From Candidatus Eisenbacteria bacterium (GTDB taxonomy: Bacteria > Orphanbacterota > Orphanbacteria > Orphanbacterales > Orphanbacteraceae), in contig JAFGGD010000036.1 of assembly GCA_016930695.1 (NCBI GenBank), forward strand, positions 1-36,331: DNA of 36,331 bases, written 5' to 3'. The position numbers and the translations under genes are program-made. The notes under the pieces are model-generated. The model did no database searches. It saw only the letters and a program-made list of their open reading frames with translations, and was not told the origin of the DNA. Shown here piece after piece: positions 1-36,331 of the stretch; positions within the stretch are counted from its first letter, which is position 1, and every line of letters begins with the position of its first letter.

Positions 1-7
1 AAGCGCG

Positions 8-91
8 GCCCATCAAGCGGCTGGAGCCGTCGATCGCTCCGGCGGGCAAGCCCGCCTCCGCGCTCTCGGCTCAGCCGCCGGCCCGTTCGGC
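8..91 (+). repeat. attC-like integron recombination site (copy 1)
   Basis: The element has the four-box order of an integron attC site. R'' is GCCCATC at 8-14. L'' is GCGGCT-G-GAGCCG at 17-29. L' is CGGCTCAGCCGC at 67-78. R' is GTTCGGC at 85-91 (consensus GTTRRRY, with one deviation). L'' and L' pair over 12 bp and leave one base (G23) unpaired, like the extrahelical bases that set strand choice for IntI. The centre contains a further GC-rich palindrome. Positions 1-87 match 1133-1219 with only three differences. The orientation of R' implies the integrase lies to the left, outside the window. No integrase is visible here, so the assignment rests on structure alone. Confidence 0.65.
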
Positions 92-188
92 AGGAGGATC
101 AGGACTGGTTTGAGGGAACAACACAACAACCAGGAATTCAGCATTGCAAACCTCACCAATACACAGGATACAAACGGAGGGACACAGA

Positions 189-782
189 ATGAGAGCGTTC
201 TCGTTTGGCGAAGACACCAAGAGGGTTCAGTGGGGTAGTCGCAAATTGGATCTTAGCATGATGCGTCCATTTTCCGCAGGCATCATCTGGGGAGTCGTCA
301 TGCTGGCGATCGGCCTGGGCTCCGGGTGCGGTAACGGCGGCGATGGCGGCAAAAATGGTAACGTCAGCGCGAAGGGCAGTGGCCCGGCCAGCGGCGACGG
401 CGTCGTTGCCGGTCGCGTCAGTTTCATGTTTGATGGCAAGCAGTACAGCGGCAAGACTTGCATCGCAAACTCGTTTCCGGGTGAAAACAGCACCAGCGTT
501 ACGAGCGGCGGGGACGAAAGCGAGTGGACCCTGATGATGGAGATTCCCGGCACGGCCACCGGACAGTTTGACGAGGATGCCGGCGCTACCTGTTCATTCA
601 TCGAACCCCCTTTCAACAACTACGACTCCGAAGCCATTACCATTGCCGTGTCCGCTTATGGGGAGGTCGGGGGCGTTGTGGAAGGAACGTTCTCCGGAAT
701 GTTGATCAATCAGTTGGATTCGAGCCGCGAGCCAATCACAGAGGGAAAATTTACGGCTCAACGGCATCTGAATGTCGAGTGA
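189..782 (+). CDS. Predicted lipoprotein, probable integron gene-cassette product
   Basis: This encodes a 197-aa exported protein of unknown function. The ATG at 189 is chosen because GGAGGG at 176-181 precedes it by 7 nt. A TTG at 144 in the same frame lacks such a site. A hydrophobic segment ends in LGSGC at residue 47, a plausible though imperfect lipobox. A shorter signal peptide could start at the internal Met near residue 25. A Gly/Ser-rich linker follows, then a domain beginning near VSFMFDGKQYSG that looks beta-rich and carries several Gly and acidic residues. It resembles small secreted domains of the DUF6252 type, but I cannot assign a family firmly. The gene lies between two attC-like sites in the orientation expected for a cassette gene. 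Its codon use is less GC-biased than that of the downstream genes, which fits acquisition. Confidence 0.7.
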   Translation: MRAFSFGEDTKRVQWGSRKLDLSMMRPFSAGIIWGVVMLAIGLGSGCGNGGDGGKNGNVSAKGSGPASGDGVVAGRVSFMFDGKQYSGKTCIANSFPGENSTSVTSGGDESEWTLMMEIPGTATGQFDEDAGATCSFIEPPFNNYDSEAITIAVSAYGEVGGVVEGTFSGMLINQLDSSREPITEGKFTAQRHLNVE

Positions 783-1139
783 CTGGGTTTCTTGTGCGGC
801 ATGCCCCAGATTCCTGTCCTGCTCGGTGTGACACGGGATCTCATGGAACCGGTGTCACGGAACAGCCTACCAAGGCAAAGCAAAATGGACTGCACGGAAT
901 TTATAATATCGGAGAAATAGGTCTATGCCGAACCACCACATTCAGAGGCCAAGCCGTTTCCGTCACGCTGGTTGCAAACCGTGCAGTCAATCAGATGGCC
1001 CGTTGGGTTGCTGCCAGGCATCGCCAAAGCAACCAGCGCGCCGGGGCTTGCCGCTGAAGTGGCCCGATGGATCCGACGCTTCGTGTCGGATCCATCGGGG
1101 CGGCGGCTGTTCCCAACCGCTTTCGGGCCGCGAAGCGCG
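783..1139. other. Non-coding stretch of the putative cassette region
   Basis: I find no convincing gene here. Several overlapping open frames cross the stretch, but none has an RBS or recognisable protein sequence. Two structural items stand out. One is a perfect inverted repeat at 1063-1099. The other is a pair of attC R-box-like heptamers, GCCGAAC at 927 and GTTGGGT at 1002, which lack a convincing paired L stem between them. Confidence 0.5.
1063..1099. repeat. Perfect 15-bp inverted repeat (hairpin)
   Basis: The arms CCCGATGGATCCGAC (1063-1077) and GTCGGATCCATCGGG (1085-1099) are exact reverse complements around a 7-nt spacer. No T-run follows, so a classical intrinsic terminator is unlikely. 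The hairpin sits about 40 nt before the second attC-like site, inside the putative cassette region. Confidence 0.75.
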
Positions 1140-1223
1140 GCCCATCAGGCGGTTGGAGCCGTCGATCGCTCCGGCGGGCAGGCCCGCCTCCGCGCTCTCG
1201 GCTCAGCCGCCGGCCCGTTGGGT
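1140..1223 (+). repeat. attC-like integron recombination site (copy 2)
   Basis: R'' is GCCCATC at 1140-1146. L'' is GGCGG-TTG-GAGCCG at 1148-1161. L' is CGGCTC-AG-CCGCC at 1199-1211. R' is GTTGGGT at 1217-1223, a full match to GTTRRRY. The L arms pair as GGCGG/CCGCC and GAGCCG/CGGCTC with a small unpaired bulge between them. The middle carries the palindrome GGCGGGC-AG-GCCCGCC. It is nearly identical to the site at 8-91, and such homogeneity is typical of chromosomal integron arrays. Recombination would occur between G1217 and T1218. Confidence 0.7.
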
Positions 1224-1298
1224 GGAAAGGAGGAACGCGGCGAGACCCGGGTTGGGAGCCACCGGTGTCTTCTTCGCGGAGCGGGACTACATAGGATT

Positions 1299-1466
1299 GT
1301 GGTGCCGGCTGCTGATGAGCACTTGGATATAATCGCCGTGTTCGTCCTTACACTGATCTTATCCGTTGTTCCTCTCGTATTTCTCCCGGAGGGATTCGCT
1401 ACAGGAGTCTTTCTCGCCGTTCTCGGTGGAACCGCGTTTTCGTATCTGGTAATGATCAAGCAGTGA
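1299..1466 (+). CDS. Small two-helix membrane protein (hypothetical)
   Basis: This is a possible 55-aa membrane protein. From about residue 9 the reading frame is strongly hydrophobic. It contains one helix (IIAVFVLTLILSVVPLVF), a short Pro/Glu turn, and a second helix ending SYLVMIKQ. Candidate starts are GTG at 1299 or 1302, or TTG at 1323. None has a good Shine-Dalgarno sequence, so the start is uncertain. It lies just after the second attC-like site and could be the first gene of the next or last cassette, or a chance hydrophobic frame. No family is recognised. Confidence 0.35.
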   Translation: MVPAADEHLDIIAVFVLTLILSVVPLVFLPEGFATGVFLAVLGGTAFSYLVMIKQ

Positions 1467-1790
1467 ACCCGCCGAGGGCCCTCTCGAATCGCCGAGCAGG
1501 ACAATGTGCGGTTTCCTTTTTTGCCGGCAGAAAAGGAACGCCGGAAGGGCCGGGTGGAGAGGGAGAGTCCCCGCGTTTTCCGGCCTCTCGCCCTTTTCAG
1601 AGACGATCATTTATGACCGCTCCTCGTCCCCGTCGACCTCCGATGTGGCCATCGAAAAACTCGTGTATACTGTGATCCTGCTTGATTCCCGCGAGCGTGG
1701 CCGCGTTCCGCTCGGGGCCTACGCCGTGAAGGAAGGGCTCCGGGGAGCGTTTCGCCGCCGCCGGCCGTTTGAAAAGGGAAGAGGAAACCG
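1467..1790. other. Gene-free stretch before the GNAT gene
   Basis: No supported gene lies here. Open frames cross it but look like GC-rich chance ORFs. It holds a T-run (around 1515), purine-rich sequence, and a -10-like TATACT at 1666-1671 without a good -35 partner. That element could serve the gene starting at 1791. I see no further attC-like site, so the cassette array seems to end before this point. Confidence 0.5.
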
Positions 1791-2702
1791 ATGAACCGAA
1801 AGATCATCATTCGTGACGAGAAGGATGCCGACGCCGGCGCGATCCACGACGTGACCGCGGCCGCCTTCGAGAATATGGAGATCAGCAACCAGACGGAGCC
1901 GTACATCGTCGAGGCGCTCCGCGCCGCCGGCGCGCTCACGGTTTCCCTCGTCGCGGAGTCGGACGGCCGCGTGGTCGGGCACGTCGCCTTCTCCCCCGTG
2001 ACCGTTTCGGACGGCACGGCGGACTGGTACGGCCTCGGTCCCGTCTCGGTTCTGCCGGAATACCAGCGGCAAGGGATCGGCAAGGCGTTGATCGAGGAGG
2101 GGCTCTCCCGGCTGAAGAGCAGGAACGCCCGGGGATGCTGCCTCGTGGGAGATCCGAAGTATTACGTGAGGTTCGGTTTCCAGAACGCGCCGGAGATGGT
2201 GCTCGAAGGAGTGCCGCCGGAGGTCTTCCAGGTCCTCTCCTTCGGAGGACCCGTTCCCCAAGGAACCGTCGTTTTTCACGAGGGATTTCTGGCGGACGGC
2301 CGGCAAGAGGGCGCGGAAGATCCTCCGCGCGCGGTTTCTGAAAGAAAGAAGACGAGGATGGACAGGGGAGCGATCAAGAGGGCCTACAAAGAGGCCAGGC
2401 AGCCGATGGGGGTGTATGAAATCCGGATCGAGGGAGAGGAAAAGGTTTTCCTCGATTGCACCACCGATCTGCGGGCCCGGTTCAACCGCCATCGGGCGGA
2501 ACTGAAGTTCGGGAGCCATCGAAACAAGGAACTGCAGGAGCTGTGGAACGGGCGGGGCGAGTCCGCCTTCCGGTTTTCGATCATCGACGAGCTGGAACAC
2601 GAAGAGGAAACGGCGTCGCATGTCGAAGAGGAGCTGGAGACCCTCGCGGAGATGTGGATGCAAAAGATGAGGCAGCGCGGCGACACCGTGGTGCGTCTCT
2701 GA
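1791..2702 (+). CDS. GNAT N-acetyltransferase fused to a degenerate GIY-YIG domain
   Basis: This is a 303-aa two-domain protein. Residues 1-170 form a GNAT acetyltransferase of the YhbS type. They contain GLGPVSVLPEYQRQGIGKAL, the acetyl-CoA-binding motif (R/Q-x-x-G-x-G/A), followed by a GDPKYYVRFGF segment typical of that subfamily. Residues 190-303 match a small GIY-YIG nuclease family: GVY at 207-209, an Arg-rich helix around R230, and a KFGSHRNKELQ segment. The YIG half reads FLD (220-222), losing the usual Tyr and Gly, so nuclease activity is doubtful. The two parts normally occur as separate proteins. The frame is open throughout, although an internal ATG at 2358 could allow separate expression. 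The acetyl acceptor is unknown. Confidence 0.85.
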   Translation: MNRKIIIRDEKDADAGAIHDVTAAAFENMEISNQTEPYIVEALRAAGALTVSLVAESDGRVVGHVAFSPVTVSDGTADWYGLGPVSVLPEYQRQGIGKALIEEGLSRLKSRNARGCCLVGDPKYYVRFGFQNAPEMVLEGVPPEVFQVLSFGGPVPQGTVVFHEGFLADGRQEGAEDPPRAVSERKKTRMDRGAIKRAYKEARQPMGVYEIRIEGEEKVFLDCTTDLRARFNRHRAELKFGSHRNKELQELWNGRGESAFRFSIIDELEHEEETASHVEEELETLAEMWMQKMRQRGDTVVRL

Positions 2703-2745
2703 AGGAAGGCCGGGCCGCGACCGGCGCGGCGGGCAAGGAATCCTC

Positions 2746-3333
2746 ATGAACCTCGAACCTCTGAAACGCGGCCGTTCCGTGCCTCTGCGCGGTGATCTCC
2801 GCGCGGCACTCCTCACGAGCGAAGACATGCCGGAGATCGTCGAAATGCTGAACACCCCGGCGGTCGTGGAATATCTCTTCTTCGCCCCTTCGCCGGACGC
2901 GGTGTATGAGGGGTACTTCCGGCCGATCATCGAAAACACGGGGAAGGCGATCCGGGAAGGAACGTGGCCGGAATGTCCCACCATCGTCATCCGGGACGGC
3001 GCGGGCAAGTTCATGGGAATGTGCGGGGTGGACGCGGTGAGGCTGCATCCGGGGAACTACGAGATCGGTTTCCAGCTGCCGGTCCACGCCTGGAGACAAG
3101 GGATCGCCACCGCCGCCTGCCGGTCGATGACCGCCCTCGCCTTCGAGGAACTGGGCGCGCACAAGGTGGCCGCGGATTGCTACGCCGGAAACGCCGGCTC
3201 CCGGCGGGTGCTGGAGAAGTGCGGCTACCGGCGGGAAGGGATTCAGGAGAAGTACTACAAGCGGGAGTCCGGTTTCGACGACCGCGTTCTCTATGGGATG
3301 ACGGCCGGGTATTACGCGGGAAGGGGGAAATGA
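2746..3333 (+). CDS. GNAT N-acetyltransferase, RimJ/RimL type
   Basis: This encodes a 195-aa cytosolic acetyltransferase. The fold signature runs from the early LLTSEDMPEIVEML strand-helix, through YEIGFQLPVHAWRQGIATAA (acetyl-CoA-binding motif A), to VAADCYAGNAGSRRVLEKCG and the YRREGIQEKYY ending. That pattern is typical of the RimJ/RimL and ribosomal-protein or small-molecule acetyltransferases. The substrate cannot be deduced. AAGGAA precedes the ATG by about 5 nt. The gene follows the GNAT/GIY-YIG fusion after 43 nt and overlaps the next gene by 4 nt (ATGA), so the three are probably cotranscribed. Confidence 0.9.
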   Translation: MNLEPLKRGRSVPLRGDLRAALLTSEDMPEIVEMLNTPAVVEYLFFAPSPDAVYEGYFRPIIENTGKAIREGTWPECPTIVIRDGAGKFMGMCGVDAVRLHPGNYEIGFQLPVHAWRQGIATAACRSMTALAFEELGAHKVAADCYAGNAGSRRVLEKCGYRREGIQEKYYKRESGFDDRVLYGMTAGYYAGRGK

Positions 3334-4088
3334 GGGCCATGAAATCGTCCGCGATGATTCTCGTTCGATCGCTCTTGCCGCTTCTTTTCGCGGGTTCCGT
3401 TCTCGCCGGGACCGTCGACCTGGAAACGGAGGGAGGAGCGGTCTGGTTCGGACGGAACGACGTGCGGATTCCCGGCGACGAGGGTACCGAATTCGACATG
3501 ACGGAATTGACCGGCGAGGGGCCGGCTTCCTCGTTCCGGCTTTACGCGACCTACGCGTTCAACGAGCGGCACGCCCTCCGTCTCGCCTACGCGCCCCTCT
3601 CGATCGAAGGGACGGGGACGCTCGATCGGGAGGTGTTTTTCGTCGCGTCGACCTTCGAGAAGGGGGCGCCCGTCACGGGACTCTACCGGTTCGACACCTA
3701 TCGCGTCACCTATCGGTGGACCTTTCATCGGAGCGCGAAATGGCGCTGGGGTCTCGGCGGCGCCCTTCTCGTCCGTGACGCGGAGATCGAACTGAAGCGG
3801 GGGGAGATCGCCGAGACGAAAGAGAACGTCGGGTTGGTGCCCCTCCTTCATCTCCACGGGGCGTATCTCGTCAACGAGAGCTTCTCCCTCGCGCTGGACG
3901 CGCTGGGCGCGGCCGCTCCCCAGGGGAGGGCGATCGACGCCGCGCTCCGGCTCGCGTACGAACGGCCTTCCGGCTGGCGCGTGTTCGCCGGATACCGCAC
4001 GCTCGAAGGGGGCGCCGACAACGACAGCGTCTACACCTTCGCCTGGCTGCATTACGCGGTCGCCGGGATCGGCTATCGGTTCCGGTGA
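3330..4088 (+). CDS. Predicted outer-membrane beta-barrel protein
   Basis: This is a 252-aa exported protein. An N-terminal hydrophobic signal (VRSLLPLLFAGSVLAG) ends in a likely signal peptidase I site. The rest consists of alternating amphipathic strands (for example FRLYATYAFNERHALRLAY, YRVTYRWTFH, WRVFAGYRTLEGG) and finishes with an aromatic C-terminus, YRFR. These are the hallmarks of an 8- to 10-strand outer-membrane barrel. The ATG at 3330 overlaps the previous stop codon. A second ATG at 3339 has the better spacing to the GGGGGA at 3323-3328 and may be the true start. The function is unknown. Confidence 0.75.
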   Translation: MRAMKSSAMILVRSLLPLLFAGSVLAGTVDLETEGGAVWFGRNDVRIPGDEGTEFDMTELTGEGPASSFRLYATYAFNERHALRLAYAPLSIEGTGTLDREVFFVASTFEKGAPVTGLYRFDTYRVTYRWTFHRSAKWRWGLGGALLVRDAEIELKRGEIAETKENVGLVPLLHLHGAYLVNESFSLALDALGAAAPQGRAIDAALRLAYERPSGWRVFAGYRTLEGGADNDSVYTFAWLHYAVAGIGYRFR

Positions 4089-4185
4089 AGGCGCCGGGGC
4101 GGGGCGCGGTTACTTCCGCCGCCCGCCGGCGGCATACCGGGGGAGTCCGTCACGTGCGTTCCTCCTCGCGAGGAGAAAGGGTGAG

Positions 4186-4797
4186 ATGAAAGCCGGAATC
4201 GCAAAACGTTTGTCCATGTATCTTGTCGTCGCGCTCACGCCGATCGCCTTCTCCTGCTCGCGGAATCCGATGGACACGCCGCTCCAGGCGTCGTCCCTCC
4301 AGGAGTACGTCCGGAACGTGACGCAGCTCGCGAAGAGGATGAGCGCGGGGGAGAGGGAGCGGTTCTTGGACGCCATTGCGGTCATGGCTTTCGATTTCGA
4401 GGCCGCCGTCACCACGACCCTGGTGGGAGGTCCTCCCGGCACCGTGGAGGCGTTGACCGAATCGGCGATGGGACTAAACGGGATGACGCCCCGGGAGATC
4501 ATCGAAAAAGGGGAGGCCAATCTCGCGCGCGTGAAGGAGGCGCTCCGGGAAAGGGGCCGCGACACCGAGTGGGCGACGATCGAGGAGATCAAGGCGATGG
4601 CGGCGAAGGAGCAGATCCGGATGGTGGAGGAACCCGCCGGCGGGCCCGCCGAGGAATCTCTTTCCGAGCCCGCCGCCGCTCCGGCTGAGACGAAGCCGGG
4701 CCGGGACGACCCGCACCGGGTCCGGCCGGCCGAACAACCACGGGCGCGGGCGAACGCCGCGAAACGAGCCCGGGAAGCCGCGGAAAGCGGCGATTAG
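4186..4797 (+). CDS. Predicted lipoprotein with a DUF6694-like domain
   Basis: This is a 203-aa protein with a short signal sequence ending in the lipobox-like IAFSC (Cys24), so it is probably lipid-anchored. Residues 35-115 hold a helical domain: LQEYVRNVTQ, then AGERERFLDAI, then GMTPREIIEKGEA. It resembles small lipoproteins of the DUF6694 kind (family call tentative). From about residue 140 the tail is low-complexity and rich in Pro, Ala, Glu and Arg, and is probably disordered. AGGAG at 4171 and AAAGG at 4176 precede the ATG. It appears to be a single-gene unit. Confidence 0.75.
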   Translation: MKAGIAKRLSMYLVVALTPIAFSCSRNPMDTPLQASSLQEYVRNVTQLAKRMSAGERERFLDAIAVMAFDFEAAVTTTLVGGPPGTVEALTESAMGLNGMTPREIIEKGEANLARVKEALRERGRDTEWATIEEIKAMAAKEQIRMVEEPAGGPAEESLSEPAAAPAETKPGRDDPHRVRPAEQPRARANAAKRAREAAESGD

Positions 4798-4951
4798 GTC
4801 GATTCCTCGATCGGAAACGCGAATACCGAGCCTCGCCGGAGCCGCATCCCGGAAGACTTCACGGAATTGGGGTATAGTGATTGCAGCAACGTGTTGTTGA
4901 CTGCGCAACAGGGAACGGATCGGTCTTGTCCCGAGGTTGGAGGGATTCATT

Positions 4952-5521
4952 ATGCGGTCCGGCGGGTTCCATCGTTCGTGTTTTCCGTGCGGTTCCGAAG
5001 AGCGGCGAGATGGGCGCTCACGTTTTCCCTCTCTCGCGATCGTCTGCGCCTTTCTTCCTCTCTTCATTCCAAGCATGATCGCCGCGGCCGGGTCCGAGGA
5101 GTGGGAACACCCGACGCGAATCGGGCTCGTGGCGGGCGCTCCGCAGTTGTTGGCGTTGACGGCGGATAGAGCCGTCACGGGACCGGCGAGGGTACAGGTA
5201 CACGCCTCCTACTTGATCAGGGCGTTTTCCTGCGGCGCCCGCGTCGTTCTCGAGTCGAATCGCGGGTTGGGAGCCCTGCGGCCTTACGTATTCGCGGGAG
5301 GCGGATATCTCACCATCTGTGGCGCGGAAGGGGAAGACGATTTCTGGGACGGCGAAGGTTTATTCGTCTGGGCGGGCGGTGGTCTCAGGCTCCGGATCGG
5401 CCGGTTCTCGCTTTGCGGCGAAATCGGTGGGATGAATTGGCATAGTACCTATCACACCCAACGCTATCCCGGAGATCGGGAAAAGACGGTGGGATCGTTC
5501 GGGCTCTTCGTTGACCTGTGA
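4952..5521 (+). CDS. Predicted secreted or outer-membrane beta-rich protein
   Basis: This is a 189-aa protein of unknown function. The ATG at 4952 is preferred because GGAGGG at 4939-4944 lies 7 nt upstream. An in-frame TTG at 4937 has no such site. An unusually long Arg/Cys-containing N-terminal stretch precedes the hydrophobic signal core LAIVCAFLPLFIPSMIAAAG. The mature part has amphipathic strands (HASYLIRAFSCGARVVLES, LRPYVFAGGGYLTI, GGGLRLRIGRFSLCGEIGG) and ends GLFVDL, consistent with a small outer-membrane barrel. A -10-like TATAGT lies at 4873-4878. Confidence 0.65.
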   Translation: MRSGGFHRSCFPCGSEERRDGRSRFPSLAIVCAFLPLFIPSMIAAAGSEEWEHPTRIGLVAGAPQLLALTADRAVTGPARVQVHASYLIRAFSCGARVVLESNRGLGALRPYVFAGGGYLTICGAEGEDDFWDGEGLFVWAGGGLRLRIGRFSLCGEIGGMNWHSTYHTQRYPGDREKTVGSFGLFVDL

Positions 5522-5708
5522 GGACCCCCGACCGTCTTCCCTTTCTCCTCCCCGGTTCCCTCACGCCAAAAAATTCCGTTTTCCTCCGTGGGTAGGCCCG
5601 CCGCCCCGAAAAAGAGGCTCCTTTCTGGCACGACGGACCGGGAGTCGTGTACTGTTCCTCCCGAGAGAACCGTTCGCGGAGACGACCGCCCGTTCGGAGG
5701 TTTTGCCG

Positions 5709-6923
5709 ATGCTCTATCGTGAAGTGCCGAAAAACGGGGAGAGGCTCTCCGTTCTGGGTTACGGCTGCATGCGCTTCCCGGGACGGATGCAGCGGATCGA
5801 CGAGAAACTCGCCGAGCGGCAGATCCTCCGCGCCATGGACCGGGGGGTCAACTACTACGACACCGCCTACCCCTACCACGGCGGCAGGAGCGAGCCCTTC
5901 CTCGGCAAGGTCCTCGAGAGGAACGGCCGCCGGGACGACGTGAAGATCGCCACCAAGCTCCCCCACTGGCTGACCGGCTCCAAGGAGGAGATGGACGGAA
6001 TCCTGGCGGAACAGATGGACAGGCTGCGGACCGACCGGATCGATTACTACCTGGTCCACGCCCTGAACGGCGAACTCTGGGAGAAGGCGAAGAAGCACGG
6101 AGTGATCGAGTTCCTGGAGGGCGCCCTCGCGGACGGGCGGATCCGGAACGCCGGCTTCTCCTTCCACGGGTCGGCGGAGGATTTCCCCAGGATCGTCGAC
6201 GACTACGACTGGACCTTCTGCCAGATCCAGTACAACTACCTGGACACGGGGAACCAGGCGGGGACCGCCGGCCTGGAGTACGCCGCGTCGAAAAGGCTGG
6301 CGGTGATGATCATGGAGCCGCTTCGCGGCGGCAACCTCTCCAAGCCCCCGCCGCCGTCGGTGAAAAAGATCTGGGAGCGGGCGGAGCGCCGGCGGACGCC
6401 GGCGGAGTGGTCCCTTCGCTGGATCTGGAACCGGCCGGAGGTGACCACGGTCCTCTCGGGGATGAACGTGGACGCGCACATCGACGAGAACCTGGCGGTC
6501 GCGGCCGAGGCGGAGCCGGACTCCCTCGGCGAGGGCGAGCTGCGGCTGGTCGACGAGGCGGCGGCGGAATTCCGGCGGGCCATGAAGGTCGGCTGCACCG
6601 GCTGCCAGTACTGCATGCCCTGTCCCGCGGGCGTGAACATCCCTTCCTGTTTCGACTACTACAACTCCCGGCACGCCTTTCGGGATCGCCGCGCCCGGAT
6701 GACCTACCTGCTGATGAACGGCGTCACCACCGACAAGCCGACGATGGCTTCACAGTGCGTGCGCTGCGGCCAATGCGTCGACAAGTGTCCCCAGAACATC
6801 CCGATCCCGGACCGGCTCGCCGACGTGGCGAGGGACATGGAAGGTCCCTTCACGGGGATGTGGATCCGGCTGATCAAGAAGGTGATGATGAGGAGGGGAC
6901 GAAGGGGAAGGCGGTCGGATTAA
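5709..6923 (+). CDS. Aldo/keto reductase with C-terminal 4Fe-4S ferredoxin region
   Basis: This is a 404-aa oxidoreductase. The N-terminal three quarters is a TIM-barrel aldo/keto reductase with the full catalytic tetrad visible: Asp51, Tyr56, Lys83 and His117. After residue 290 it adds two cysteine clusters. The first is C296-x2-C299-x2-C302-x2-C305-P. The second is C350-x2-C353-x2-C356-x3-C360-P, which matches a 4Fe-4S ferredoxin motif. This architecture is a known AKR subgroup thought to couple carbonyl reduction to iron-sulfur electron transfer. The natural substrate is unknown. GGAGG at 5696-5700 fixes the ATG at 5709. The longer open frame upstream lacks homology. It is cytosolic and probably forms its own unit with the following gene. 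Confidence 0.92.
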
Positions 6924-6966
6924 CGGCGGCCGGAGAGGCGTTTCTTCTCGAAGAAAGGAAGGGCGG

Positions 6967-7338
6967 ATGCGACTCGGCGCGTTTTCGATCAGTCTGGCGG
7001 TGAAGGATCTGGAGGCGTCCCGCGCGTTCTACGAGAAGCTCGGATTCGACGTCTTCGGGGGCGACGCCTCGCAAAACTGGCTCATCCTGAAGAACGGCGA
7101 CGCCCTGATCGGGCTCTTCCAGGGAATGTTCGACAGGAACATCCTCACCTTCAACCCGGGATGGGACCAGAACGCGAACGAACTCGAATCGTTCGGCGAC
7201 GTGCGCGAGATCCAGAGGCGGTTGAAGGAGGAAGGAGTCTCCCTGGAGCGGGAGGCGGACGAGAGCGGTTCCGGCCCGGCGAGCCTCGTCGTCGTCGACC
7301 CGGACGGCAATCCGATCCTCGTCGATCAGCATTTGTAG
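6967..7338 (+). CDS. VOC-family (glyoxalase-like) protein
   Basis: This is a 123-aa vicinal-oxygen-chelate protein of one beta-alpha-beta-beta-beta pair. It begins [22 protein letters not shown], the characteristic first module, and ends with [16 protein letters not shown], the second metal/ligand module. The family includes glyoxalase I, dioxygenases and antibiotic-sequestering proteins, and the sequence does not identify which activity applies. A purine-rich RBS (AAGGAAGGGCGG) precedes the ATG. It lies 43 nt after the aldo/keto reductase and may be cotranscribed with it. Confidence 0.9.
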
Positions 7339-7501
7339 GGAAGAGAAAGCCCGGCCGCCGGCGCCCGCCCGGGGCGGCGAGGCCCGTGGCGGGAAGGGCG
7401 GGGAAGGGACGGAGCATATATATTGAGTGGATGAGCCGTTCCGCCGGGAACGCCCGCCGGAACCACTCGGTTTTCACCGCTCCCGGAAAGCGAGGGGAAT
7501 C

Positions 7502-8227
7502 ATGACCGCCGCCGACGTTTCGCCTTCCCGGACCGTTCCCCACGCCCGTATCACGGGGGTCCTCTATCTCGTCATCATCGCGCTCGGGCTCTTCAGCGAG
7601 CTGGCGGTCCGCGCCCCGCTCATCGTCCGGGGAGACGCGGCGGCGACGGCGGCGAACATCGCCGGCGCGGAACGGCTCTTCCGGATCGGTTTCGCCGCCG
7701 ATCTGGTCGTCTTTCTCTGCGACGTCGCGGTGGCGGCGCTTCTCTATTTCATGCTCCGCCCGGCGGGGAAGGCGCTTTCCCTGACGGCGGCCGCTTTCCG
7801 CCTGACCGGAACGGCGATCTACGGCGCCAACCTGCTGAACCTCCTCGCCCCGCTGCTCATCCTCGGCGGCGCCGGCTCCTTCGCGGCCTTCGCCCCGGAC
7901 CGGCTGCACGCCCTGGCGCTCCTCTTCCTCGATCTGCACCGGCACGGCTACGACCTGGGGTTGGTCTTCTTCGGCGTCCACTGCCTGGCGCTCGGCGCCC
8001 TGCTTCTTCGCTCCTCCTCCTTCCCGAGTATTCTCGGCGTTCTGATGGCGCTCGCGGGGGCGGGTTACCTCGTCGGGAGCTTCACCCTCTTCCTCTTCCC
8101 GGAATCCGCCGGAGCGGTCGCGCCCGTTTACGCCGCCCCGCTCGTCGGCGAGCTCGCCTTCTGCCTCTGGCTCCTGATCCGGGGAGGGAAGAGAAGTGCG
8201 GGACAACCGGCCGGAGATCGGGCATAA
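7502..8227 (+). CDS. DUF4386 integral membrane protein
   Basis: This is a 241-aa membrane protein with six or seven hydrophobic segments. It has the DUF4386 pattern: an RITGVLYLVIIALGLFSE first helix, a short loop with RLFRIGFAADLVVF, and later a GVLMALAGAGYLVGSF helix and a PLVGELAFCLWLLIRG terminal helix. The biochemical role of the family is unknown. The ATG at 7502 is preceded by AGGGGAA. The stop codon overlaps a candidate promoter for the next gene. Confidence 0.85.
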   Translation: MTAADVSPSRTVPHARITGVLYLVIIALGLFSELAVRAPLIVRGDAAATAANIAGAERLFRIGFAADLVVFLCDVAVAALLYFMLRPAGKALSLTAAAFRLTGTAIYGANLLNLLAPLLILGGAGSFAAFAPDRLHALALLFLDLHRHGYDLGLVFFGVHCLALGALLLRSSSFPSILGVLMALAGAGYLVGSFTLFLFPESAGAVAPVYAAPLVGELAFCLWLLIRGGKRSAGQPAGDRA

Positions 8228-8228
8228 T
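8200..8228 (+). promoter_or_regulatory. Candidate sigma-70-type promoter for the small membrane protein
   Basis: GGGACA (8200-8205) and CATAAT (8223-8228) are separated by 17 nt. The -10 matches TATAAT at five of six positions, and the -35 matches TTGACA at four of six. It overlaps the end of the DUF4386 gene, so part of the match may be due to coding sequence. It lies about 70 nt before the start at 8299. Confidence 0.4.
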
Positions 8229-8298
8229 TGATGACCGTTCCGGGATGGGTCCCCCGGACGATTCGAAGTGAATGTGTGAAAAAACCCGGAGGGTGAGA

Positions 8299-8481
8299 AT
8301 GAGCGAAGACAAAGCCGGTCCATTCGTGGGAATCGCGGGAACCATCGCCGGAATCTCGATGGTCATCGTCGTGATTTTGGCCGTTCTCGCCAAGGAACAC
8401 CTGATGGTCGCCGCCTATGTCGTCGGCGCGCTGGTCGTACTCGGTATTTTCCTCGGTTTCGCGGCATCCAAGAAGAACTGA
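8299..8481 (+). CDS. Small two-TM membrane protein
   Basis: This is a 60-aa protein with a short hydrophilic start (MSEDKAGP), two transmembrane helices (residues about 9-27 and 34-53), and a basic C-terminus (SKKN). The start at 8299 is set by CGGAGGG at 8287-8293. An upstream ATG at 8272 in the same frame would place the RBS inside the gene. No family is recognised. The topology fits a small membrane regulator or stress protein, but nothing in the sequence assigns a role. Confidence 0.75.
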   Translation: MSEDKAGPFVGIAGTIAGISMVIVVILAVLAKEHLMVAAYVVGALVVLGIFLGFAASKKN

Positions 8482-8556
8482 AGTCCCGTCGACGCGACGG
8501 TGTAACGCTCCCCCCGCGTTCGCGGTTTCGTGGCCTTTTCGACGCGAGATACGGCA

Positions 8557-8928
8557 ATGACCTGGACCGTGGCTTTTGATGACTCCTTGCGCATCGTGAT
8601 CCTCACTTACTCCGGCGTGAGCACCGGCGAAGATATCAAGGAGGCCGCCGTCGCACGGATCGCTCTCGGCAGGGAGAAGGGCGTCGACCGGTATCTGATC
8701 GACACGACGGCGGTGGTGACCGATGAATCCGCCACCTCCGATCTCTTCGATCTTCCCGACAAGTTCTATCCAGCGGAACGGAATCAGCGGGACAGCCGCA
8801 TCGCCATCCTCGAACCGGAATCGTCCCGATCGTCGGAGATGGTCCGGTTCTTCGAAAGCGTCTGCGTGAACCGCGGGTGGGCGGTGAAGGTGTTTTCGGA
8901 CCGGGAGAGCGCGATCCGCTGGTTGTAG
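8557..8928 (+). CDS. STAS/SEC14-like domain protein (paralogue 1)
   Basis: This is a 123-aa cytosolic protein. It starts MTWTV and has the beta-strand ILTYSGVSTGEDIKEAA, the segment RYLIDTTAVV, and a closing VNRGWAVKVFSDRESAIRWL. This is the alpha/beta layout of small STAS/SEC14-type proteins, for which no activity is established. By hand alignment it shares about 84 of 123 residues (68%) with the protein at 9895-10269. The central segment 78-90 is the most variable. The start at 8557 is preferred over an upstream GTG at 8530 because the paralogue begins at the same residue. Confidence 0.8.
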   Translation: MTWTVAFDDSLRIVILTYSGVSTGEDIKEAAVARIALGREKGVDRYLIDTTAVVTDESATSDLFDLPDKFYPAERNQRDSRIAILEPESSRSSEMVRFFESVCVNRGWAVKVFSDRESAIRWL

Positions 8929-8945
8929 ACGAAAGTGCGCGTTTC

Positions 8946-9566
8946 GTGACGAAACAGATCCTGATCGGCGGCGGGCTCGCCTTCGCCGCGGCGGTGCAGC
9001 CGGGACCGTTGCAGGCGTATCTTCTCTCCCGGGTCGCCTCCATCGGCTGGCGGCGCACTCTTCCCGCCGCTTTCGCCCCGCTCCTCAGCGACGGTCCGAT
9101 CGCCCTTCTCGCCCTCCTGGTATTGGGCCGCCTCTCGCCGGGCGCGCAGAACGTTCTCCGCGCGGCGGGGGGCGCGCTCCTTCTCTTTCTCGCCGCGCGC
9201 GCCTTCCGGCAGTGGCGGCGGAAGGAGGACCTCGTCCCGCGGCGGGGCGACCGAACGCCGCGCACCCTCTTCGAGGCGGCGCTGGTGAACCTCCTCAATC
9301 CCAATCCGTACCTCGGCTGGGCGCTGATCCTCGGGCCGGCGGTGATGACGGCGTGGCGGGAATCGCCGGGCCAGGGGGCGGCGGTGGTGGTCGCCTTCTA
9401 CTCGGTCATGGTTTCCATGCTCGCCCTTTCGATTCTCGCCTTCGGAAGCGCCTCACTCCTCGGGCCGCGCTTCCAGAGGGCGCTCCTCTTCCTCTCCGTG
9501 CTGATCCTCGGCGGGCTGGGGGCGTACCAGTCGGCGATGGCCGCCCGCTTCTTCGGCGCGGGGTAG
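8946..9566 (+). CDS. LysE-family transporter
   Basis: This is a 206-aa inner-membrane protein with about six hydrophobic helices. It begins with an ILIGGGLAFAAAVQPGPLQAYLL segment, which carries the family's conserved PGP motif in the first helix. A cytosolic loop follows, then EAALVNLLNPNPYLGWALILGP, the second LysE hallmark (NP...P). LysE proteins export amino acids and related small solutes, and the substrate cannot be read here. The best in-frame start is GTG at 8946, 17 nt after the preceding stop codon, without a clear RBS. It lies between the two STAS-like paralogues. Confidence 0.85.
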   Translation: MTKQILIGGGLAFAAAVQPGPLQAYLLSRVASIGWRRTLPAAFAPLLSDGPIALLALLVLGRLSPGAQNVLRAAGGALLLFLAARAFRQWRRKEDLVPRRGDRTPRTLFEAALVNLLNPNPYLGWALILGPAVMTAWRESPGQGAAVVVAFYSVMVSMLALSILAFGSASLLGPRFQRALLFLSVLILGGLGAYQSAMAARFFGAG

Positions 9567-9712
9567 GAGGAGAGAAACTCCCGCGGAAACGCGGCGAAAA
9601 CGGAGTCAAGTCGACGGTCTCCTTCCTGGGTTGCGGAAGAGAGGGATTCTATCCGATGGTACTCGGGAAAGTGGTACGCATCCTCGAAAGGAATGCGCTA
9701 CATTGATCAGGG

Positions 9713-9898
9713 ATGGTTCCGACAGTTTTCGCGAAAGAGCAGCGGATGTTCTTTGCGTGGATCGTGGGGGCACCGGTCATCCCGGGAGTTTCCTTCGGTG
9801 ACTCGGCGTTCGAGAAGAACGATCGCCTCATCACCGAGGTGGAAAAGCTCGGCCCCGCGATCGCGGCTCGGCGGCCGCATGGATGGGAGAACCGATGA
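9713..9898 (+). CDS. Possible small ORF upstream of the second STAS-like gene
   Basis: This is an ATG-started 61-codon frame whose stop codon overlaps the ATG of the next gene (ATGA at 9895-9898), as in translational coupling. The translation contains a plausible helix (EKNDRLITEVEKLGPAIAA), but no family is recognised and the RBS (CAGGG) is weak. A -10-like TACATT lies just upstream at 9699-9704. It may be a leader ORF, a gene remnant, or a chance frame. This region (9567-9894) otherwise holds no gene. Confidence 0.25.
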   Translation: MVPTVFAKEQRMFFAWIVGAPVIPGVSFGDSAFEKNDRLITEVEKLGPAIAARRPHGWENR

Positions 9899-10269
9899 TG
9901 ACATGGACCGTTGAATGCAACGAGGAATTGGGGATCATCATACTGACGTATTCCGGTGTAACAACCGGCGAAGAAATCAAGAAAGCCGCCGTCGCTCGAA
10001 TCGACCTGGGGAAAAAAAAGGGCGTCACCAAGTTCCTGATCGACACGAGAACAGTGAAAACCGACGAATCGGCCACCTTCGACATCTACGACGTACCGAA
10101 CAAGATCTATCCTTCGAAGGGCGATCTGCATGAAAGCCGTATAGCCATTCTGGAACCGGAATCGTCCACATCGACGAAGATGGTACAGTTCTTCGAAAGC
10201 GTGTGCGTGAACCGCGGATGGATGGTGAAGATCTTTCAAGATCGTGAGAGCGCGATCCGGTGGCTGTAG
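9895..10269 (+). CDS. STAS/SEC14-like domain protein (paralogue 2)
   Basis: This is a 124-aa paralogue of the protein at 8557-8928, with the same length and fold. Identity runs throughout, including the near-identical SRIAILEPES and FESVCVNRGW blocks. GGGAGA at 9885-9890 precedes a double ATG (9895 and 9898), and the second corresponds to the paralogue's Met. Its codons are noticeably less GC-rich (for example an A-run encoding KKK near 10015), so the two copies have diverged in base use, or one came from elsewhere. The function is unknown. Confidence 0.8.
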   Translation: MMTWTVECNEELGIIILTYSGVTTGEEIKKAAVARIDLGKKKGVTKFLIDTRTVKTDESATFDIYDVPNKIYPSKGDLHESRIAILEPESSTSTKMVQFFESVCVNRGWMVKIFQDRESAIRWL

Positions 10270-10301
10270 CGATCGATCGACCGACGACCTCCCGCCTGGA
10301 G

Positions 10302-10345
10302 CGGGGGTGAGTCCTTCCGCCCCCGTGAGAAGTCTTCTTCCGTTT
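10302..10345 (+). terminator. Possible intrinsic terminator after the STAS-like gene
   Basis: CGGGGG (10302-10307) and CCCCCG (10320-10325) can pair around a 12-nt loop. Pyrimidine-rich sequence including a T5 run follows about 20 nt later. The stem is short and the T-run is distant, so the call is weak. Confidence 0.3.
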
Positions 10346-10542
10346 TTCCCGTTCCGGTCTTCTTGATCTCCCCGTTCTTCCCGGTGGAAAGGCTCTCTCG
10401 GGAATCGTGAAGTGACCGGCCGGTTCCCGACCTTTTCCCTTTTCCCATCGCGCCGCGTTGGTTACGTTTCCCTGTGTGAACCCGTCCCGCCGCGGGCGCC
10501 GCGGCGTTATGCAGAGAATCCCCTTTTGGGAGGGTGGCCCTC

Positions 10543-12225
10543 ATGACCGAGTTCTCTTCGTCCGAAGAGCTGGCCGGCGCGATCATCGCCCGCTTGGACG
10601 CCATGCAGGCGGCGGGGTTCGCCCGCCGGTTCTGGAACAAGGATTCCACCCTTTGGAAGGAGGACCGGGCGGTCGGCGCCAAGATCATCGATCGTCTCGG
10701 ATGGCTGGACGTGGTCGAGGCGATGGAAGAGAAAATCGGCGATCTCGAGGAGTTCGCCGAGGAAGCGAGAGGCGATTACGATCACGTCCTCCTCCTCGGA
10801 ATGGGGGGCTCGAGTCTCTGCCCCGATCTCCTGGCCCGCACCTTCGGTCCGGCCGGCGGGTTTCCGGCGCTCCGCGTTCTCGATTCCACCGATCCCGCGG
10901 CGGTGCTCGCCTCGGAGCGCGCCGTCGATCTCGGCCGCACCCTCTTCCTGGTCGCTTCCAAGTCGGGCGGCACCGCCGAGGTGGACGCCTTCTTCCGATA
11001 CTTCTACGGCCGCGTCCGCGACGCGGGCGCCTTCGTCGCCATCACCGACCCCGGCTCCCCTCTCGAGGAACTGGCAAAAGAGGAGGGCTTCCGCCGCGTC
11101 TTTCTGAACCCTCCCGACATCGGAGGGCGTTACTCCGCCCTCTCCCTTTTCGGGCTCGTCCCGGCGGCGCTTCTCGGCATGGACCTGGAGCTTCTTCTGG
11201 AGCGCGCGAACGCCGTCGCCCGCGCCTCCGGACCGCATGCGCGGGCCCGCGAGAATCCCGGGCTCTGGCTCGGCGCGGTGATGGCCGAGGCGGCCCGCGC
11301 GGGGCGGGACAAGCTGACCCTGATCGCCTCGCCGGCGATCCGCTCCTTCGGCGGTTGGGTGGAGCAGTTGGTCGCCGAGAGCACCGGCAAGGAGGGACGG
11401 GGGATCCTACCCGTCGACGGCGAGCCCCTCGGCGAGCCGGGCGCGTACGGGCCGGACCGCCTCTTCGTACGTCTTCGACTCGCGGGAGAGGAAGAGGGGG
11501 ACGTGGACGGGCGAGTCCGCGCCATCGAAAAGGAAGGGCACCCGGTGATCACCCTTCTCCTCGAAGACCGCTACGACCTGGGGGGGGAGTTCTTCCGATG
11601 GGAGGTCGCCACCGCCGTCGCCGGCGCGCTTCTGGAGATCAACCCCTTCGACGAACCGAACGTGAAGGAGAGCAAAGACCTCACCCGCGCCGCGCTGGGG
11701 CGCTTCGAAAAGGATGGGGCGCTCCCGGAGAGCCCCGCGCTCGCGGAGGAGGGGGGGATCCGTCTCCACGGCGACGGCGGCCTCGCCGGAGCGGGGGAGA
11801 AGGACGCGATCGTTCCGTGGATCGACGCCCATCTCTCACGCGTACGGCCGGGCGATTACGTCGCTCTTCTCGCCTATCTGCCGCCGTCCCATGCGATCGA
11901 GGAGGAGCTTCGCGCGCTCCGCGCCTCCCTTGCGCGCCGAACCGGCGCGGCGGTCACCGTCGGCTTCGGTCCCCGTTTCCTCCATTCAACCGGCCAGTTC
12001 CACAAAGGGGGCCCGAACAGCGGCGTCTTCCTGCAGATCACCGCGGAGGCGGAGAGGGACCTCACCATACCCGGCCTTCCCTGGAGTTTCGGCGTGCTCG
12101 AGAGGGCGCAGGCGCTGGGCGACCTCGGCGCGCTCGAGGCGCACGGCCGCCGCGTGCTCCGCCTGCACATCGCGGGGGACGCGGTTCCCGGGATCCGGGC
12201 GATCCGCGCCGGAATCGAGGGTTGA
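10543..12225 (+). CDS. pgi: Glucose-6-phosphate isomerase
   Basis: This 560-aa enzyme interconverts glucose-6-phosphate and fructose-6-phosphate in glycolysis and gluconeogenesis. It carries the first sugar-phosphate isomerase (SIS) fold with GMGGSSLCPDLL and ASKSGGTAEVDAFF, which contact the phosphate. The C-terminal FLHSTGQFHKGGPNSGVF block holds the catalytic His/Lys region. The layout resembles the isomerase half of transaldolase/isomerase fusion proteins more than classical E. coli Pgi, and the transaldolase domain is absent. The ATG at 10543 follows GGGAGGG (10528-10534) by 8 nt. The upstream GTG at 10534 lies inside that RBS. glk follows after 2 nt, so the pair is an operon. Confidence 0.9.
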   Translation: MTEFSSSEELAGAIIARLDAMQAAGFARRFWNKDSTLWKEDRAVGAKIIDRLGWLDVVEAMEEKIGDLEEFAEEARGDYDHVLLLGMGGSSLCPDLLARTFGPAGGFPALRVLDSTDPAAVLASERAVDLGRTLFLVASKSGGTAEVDAFFRYFYGRVRDAGAFVAITDPGSPLEELAKEEGFRRVFLNPPDIGGRYSALSLFGLVPAALLGMDLELLLERANAVARASGPHARARENPGLWLGAVMAEAARAGRDKLTLIASPAIRSFGGWVEQLVAESTGKEGRGILPVDGEPLGEPGAYGPDRLFVRLRLAGEEEGDVDGRVRAIEKEGHPVITLLLEDRYDLGGEFFRWEVATAVAGALLEINPFDEPNVKESKDLTRAALGRFEKDGALPESPALAEEGGIRLHGDGGLAGAGEKDAIVPWIDAHLSRVRPGDYVALLAYLPPSHAIEEELRALRASLARRTGAAVTVGFGPRFLHSTGQFHKGGPNSGVFLQITAEAERDLTIPGLPWSFGVLERAQALGDLGALEAHGRRVLRLHIAGDAVPGIRAIRAGIEG

Positions 12226-12227
12226 CG

Positions 12228-13226
12228 ATGCGCGTGTTGGTCGGCGACGTCGGCGGAACGAAAACACTTCTCGCGACGGCGGAGATCGGCGGCGGACGCC
12301 CCCGCTTTCTGCGCGAGGAGCGCTACGCCACCGCCGATTGGGAGGGGCTCCTCCCGATGACGCGCGCCTTTCTGGGCGGGGAGGAGGCGCGCCCCGAGGC
12401 GGCCTGCTTCGGCGTCGCCGGTCCGGTGGCGGAGGGGCGCTGCATCGGGCCCAACCTCCCCTGGCCCGTGGACGGCGGCGAACTCTCCCGCGGGCTCGGC
12501 GTCGATCGCCTGAGGATCATCAACGATTTCGACGCCGCCGGATACGGCATCCCCCTTCTCGTCCCCGACGATCTCCACGCGCTCAAGGAGGGGGCGCCCG
12601 ATCCGAAGGGGCCGATCGCCCTCATCGGCGCCGGGACCGGTCTCGGCGAGGCGTTCCTCATTCGCGACGGGAGGAGAACGCGCGTCCTCCCCACCGAGGG
12701 GGGGCACGCCGATTTCGCCCCCCGGGACGAGAGGGAGTGGGATCTGCTTCTCCACATGCGCCCCCTCGTCGGCGGGCGGGTTTCGGTGGAGCGCGTTCTC
12801 TCCGGTCCCGGGCTCGCCCGGATCTATCGCTTTCTCGTCGCGCGCGCGGGAGCGCCCGAGAACCCCGCCGTCCGCGCGGAGATGGAGCGCGAGGACCCGG
12901 CGGCGGTGGTCACCCGTCGCGGCCTCGACGGCACCGACCGCGCCTCGCGCGATGCGCTCGACCTCTTCATTTCCCTCCTCGGCGCCGAGGCGGGGAACCA
13001 GGCGCTCCGCATTCTCGCCACCGGCGGCGTCTACCTCGGCGGCGGCATCGCCCCCCGGATACGGGAGCGTCTCGCCGCGGGGGGCTTCACCCGCTCGTTC
13101 CTGGACAAGGGGCGATTCGCCCCCTTCCTGGAGAAGGTCCCGGTCTTCATCATCCTGAACCGCAGGACACCGCTCCTCGGAGCGGCGGCGGTTCTGGCCG
13201 AAGGGGACGCCCTCGCGGAGCGTTAG
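12228..13226 (+). CDS. glk: Glucokinase
   Basis: This 332-aa ATP-dependent kinase phosphorylates glucose to glucose-6-phosphate. GDVGGTKTLLA at the N-terminus is the first phosphate-binding loop. FGVAGPVAEGRC, INDFDAAGYGIP, LIGAGTGLGEAFL and EGGHADFAP follow in the order typical of the Glk (non-ROK) family. The length is normal for it. Its start lies 2 nt after pgi's stop, so it is translationally coupled and supplies Pgi's substrate. A terminator follows at 13282. Together the pair feeds glucose, including glucose released from the alpha-glucans handled by the distal gene cluster, into glycolysis. Confidence 0.93.
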   Translation: MRVLVGDVGGTKTLLATAEIGGGRPRFLREERYATADWEGLLPMTRAFLGGEEARPEAACFGVAGPVAEGRCIGPNLPWPVDGGELSRGLGVDRLRIINDFDAAGYGIPLLVPDDLHALKEGAPDPKGPIALIGAGTGLGEAFLIRDGRRTRVLPTEGGHADFAPRDEREWDLLLHMRPLVGGRVSVERVLSGPGLARIYRFLVARAGAPENPAVRAEMEREDPAAVVTRRGLDGTDRASRDALDLFISLLGAEAGNQALRILATGGVYLGGGIAPRIRERLAAGGFTRSFLDKGRFAPFLEKVPVFIILNRRTPLLGAAAVLAEGDALAER

Positions 13227-13281
13227 GGGCGCCGGACCGCCGTCTTTTCCCGAGACCGATCCGATAAATCACCCCTAAAGC

Positions 13282-13305
13282 AAGCCGCCGGCCGGGGCGG
13301 CTTTT
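13282..13305 (+). terminator. Intrinsic terminator after pgi-glk
   Basis: The 8-bp stem AAGCCGCC (13282-13289) and GGCGGCTT (13296-13303) encloses a 6-nt loop and runs into TTTTCTCC. It lies between glk and the candidate trkA promoter. Confidence 0.75.
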
Positions 13306-13309
13306 CTCC

Positions 13310-13339
13310 TTGCAACGGCGTCTCTTGCGCCGATACAAT
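13310..13339 (+). promoter_or_regulatory. Candidate promoter of trkA-trkH
   Basis: TTGCAA (13310-13315) and TACAAT (13334-13339) are separated by 18 nt. They match four of six and five of six consensus positions. The promoter lies directly after the pgi-glk terminator and 39 nt before the trkA start. Confidence 0.55.
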
Positions 13340-13377
13340 CACGGGCGTCTCGTTCACGTCGGGGGAGTGGAACCGGA

Positions 13378-14721
13378 ATGAAAGCGATCATCATCGGCGC
13401 CGGAGAAGTGGGTTACCACATCTCCGACCATCTCTCCCGCACCGGCCACGACGTGACCGTCATCGACCGGAATCCGGAGAAGCAGAGGACCCTCAAGGAG
13501 AAGGTGAACGCCCTGGTGGTGCTCGGCAACGGGCTCTCCGCCGACACCCTCCGTGAGGCGGGTGCGGAGGGGGCGGACCTCTTCATCGCCGTCACCAACC
13601 AGGACGAGATCAACCTGGTCGCCTGCCTGCTCGCCCGCCAGTTCCAAATCCCGCGCACCATCGCCCGGGTCAAGAACCTGGACTACACGCGCCCCGAGGG
13701 GCCGCTGAACGAGAAGAGCCTCGGCATCGACCTTCTGATCAATCCGGAGAGCGTGGTCGCCCAGGAGATCTACGGCCTCTCCTCCCACACCGGATCCACG
13801 GAGGTGGCGGAGTTCGCCGACGGCCGCGTGATCTTTTTGGGGCTGCAGATCGGCCCGGAAAACCCGGTGGCGGGGGTCTCCCTCCGCGACCTGGGAGACA
13901 TCCGCGGCGTCTATCGCTTGGTGGTGACCGCCATCACCCGGAACGACAAGACGATCATTCCGCGCGGCGAGGACGTGATCCGAGCGGGGGACACGATCTA
14001 TTTCGTCTGTAACAAATCGGATCTTTCTTCCGTGAACTATCTTTTCGGCATCGAGAAGAGCCAGTCCCGGAAGGTGTTCGTGCTCGGCGGAGGAAGGGTG
14101 GGTCACACGGTGGCGCGCCGCCTCGCCGAGGAGGGGTGCCGCGTCAAGGTGATCGATCGGAATCCGGATCAATGCCGGGATCTGGCGAACCGCCTCGACA
14201 ACGTGCTGATCCTCTGCACCGACGGAACCGACGTGGACACCCTCCGGAACGAGGGGATCGCCGACGGGGACGTGTACATCGCCGTCACGCAGGACGACAC
14301 CTCCAACATCCTGCTCTCCCTTCTCGCCAAGCAGTACGGCGTGAAACGGGCGGTGGCGCTGGTGAATTCGCCGGCGCTTCTCAACCTCGCCCCCACGCTC
14401 GGCGTGGACGCCTGTATCAGCCCGCGGGTCGCCACCGCGAGCGCGATCCTGAAGTATCTGCGGAAGGGGGACGTGCTGAACGTGACCGTGCTGGACCAGA
14501 GCAACGCCGAGGTGACCGAGACGATCGTTCCCTCCGGCAGCCCGATCCTGAACAAACCCTTAAAGAACCTGCGGTTCCCCCATGGAGCGATCATCGGCGC
14601 CGTGGTGCGCGGGCCGGACGTGTTTATCCCCACCGGCGAGGATCACCTCGAGGCGGGGGACCACGTGATCGCCTTCACCCTCCCCGGGTCGGTGACGCAG
14701 GTCGAGAAGTTCTTCGCCTGA
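13378..14721 (+). CDS. trkA: Trk potassium uptake system regulatory subunit TrkA
   Basis: This 447-aa cytosolic NAD(H)-binding protein gates the Trk potassium channel. It is a tandem duplication of RCK units. A first Rossmann domain starts with the nucleotide-binding GAGEVGYHISDHL (residues 7-19). A TrkA-C domain follows, then a second Rossmann domain with GGGRVGHTVARRLAEEG near residue 240, and a second TrkA-C domain that ends at residue 447. The length matches E. coli TrkA (458 aa). A GGGGGAG RBS precedes the ATG. trkH follows 2 nt after the stop, so the complex is made from one transcript. Confidence 0.95.
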   Translation: MKAIIIGAGEVGYHISDHLSRTGHDVTVIDRNPEKQRTLKEKVNALVVLGNGLSADTLREAGAEGADLFIAVTNQDEINLVACLLARQFQIPRTIARVKNLDYTRPEGPLNEKSLGIDLLINPESVVAQEIYGLSSHTGSTEVAEFADGRVIFLGLQIGPENPVAGVSLRDLGDIRGVYRLVVTAITRNDKTIIPRGEDVIRAGDTIYFVCNKSDLSSVNYLFGIEKSQSRKVFVLGGGRVGHTVARRLAEEGCRVKVIDRNPDQCRDLANRLDNVLILCTDGTDVDTLRNEGIADGDVYIAVTQDDTSNILLSLLAKQYGVKRAVALVNSPALLNLAPTLGVDACISPRVATASAILKYLRKGDVLNVTVLDQSNAEVTETIVPSGSPILNKPLKNLRFPHGAIIGAVVRGPDVFIPTGEDHLEAGDHVIAFTLPGSVTQVEKFFA

Positions 14722-14723
14722 CC

Positions 14724-16190
14724 ATGAACATCCGCTCCACATGCAAGATGCTGGGCGGCCTGCTCCTCTTCCTGGGCGTCATGCTGCTCACGCCGATCCC
14801 CTTCGCCCTCTTCCACCGGGACGGGGATTGGGACTCCTTCGTCCTCTCCTCGGCGCTCGCCCTCGCCGCCGGCGGCTTCCTCTTTCTCTTCTTCCGCCGG
14901 GAGGAGGAGATCAGCTACCGGGAGGGGTTCGGCATCGTCACCTTCGGCTGGATCGCCTTCGCCCTCTTCGGCGCGCTTCCCTTCGTCTTCTCCGGGGCGA
15001 TTCCCAACATGATCGACGCTTTCTTCGAGTCCATGCCCGGCTTCACCACCACCGGGGCGAGCGTGGTGACCGATTTCGACGGCCTGTCGGAGAGCATCTT
15101 CTTCTGGCGCGCCATGACCCACTGGCTGGGCGGGATGGGGATCATCGTCCTCTCCATCGCCATCCTCCCCTTCCTCGGCGTCGGCGGGATGCAGCTCTTC
15201 GAGGCGGAGGTGCCGGGCCCGACTGCGGACCGCCTCAGCCCGCGGATCCAGACCACCGCCAAGCTGCTCTGGGGGGTTTATTTTCTCCTCACCTTCGCCG
15301 AGACGATCCTGCTGATGACCGGCGGGATGGACTTTCACGACGCGGTCTGCCACGCCTTCGCCACAATGGCCACCGGGGGCTTCTCCACCCGTTCGGCGAG
15401 CGTGGGCGCCTACGACAGCCACTACATCAACGGCGTAATCACGTTTTTCATGGTGATGGCGGGCGCGAACTTCTCTCTCCATTACATGGCGCTCCGCGGA
15501 CGCTTCCGCTCTTACTTCCGAAGCCAGGAATTTCTCTTCTACGGCGGCGTGCTCCTCGTCGCCTTCGTCGCCATGGCGTTTCTGAACCGCCGCATTTATC
15601 CCGACGCCGGCACCAACGCCAGCCACGCCGCCTTCCAGGTCACGTCCATCATGACCACCACCGGTTTCGCCACAGCCGATTTCGAGCGCTGGCCGGTGCT
15701 CGGACAGTACATCCTGATCACGCTGATGTTCCTCGGCGGCTGCGCCGGCTCCACCGGCGGCGGCATGAAGAACGTGCGCGTGCTTCTCCTCGTCAAGCAC
15801 GCCTACGTGCAGCTCTTCCGCCTGAACCATCCGCGCGGTGTGCGCATCCTCAAGCTGGACGGCAAGGCGGTTCCGGACGCGGTGATGCAGAGCATCCTCG
15901 GCTTCTTCGCCCTTTACATCGGAATTTTCGTCGTTTCCTCGCTCCTGATGGCCGCCCTCGGGCTCGATCTGATCACCGCCGGCGCCTCGGTGGTGGCCTG
16001 CCTGAGCAACATCGGCCCCGGGCTCGGCGAGGTGGGACCGACGGATCACTACGCCCACGTGCCCGCGGCGGGGAAGCTGCTCCTCACCCTCTGCATGCTC
16101 CTCGGCCGGTTGGAACTGTTCACCGTGTTGGTGCTTCTCTTCCCCTCCTTCTGGAAGAAGTGGGAGGGGGGGCGGCAGCGGCAGGCCTGA
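14724..16190 (+). CDS. trkH: Trk potassium uptake channel subunit TrkH
   Basis: This 488-aa inner-membrane potassium channel has about ten to twelve hydrophobic segments. The four selectivity-filter repeats are recognisable: FTTTGAS, FATMATGGFST, MTTTGFAT and CLSNIGPGLG. GGCAGSTGGGMKN is the conserved loop after the third repeat and HWLGGMG follows the first. The length matches E. coli TrkH (483 aa). It forms a unit with trkA, from which it is separated by 2 nt. Confidence 0.95.
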   Translation: MNIRSTCKMLGGLLLFLGVMLLTPIPFALFHRDGDWDSFVLSSALALAAGGFLFLFFRREEEISYREGFGIVTFGWIAFALFGALPFVFSGAIPNMIDAFFESMPGFTTTGASVVTDFDGLSESIFFWRAMTHWLGGMGIIVLSIAILPFLGVGGMQLFEAEVPGPTADRLSPRIQTTAKLLWGVYFLLTFAETILLMTGGMDFHDAVCHAFATMATGGFSTRSASVGAYDSHYINGVITFFMVMAGANFSLHYMALRGRFRSYFRSQEFLFYGGVLLVAFVAMAFLNRRIYPDAGTNASHAAFQVTSIMTTTGFATADFERWPVLGQYILITLMFLGGCAGSTGGGMKNVRVLLLVKHAYVQLFRLNHPRGVRILKLDGKAVPDAVMQSILGFFALYIGIFVVSSLLMAALGLDLITAGASVVACLSNIGPGLGEVGPTDHYAHVPAAGKLLLTLCMLLGRLELFTVLVLLFPSFWKKWEGGRQRQA

Positions 16191-16224
16191 CCGGCCCGCC
16201 GGCGATCCGGGGAGGGAGACCGGC

Positions 16225-18186
16225 ATGAGCGAATCGAAGGGGCTCGGACGAGAAGCCTTCGAACCGACGCCGGAGGGGGAGAGCTACCGCCCCTGGATCG
16301 GCGCCGGCGAGCGGCCCGCCGAGTTCACCTTCAAGGCGGCGGCGGCGGGGATCGTCTTCGGCGTACTCTTCGGCGCGGCGAACGCCTACCTCGGCCTCAA
16401 GGCGGGGCTCACCATCTCCACGTCCATCCCGGTGGCGGTGATGACGGTCGCGCTCTTCCGCGCCTTCCGCGCCGCCGGCATGCGCGGCACCCTTTTAGAG
16501 GCGAACCTTTCCCAGACCGTCGGCTCCGCCTCCAGCTCGGTGGCGAGCGGCGTCATCTTCACGCTGCCGGCGCTCTTCCTCTGGGGGCTCGATCCGACGC
16601 TGATCCGGATGACCCTGCTCGCCCTCTTCGGCGGTCTCCTCGGCGTTCTCTTCATGATCCCTCTCCGGCGGCTGTTGATCGAGCGGGAGCACGGCCGGCT
16701 CCCCTATCCCGAAGGGACCGCCTGCGCCGAGGTGCTCGTGGCGAGCGAGGTGGGCGGGGCGCGCGCGGGGAACGTCTTCTGGGGTCTCGCCGCGGGGGCG
16801 GGGTTCAAGCTGCTCGTGGAGTGGCTCCGTCTCTTCCCGGACAAGGTGCGCTTTTCCGTCCCCCTCTTGAAGAAGGGGGAGCTGGGGATGAGCCTCTCGT
16901 CGGCGCTCTTCGGCGTCGGCTACATTCTGGGGCCGCGGATCGGCGCGGTGATGGTCGGAGGCGGGCTTCTCTCCTCCCTGGTGATCATCCCGGCGCTCGC
17001 CGTCTGGGGCGAAGGGCGGCCGGATCCTCTCTACCCGGAGATGGTGAAGCGGATCGCGGAGATGGGGCCGGGGGAGATCTGGCATCGTTACGTGAGGTAC
17101 ATCGGCGCGGGCGCGGTCGCCACGGCGGGGCTGATCACTTTGGCGCGGAGCGTGCCGGTGATGATCGAGAGTTTCCGTGTGGGGGCGCGAAACATCGGCC
17201 GCCGGCTCGGTGAGGGGGCGGGCGCCGCGCCGCGCACGGGCGACGACCTCCCCCTCCGCTTCGTCGGCGCCGGCACGGCGGTTCTGGTGATCGGGCTCGC
17301 CGTCGTGCCGAACCTCTTCGGCGGCGGCGTCCCCGGCGCGCTCCGGCCGCTCGCCGCGGTGCTGATCGCCGTTTTCGCCTTCTTCTTCGTCACCGTCGCT
17401 TCCCGAGTCGTCGGTCTCGTGGGGGTCACCTCCAACCCGACCAGCGGCATGACCATCGCCTCGCTCCTCGGCACGGCGGGGATTTTCTACCTCCTCGGAT
17501 GGACCGACGACACGGCGAAGGGGGCGGCGCTCTCCGTGGGGTGCGTGGTCGCCATCGCCGCCTCTATTTCCGGGGACACATCCCAGGATCTGAAGACCGG
17601 CTTTCTCCTCGGCGCCACGCCGCGGAAGCAGCAGATCGGCGAGTTGCTCGGCGTGATCACCTCGGCGCTCTTCGTCTGCCTCGCCGTGCTCCTCCTCGAC
17701 CGCGCCTACGGGTTCGGCACCGACGATCTGCCGGCGCCGCAGGCGACGTTGATGAAACTGGTGATCGAGGGTGTGTTGCAGAGTTCCCTCCCCTGGGGGT
17801 TGGTCGGGATCGGCGCCGGGATCGCCGTCCTCTGCGAGCTTCTCCGGATCCCGAGCCTTCCCTTCGCGGTGGGCGTTTACCTGCCGGTGACCACCATGGT
17901 GCCGGTCTTTCTCGGCGGCGCGCTCCGCCGCAGCCTGGAGAAAACCGCCCGTGACGAAGAGACACGGGGACGCCGGCGCGAGAGGGGCGTTCTCTTCGGT
18001 TCCGGTCTGGTGGGCGGTGAGGGGTTGCTCGGCGTCGCCGTCGCCGCCGTCGCCTTCGTTCGGGGGGGCGCGCCGGAGGGAGTCGGCTCCGGATGGGCCG
18101 GCTCCTGGGCGGGCGCGGCGGGTCTGCTCGCCTTCTTCGGGCTCGTTCTCGTTTTCCGGTGGCGCTGCGGCCGGAGCGGCGGCTGA
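16225..18186 (+). CDS. OPT-family oligopeptide transporter
   Basis: This is a 653-aa inner-membrane protein with about 14 to 16 hydrophobic segments. The N-terminal ANAYLGLKAGLTISTSIPVA block, LPYPEGTACAEVL and TSNPTSGMTIAS are family signatures of the bacterial OPT (oligopeptide or metal-chelate) transporters. The sequence does not show whether peptides or metal complexes are carried. A GGGAG RBS precedes the ATG. The gene starts 34 nt after trkH and may be cotranscribed with it. Confidence 0.92.
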   Translation: MSESKGLGREAFEPTPEGESYRPWIGAGERPAEFTFKAAAAGIVFGVLFGAANAYLGLKAGLTISTSIPVAVMTVALFRAFRAAGMRGTLLEANLSQTVGSASSSVASGVIFTLPALFLWGLDPTLIRMTLLALFGGLLGVLFMIPLRRLLIEREHGRLPYPEGTACAEVLVASEVGGARAGNVFWGLAAGAGFKLLVEWLRLFPDKVRFSVPLLKKGELGMSLSSALFGVGYILGPRIGAVMVGGGLLSSLVIIPALAVWGEGRPDPLYPEMVKRIAEMGPGEIWHRYVRYIGAGAVATAGLITLARSVPVMIESFRVGARNIGRRLGEGAGAAPRTGDDLPLRFVGAGTAVLVIGLAVVPNLFGGGVPGALRPLAAVLIAVFAFFFVTVASRVVGLVGVTSNPTSGMTIASLLGTAGIFYLLGWTDDTAKGAALSVGCVVAIAASISGDTSQDLKTGFLLGATPRKQQIGELLGVITSALFVCLAVLLLDRAYGFGTDDLPAPQATLMKLVIEGVLQSSLPWGLVGIGAGIAVLCELLRIPSLPFAVGVYLPVTTMVPVFLGGALRRSLEKTARDEETRGRRRERGVLFGSGLVGGEGLLGVAVAAVAFVRGGAPEGVGSGWAGSWAGAAGLLAFFGLVLVFRWRCGRSGG

Positions 18187-18261
18187 CTCGCGCGTTCCCC
18201 CCGGTTGGGCTACACTCGGAGCGCGCGGCGGCGATCGCCGGCGCCGATGGGAGGATCGGGT

Positions 18262-18609
18262 GTGAACGAATCGTTGCGGTTGCCGGAGGACCCGGACGAG
18301 GCGGTGAGGGCGCTTCGTGAGGCGAGCCGGGAAGCCCCCGTGCTTCTTTTAAAGAAGAGCCCGGTCTGTCCGGTGAGCCGGACCGCCGAAACGGAGCTGC
18401 GTCATTGGCTCGAGAAGAGGGAGGGGGGGGCAACGATCCGCGTGGCGCGCTTGGATGTGGTCGCGGAGAGGGCCCTCGCCCGGGGGATTACGGATCGTCT
18501 CGGTATCGCTCACGCCTCGCCCCAGATGGTGATCTTCAAGAAGGGGACGGTGTGCTGGCACGGCTCCCACTACGATCTATCCGAGGACATATTGAATGAG
18601 TATCTGTAA
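18262..18609 (+). CDS. YtxJ/BrxC-like bacillithiol-linked redox protein
   Basis: This is a 115-aa thioredoxin-fold protein of the YtxJ (DUF2847) family, named BrxC in Bacillus. Such proteins are thought to reverse bacillithiolation of protein thiols. The CPVS motif (Cys36-Ser39) sits where the family has its single resolving Cys (C-P-x-S). AHASPQMVIFKKG and the C-terminal HGSHYDLSEDIL follow as in family members. The GTG at 18262 has GGGAGGA (18249-18255) 6 nt upstream. The ATG at 18247 lies within that RBS. The last 14 nt overlap modA. The presence of YtxJ suggests that the organism uses bacillithiol as a thiol cofactor, but no bsh synthesis genes are in view. Confidence 0.85.
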   Translation: MNESLRLPEDPDEAVRALREASREAPVLLLKKSPVCPVSRTAETELRHWLEKREGGATIRVARLDVVAERALARGITDRLGIAHASPQMVIFKKGTVCWHGSHYDLSEDILNEYL

Positions 18610-19387
18610 GAGAATCCGCGCGGCGACCGGACGGGGCGCCCTGCTTTCGCTCGCGTCTCTTCTCTTCCTCTCCTGCGGCGGGGGAGGGGGGCAAGGGACG
18701 CGGACCGAAATCATCGTTTTCACCGCCGGCTCCCTCACCGAGGCGTTCCGCGAAATCGCTTCCGCCTTCGAGACGGTTCATCCGGGCGCGCGGGTGACCC
18801 TCAATCTCGCCGGTTCCCACACACTGGCGACACAGATCGTGGAGGGAGCGCCGGCGGACCTGTTCGCTTCGGCGAACCGCGCTCAGATGGACCGCGTGAT
18901 CGACGCGGGGCGGATCGGGGAGCCGGTCTCCTTCGCGACGAACCGGCTGATCGTCCTCGTCCCCGCCGGCAATCCCGGCGCCGTCGAAACGGCGGCCGAC
19001 CTCGCCCGGCCGGGGCTCCGCCTGGTCGTCGGCGTTCCCGGCGTACCGGCCGGCGCCTACGCGCTCGAAGCGCTCGACCGGCTCGGGATACGGGAGGAGG
19101 CGGAGAGAAACGTGGTCTCCCGCGAGGAGACGGTGAAGGCGGTGGCGGCGAAGGTGTTCCTCGGCGAGGCGGAGGCGGGGATCGTCTTCGCGACCGACGC
19201 GAATGTGGAGACGGCTTCCCGGACCGAGGTGATCGAGATCCCGGAGGGGGCGAACGTTCGCGCCCGCTACTGGGCGGGCGCTCTCACGGACACGCCGCGT
19301 CCGGAGGAGGCGCGCGCTTTCCTCGACTTTCTTTTGTCGCCGGAGGGGCAAGCCCTTCTCGAGGCGCACGGGTTCGGTACGCCGTGA
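18596..19387 (+). CDS. modA: Molybdate ABC transporter, substrate-binding lipoprotein ModA
   Basis: This 263-aa binding protein captures molybdate (or tungstate). The signal peptide ends LFLSC (Cys27), so it is lipid-anchored. The mature part begins IIVFTAGSLTEAFREIASAF and continues NLAGSHTLATQIVEGAPADLFASA, both hallmarks of ModA, with ligand Ser residues in AGSL and AGSH. GAYALEALDRLG and EAGIVFATDA follow in the usual order. GAGGA at 18583-18587 precedes the ATG by 8 nt, although the start overlaps ytxJ by 14 nt. modB overlaps its stop. Confidence 0.93.
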   Translation: MSICKRIRAATGRGALLSLASLLFLSCGGGGGQGTRTEIIVFTAGSLTEAFREIASAFETVHPGARVTLNLAGSHTLATQIVEGAPADLFASANRAQMDRVIDAGRIGEPVSFATNRLIVLVPAGNPGAVETAADLARPGLRLVVGVPGVPAGAYALEALDRLGIREEAERNVVSREETVKAVAAKVFLGEAEAGIVFATDANVETASRTEVIEIPEGANVRARYWAGALTDTPRPEEARAFLDFLLSPEGQALLEAHGFGTP

Positions 19388-20178
19388 GCGGCGGCGCGCG
19401 GGACGACGGCGCCTCCGGGGCGGTCCTCGGCCTTCTGGCGATGTTGATGCTCGCCTTCTACCTTTTCCCCCTTGCGGGTCTTCTCGTCCGGGCGCCTGGC
19501 GCACTCGACATCGGCCGGCTCGGCGGCGAAAGGGTCCTCGCCGCCCTCCGTCTCTCCTTTATCGTCTCCTTCTTGGCGACGGCGTTCTCCCTCCTCTTCG
19601 GTTTCCCCCTCGCCTGGGTTCTCGCCCGCCGCCCTTTCCCGGGGAAAAACCTGGTTCGCGCCCTCGTGATGCTCCCCATGGTTTTGCCGCCGGTGGTGGG
19701 AGGCGTGGCGCTTCTCACCGCCTTCGGCCGCCGGGGCCTCCTGGGGGGCGTCCTCGAGCGGTTCGGCGTCGGTCTCCCCTTCTCCCTCGCCGGCGCGGTG
19801 ACGGCGGCCGCCTTCGTCGCCTCTCCCTTCCTGGTGCTCACGCTGGAGGCGGGGATCCGCTCCACCGACCGGCGCCTGGAGGAAGCGGCGGCGTCCCTCG
19901 GCGCCTCGCGTTGGACCGTGCTTCGCGCCGTCATCCTGCCGGCGATCCGCCCTTCCCTCTTCGCCGGCGCGGCGCTCGCCTGGGCGCGAGCCGTGGGGGA
20001 ATTCGGGGCGACCATCACCTTCGCGGGAAACCTGCCGGGCCGCACCCAAACCCTCCCCCTCGCCGTTTACGAAACGCTGCAGACCGACCACGAAGGTGCG
20101 ATCCTCCTCAGCCTGCTTCTTCTCGCCGTTTCCCTGGTGGTGCTCGCCCTCATGCGGGGAAAGGGGGCTTTCCGATGA
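19384..20178 (+). CDS. modB: Molybdate ABC transporter permease ModB
   Basis: This is a 264-aa inner-membrane permease with six hydrophobic segments. The cytoplasmic EAA-type loop (EEAAASLGASRWTVLRAVILPAIRP) contacts ModC. LPMVLPPVVGGVALL and WARAVGEFGATITFAGN are characteristic of ModB and CysT-type permeases. The start is GTG at 19384, overlapping the modA stop by 4 nt (GTGA), with no other strong start in frame. It overlaps modC by 4 nt. Confidence 0.93.
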   Translation: MSGGARDDGASGAVLGLLAMLMLAFYLFPLAGLLVRAPGALDIGRLGGERVLAALRLSFIVSFLATAFSLLFGFPLAWVLARRPFPGKNLVRALVMLPMVLPPVVGGVALLTAFGRRGLLGGVLERFGVGLPFSLAGAVTAAAFVASPFLVLTLEAGIRSTDRRLEEAAASLGASRWTVLRAVILPAIRPSLFAGAALAWARAVGEFGATITFAGNLPGRTQTLPLAVYETLQTDHEGAILLSLLLLAVSLVVLALMRGKGAFR

Positions 20179-21245
20179 GCCTCGTCGCGGACGTGACCGT
20201 CCGGTGCGGCGAATTTCATTTATCCGTGAACATACGCGCCGCCGCCGGAAGACCGATGGCGCTTCTGGGGCCGAACGGCTCCGGCAAAAGCACGCTGGTC
20301 CGCGCGCTGGCCGGGCTGATCCGGATCGACGCCGGCGAAGTGCTGTTGGGCGACCGGATCCTGGACCGGCCCACGGAGGGGATTCGCGTTCCGCCCCGCC
20401 GGCGCGGCGTGGGCGTGCTCTTCCAAGACCGTCTCCTTTTCCCTGCCCTCACCGCCCGGGAGAACGTCGCGTTCGGACTCCGCGCCCGCGGCGTTTCTCG
20501 TGAGGAGTCGCGGCGAGAGGCGGGGGAGTGGCTCGGCCGTTTCGGGATCCGTGGCCTCGCGGACCGGAAGCCGGCGGGGCTCTCCGGCGGCGAGGCGCAA
20601 CGGGTCGCCCTGGCGCGCGCCCTCGCCGTCCGTCCGGAGCTGCTCCTCCTCGACGAGCCGCTCGCCGCCCTCGACGTGGAGAGCCGGCAGGGCGCGATGC
20701 GCCTGCTGAAGCGCGTGCTCGACGAGTTCCCCGGCGTGTCGATTCGGATCACCCACGACCCGATCGAGGCGCTCACTTCGGCGGAGAGAGTGCTGATCAT
20801 CGAAGAGGGGCGTCTCACCCAGGACGGCTCCCCGGACGAAATCCGCCGCCGGCCCCGGTCCCGTTGGACCGCGTCGCTCGTCGGTCTCAATCTGTTCGAA
20901 GGGACTCTGGTCCGCGAAGAGGGAAGGGTCCTGCTCCGCGCCGGCGCCGCGGAGATCCAGATCGCCCCGTGCGGTCTGCCGGACCGATCCGCGGCGGTCG
21001 CCGCCGTGCACCCGCACTCGGTGACCCTCTCCACGGAGCGGCCGCTCACGTCGGCGCGAAACGTCTTCTGCGGGGAGATCCGATCCATCGACGCGGAGGA
21101 GGGGACGGCGCGGATCGAGATCGCCTCGGATCCGCCGCTCATCGGCGAGATCACTTCCCAAGCGCTCCGTGATCTCGGTCTTTCCGAGGGGGGGCGCGCC
21201 TGGGCGTCCTTCAAGGCGGCGGAGGTGGAGGTCTATCCCCGCTGA
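20175..21245 (+). CDS. modC: Molybdate ABC transporter ATP-binding protein ModC
   Basis: This is a 356-aa ATPase of the importer. It has Walker A GPNGSGKST at residues 32-40, Q-loop FQDRLLF, signature LSGGEAQR, Walker B LLLLDEP and the switch His in ITHDP. From about residue 235 a TOBE/MOP-type regulatory domain follows, which in ModC binds molybdate. The ATG overlaps modB's stop by 4 nt. Its 3' end overlaps the converging CPBP gene by 13 nt. Confidence 0.92.
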   Translation: MSLVADVTVRCGEFHLSVNIRAAAGRPMALLGPNGSGKSTLVRALAGLIRIDAGEVLLGDRILDRPTEGIRVPPRRRGVGVLFQDRLLFPALTARENVAFGLRARGVSREESRREAGEWLGRFGIRGLADRKPAGLSGGEAQRVALARALAVRPELLLLDEPLAALDVESRQGAMRLLKRVLDEFPGVSIRITHDPIEALTSAERVLIIEEGRLTQDGSPDEIRRRPRSRWTASLVGLNLFEGTLVREEGRVLLRAGAAEIQIAPCGLPDRSAAVAAVHPHSVTLSTERPLTSARNVFCGEIRSIDAEEGTARIEIASDPPLIGEITSQALRDLGLSEGGRAWASFKAAEVEVYPR

Positions 21246-21907
21246 GCGCGTCCGGCGCCGAAGGGGCCGAAGAAGGCGGCGCCGTTCACCGTGGCGTGGG
21301 CGAGGACGCAGGCCCAGACCGATCCGGTGATCATCCACGCCCCGCCGAGGATGAGGCCGTAGGCGAACACGGCGACCTTTCCGTGTATCCCCTTCCCGAG
21401 ATGCGTGAGGGTGAAGAGGAGAGCGCTCGCCGCGAGCCCCGTCGCCGCTCCGAACCGGACGGCGACGAGGGGGAAGAACCAGCCGCGAAAGATCACTTCC
21501 TCCGTGAAGGACGTGGAGAGGAGAAGATAAGCCGCCGCCGCTTTTCCCGCGCCGCCGCCGATCCGCACCTCCCCCCGGCCGTGATCCCCCCGCCGGACGA
21601 GCAGGGATTGATAGAGCACGTTCCAGCCGATCATCAGCGCCCCCGCCGCGAGGCCGATCGCGAGATCCGCCGCGCCCGGCGCGCCGAGTCCCGCGAGGAG
21701 CCTCGCCGTCGCCTCCCGAAGCGTCGGGGATCTTTGCAGAACGGCGCGGGCGGCGTCGGAGGGGAGGAAAAGGAAGAGGAGGGCGAGAACCGCCGCGAGG
21801 GCGATGGTCTGGTTCAGGAGGACCACGGCGAGGGAGGGGGCGGTCCGCCCTCCCCCGGCGTGGGGCGCCGCCTCTTCGCGCGCCGTCCCGTGGGTTTCAT
21901 CGATCAA
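21233..21907 (-). CDS. CPBP-family intramembrane metalloprotease
   Basis: This is a 224-aa inner-membrane protein of the CPBP (ABI/Rce1) family. The catalytic motifs are present: EEVIFRG (Glu136, Glu137, Arg141), FTLTHLGKG (His169) and LAHATVN (His204, Asn208). About five or six hydrophobic helices surround them. Family members cleave prenylated or other membrane proteins, and the target here is unknown. The only start with an RBS is TTG at 21907, preceded by GAGGGA inside the end of the SRPBCC gene. That gene stops 4 nt upstream, so the two form an operon. Confidence 0.88.
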   Translation of the reverse strand: MIDETHGTAREEAAPHAGGGRTAPSLAVVLLNQTIALAAVLALLFLFLPSDAARAVLQRSPTLREATARLLAGLGAPGAADLAIGLAAGALMIGWNVLYQSLLVRRGDHGRGEVRIGGGAGKAAAAYLLLSTSFTEEVIFRGWFFPLVAVRFGAATGLAASALLFTLTHLGKGIHGKVAVFAYGLILGGAWMITGSVWACVLAHATVNGAAFFGPFGAGRAQRG

Positions 21908-21911
21908 CGGT

Positions 21912-22457
21912 TCATCCCTCGATTTTCGGCGGGTTCATCCAGTCGACCGGCCCGTGGTCGAAACGGTAACGGAGCCAGGGGAGCACCCCCTTCAACCAGG
22001 CCCGCTCGAAGTAGGCGTAGGCCTTGTCCCAATCCTCCCCTTCGCCCCAGCCGTCGTGGATCAACACGACCCGCGTGCGCTTCTCGTCCAAGGGGTGGAA
22101 ACGGAGGGTCACGTGCGTCCTCTGCTCCCGCACCGACGGGATCGAGGGGGGCGCGTTCCATGTGAAGGAGAGCATCCGCGGCGGCTCGAAGGCGAGAATC
22201 CTGTTCCCCTCGCCTCCGCGCGAGCCGGGCTCCGCGTCGGGGAGGAAGTACATCTCGAAGGGACCGCCCACCTTCAGCTCCACCCGGCAGTCGGGGGCGA
22301 AGAAGCTCCGGATCCCCTCTTCCGTGGTCCAGGCGGCCCACACATCCTCGATCGTTCCGTTCACCGTCGTCTCGCCGCGGATGACCCTTTCCGGGTCGGC
22401 GCCGGCGGCGCGCATCGCCGCGGCGAGAAGCACCAGGGAGAGGACAAGCAGTTTCAT
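21912..22457 (-). CDS. Secreted SRPBCC/AHSA1-like protein
   Basis: This is a 181-aa protein with a signal peptide (MKLLVLSLVLLAAAMRAAGA) followed by an AHSA1-type START-like domain. Its marks are RVIRGETTVNGTIEDVWAAW, the GGPFEMYF strand, and the ILAFEPPRMLSFTW and THVTLRFHPLDEKRTRVVL strands. Such domains bind hydrophobic ligands. The predicted export of a normally cytosolic fold is somewhat unusual. The Met at 22457 is preferred because GGAGG (22467-22471) lies 9 nt upstream. The Met at 22463 is only 3 nt away. Confidence 0.85.
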   Translation of the reverse strand: MKLLVLSLVLLAAAMRAAGADPERVIRGETTVNGTIEDVWAAWTTEEGIRSFFAPDCRVELKVGGPFEMYFLPDAEPGSRGGEGNRILAFEPPRMLSFTWNAPPSIPSVREQRTHVTLRFHPLDEKRTRVVLIHDGWGEGEDWDKAYAYFERAWLKGVLPWLRYRFDHGPVDWMNPPKIEG

Positions 22458-22611
22458 CGTCATCGACCTCCGGGATCGTCGTTCCCCCTCCGGACCCGCC
22501 GGCGGGACGTCGATCGTCGATCATTGTACCCTCCTTCGCGCCCGCGCGAAAAGGAGCGCGCGCCCTTCCACGGAGAGAAGGATCTGTTATGATGGCGCGG
22601 GAGGAAAGAGC

Positions 22612-23478
22612 GTGACGGGCGCGACGGACATCCACGTGCACGTGCAGAAGTGGGAGGAGATGCGGCCCGCCGTCCGCGATTTCCTCCGCGGCGCCGGAGA
22701 GGGCGCGTTGGAGAGGGCGATCGCCTTCGCCGGCGACCCCGGCCTTCTCCTCGCCGAGATGGACCGTTGCGGGATCCGCAGGGTGGGGTTGGTGAACGAC
22801 GTCAGCCCGGAGGTGACCGGCTTCACCGAGGCGACCAACCGTTTCGCCGCCGACTACGCCGCCCGCGATTCTTCCCGGCTCCTCCCGATCGGCGGCGTGC
22901 ACGCCCGGCGGCTGCGTGATCCGGCCGGAGCGGTGCGGGATCTGGCGGCGATGGGGATGGTCGCGATCAAGATTCACCCGCCGCACCACGGCTATCCGGC
23001 CAACGCCTACACCGAGGGATTGGACGCCCTCGCCGCGGTCTATCGGACCGCCGAGGATCTCGGCCTACCCGTGATGATCCACACCGGAACGAGCGTGATT
23101 CCGGGGGCGCGGTGCAAATACGGCCGTCCGATGGAGCTGGACGACGTGGCGGTCGACTTCCCGGACCTTCCGATCCTCATGGCGCACGGCGGGCGTCCCC
23201 TCTGGACCGAGGAAGCGTTCTTCGTGCTCCGCCGGCACCGGAACGTCCGCCTCGACCTTTCCGGAATCCCGCCGCGGCGGATTCCGGAGTGGTTCCCCCG
23301 CCTCCCCGAACTGGGCGAGCGCGTGCTCTGGGGATCGGACTGGCCCGGTCCCGGCGCGACCGATCTGGGCGCCGCACTGGACGCTTTCCGAGGGCTCCCT
23401 TTCCCGGAGGAGTGGAAGAGGGGCGTGACGGACACGCACTCCTCGGCGCTTTTCCCGGAGAGGGAGGGTGGGGAGTAG
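22612..23478 (+). CDS. Amidohydrolase-family protein (COG2159 type)
   Basis: This is a 288-aa TIM-barrel metal-dependent hydrolase or decarboxylase. DIHVHVQKW near the start supplies the first metal His pair. The barrel continues with VAIKIHPPHHGYPAN, VMIHTGTSV, ILMAHGGRPLW and the terminal metal Asp in LWGSDWPGPG. The substrate is unknown, and related proteins act on aromatic acids or lactones. GTG at 22612 is chosen because GGGAGG (22599-22604) lies 7 nt upstream. It is divergent from the minus-strand SRPBCC gene, with a -10-like TATGAT at 22588-22593. Confidence 0.88.
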   Translation: MTGATDIHVHVQKWEEMRPAVRDFLRGAGEGALERAIAFAGDPGLLLAEMDRCGIRRVGLVNDVSPEVTGFTEATNRFAADYAARDSSRLLPIGGVHARRLRDPAGAVRDLAAMGMVAIKIHPPHHGYPANAYTEGLDALAAVYRTAEDLGLPVMIHTGTSVIPGARCKYGRPMELDDVAVDFPDLPILMAHGGRPLWTEEAFFVLRRHRNVRLDLSGIPPRRIPEWFPRLPELGERVLWGSDWPGPGATDLGAALDAFRGLPFPEEWKRGVTDTHSSALFPEREGGE

Positions 23479-23676
23479 GGGGAACAACAACGGCTCGAAC
23501 GCCGTAGGTGAGAGAGAACGGGGCGCGACACCGCCCACCCGCCCCCGCGGGAGACGTTCTCCGGACCGATCGGCCCGGAGGGAAAAAGCGAAACCCGCCG
23601 GCGCGAGTGGAAAGGGGAAGCGCCCCTTTTGCGCGCCCGCGCGGAGGAGTGAGAAAACCAGGAGGTAGAGAGAACC

Positions 23677-26214
23677 ATGAGGAAAGGGTTCGGTATCGCG
23701 ACCGTCCTTCTGCTCGCGGCGGCGCAGGCCGGGGCGGGGACCACATTCCCCTATCTGGACTACCATACCGGGAGCGGCCAGTTACCCCAGTCGCCTTCTG
23801 TGACCGGCGGGCCCGTCGCCGCCTTCGCCAACCCGGCGGCGTGGGCCGTCTCCGGCGCCTCGGGATTCGATCTCTGGTGGAACGACAGGAGCGTCCTCGA
23901 GGGGAACCTGGACAATTGGGGGATCGCGACCGGCAAGAACCTCGGATTCGCCATGCAGCGCTCCGCCTTTCTCGATCCGAACGGCGACCGCTTCGCCGTG
24001 TACGATTACCAGGCCGGCTTCGCCTGGGGGGATCGGAGGAGCCACGGCGGTATCGCCTGGCGTTGGGCGGGGGGAGAGTCGGGTCGGCTCGGCCGCGAGA
24101 ACGGCCTCATCGCGGGCCTCATCCACAGGCCGTGCGCGCACGCCTCGCTCGGTTACTCCACACTCTGGAATCCCTCGTCGAACGGCACGCTTCAGATCGC
24201 GGACCTGGGGATCCGTCCCTTCCGCAAGCCATGGGTCACTCTCTTCGGCGAATTCTCCATGCGGGATTCGGACAATCTGGACAACGGGCGCTGGGGCGCC
24301 GGTTTCGAGGTTCGGCCCTGGCGGGGAATCCATTTGGGGATGAAGCTCCGCGAGGACGAGGGGGACGGGGATTACACCTATAGCCTCAACATGGGTCTCA
24401 CCTTCGACGGGACGGGCATCCACGTTCTCCCCGGATACGACGAGGACGGCGACCGGGGGGCGACCCATTACCTCGCGCGCTTCGAGCCTCCTTACAGCGG
24501 CCTGCCGGTGTCGAAATTCTTCCGCGGGCATTTCGGCCCCCGTCTTTACGTTCCGGTCGACCTGGAGAACAAGACGCTCACCTATCGGAAGGCGCGCTGG
24601 TTCGACGACGATCGGATCGCCTGGATCGATCTGGCCCGCTATCTGGACCGGATCGCCGAAGAACCGAGCGTGCGGGGCGTGGCGGTGAACATGGCCGGTC
24701 TCCGCGTCAACCCGTCCATCGGCTGGGAGCTTCGGGAGAAACTGGAGGAGCTGAAAAAAACGGGCAAGGAGGTCCTCGTCCACGTCGACGAGACGGGGAA
24801 TTTCGCCTACTACATCGCGTCCGCGGCGGACCGGATCAGCCTCGATCCGGACGGCGGGTTGATGCTGACCGGACTCGCCGTCTACAGGACGTACATGCGA
24901 GGCTTCTTCGACAAGGTGGGCGTGGGCGTGGAGGAGTGGCGCTACTTCACGCACAAGAGCGCGTTCGAGGGCTTCACCCGTAAAGAGATGTCCGGCGCGG
25001 ACAGGGAGCAGATCGGCCGCCTGGCGGACGTGATCTACGAGGAGATGCGCCGCGGCGTCTGCGAGGCGCGCGAGATCACCGCCGGCCGTTTCGACGAGTT
25101 GGTCGACGATTACGCCCTCTTCACCGCCGACGAGGCGCTCGAAGCGGGGTTGGTGGACACTCTCGCCCGCTGGCACGATCTGGGCGAATGGATTTCCGAA
25201 AACCGGGACGGCGCGCGCCTCGCCGGGCTGCCGAAGGACCGGGAGGACGGGCCTCACCCGGACGACGTCTGGGGGCGTCCGAAGGAAATCGCCGTGGTCT
25301 ACGCCCTCGGCGAGTGCGCCATGGACACGGGGATCCGCGGGCGCGCCACCTCCAAACACATGCGGGGGCTCGCCGACGATCCGGACGTGGCGGCGGTCGT
25401 TCTCCGCGCCGATTCCCCCGGCGGGTCCGCACTCGCCAGCGAGTTGGTCGCCGAGGCGACCCGCAAGCTGAAGGAAAACGAGAAGCCGGTGGTGGTCACC
25501 CAGGGGGCGGTGGCCGGCTCGGGCGGGTATTGGATCAGCATGGACGGAAGCCGGATCCTCACCACACCGGTCACCATCACCGGTTCCATCGGCGTGATCG
25601 GCGGCTGGTTCTGGGACGACGGGATCGGCGGCAAAACCGGTTTCGACGCGGACGGCGTGCAGCGCGGCGCCCATTCCGATCTCTTCACCGGCATCCGCTT
25701 CCCCTTGCTCGGCATGCTTCCCAAGCGGAACATGACGCCCGATGAAAAGGATAGGATTCACGTTCTCTTCGAGGACCTCTACGGCGGTTTCGTGAAGAAG
25801 GTCGCCGCCGGCCGCGGTCTCACCGAGGAACGTGTCCGCGAACTGGGCGAGGGCCGGATCTGGATGGGGGGCGACGCGATCGAAAATAAACTGGTCGACC
25901 GCTTCGGCACGCTGACCGACGCGGTGGACGAGGCGCGCGAGCTCGCCGGTCTCCGGCCGGACGAAGAGGTGATCCTCACCGAATACCCGAAGAGGAAACT
26001 GTTCGAGCTGCCCCGTTTCGGAGGAGGTTTTCCCGGGCTGCGGCTTTTCGCCGCTCCCCTCGCCCGTTGGCTCGCCCCGGACGCTTCCGCGCCGGAGATC
26101 CTTCCCGAGGACTATGAATCGGCCTATTTCCGGATTCTCGCCGATTCCCCCGGCCGCCCGGCGCTCCTGACGCCGCCCGAGGCGCTGCCGCCGGAGTGGG
26201 CGGTCATGGAATAG
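23677..26214 (+). CDS. SppA-like (S49) serine protease with N-terminal barrel-like domain
   Basis: This is an 845-aa exported protein. A signal peptide (residues 1-20) precedes about 280 residues of beta-rich sequence that starts like PorV/FadL-type barrels (AAFANPAAWAVSGASGFDLWW) and has repeated strands. From about residue 300 two tandem S49 domains follow. The catalytic Lys427 lies in THKSAFEGF and the nucleophile Ser615 in GAVAGSGGYWIS. They are 188 residues apart, compared with 200 between K209 and S409 in E. coli SppA. The downstream TITGSIGVIGG strand fits too. SppA degrades cleaved signal peptides in the membrane. Here the barrel-like half would place the protease in the outer membrane or periplasm, which is inference. 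AGGAGG precedes the ATG. Confidence 0.88.
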   Translation: MRKGFGIATVLLLAAAQAGAGTTFPYLDYHTGSGQLPQSPSVTGGPVAAFANPAAWAVSGASGFDLWWNDRSVLEGNLDNWGIATGKNLGFAMQRSAFLDPNGDRFAVYDYQAGFAWGDRRSHGGIAWRWAGGESGRLGRENGLIAGLIHRPCAHASLGYSTLWNPSSNGTLQIADLGIRPFRKPWVTLFGEFSMRDSDNLDNGRWGAGFEVRPWRGIHLGMKLREDEGDGDYTYSLNMGLTFDGTGIHVLPGYDEDGDRGATHYLARFEPPYSGLPVSKFFRGHFGPRLYVPVDLENKTLTYRKARWFDDDRIAWIDLARYLDRIAEEPSVRGVAVNMAGLRVNPSIGWELREKLEELKKTGKEVLVHVDETGNFAYYIASAADRISLDPDGGLMLTGLAVYRTYMRGFFDKVGVGVEEWRYFTHKSAFEGFTRKEMSGADREQIGRLADVIYEEMRRGVCEAREITAGRFDELVDDYALFTADEALEAGLVDTLARWHDLGEWISENRDGARLAGLPKDREDGPHPDDVWGRPKEIAVVYALGECAMDTGIRGRATSKHMRGLADDPDVAAVVLRADSPGGSALASELVAEATRKLKENEKPVVVTQGAVAGSGGYWISMDGSRILTTPVTITGSIGVIGGWFWDDGIGGKTGFDADGVQRGAHSDLFTGIRFPLLGMLPKRNMTPDEKDRIHVLFEDLYGGFVKKVAAGRGLTEERVRELGEGRIWMGGDAIENKLVDRFGTLTDAVDEARELAGLRPDEEVILTEYPKRKLFELPRFGGGFPGLRLFAAPLARWLAPDASAPEILPEDYESAYFRILADSPGRPALLTPPEALPPEWAVME

Positions 26215-26243
26215 CCTCCGCCCCTCGAGTTCGCAAACCGAGT

Positions 26244-26279
26244 CGCCGCCCCTCCGCACGGGGGGCGGCGATCTCTTTC
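26244..26279 (+). terminator. Intrinsic terminator after the SppA-like gene
   Basis: CGCCGCCCC (26244-26252) and GGGGCGGCG (26262-26270) form a 9-bp stem with a 9-nt loop, followed by ATCTCTTTC. It lies 30 nt after the stop codon at 26214. Confidence 0.65.
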
Positions 26280-26471
26280 ATGGCTCATCTTGTCTTGTGT
26301 GACCCAATGGATTCATGTTAGTATGAAAATCTCACTCGTGCGGAGATTCGGCAACCGGCGCGGACGGAGAAGCAGCGTGCGATCGTCACCCTCTCCACTT
26401 ACCCCTCCCGCATGATCCGTCTCCCCCCGTCCTTGCGCGGCTTTCATCGATTTCGTATCCTTCTTTTTTGC

Positions 26472-26493
26472 GCGCGCCGCTTCGGCGGCGCGC
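26472..26493. repeat. UUCG-tetraloop hairpin before the dat-like gene
   Basis: GCGCGCCGC (26472-26480) and GCGGCGCGC (26485-26493) flank the tetraloop TTCG. The hairpin ends 3 nt before the GGGAGGG RBS (26496). A T-run precedes it, so on neither strand does it look like a terminator. It could stabilise the 5' end or limit ribosome access. Confidence 0.6.
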
Positions 26494-26506
26494 CCGGGAG
26501 GGACCG

Positions 26507-27412
26507 ATGCAGGGCGGATCGAAGGGCGCCGGAGGGAAACGGTTCTGGGTGAACGGACGTTTCGTTTCGGAATCGCGGGCGACCCTCCCGGTGCTGGACA
26601 GGGGGCTCCTCTTCGGCGACGCGCTCTACGAGGTGGTCCGTTTCTATCGGAAGCGGGTCTTCCTCCTGGATCGTCACATGGACCGTCTCTTCCGGGAGGC
26701 GGAGATCATCGGCCTTCCGGTGCGCTTCACCGCCGCGGAAGTCGCCCGCGCCGTCGAGGGGCTCGCGGCGCGGAGCGCCGAGCCCGGTGGGCTGGTGCTG
26801 GTCGAGTGGACCCGCGGCGACGGCGAGAGGCGGCTCGCGCCTTCCCCCGGCTTTCGAGGAAATCTATTCGCGGTCCGGCTCCCCCTGCCTCGATTGCCCC
26901 GACGTTATCGTAACGAGGGGGCGCCGGTCCTCACCCTGCCGGACGAGCGTTGGCAAGGCACCGACCTGAAGAGCACCAACCTCCTCGCCGCCGTCCTCGC
27001 CCGCTCCCGGGCGGAGCGGGAGGGCTGCCACGAAGCGATCCTCCACCGGGGGAGGGGACCGGGGGCGCGCATCACCGAAGGGACCTCCTCCACGGTCTTT
27101 CTCGTCCGGAAGGGGGTCGTGATCACCCCCGCCGTGCGGGGGCTTCTCCCCGGGATCACCCGCGAGGTGGTGGTCGGCGTGGTCCGCGAGGAGGGGCTTC
27201 CCCTCGAGGAGAGGACGGTCCGTCTCGCCGAGCTGTTCGAGGCGGACGAGGCGTTTCTCACCGCGACCTCCGCGGAGATCCTCCCGATCGGCGCGGTGAA
27301 TGGACGCCCCCCGGCGCGCTCCGCCCCCGGCCCGGTCACCCGCCTCCTGATTCCGGCGTTTCGGCGCGTCCGGGACCGGATTCTCCGGAAAACGCCCCCG
27401 GCCCGGAAGTAA
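26507..27412 (+). CDS. dat: D-amino-acid transaminase-like class IV aminotransferase
   Basis: This is a 301-aa PLP enzyme of fold type IV. The internal-aldimine Lys155 sits in TDLKSTNLLAAVLA. Glu191 of ITEGTSSTVF binds the cofactor's N1. GLLPGITREVV and FLTATSAEILPI complete the phosphate and substrate regions. The order and spacing are closest to Bacillus-type D-alanine transaminase, which makes D-glutamate and D-alanine for peptidoglycan. Branched-chain aminotransferase and aminodeoxychorismate lyase share the fold and cannot be wholly excluded. The ATG at 26507 follows GGGAGGG. The upstream part of the open frame would run through the hairpin and is not coding. It lies between terminated units. 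Confidence 0.85.
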   Translation: MQGGSKGAGGKRFWVNGRFVSESRATLPVLDRGLLFGDALYEVVRFYRKRVFLLDRHMDRLFREAEIIGLPVRFTAAEVARAVEGLAARSAEPGGLVLVEWTRGDGERRLAPSPGFRGNLFAVRLPLPRLPRRYRNEGAPVLTLPDERWQGTDLKSTNLLAAVLARSRAEREGCHEAILHRGRGPGARITEGTSSTVFLVRKGVVITPAVRGLLPGITREVVVGVVREEGLPLEERTVRLAELFEADEAFLTATSAEILPIGAVNGRPPARSAPGPVTRLLIPAFRRVRDRILRKTPPARK

Positions 27413-27515
27413 CCGCGAGAAACTCGATCGCCGCGATTCGGGCCGGCGGGACCGTTTGAGCCGTTCCCGCGGGCTCCGACCCTCCTTTCGCCGATGGCGC
27501 CCGCGGGAAAGAACC

Positions 27516-27545
27516 TGGACAGGTGGGGGGAGCCTTCGGCATACT
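27516..27545 (+). promoter_or_regulatory. Candidate promoter of the glgA-GH57 operon
   Basis: TGGACA (27516-27521) and CATACT (27540-27545) are separated by 18 nt. They match TTGACA at five and TATAAT at four of six positions. The predicted transcription start would fall about 7 nt downstream, at the base of the hairpin at 27553-27575. Confidence 0.5.
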
Positions 27546-27552
27546 TTCGAAA

Positions 27553-27575
27553 CGCGGTCCGGTCTCCGGACCGCG
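27553..27575. repeat. 10-bp hairpin in the glgA leader
   Basis: CGCGGTCCGG (27553-27562) and CCGGACCGCG (27566-27575) pair perfectly around TCT. It would form a stem-loop at the very 5' end of a transcript from the candidate promoter at 27516. There is no T-run, so it is not a terminator. It lies about 60 nt before the glgA start. Confidence 0.65.
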
Positions 27576-27635
27576 CGGCTGCACGGGCCCGGCTCATCTG
27601 CGGGAGGACGGGCGGGAAAGGACGGAGCGATCGCG

Positions 27636-29123
27636 ATGCATATCGTCTATGTCTCATCGGAGGTGGTCCCCTTCGCCAAGACCGGCGGTTTGGCGGACGT
27701 GGCGGGCGCGCTTCCGCGGGCGCTCGCCCGGCGAGGGCACTCGGTCTCGGTGATTCTTCCCTATTACAAGATCGCCGCGGAGGGCGGATATCCGATCGAG
27801 CGGACGGAGATTACGGTAACGGTGCCGATGGAGGGGCGCGAGGAGACGGCGCGGCTCCACCGGATGCCGATGAAGGAGAAACGGGGAACCTTCTGGTTCG
27901 TGGACCACCCCGGATTTTTCGGAGAGCGGAAGGAACTCTACGGCACACCCGAGGGGGACTATCCCGACAACGGCGAACGGTTCGCCTTCTTCTGCAAGGT
28001 GGTCTCCGAGTTTCTCCACCGAATGGGCGAGCCGGTGGACGTCGTTCACTGCAATGACTGGCAGTCGGCGCTCCTCCCGATCTACCTGAAACTGTGGTAC
28101 CGGGAGAGCGGCGTTCTCGGAGGGGCGGCGTCCGTGCTGACGATCCACAATCTCGCCTATCAGGGATCTTTCCCGGCGTCGGATCTGCGGCTGACCGGCC
28201 TCCCGGAGTCGCTCTACACGCCCCACGGCGGTTTGGAGTTCTTCGGCCGCGTGAACTTCCTGAAGGGAGGGCTCCTCTTCGCCGACGCGCTCACCACGGT
28301 GAGCCGGCGCTACGCCGAGGAGATCCGGACCGAGGAGTTCGGCGCCGGGCTGGACGGCGTGCTCCGTCTGCGGGCGGATCGCCTCCACGGAATACCGAAC
28401 GGAATCGACGCGTCGGTATGGAACCCGGAGAAGGATCCGCACATCCCCTCCCGCTACTCCGCCGCCAAGATGGACGGCAAGCGGTGCTGCAAGAAGGCGC
28501 TGCAGAAGGAGTGCGGGTTCGAGGAGGACCCGTCGATCCCGCTCGTGGGGATGATCACCCGGCTGGCGGACCAGAAGGGGTTGGACATCACCGTCGAGGC
28601 GCTCAGGAAGCTCGCGCGCGCGCGCTTCCAGTTTGTCCTCCTCGGCACGGGGGACGAGAAGTACCATCGGATCTTCGAGCGTCTCGGCAAGCGGAACCCG
28701 TCGCGCTACGGCGTGTTTCTCCGCTTCGACAACCCGCTCGCCCACAGGATCGAGGCGGGATCGGACATCTTCCTGATGCCCTCCCGTTACGAGCCCTGCG
28801 GCCTCAACCAGCTCTACAGCCTGCGCTACGGCACCGTGCCGGTGGTGCGGGCGACGGGCGGGCTGGCGGACACGGTGACGGACGCGGGCGAAGAGTCCCT
28901 CGCCGACGGGACCGCCACGGGCTTCCGTTTCGACGAGTACGACGCCGGGGCGCTCGCCGGCGCCCTGAAGCGCGCCTTCGCGCTCTTCGCGGACCGGCGG
29001 GCTTGGCTGAGACTGGCGCGGACCGGCATGGCCCAGGATTGGTCCTGGGACCGGAGCGCTTCCGCGTACCAAAATCTTTATCAAGAAATCGTTCAGACGC
29101 GACGCGACGGCGCGGGCGCCTGA
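27636..29123 (+). CDS. glgA: Glycogen synthase GlgA
   Basis: This 495-aa GT5 glycosyltransferase extends alpha-1,4-glucan chains using ADP- or UDP-glucose. FAKTGGLADVAGALP near the N-terminus holds the donor-binding KTGG (Lys15). The second Rossmann domain has PSRYEPCGLNQLYSLRYGT and ATGGLADTV, the catalytic E-x7-E-like region and phosphate loop. The length is close to E. coli GlgA (477 aa). The ATG at 27636 has a weak GGAGCG upstream. The longer frame upstream has no homology. It is the first gene of a five-gene alpha-glucan cluster. glgC, GH13 glgB and phosphorylase are not in view. Confidence 0.95.
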   Translation: MHIVYVSSEVVPFAKTGGLADVAGALPRALARRGHSVSVILPYYKIAAEGGYPIERTEITVTVPMEGREETARLHRMPMKEKRGTFWFVDHPGFFGERKELYGTPEGDYPDNGERFAFFCKVVSEFLHRMGEPVDVVHCNDWQSALLPIYLKLWYRESGVLGGAASVLTIHNLAYQGSFPASDLRLTGLPESLYTPHGGLEFFGRVNFLKGGLLFADALTTVSRRYAEEIRTEEFGAGLDGVLRLRADRLHGIPNGIDASVWNPEKDPHIPSRYSAAKMDGKRCCKKALQKECGFEEDPSIPLVGMITRLADQKGLDITVEALRKLARARFQFVLLGTGDEKYHRIFERLGKRNPSRYGVFLRFDNPLAHRIEAGSDIFLMPSRYEPCGLNQLYSLRYGTVPVVRATGGLADTVTDAGEESLADGTATGFRFDEYDAGALAGALKRAFALFADRRAWLRLARTGMAQDWSWDRSASAYQNLYQEIVQTRRDGAGA

Positions 29124-29152
29124 TCGCCGGAAGAGAGGGAGACCGGGCCGCC

Positions 29153-31270
29153 ATGGCCGACAAGACGATCCGTTTCGCGATGGCGCTTCACGCGCACCAG
29201 CCGACCGGCAACTTCGACCACGTGTTCCGGTGGGTGTTCGATCATTGCTACGGGCCGCTGCTGGAGGAGCTGGACCGCCACCCCTCCATCCCCTTTACGC
29301 TCCACTACAGCGGCATCCTCTTCGAGTGGATCGAGGCGAACGAGCCGGCCTATCTGGAGCGGCTCCGGGCGATGGTGGAGCGAGACCAGGTGGAGGTCCT
29401 CGGCGGCGGTTTCGGCGAGCCGATCCTGGTGATGCTGGACGATGAGGACAGGCGCGCGCAGCTGGACGCGATGAGCGATTATCTGCGGGAGAAAACCGGC
29501 TCGACGCCTCGGGGCGCCTGGCTGACCGAGCGGGTTTGGGAGCAGTCGCTGGTCCGCGACCTGGCGGGAGCGGGGCTGGAGTACACGTTGATCGACGACA
29601 GCATCTTCCGGCTCTCCGGCCTTCGGGACCATCAGCTCCTCGGTTCCTACATGACCGAGGATCGGGGCCGGATGATCCGCGTTTTCCCGATCAGCGAGCG
29701 GCTCCGTTATCTGATCCCCTTCGGCACGGTGGAGGAAACGATCGGCTACCTGACCGAGAGCGCCGATGAAGGCGGCCGGCGCCTCCTCGTGTACGGCGAC
29801 GACACGGAGAAATTCGGCAGTTGGCCGGGGACCTACAAGCACGTCTACGAGGACGGGTGGCTCGCCCGCTTCTTCGACGCTCTCGAGGAGAACCGGGAGG
29901 TGATCCGCCCGATCCGCCTGAGCGAGGCTCTGGAGCTTCCCGCCGAGGGGCGCGTGTACATGCCCGACGCGAGTTATCGGGAGATGACCGAGTGGGCTCT
30001 TCCCACGCCGGCGCGGCTCGAATTCGAAGCGCTCCGCCGCGACCTGGGGGAGGATATGGTCCGCCGCGCCGCCCCCTTCTTCCGCGGAGCGAGCTGGCGC
30101 ACCTTTCTCTCCAAGTACCCCGAGTCGGGCGAGATGTACGGCCGCATGATGGAGGCGAGCCGGCGGGTTCGCGCGATGCCGGAGGGGGTCGACGCCCGCG
30201 CCGAGGCGGAGAGGGAGCTGCGTCGGGCCCAGTGCAACTGCGCCTACTGGCACGGCGTCTTCGGCGGGCTCTACCTCCCGCATCTCCGCTCGGCGATCCA
30301 CTCCAAGCTGATCCGCGCGGAGCGTCTCGCCGACGCCGCCGCGCGCGGCGGGAAGAAGAGCTGGATCGAGGCGGAGGAGAGGGACATCGACTTCGACGGC
30401 GCCGCCGAGATCCGACTCGCAAACGAAAAGATCGCCCTGGCGCTTCATCCGCGCCGCGGCGGGCACGCCTTCGCCGTCGACGACCGGATCCGGGAGATCA
30501 ACCTCTCCGCCACCATGACCAGGAGACCGGAGCCCTACCATGAGGAGGTGCGGCACGTCTCCACCGGCGACGACAACGGCGTGGTCAGCATCCACGAGAA
30601 CTCCATCGCCAAGGAGGAGGGGCTCGACCGCCATCTCTTCTACGACACGCACCGCCGGGAGAGCCTGGTGGAACACTTCTTCGACCCGGGCGCCGACCTG
30701 GACCGCGTCTCCGGCGGGGAGCCTCCCGAGATCGGCGATTTCGTCGAGGCGCCCTGCGAGGCGCGGATCGAGCGGGAGAAGAATCGGGCGCGGGCGGTCT
30801 TCGAGCGCGTCGGCGCCGTGGGGGGCGTCCCCCTGCGAATGGTGAAGACGGTCGAGCTGGAGGCGGGCAAGACGGAGTTCGCCGTCCGATACGTCCTGAA
30901 GAACGTGGGGGACGATCCGATCGAGGCGCTTTTCGCCGTGGAGTCCGCCTACGCGCTTCTCGCGGGAAACGCGCCGGACAGGAACGTAACCCGCGAGGGG
31001 GAGCCCGTGGGTCCCCTCGCCGGCCGCTATGACCTGGAACCTTGCCGCGAGGCGGGCGCCCGGGACGAGTGGCTCGATCTCCACGCCGGGTATATCTTGG
31101 AGAAGGAGACGCCCGCCTGGGCGTTTCCGGTGGAAACGGTCTCCCTCTCCGAGGGGGGCTTCGAAAAGGTCTTTCAATGCACCCTGCTCCTGCCGCGCTG
31201 GGCGGTCGCCCTCCCGCCGGGCGGCGAGTGGGGAATTTCGATTCGATATTTCTTCCTGCCCGCGCGGTAG
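29153..31270 (+). CDS. GH57 4-alpha-glucanotransferase / amylase-type enzyme
   Basis: This is a 705-aa cytosolic GH57 enzyme. The N-terminal alpha/beta barrel starts ALHAHQPTGNFDHVF. The nucleophile is Glu126 in AWLTERVWE and the general acid is Asp216 or Asp217 in YGDDTEKFGSW. These match E123 and D214 of Thermococcus litoralis 4-alpha-glucanotransferase (659 aa). Beta-rich C-terminal regions of the DUF1925/DUF1926 type follow from about residue 290. The absence of a signal peptide fits transfer or hydrolysis of internal alpha-1,4-glucans. It follows glgA after 29 nt. An alpha-amylase activity is the main alternative to glucanotransferase. Confidence 0.9.
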   Translation: MADKTIRFAMALHAHQPTGNFDHVFRWVFDHCYGPLLEELDRHPSIPFTLHYSGILFEWIEANEPAYLERLRAMVERDQVEVLGGGFGEPILVMLDDEDRRAQLDAMSDYLREKTGSTPRGAWLTERVWEQSLVRDLAGAGLEYTLIDDSIFRLSGLRDHQLLGSYMTEDRGRMIRVFPISERLRYLIPFGTVEETIGYLTESADEGGRRLLVYGDDTEKFGSWPGTYKHVYEDGWLARFFDALEENREVIRPIRLSEALELPAEGRVYMPDASYREMTEWALPTPARLEFEALRRDLGEDMVRRAAPFFRGASWRTFLSKYPESGEMYGRMMEASRRVRAMPEGVDARAEAERELRRAQCNCAYWHGVFGGLYLPHLRSAIHSKLIRAERLADAAARGGKKSWIEAEERDIDFDGAAEIRLANEKIALALHPRRGGHAFAVDDRIREINLSATMTRRPEPYHEEVRHVSTGDDNGVVSIHENSIAKEEGLDRHLFYDTHRRESLVEHFFDPGADLDRVSGGEPPEIGDFVEAPCEARIEREKNRARAVFERVGAVGGVPLRMVKTVELEAGKTEFAVRYVLKNVGDDPIEALFAVESAYALLAGNAPDRNVTREGEPVGPLAGRYDLEPCREAGARDEWLDLHAGYILEKETPAWAFPVETVSLSEGGFEKVFQCTLLLPRWAVALPPGGEWGISIRYFFLPAR

Positions 31271-31284
31271 GAAAGGAGGGGGCC

Positions 31285-31956
31285 ATGAGCGAAAGGGATA
31301 AGAAAGGCCGGAAGAAGGTCCGGGTGGACGCCGGGCCGGCGGCGACCTCCGGCGATTCGAGCCACGTTCCGGCGCGTGAGGCGGCCCCCGCGGAGCCGCC
31401 GTCGGGAGAGATCTACCTCGACCGCGGTCCGGATCTTCCCAAGAGCTATCAAGAGGACCGAATCACCGCGCTGGTGCGTGACCCGTCGCATCTCTTCTTC
31501 TTTTGGGAGCTGGACGGGGAGAGGAGCCGCGCCGAACGGGAGGCGATGGGGGACCGGGCCTTCTTCGAGAGGAGCTGGATCCTTCGCCTGCACAACAGGA
31601 GCCACGGACGGAGCGAGGACGTGGCGATCCATCCGGCGTCGGGGAACTGGTACCTGAGCGTGGAGTCGGAGAGCGAGTACGAGGTCGAGATCGGCGTGAT
31701 CCTGCCGGACGGCACCTTCATCTCCTACGCGCGCTCCAACGGCGTGCGCACCCCGCGGCGCGGTCTCTCGCCCGATCTGGGGGGAGGCATGATCCTGCGC
31801 GGCGCCGCCGCCGGCGGGCAGGGCGAATCGCTCACCGTGGAGAGTCACTCTTCCTGGGAATTGCGGATTCCGGGGTCCTGGGCGTGGAGCGGCGTCACCA
31901 GCAGCGGCTGGAGCGCCTCCGCCGACCCGCGGGTGAAGCGCGGAGAGAATGAATGA
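31285..31956 (+). CDS. DUF4912 domain protein in the alpha-glucan operon
   Basis: This is a 223-aa protein. A charged, low-complexity N-terminus (1-45) leads to a DUF4912 domain from about residue 48 to 165. It has the signature PKSYQEDRITALVRDPSHLF and FFWEL, then an NWYLSVESESEYEVEIGV strand and a GTFISYARSN end. The Ser/Gly/Trp-rich tail (SWAWSGVTSSGWSAS) is unusual. The domain resembles the carbohydrate-binding and GH-associated N-terminal folds, and DUF4912 genes often sit beside GH57 genes, so a role in alpha-glucan binding or as an enzyme partner is likely but unproven. GGAGG precedes the ATG. It overlaps the branching-enzyme gene by 4 nt. Confidence 0.88.
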   Translation: MSERDKKGRKKVRVDAGPAATSGDSSHVPAREAAPAEPPSGEIYLDRGPDLPKSYQEDRITALVRDPSHLFFFWELDGERSRAEREAMGDRAFFERSWILRLHNRSHGRSEDVAIHPASGNWYLSVESESEYEVEIGVILPDGTFISYARSNGVRTPRRGLSPDLGGGMILRGAAAGGQGESLTVESHSSWELRIPGSWAWSGVTSSGWSASADPRVKRGENE

Positions 31957-33536
31957 GGCGGACCGGCGAGCTGGCTGTGGTTCTTCACTGCCACCTCCCC
32001 TTCGTGCGGCACCCGGAGTACGCCGACTTTCTGGAGGAGGACTGGCTTTTCGAGGCGATCAGCGAGACCTACATCCCGCTTCTGGACATGACGCGACGCC
32101 TCGCCGACGACGGCGTTCCTTTTTGCATCAACATGTCCGTTACGCCGCCTCTTGCGGAGATGCTCGCCGATCCTCTCCTCCAGCAGCGCTACCGTAAAGG
32201 GCTGGAGGACCGGATCGAGCTTCTCGGTAAGGAGAAGGAGCGAATCCACGAGGACTTCCGTTCGGCGCTGGAGATGTACCACGCCCACTTCGGGCGTTGT
32301 CTGGAAGTATTCGACGGCTGCGGCGGCAGCCTGATCCGCCTCTTCCGGGAGCTGCAGGACAGGGGCGTTCTGGAGATTCTCACCTGCGGCGCCACCCACG
32401 GCTTTCTCCCGCTCATGGCGACCGACGAGGCGCGCCGCGCCCAGATCGCCGTCGGCGCGAACAACTATCGCAAGCACTTCGGCCGCGGCCCGCGGGGGAT
32501 CTGGCTCCCGGAATGCGCCTACCTTCCCGGCTTCGAACGCCTTCTCGCCGGCGAGGGGATCGACTGGTTCGTCCTGGACGCCCATGGAGTCCTCTTCGGC
32601 AGGCCCCGTCCGCGCTACGCCGTTCACGCGCCGGTCCGCTGCCCGAACGGCGTCGCCGTCTTCGCGCGGGACATGGAGTCCTCGCGGCAGGTCTGGAGCC
32701 GGGACGAGGGGTATCCGGGGGATTTCCGTTATCGCGAGTTCTATCGAGACCTCGGTTACGACGGCGAGTACCACTACGTCCGCTCCTACCTGGGTGACGC
32801 GGGAATCCGAAAATATTTGGGAATTAAGTACTATCGAATCACCGGGCGGGTGGACCTTTCCGCGAAGGAGCCCTACGTGCCGGACTGGGCGCGCCAGGCG
32901 GCACGGGAGCACGCCGAGCATTTCCTCAATCGCCGCCGCGAGCAGATGCGGGGACTCACCGAGGTGCTCGGCCGACCGCCGGTGGTGGTCGCCGCCTTCG
33001 ACGCGGAACTCTTCGGGCACTGGTGGTTCGAAGGGCCGCTCTTCCTGGAATCGCTGATCCGCCGCGCCAACGAGGCGGACCATTTCTCCGTCGTCGGCGT
33101 CTCGGACCATCTGGACCGTGCCGGCGAAGTGCAGACCGTGGTTCCCGAGGCGTCCAGCTGGGGGGACAAGGGTTACTTCGAGGTGTGGCTGCGCGGCGTG
33201 AACGATTGGATCTACCGCCATCTGCACCACGCCGAGCGAACCATGACGCGGCTCGCCCGCGCGCATCCGGATCCGGACGGGCTCACCCGCCGAGCGCTGA
33301 ACCAGTCCGCCCGCGAGCTTCTCCTCGCCCAGTCGAGCGACTGGGCCTTCCTTCTCGCCATGGGAACCGCCTCGGTCTACGCCGAGAAGCGGACCCGGGA
33401 CCACACGGCGCGCTTCCTCCGGCTCAGCGGCATGATCGACGCCGGGAGAATCGACGAGGGGGAACTGGGTGAGATGGAGAAGCGGGACAACATCTTCGCG
33501 GAAATCGATTACCGGATTTACGCCGGAGGGGCTTGA
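31953..33536 (+). CDS. GH57 1,4-alpha-glucan branching enzyme (DUF1957 type)
   Basis: This 527-aa enzyme introduces alpha-1,6 branches into glycogen. GELAVVLHCHLPFVRHPEY is the first GH57 motif. The nucleophile is Glu187 in WLPECAYLPGFE and the general acid is Asp350 in AFDAELFGHWWFEGP, as in the structurally known Thermus and Thermococcus branching enzymes. The length also matches (about 520-560 aa). SSDWAFLL and KRTRDHTARF complete the C-terminal helical domain. The ATGA overlap with the DUF4912 gene and 1-nt overlap with the next gene mark translational coupling. Confidence 0.92.
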   Translation: MRRTGELAVVLHCHLPFVRHPEYADFLEEDWLFEAISETYIPLLDMTRRLADDGVPFCINMSVTPPLAEMLADPLLQQRYRKGLEDRIELLGKEKERIHEDFRSALEMYHAHFGRCLEVFDGCGGSLIRLFRELQDRGVLEILTCGATHGFLPLMATDEARRAQIAVGANNYRKHFGRGPRGIWLPECAYLPGFERLLAGEGIDWFVLDAHGVLFGRPRPRYAVHAPVRCPNGVAVFARDMESSRQVWSRDEGYPGDFRYREFYRDLGYDGEYHYVRSYLGDAGIRKYLGIKYYRITGRVDLSAKEPYVPDWARQAAREHAEHFLNRRREQMRGLTEVLGRPPVVVAAFDAELFGHWWFEGPLFLESLIRRANEADHFSVVGVSDHLDRAGEVQTVVPEASSWGDKGYFEVWLRGVNDWIYRHLHHAERTMTRLARAHPDPDGLTRRALNQSARELLLAQSSDWAFLLAMGTASVYAEKRTRDHTARFLRLSGMIDAGRIDEGELGEMEKRDNIFAEIDYRIYAGGA

Positions 33537-35977
33537 TGGCGAAGCGGGACGACGCGGTCTATCTGATCATCCACGGTCATTTCTACCAGCCGCCGCGGGA
33601 GAATCCGTGGCTCCGCACCATCGACCGGCAGGAGAGCGCCGCCCCCTATCACGACTGGAACGAGCGGATCCTCGCCGAGTGCTACCGGCCGAACACCCGC
33701 TCGCGCCTCTTCGACAACGAAGGGCGGATCCGCGGTATCGCCAACAACCTGGAGAACATCTCCTTCAATTTCGGGCCTACGCTGTTCCGTTACATCGAAA
33801 GGGAAGACCCGGACACCTACCGGCGCATCCTGGAGGCGGACCGGTCGAGCGTGGAGCGGCACGGCGGCCACGGAAACGCCGTCGCCCAAGCCTACCATCA
33901 CGTGATTCTTCCTCTGGCCGGGCGAGAGGACCGGCGGACGCTGGTCCGATGGGGGCTCGCCGATTTCGAGAAACGCTACGGCCGCCGCTCGGAGGGGCTC
34001 TGGCTTCCGGAGACGGCGGTGAACAACGAAACCGCCGCGGATCTCGCCCGGGAGGGGATCCGTTTTCTGCTTCTATCGCCGCATCAGGCGGAGAGGGTTC
34101 GCCCGCTCGGCGGCGCGGAGAAAGACTGGAAGGACGTCTCCAGCGGCTCCGTCGACACCCGCCGTCCCTACCGCCTCTTCCCCGACCCGAAGGAGCCGGA
34201 ACTCTCCATCGACATCCTCTTCTACGACGCCGGCCTCTCGACGGGGGTCAGCTTCGAGCATTTTCTCCGGAACGCCCATTCCTTCGGCGAGAAGCTGCGC
34301 GTCGCCGCCGGTGACGGCGCCCTTTCGCCCCGTTTGATTCACGTCTCCACCGACGGGGAGGTGTACGGCCACCACGAGCCCTTTGCCGACATGTGCCTCT
34401 CCGCGCTCTTCGACGGGATCGCCGCGGAACTGGGCCTCACGGTGACCAACCCGGGCGAGTTCCTGGACCTGGTGAAACCGGCCTGGGAGGCGGAACTGAA
34501 GGGGGGGCCGAAGGGGGAGGGGACCGCGTGGAGCTGCGGCCACGGCCTCGGTCGTTGGAGCCGCGACTGCGGCTGCTCGATCTCCCACAAACCGGACTGG
34601 AACCAGAAATGGCGCACCCCTCTCCGGGAGGGGTTGAACCTTCTCCGGGAGGACCTCGGCGCGCTCTTCGACAGGGAGGCGACGGGACTCCTCCGCGATC
34701 CGGATGGAGCGGCGGAGCGTTACGTGGACGTTCTTTTCGAGGGGAACCGCGCTTCTTGGGAACGTTTCCTCGCAGCGGAGGCGTCGCGGCCCCTCTCGCC
34801 GCCGGAGGAGGAGCGCGCGTGTCGTCTGTTGGAGATGACCCACGGCGCGCTCCGCATGTTTACCAGTTGCGGCTGGTTCTTCGACGACATCGCCGGGATC
34901 GAGGCGGTGCAGAACCTCCTCTTCGCCGCCCACACCCTCGACCTGGCGCGCCTGATCGACCCGGAGGCGTCCGCCGCCGCGGAGGGGCGGTTCCTCCGCC
35001 GGCTGCGCTCGGCTCGGAGCAACGTTCCCGAGGAGGGGGACGGCCAGAGCATCTTCCGGGACCGGATCGAGAAGACGCGTTCCGGCGAGAAGGAGTGGCT
35101 CGCGGCGTGGGTGGCGGCGCGGATGTTGGGAGAGAGCCTCTCCACGTGGCTTCTCGCGGGTCGGGAGATCGACCTCAGGGAGGAGGAGGAGATCAACTCG
35201 CGGGAGTTCGACGCGCTCCTCGTGGAGGCGGTTTTCCGGGAAAACGTGGGAGGGGTCGAGGCGGCGCGTTGGCTGCTCGCCGCGCGGAACCGGGAGAATC
35301 GTTTTCTCCTCTGCGTCTCGGAGTCGCCCATGACACGGGAGATGGTGGAGGAGGCGGCGGACTTGGACGAGCTGGCGAAACGAACGGGCGGCGACATCCT
35401 TCACCTCCACGAGCTGCCGATGGAGCTGCGCCGGACGCCGGCGCGTCGCCTGATCGAGGATGGGGTGGAGGAGATTCTGGACCCGGACCGGCCTTTCTTC
35501 CAAAGGGTGCGCGTCATGCTCGATCTTCTCGACCGCACCGGCATCGACTGCCCCGCCGGTTTCCGGTCGAGCGGTACTCTTCTTCTGGAGAGGGAGTTCG
35601 ACCGGGCGGTGCGCGCCTTCTTCGAGACGATCGAGAAGGAGGGGGACCCGGAACCGCACATGGCGGAGGCGCGGCGGGTGCGTTCTCTGGCGAAGCGGCG
35701 CGGACTGGACCTGGAACGCTCCGGACCGGATCATGTGCTCGGCGTGACGGCGCTCCGTTTTCTGAGGAGGCGGCGGGTCGAGGAACCGGAGACGTGGGCG
35801 GCGCGCACGGTGCGGCTCCTGGAGGAGGCGGGGAGGATCGATCTCTCGCCGCACCCCTTCGGTTTTCTTCAGGACGAAATGATCGATCAGATACGGGACG
35901 GCGTGCCGGGTGGGCCGGAGGCGATGCGTCTCGCCGAGCGTTTGGGCTTCGCGCCGGGGATCATGCGGAAGCGATAG
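33536..35977 (+). CDS. GH57-family protein with DUF3536 domain
   Basis: This is an 813-aa cytosolic protein. It begins with the GH57 signature IIHGHFYQPPRENPW and has Glu159 in LWLPETAVNNET and Asp273 in HVSTDGEVYGHH at the nucleophile and acid positions, so it is probably catalytic. From about residue 290 the rest is DUF3536, rich in helices with a CGHGLGRWSRDCGCS Cys cluster. Members of this group occur beside other GH57 genes, but their reaction has not been established to my knowledge. An amylase or debranching activity is inferred. The ATG at 33536 follows GGAGGGG. It is the last gene of the operon. Confidence 0.88.
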   Translation: MAKRDDAVYLIIHGHFYQPPRENPWLRTIDRQESAAPYHDWNERILAECYRPNTRSRLFDNEGRIRGIANNLENISFNFGPTLFRYIEREDPDTYRRILEADRSSVERHGGHGNAVAQAYHHVILPLAGREDRRTLVRWGLADFEKRYGRRSEGLWLPETAVNNETAADLAREGIRFLLLSPHQAERVRPLGGAEKDWKDVSSGSVDTRRPYRLFPDPKEPELSIDILFYDAGLSTGVSFEHFLRNAHSFGEKLRVAAGDGALSPRLIHVSTDGEVYGHHEPFADMCLSALFDGIAAELGLTVTNPGEFLDLVKPAWEAELKGGPKGEGTAWSCGHGLGRWSRDCGCSISHKPDWNQKWRTPLREGLNLLREDLGALFDREATGLLRDPDGAAERYVDVLFEGNRASWERFLAAEASRPLSPPEEERACRLLEMTHGALRMFTSCGWFFDDIAGIEAVQNLLFAAHTLDLARLIDPEASAAAEGRFLRRLRSARSNVPEEGDGQSIFRDRIEKTRSGEKEWLAAWVAARMLGESLSTWLLAGREIDLREEEEINSREFDALLVEAVFRENVGGVEAARWLLAARNRENRFLLCVSESPMTREMVEEAADLDELAKRTGGDILHLHELPMELRRTPARRLIEDGVEEILDPDRPFFQRVRVMLDLLDRTGIDCPAGFRSSGTLLLEREFDRAVRAFFETIEKEGDPEPHMAEARRVRSLAKRRGLDLERSGPDHVLGVTALRFLRRRRVEEPETWAARTVRLLEEAGRIDLSPHPFGFLQDEMIDQIRDGVPGGPEAMRLAERLGFAPGIMRKR

Positions 35978-36048
35978 TCGATCGCGGATTCGAGCCCCCC
36001 GCCGATTCATTCCCTACGCGTCTCCGAACTCGAAGATCGATCGGTATC

Positions 36049-36073
36049 GAAATCCAAATCCAAATCGAAATCG
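36049..36073. repeat. AT-rich hexamer tandem (aaatcc/aaatcg)
   Basis: Four consecutive imperfect copies of AAATCN-type hexamers. A related short run (tatcgg, tgtcgg, tgtcgg) lies near 36208-36226. Both are local low-complexity in an otherwise GC-rich window. Confidence 0.7.
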
Positions 36074-36079
36074 TTTTCT

Positions 36080-36115
36080 CCCTCTCCCGCTTGCGGGAGA
36101 GGGTTCGGGTGAGGG
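36080..36115. repeat. REP-like palindromic repeat
   Basis: CCCTCTCCCGC (36080-36090) and GCGGGAGAGGG (36093-36103) pair perfectly. The tail TTCGGGTGAGGG follows. This is the widespread intergenic palindrome whose reverse translation gives the well-known spurious PLPQAGEG peptide. Confidence 0.75.
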
Positions 36116-36122
36116 TGCCTTT

Positions 36123-36156
36123 CCTTCCACCCCCGGCTCTCCCTTCGGGGCACGGT
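36123..36156 (+). repeat. 34-bp direct repeat, copy 1
   Basis: This copy is identical to 36230-36263, 107 bp downstream. It contains CCCC...GGGG arms that can form a short hairpin. Confidence 0.8.
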
Positions 36157-36229
36157 GGGGGGAAGGAGGACGGACGGGTAATCCCTCTCGGAGTCCGGGG
36201 CGTTTGGTATCGGTGTCGGTGTCGGAATC

Positions 36230-36263
36230 CCTTCCACCCCCGGCTCTCCCTTCGGGGCACGGT
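36230..36263 (+). repeat. 34-bp direct repeat, copy 2
   Basis: This is an exact copy of 36123-36156. The first copy is preceded by the REP-like palindrome. Open frames through both copies on each strand are repeat-derived. Confidence 0.8.
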
Positions 36264-36331
36264 CCGGATGCTTCCGCATCCTCCCTCTTCTCGCTCGCCG
36301 ACCCACCTCCGCCCGCCCCGATAAGCTCGAC

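Follow-up and report, generated by a model that had tools for sequence, protein, structure and literature searches.

The first 1,223 bp of the window are best interpreted as the right-hand terminus of a CALIN-type integron cassette array, CALIN being the name used for attC clusters that have no integron integrase (IntegronFinder 2, PMC9024848), in which a repeated 151-bp unit would be a gene-less cassette moved by an integron integrase; we put the probability of this reading at about 0.6. The window, i.e., the whole stretch of DNA analyzed (36,331 bp), is the complete contig C36 of G000, a draft genome of 60 contigs (3.78 Mb, a 96%-complete MAG). Read from left to right, the array would run from a gene cassette on contig C10 or C33 through unit 1, the lipoprotein cassette (86-1066) and unit 2 (1067-1217) into the chromosome. 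The unit itself would be an attC-like hairpin structure with little else, which the integrase would insert into attC sites at their G^TT crossover, giving the junctions G/ATGGAT and G/TT (a slash marks the point of joining). The unit would have been moved by IntI, probably via the bottom strand, and the enzyme may have come from an integron now lost or from an unbinned contig. The features to which we refer below, all on the + strand, are as follows.

1-85, +: unit copy 1, 3' part (unit positions 67-151); its 5' part lies at the end of C10 or C33
8-91, +: attC-like element copy 1 of the sequence-only reading; best match to model R2 (28.1 bits, E 2.5e-4); R3 45.3 bits, the site being in R3 training
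85-91, +: R' box GTTCGGC, where unit 1 meets the lipoprotein cassette; by direct reading the exact reverse complement of R'' at 927-933
86-1066, +: lipoprotein gene cassette, 981 bp (TTCGGC ... attC ... G), delimited by R'/R'' complementarity and the attC at 927-1072
189-782, +: lipoprotein ORF, 197 aa, lipobox LGSGC; start at 189 with GGAGGG upstream
927-1072, +: attC of the lipoprotein cassette, 146 nt; R'' GCCGAAC 927-933, R' GATGGAT 1066-1072, terminal stem 960-975/1029-1044
1067-1217, +: complete unit copy 2, 151 bp, ORF-less; hairpin H1 1067-1095, branched hairpin H2 1096-1217
1116-1153, +: compensatory base pair 1116/1153, A-T here and G-C in copy 1, from unit copies compared on the fold
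1140-1223, +: attC-like element copy 2 of the sequence-only reading; second-best R2 match of the window (20.2 bits, E 0.013), ending in R' GTTGGGT at 1217-1223, the right end of the recognizable array

The sequence-only reading had described two 84-bp repeats as attC sites bracketing a lipoprotein gene. The two copies are indeed present, positions 1-90 and 1133-1222 sharing 96% identity over 90 nt (about 97% had been estimated), and a 91-nt query against the 3.78-Mb genome returned these two matches on C36 only. Their full length had been underestimated, as comparison with C10 and C33 revealed: a genome search with positions 1060-1223 located the 5' part of a longer unit on the terminal bases of C10 and, in reversed form, on the first bases of C33. 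Pieced together, each copy (C10, C33 and C36) measures exactly 151 bp, and each 84-mer is the 3' portion of one copy of this ORF-less unit, copy 1 being assembled from two contigs. Since the window's first bases overlap both the end of C10 (18 nt) and reversed C33 (20 nt), either contig may be its true neighbor, and a firm join of C10 to the window was rejected, as C33 fits equally well; the repeated nature of the units is what broke the assembly at this point. C36, C10 and C33 are the only contigs on which the 84-mer or the beginning of the unit was found. With respect to the concern that such repeats might occur outside any array, all three visible unit starts (window, C10 and C33) come immediately 3' of the crossover-point G in an attC or attC-like sequence, and the orientation of the unit is the same at all three sites.

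The unit is composed of two abutting hairpins whose outer limits coincide with its own, and it is bounded exactly by crossover points, with the junctions G/ATGGAT and G/TT where these are visible. H1 folds with a z score of -6.2, and the H2 region (1091-1223) folds on the bottom strand with -57 kcal/mol (z -7.2). The unit copies differ at 6 to 7 positions: two compensatory changes, two that keep a wobble pair, one or two loop changes and one that disrupts a pair. For C33 against C36 the count is 7, namely, 2 compensatory (1116/1153), 2 wobble-keeping, 2 in loops and 1 pair-breaking. The L arms of the 84-mers, which had been proposed to pair with one unpaired base in copy 1 and a small bulge in copy 2, pair with one extra base when the elements are folded alone: an L''/L' stem with the extra base on the L'' side forms on the bottom strand (-30.5 and -27.5 kcal/mol; z -3.4 and -2.3), and for copy 1, folded as single-stranded DNA, the bottom strand is more stable than the top (-26.2 kcal/mol). 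The same L'' offset and extra-base position are seen in 57 of 66 attC sites from an independent set. The unit copies, however, covary in a different, larger fold. What had been described as a small bulge in copy 2 comes from a C-to-T change at 1153 that disrupts the proposed L pairing but is offset in the larger fold by a G-to-A change at 1116, and because this compensatory change is the very one first read as a bulge in L'', selection is more likely to have acted on the larger fold than on the L''/L' pairing. The likeness of the 84-mers to attC may reflect ancestry or a second fold.

Several traits set the unit apart from a conventional attC site. It begins with GAT rather than GTT; secondary sites of IntI1 tolerate GNT. 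The R'' box of the 84-mers is GCCCATC in both copies and departs from RYYYAAC, ATC in R'' being seen in 0 of the 128 attC sites of the model (partly a selection effect) and in 2 of 26 attC sites listed from related genomes, with CCATC variants occurring in G005 as well. Of the R'-like ends, which had been taken to fit or nearly fit GTTRRRY, that of copy 2 (GTTGGGT) fits and that of copy 1 (GTTCGGC) departs at position 4; the spacer between L' and R' is 8 nt versus the usual 5. Known attC sites have an unpaired central spacer (PMC2727003), and the larger fold shows no clear one. No promoter-like site was found in the 151-bp unit. An exact palindrome that forms where the unit's end is joined to its start was considered as evidence of a circular form and rejected, as it follows from two hairpins abutting.

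The lipoprotein gene between the repeats, with GGAGGG upstream of its start, was correctly recognized from the letters, but two bracketing attC sites are not the best description of the 84-mers, as the lipoprotein cassette has an attC of its own at 927-1072. An alternative start at 258 gives a more typical signal peptide. The ORF and the downstream attC are co-oriented, and the R'' box at 927-933 is the perfect complement of that at 85-91 (R'), which is what a cassette spanning 86 to 1066 should show; the R' of this attC reads GATGGAT because the 151-bp unit follows. The site received 31.7 bits from R3 (E 6e-5 in the window), the next-best non-attC match reaching 10.5 bits and the site itself being absent from R3 training, and only 9.1 bits from R2; its R'' (GCCGAAC) fits RYYYAAC at 6 of 7 positions, its arms pair, and its bottom-strand fold has a z score of -3.4. 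The ORF at 189-782 has no Pfam match. A homologue, 45% identical, is located at G006:C62; the idea of a cassette-specific protein family found no support, since this sole homologue sits between chromosomal genes with no significant attC in the surrounding 16 kb.

The bit scores given above come from covariance models. The starting attC sites were gathered, by R boxes and paired arms, near intI genes that encode relatives of the family's IntI in named genomes; covariation in the stems of these sites was strong (10 of 10 pairs changed on both sides), a result biased toward structure by the preselection of arms for pairing. Among the records gathered (L019-L098), most non-proteobacterial ones have attC sites downstream of intI on its own strand, and many proteobacterial ones have them upstream on the other strand. 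R1, with fixed spacers cut to 5 nt, found 128 sites in intI loci but hardly scored the two 84-mers (8.7 bits for the first, no score for the second) and was rejected for these sites as too rigid. R2, rebuilt from those 128 sites near intI elsewhere with natural spacers and no window sequence, placed both 84-mers at the head of the whole 36-kb window, the next match scoring 13.2 bits, and in 886 kb of intI loci nearly all matches above 20 bits fell within an array or faced an array site on the other strand. A covariance search of the kind that had been suggested for the repeats succeeds with natural spacers and largely fails with the simple model. R3 is a family-enriched model of 30 rows that includes both 84-mers and excludes 927-1072. 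All E values rest on a shortened calibration.

Further small arrays are present in G000. The unit on C10 is preceded by an attC at C10:19590-19653 (R2, 26.8 bits); the attC-like sequence before the unit on C33 ends in the same G/ATGGAT and is weak, R3 giving it 21.3 bits and placing its right end elsewhere. C35 carries a small array with a canonical attC of 58.6 bits, and the boxes of its first cassette match (GTTAGGC/GCCTAAC). A 14-nt motif, AGAGAAACTATATA, occurs at C10:18746-18759 and C35:21717-21730, a few bases before the first R' box, and a search of the seven genomes that allowed one mismatch gave no further occurrence; it differs from the attI of G004-G006 and is possibly the attI or leader of the lineage of G000. 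Most cassette genes seen in G000 (on C10, C33, C36 and C35) encode short predicted lipoproteins, that on C10 being trypsin-like (Pfam Trypsin_2), and a membrane protein is predicted for the first cassette of C35. Right of 1223, the window continues with about 570 bp without a clear gene and then with ordinary chromosomal genes (acetyltransferases, an aldo/keto reductase, glucokinase, TrkA, an OPT transporter, a solute-binding protein with transporter and an S49 peptidase). An Rfam scan of the whole window gave no family match. One exact-pattern match in IMG/VR, by chance in coding sequence, and one 35-bp chance match in a plasmid collection were rejected.

The seven genomes are the phylum's share of the collection and all belong to one family, the only one of its phylum in that collection. 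No intI above the TIGR02249 cut-off was found in the 96%-complete draft of G000, only Xer-type matches below it; the refuting condition of the sequence-only reading, no intI upstream in a complete genome, does not apply to an incomplete draft that breaks exactly at these repeats. Elsewhere, intI passes the cut-off in four of the six other genomes of the family. AttC sites lie on the intI contig in G004 and G006 (in the latter, JAGUYC010000234.1), longer attC arrays are present in G004 and G005, and an attI-like sequence, (C)GAATAGTA/GTT, follows intI in G004, G005 and G006. The intI of G004 (L012:8217-9178, G004:C28) consists of two overlapping frames (residues 47-314 and 310-365), looks frame-shifted and is followed by four attC sites. 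In G006 there are three copies of an attI-like region of about 77 bp with 92-95% identity (L008:2219 on G006:C261, L119:972 on G006:C78 and L120:6514 on G006:C334), two of which show no intI homology in the contig stretches examined and are followed by attC sites, i.e., integrase-less arrays headed by attI. An array on G005:C14 (L121:1-5400) contains toxin-antitoxin cassettes, comprising a HigB-like toxin with an HTH gene, MazE/MazF, ribbon-helix-helix/MazF and a Phd antitoxin. A conserved element extending from AACACTTATAAGGCCCCC to GAGAGGCGACGA and beyond (L117:9195, L112:216, L119 about 5620 and L121:2761) starts directly after an R''-like box (CCAAC, CTAAC or CGAAC) in three family genomes and may be a further attC-associated element. 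Finally, a hairpin directly 3' of an attC in G004, GATGGCGCGGACGCTTCGCGCCGCGCCATC (L118:3103-3132, G004:C24), is like the first hairpin of the unit with a different stem.

The proposal that the region is part of an integron cassette array is supported by the covariance models, by a third attC whose R box matches and, in related genomes, by attC sites beside intI. That the repeats are instead chance palindromes, or a genomic repeat family with no link to integrons, is highly improbable: GC-rich palindromes are frequent in such genomes and the R1 scores are poor, but R2 and R3 put these sites first, and the copies are confined to C36, C10 and C33, each visible start following attC or attC-like sequence. 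Within the integron framework, the 84-mers could still be the true attC sites of two successive cassettes, with a lipoprotein cassette of 86-1217 and no separate unit, a reading compatible with the R2 matches at exactly these limits, the position of the extra base and the CCATC variants of R'' in G005. We regard it as quite unlikely, since (i) the attC at 927-1072 holds the matching R'' box, and the R'' of the 84-mers, GCCCATC, is not complementary to GTTCGGC; (ii) a 151-bp block is common to three contigs; and (iii) the L'' change of copy 2 breaks the L pairing and is compensated in the larger fold.

The unit might also be a small non-autonomous hairpin element whose target is the attC crossover and which is inserted by another enzyme, rather than a cassette. 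Group IIC-attC introns and some insertion sequences do target attC sites, and such an element would agree with the presence of the unit in three different attC sites in one orientation, with boundaries that equal hairpin ends and with the G004 hairpin, which has a similar GATGG..CGCTTCG..CCATC arrangement directly 3' of attC. On balance we consider this doubtful: insertion is exactly at the IntI cut point, the 3' part of the unit scores as attC, and, by direct reading, the unit lacks the traits of a MITE, its ends (ATGGATCCGAC and GCCGGCCCG) not being inverted repeats and there being no target duplication beyond one G. The reading of the unit as an integrase-moved cassette, which we prefer, has to accommodate the negative intI search in G000, the GAT start, a near-continuous outer stem unlike that of typical attC sites and the weak attC on C33.

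Integrons have been reported from many phyla, including Gemmatimonadota (PMC8618304), and the present data add integrons from the sole family of its phylum among the genomes compared, in which an array shows one structured gene-free unit after more than one kind of gene cassette. Should the unit prove to be a cassette, IntI is able to work on core boxes of the GAT/ATC type and on a nearly uninterrupted hairpin, with consequences for what an attC has to look like; should it not, the unit represents a new attC parasite. It is tentatively conceivable that the unit belongs to a new kind of minimal element, base-paired throughout and with GAT/ATC core boxes, which specifically occupies attC crossovers, so that structured spacers alternate with gene cassettes, in a small bacterial lineage in whose genomes several such small arrays occur; a repeated hairpin unit interleaved with cassettes was not found in the literature searched, which is a weak test of novelty. 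The case also serves as a warning that attC-like repeats called by eye can be pieces of a larger element.

Compared with known systems, the unit resembles group IIC-attC introns in its insertion at attC sites and differs from them in having no ORF and, like the rest of the window, no Rfam match. Gene-less cassettes are known from the superintegrons of Vibrionaceae (PMC11014356), and the unit is similarly without a gene and in cassette position; in contrast to those cassettes, it is 151 bp long, almost wholly base-paired and G+C-rich, has GAT/ATC replacing GTT/AAC, and follows each of several gene cassettes. The "inverted" integron of G004, with intI on the cassette strand, belongs to the same family and shares the attC layout, including right-hand spacers of 7-8 nt, but possesses an intI (apparently frame-shifted), which was not found in G000. 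The definition of a CALIN, at least two attC sites on one contig without intI, compares well with the three + strand sites within 1.2 kb observed here, and the array lies at a contig edge, as is often the case with broken integrons in drafts; the differences are that two of the three window sites belong to a repeated hairpin unit and that G000, in which no intI was found, may still have one. The best-fitting label is a fragment of a CALIN-type array that carries a repeated, cassette-like unit without a gene.
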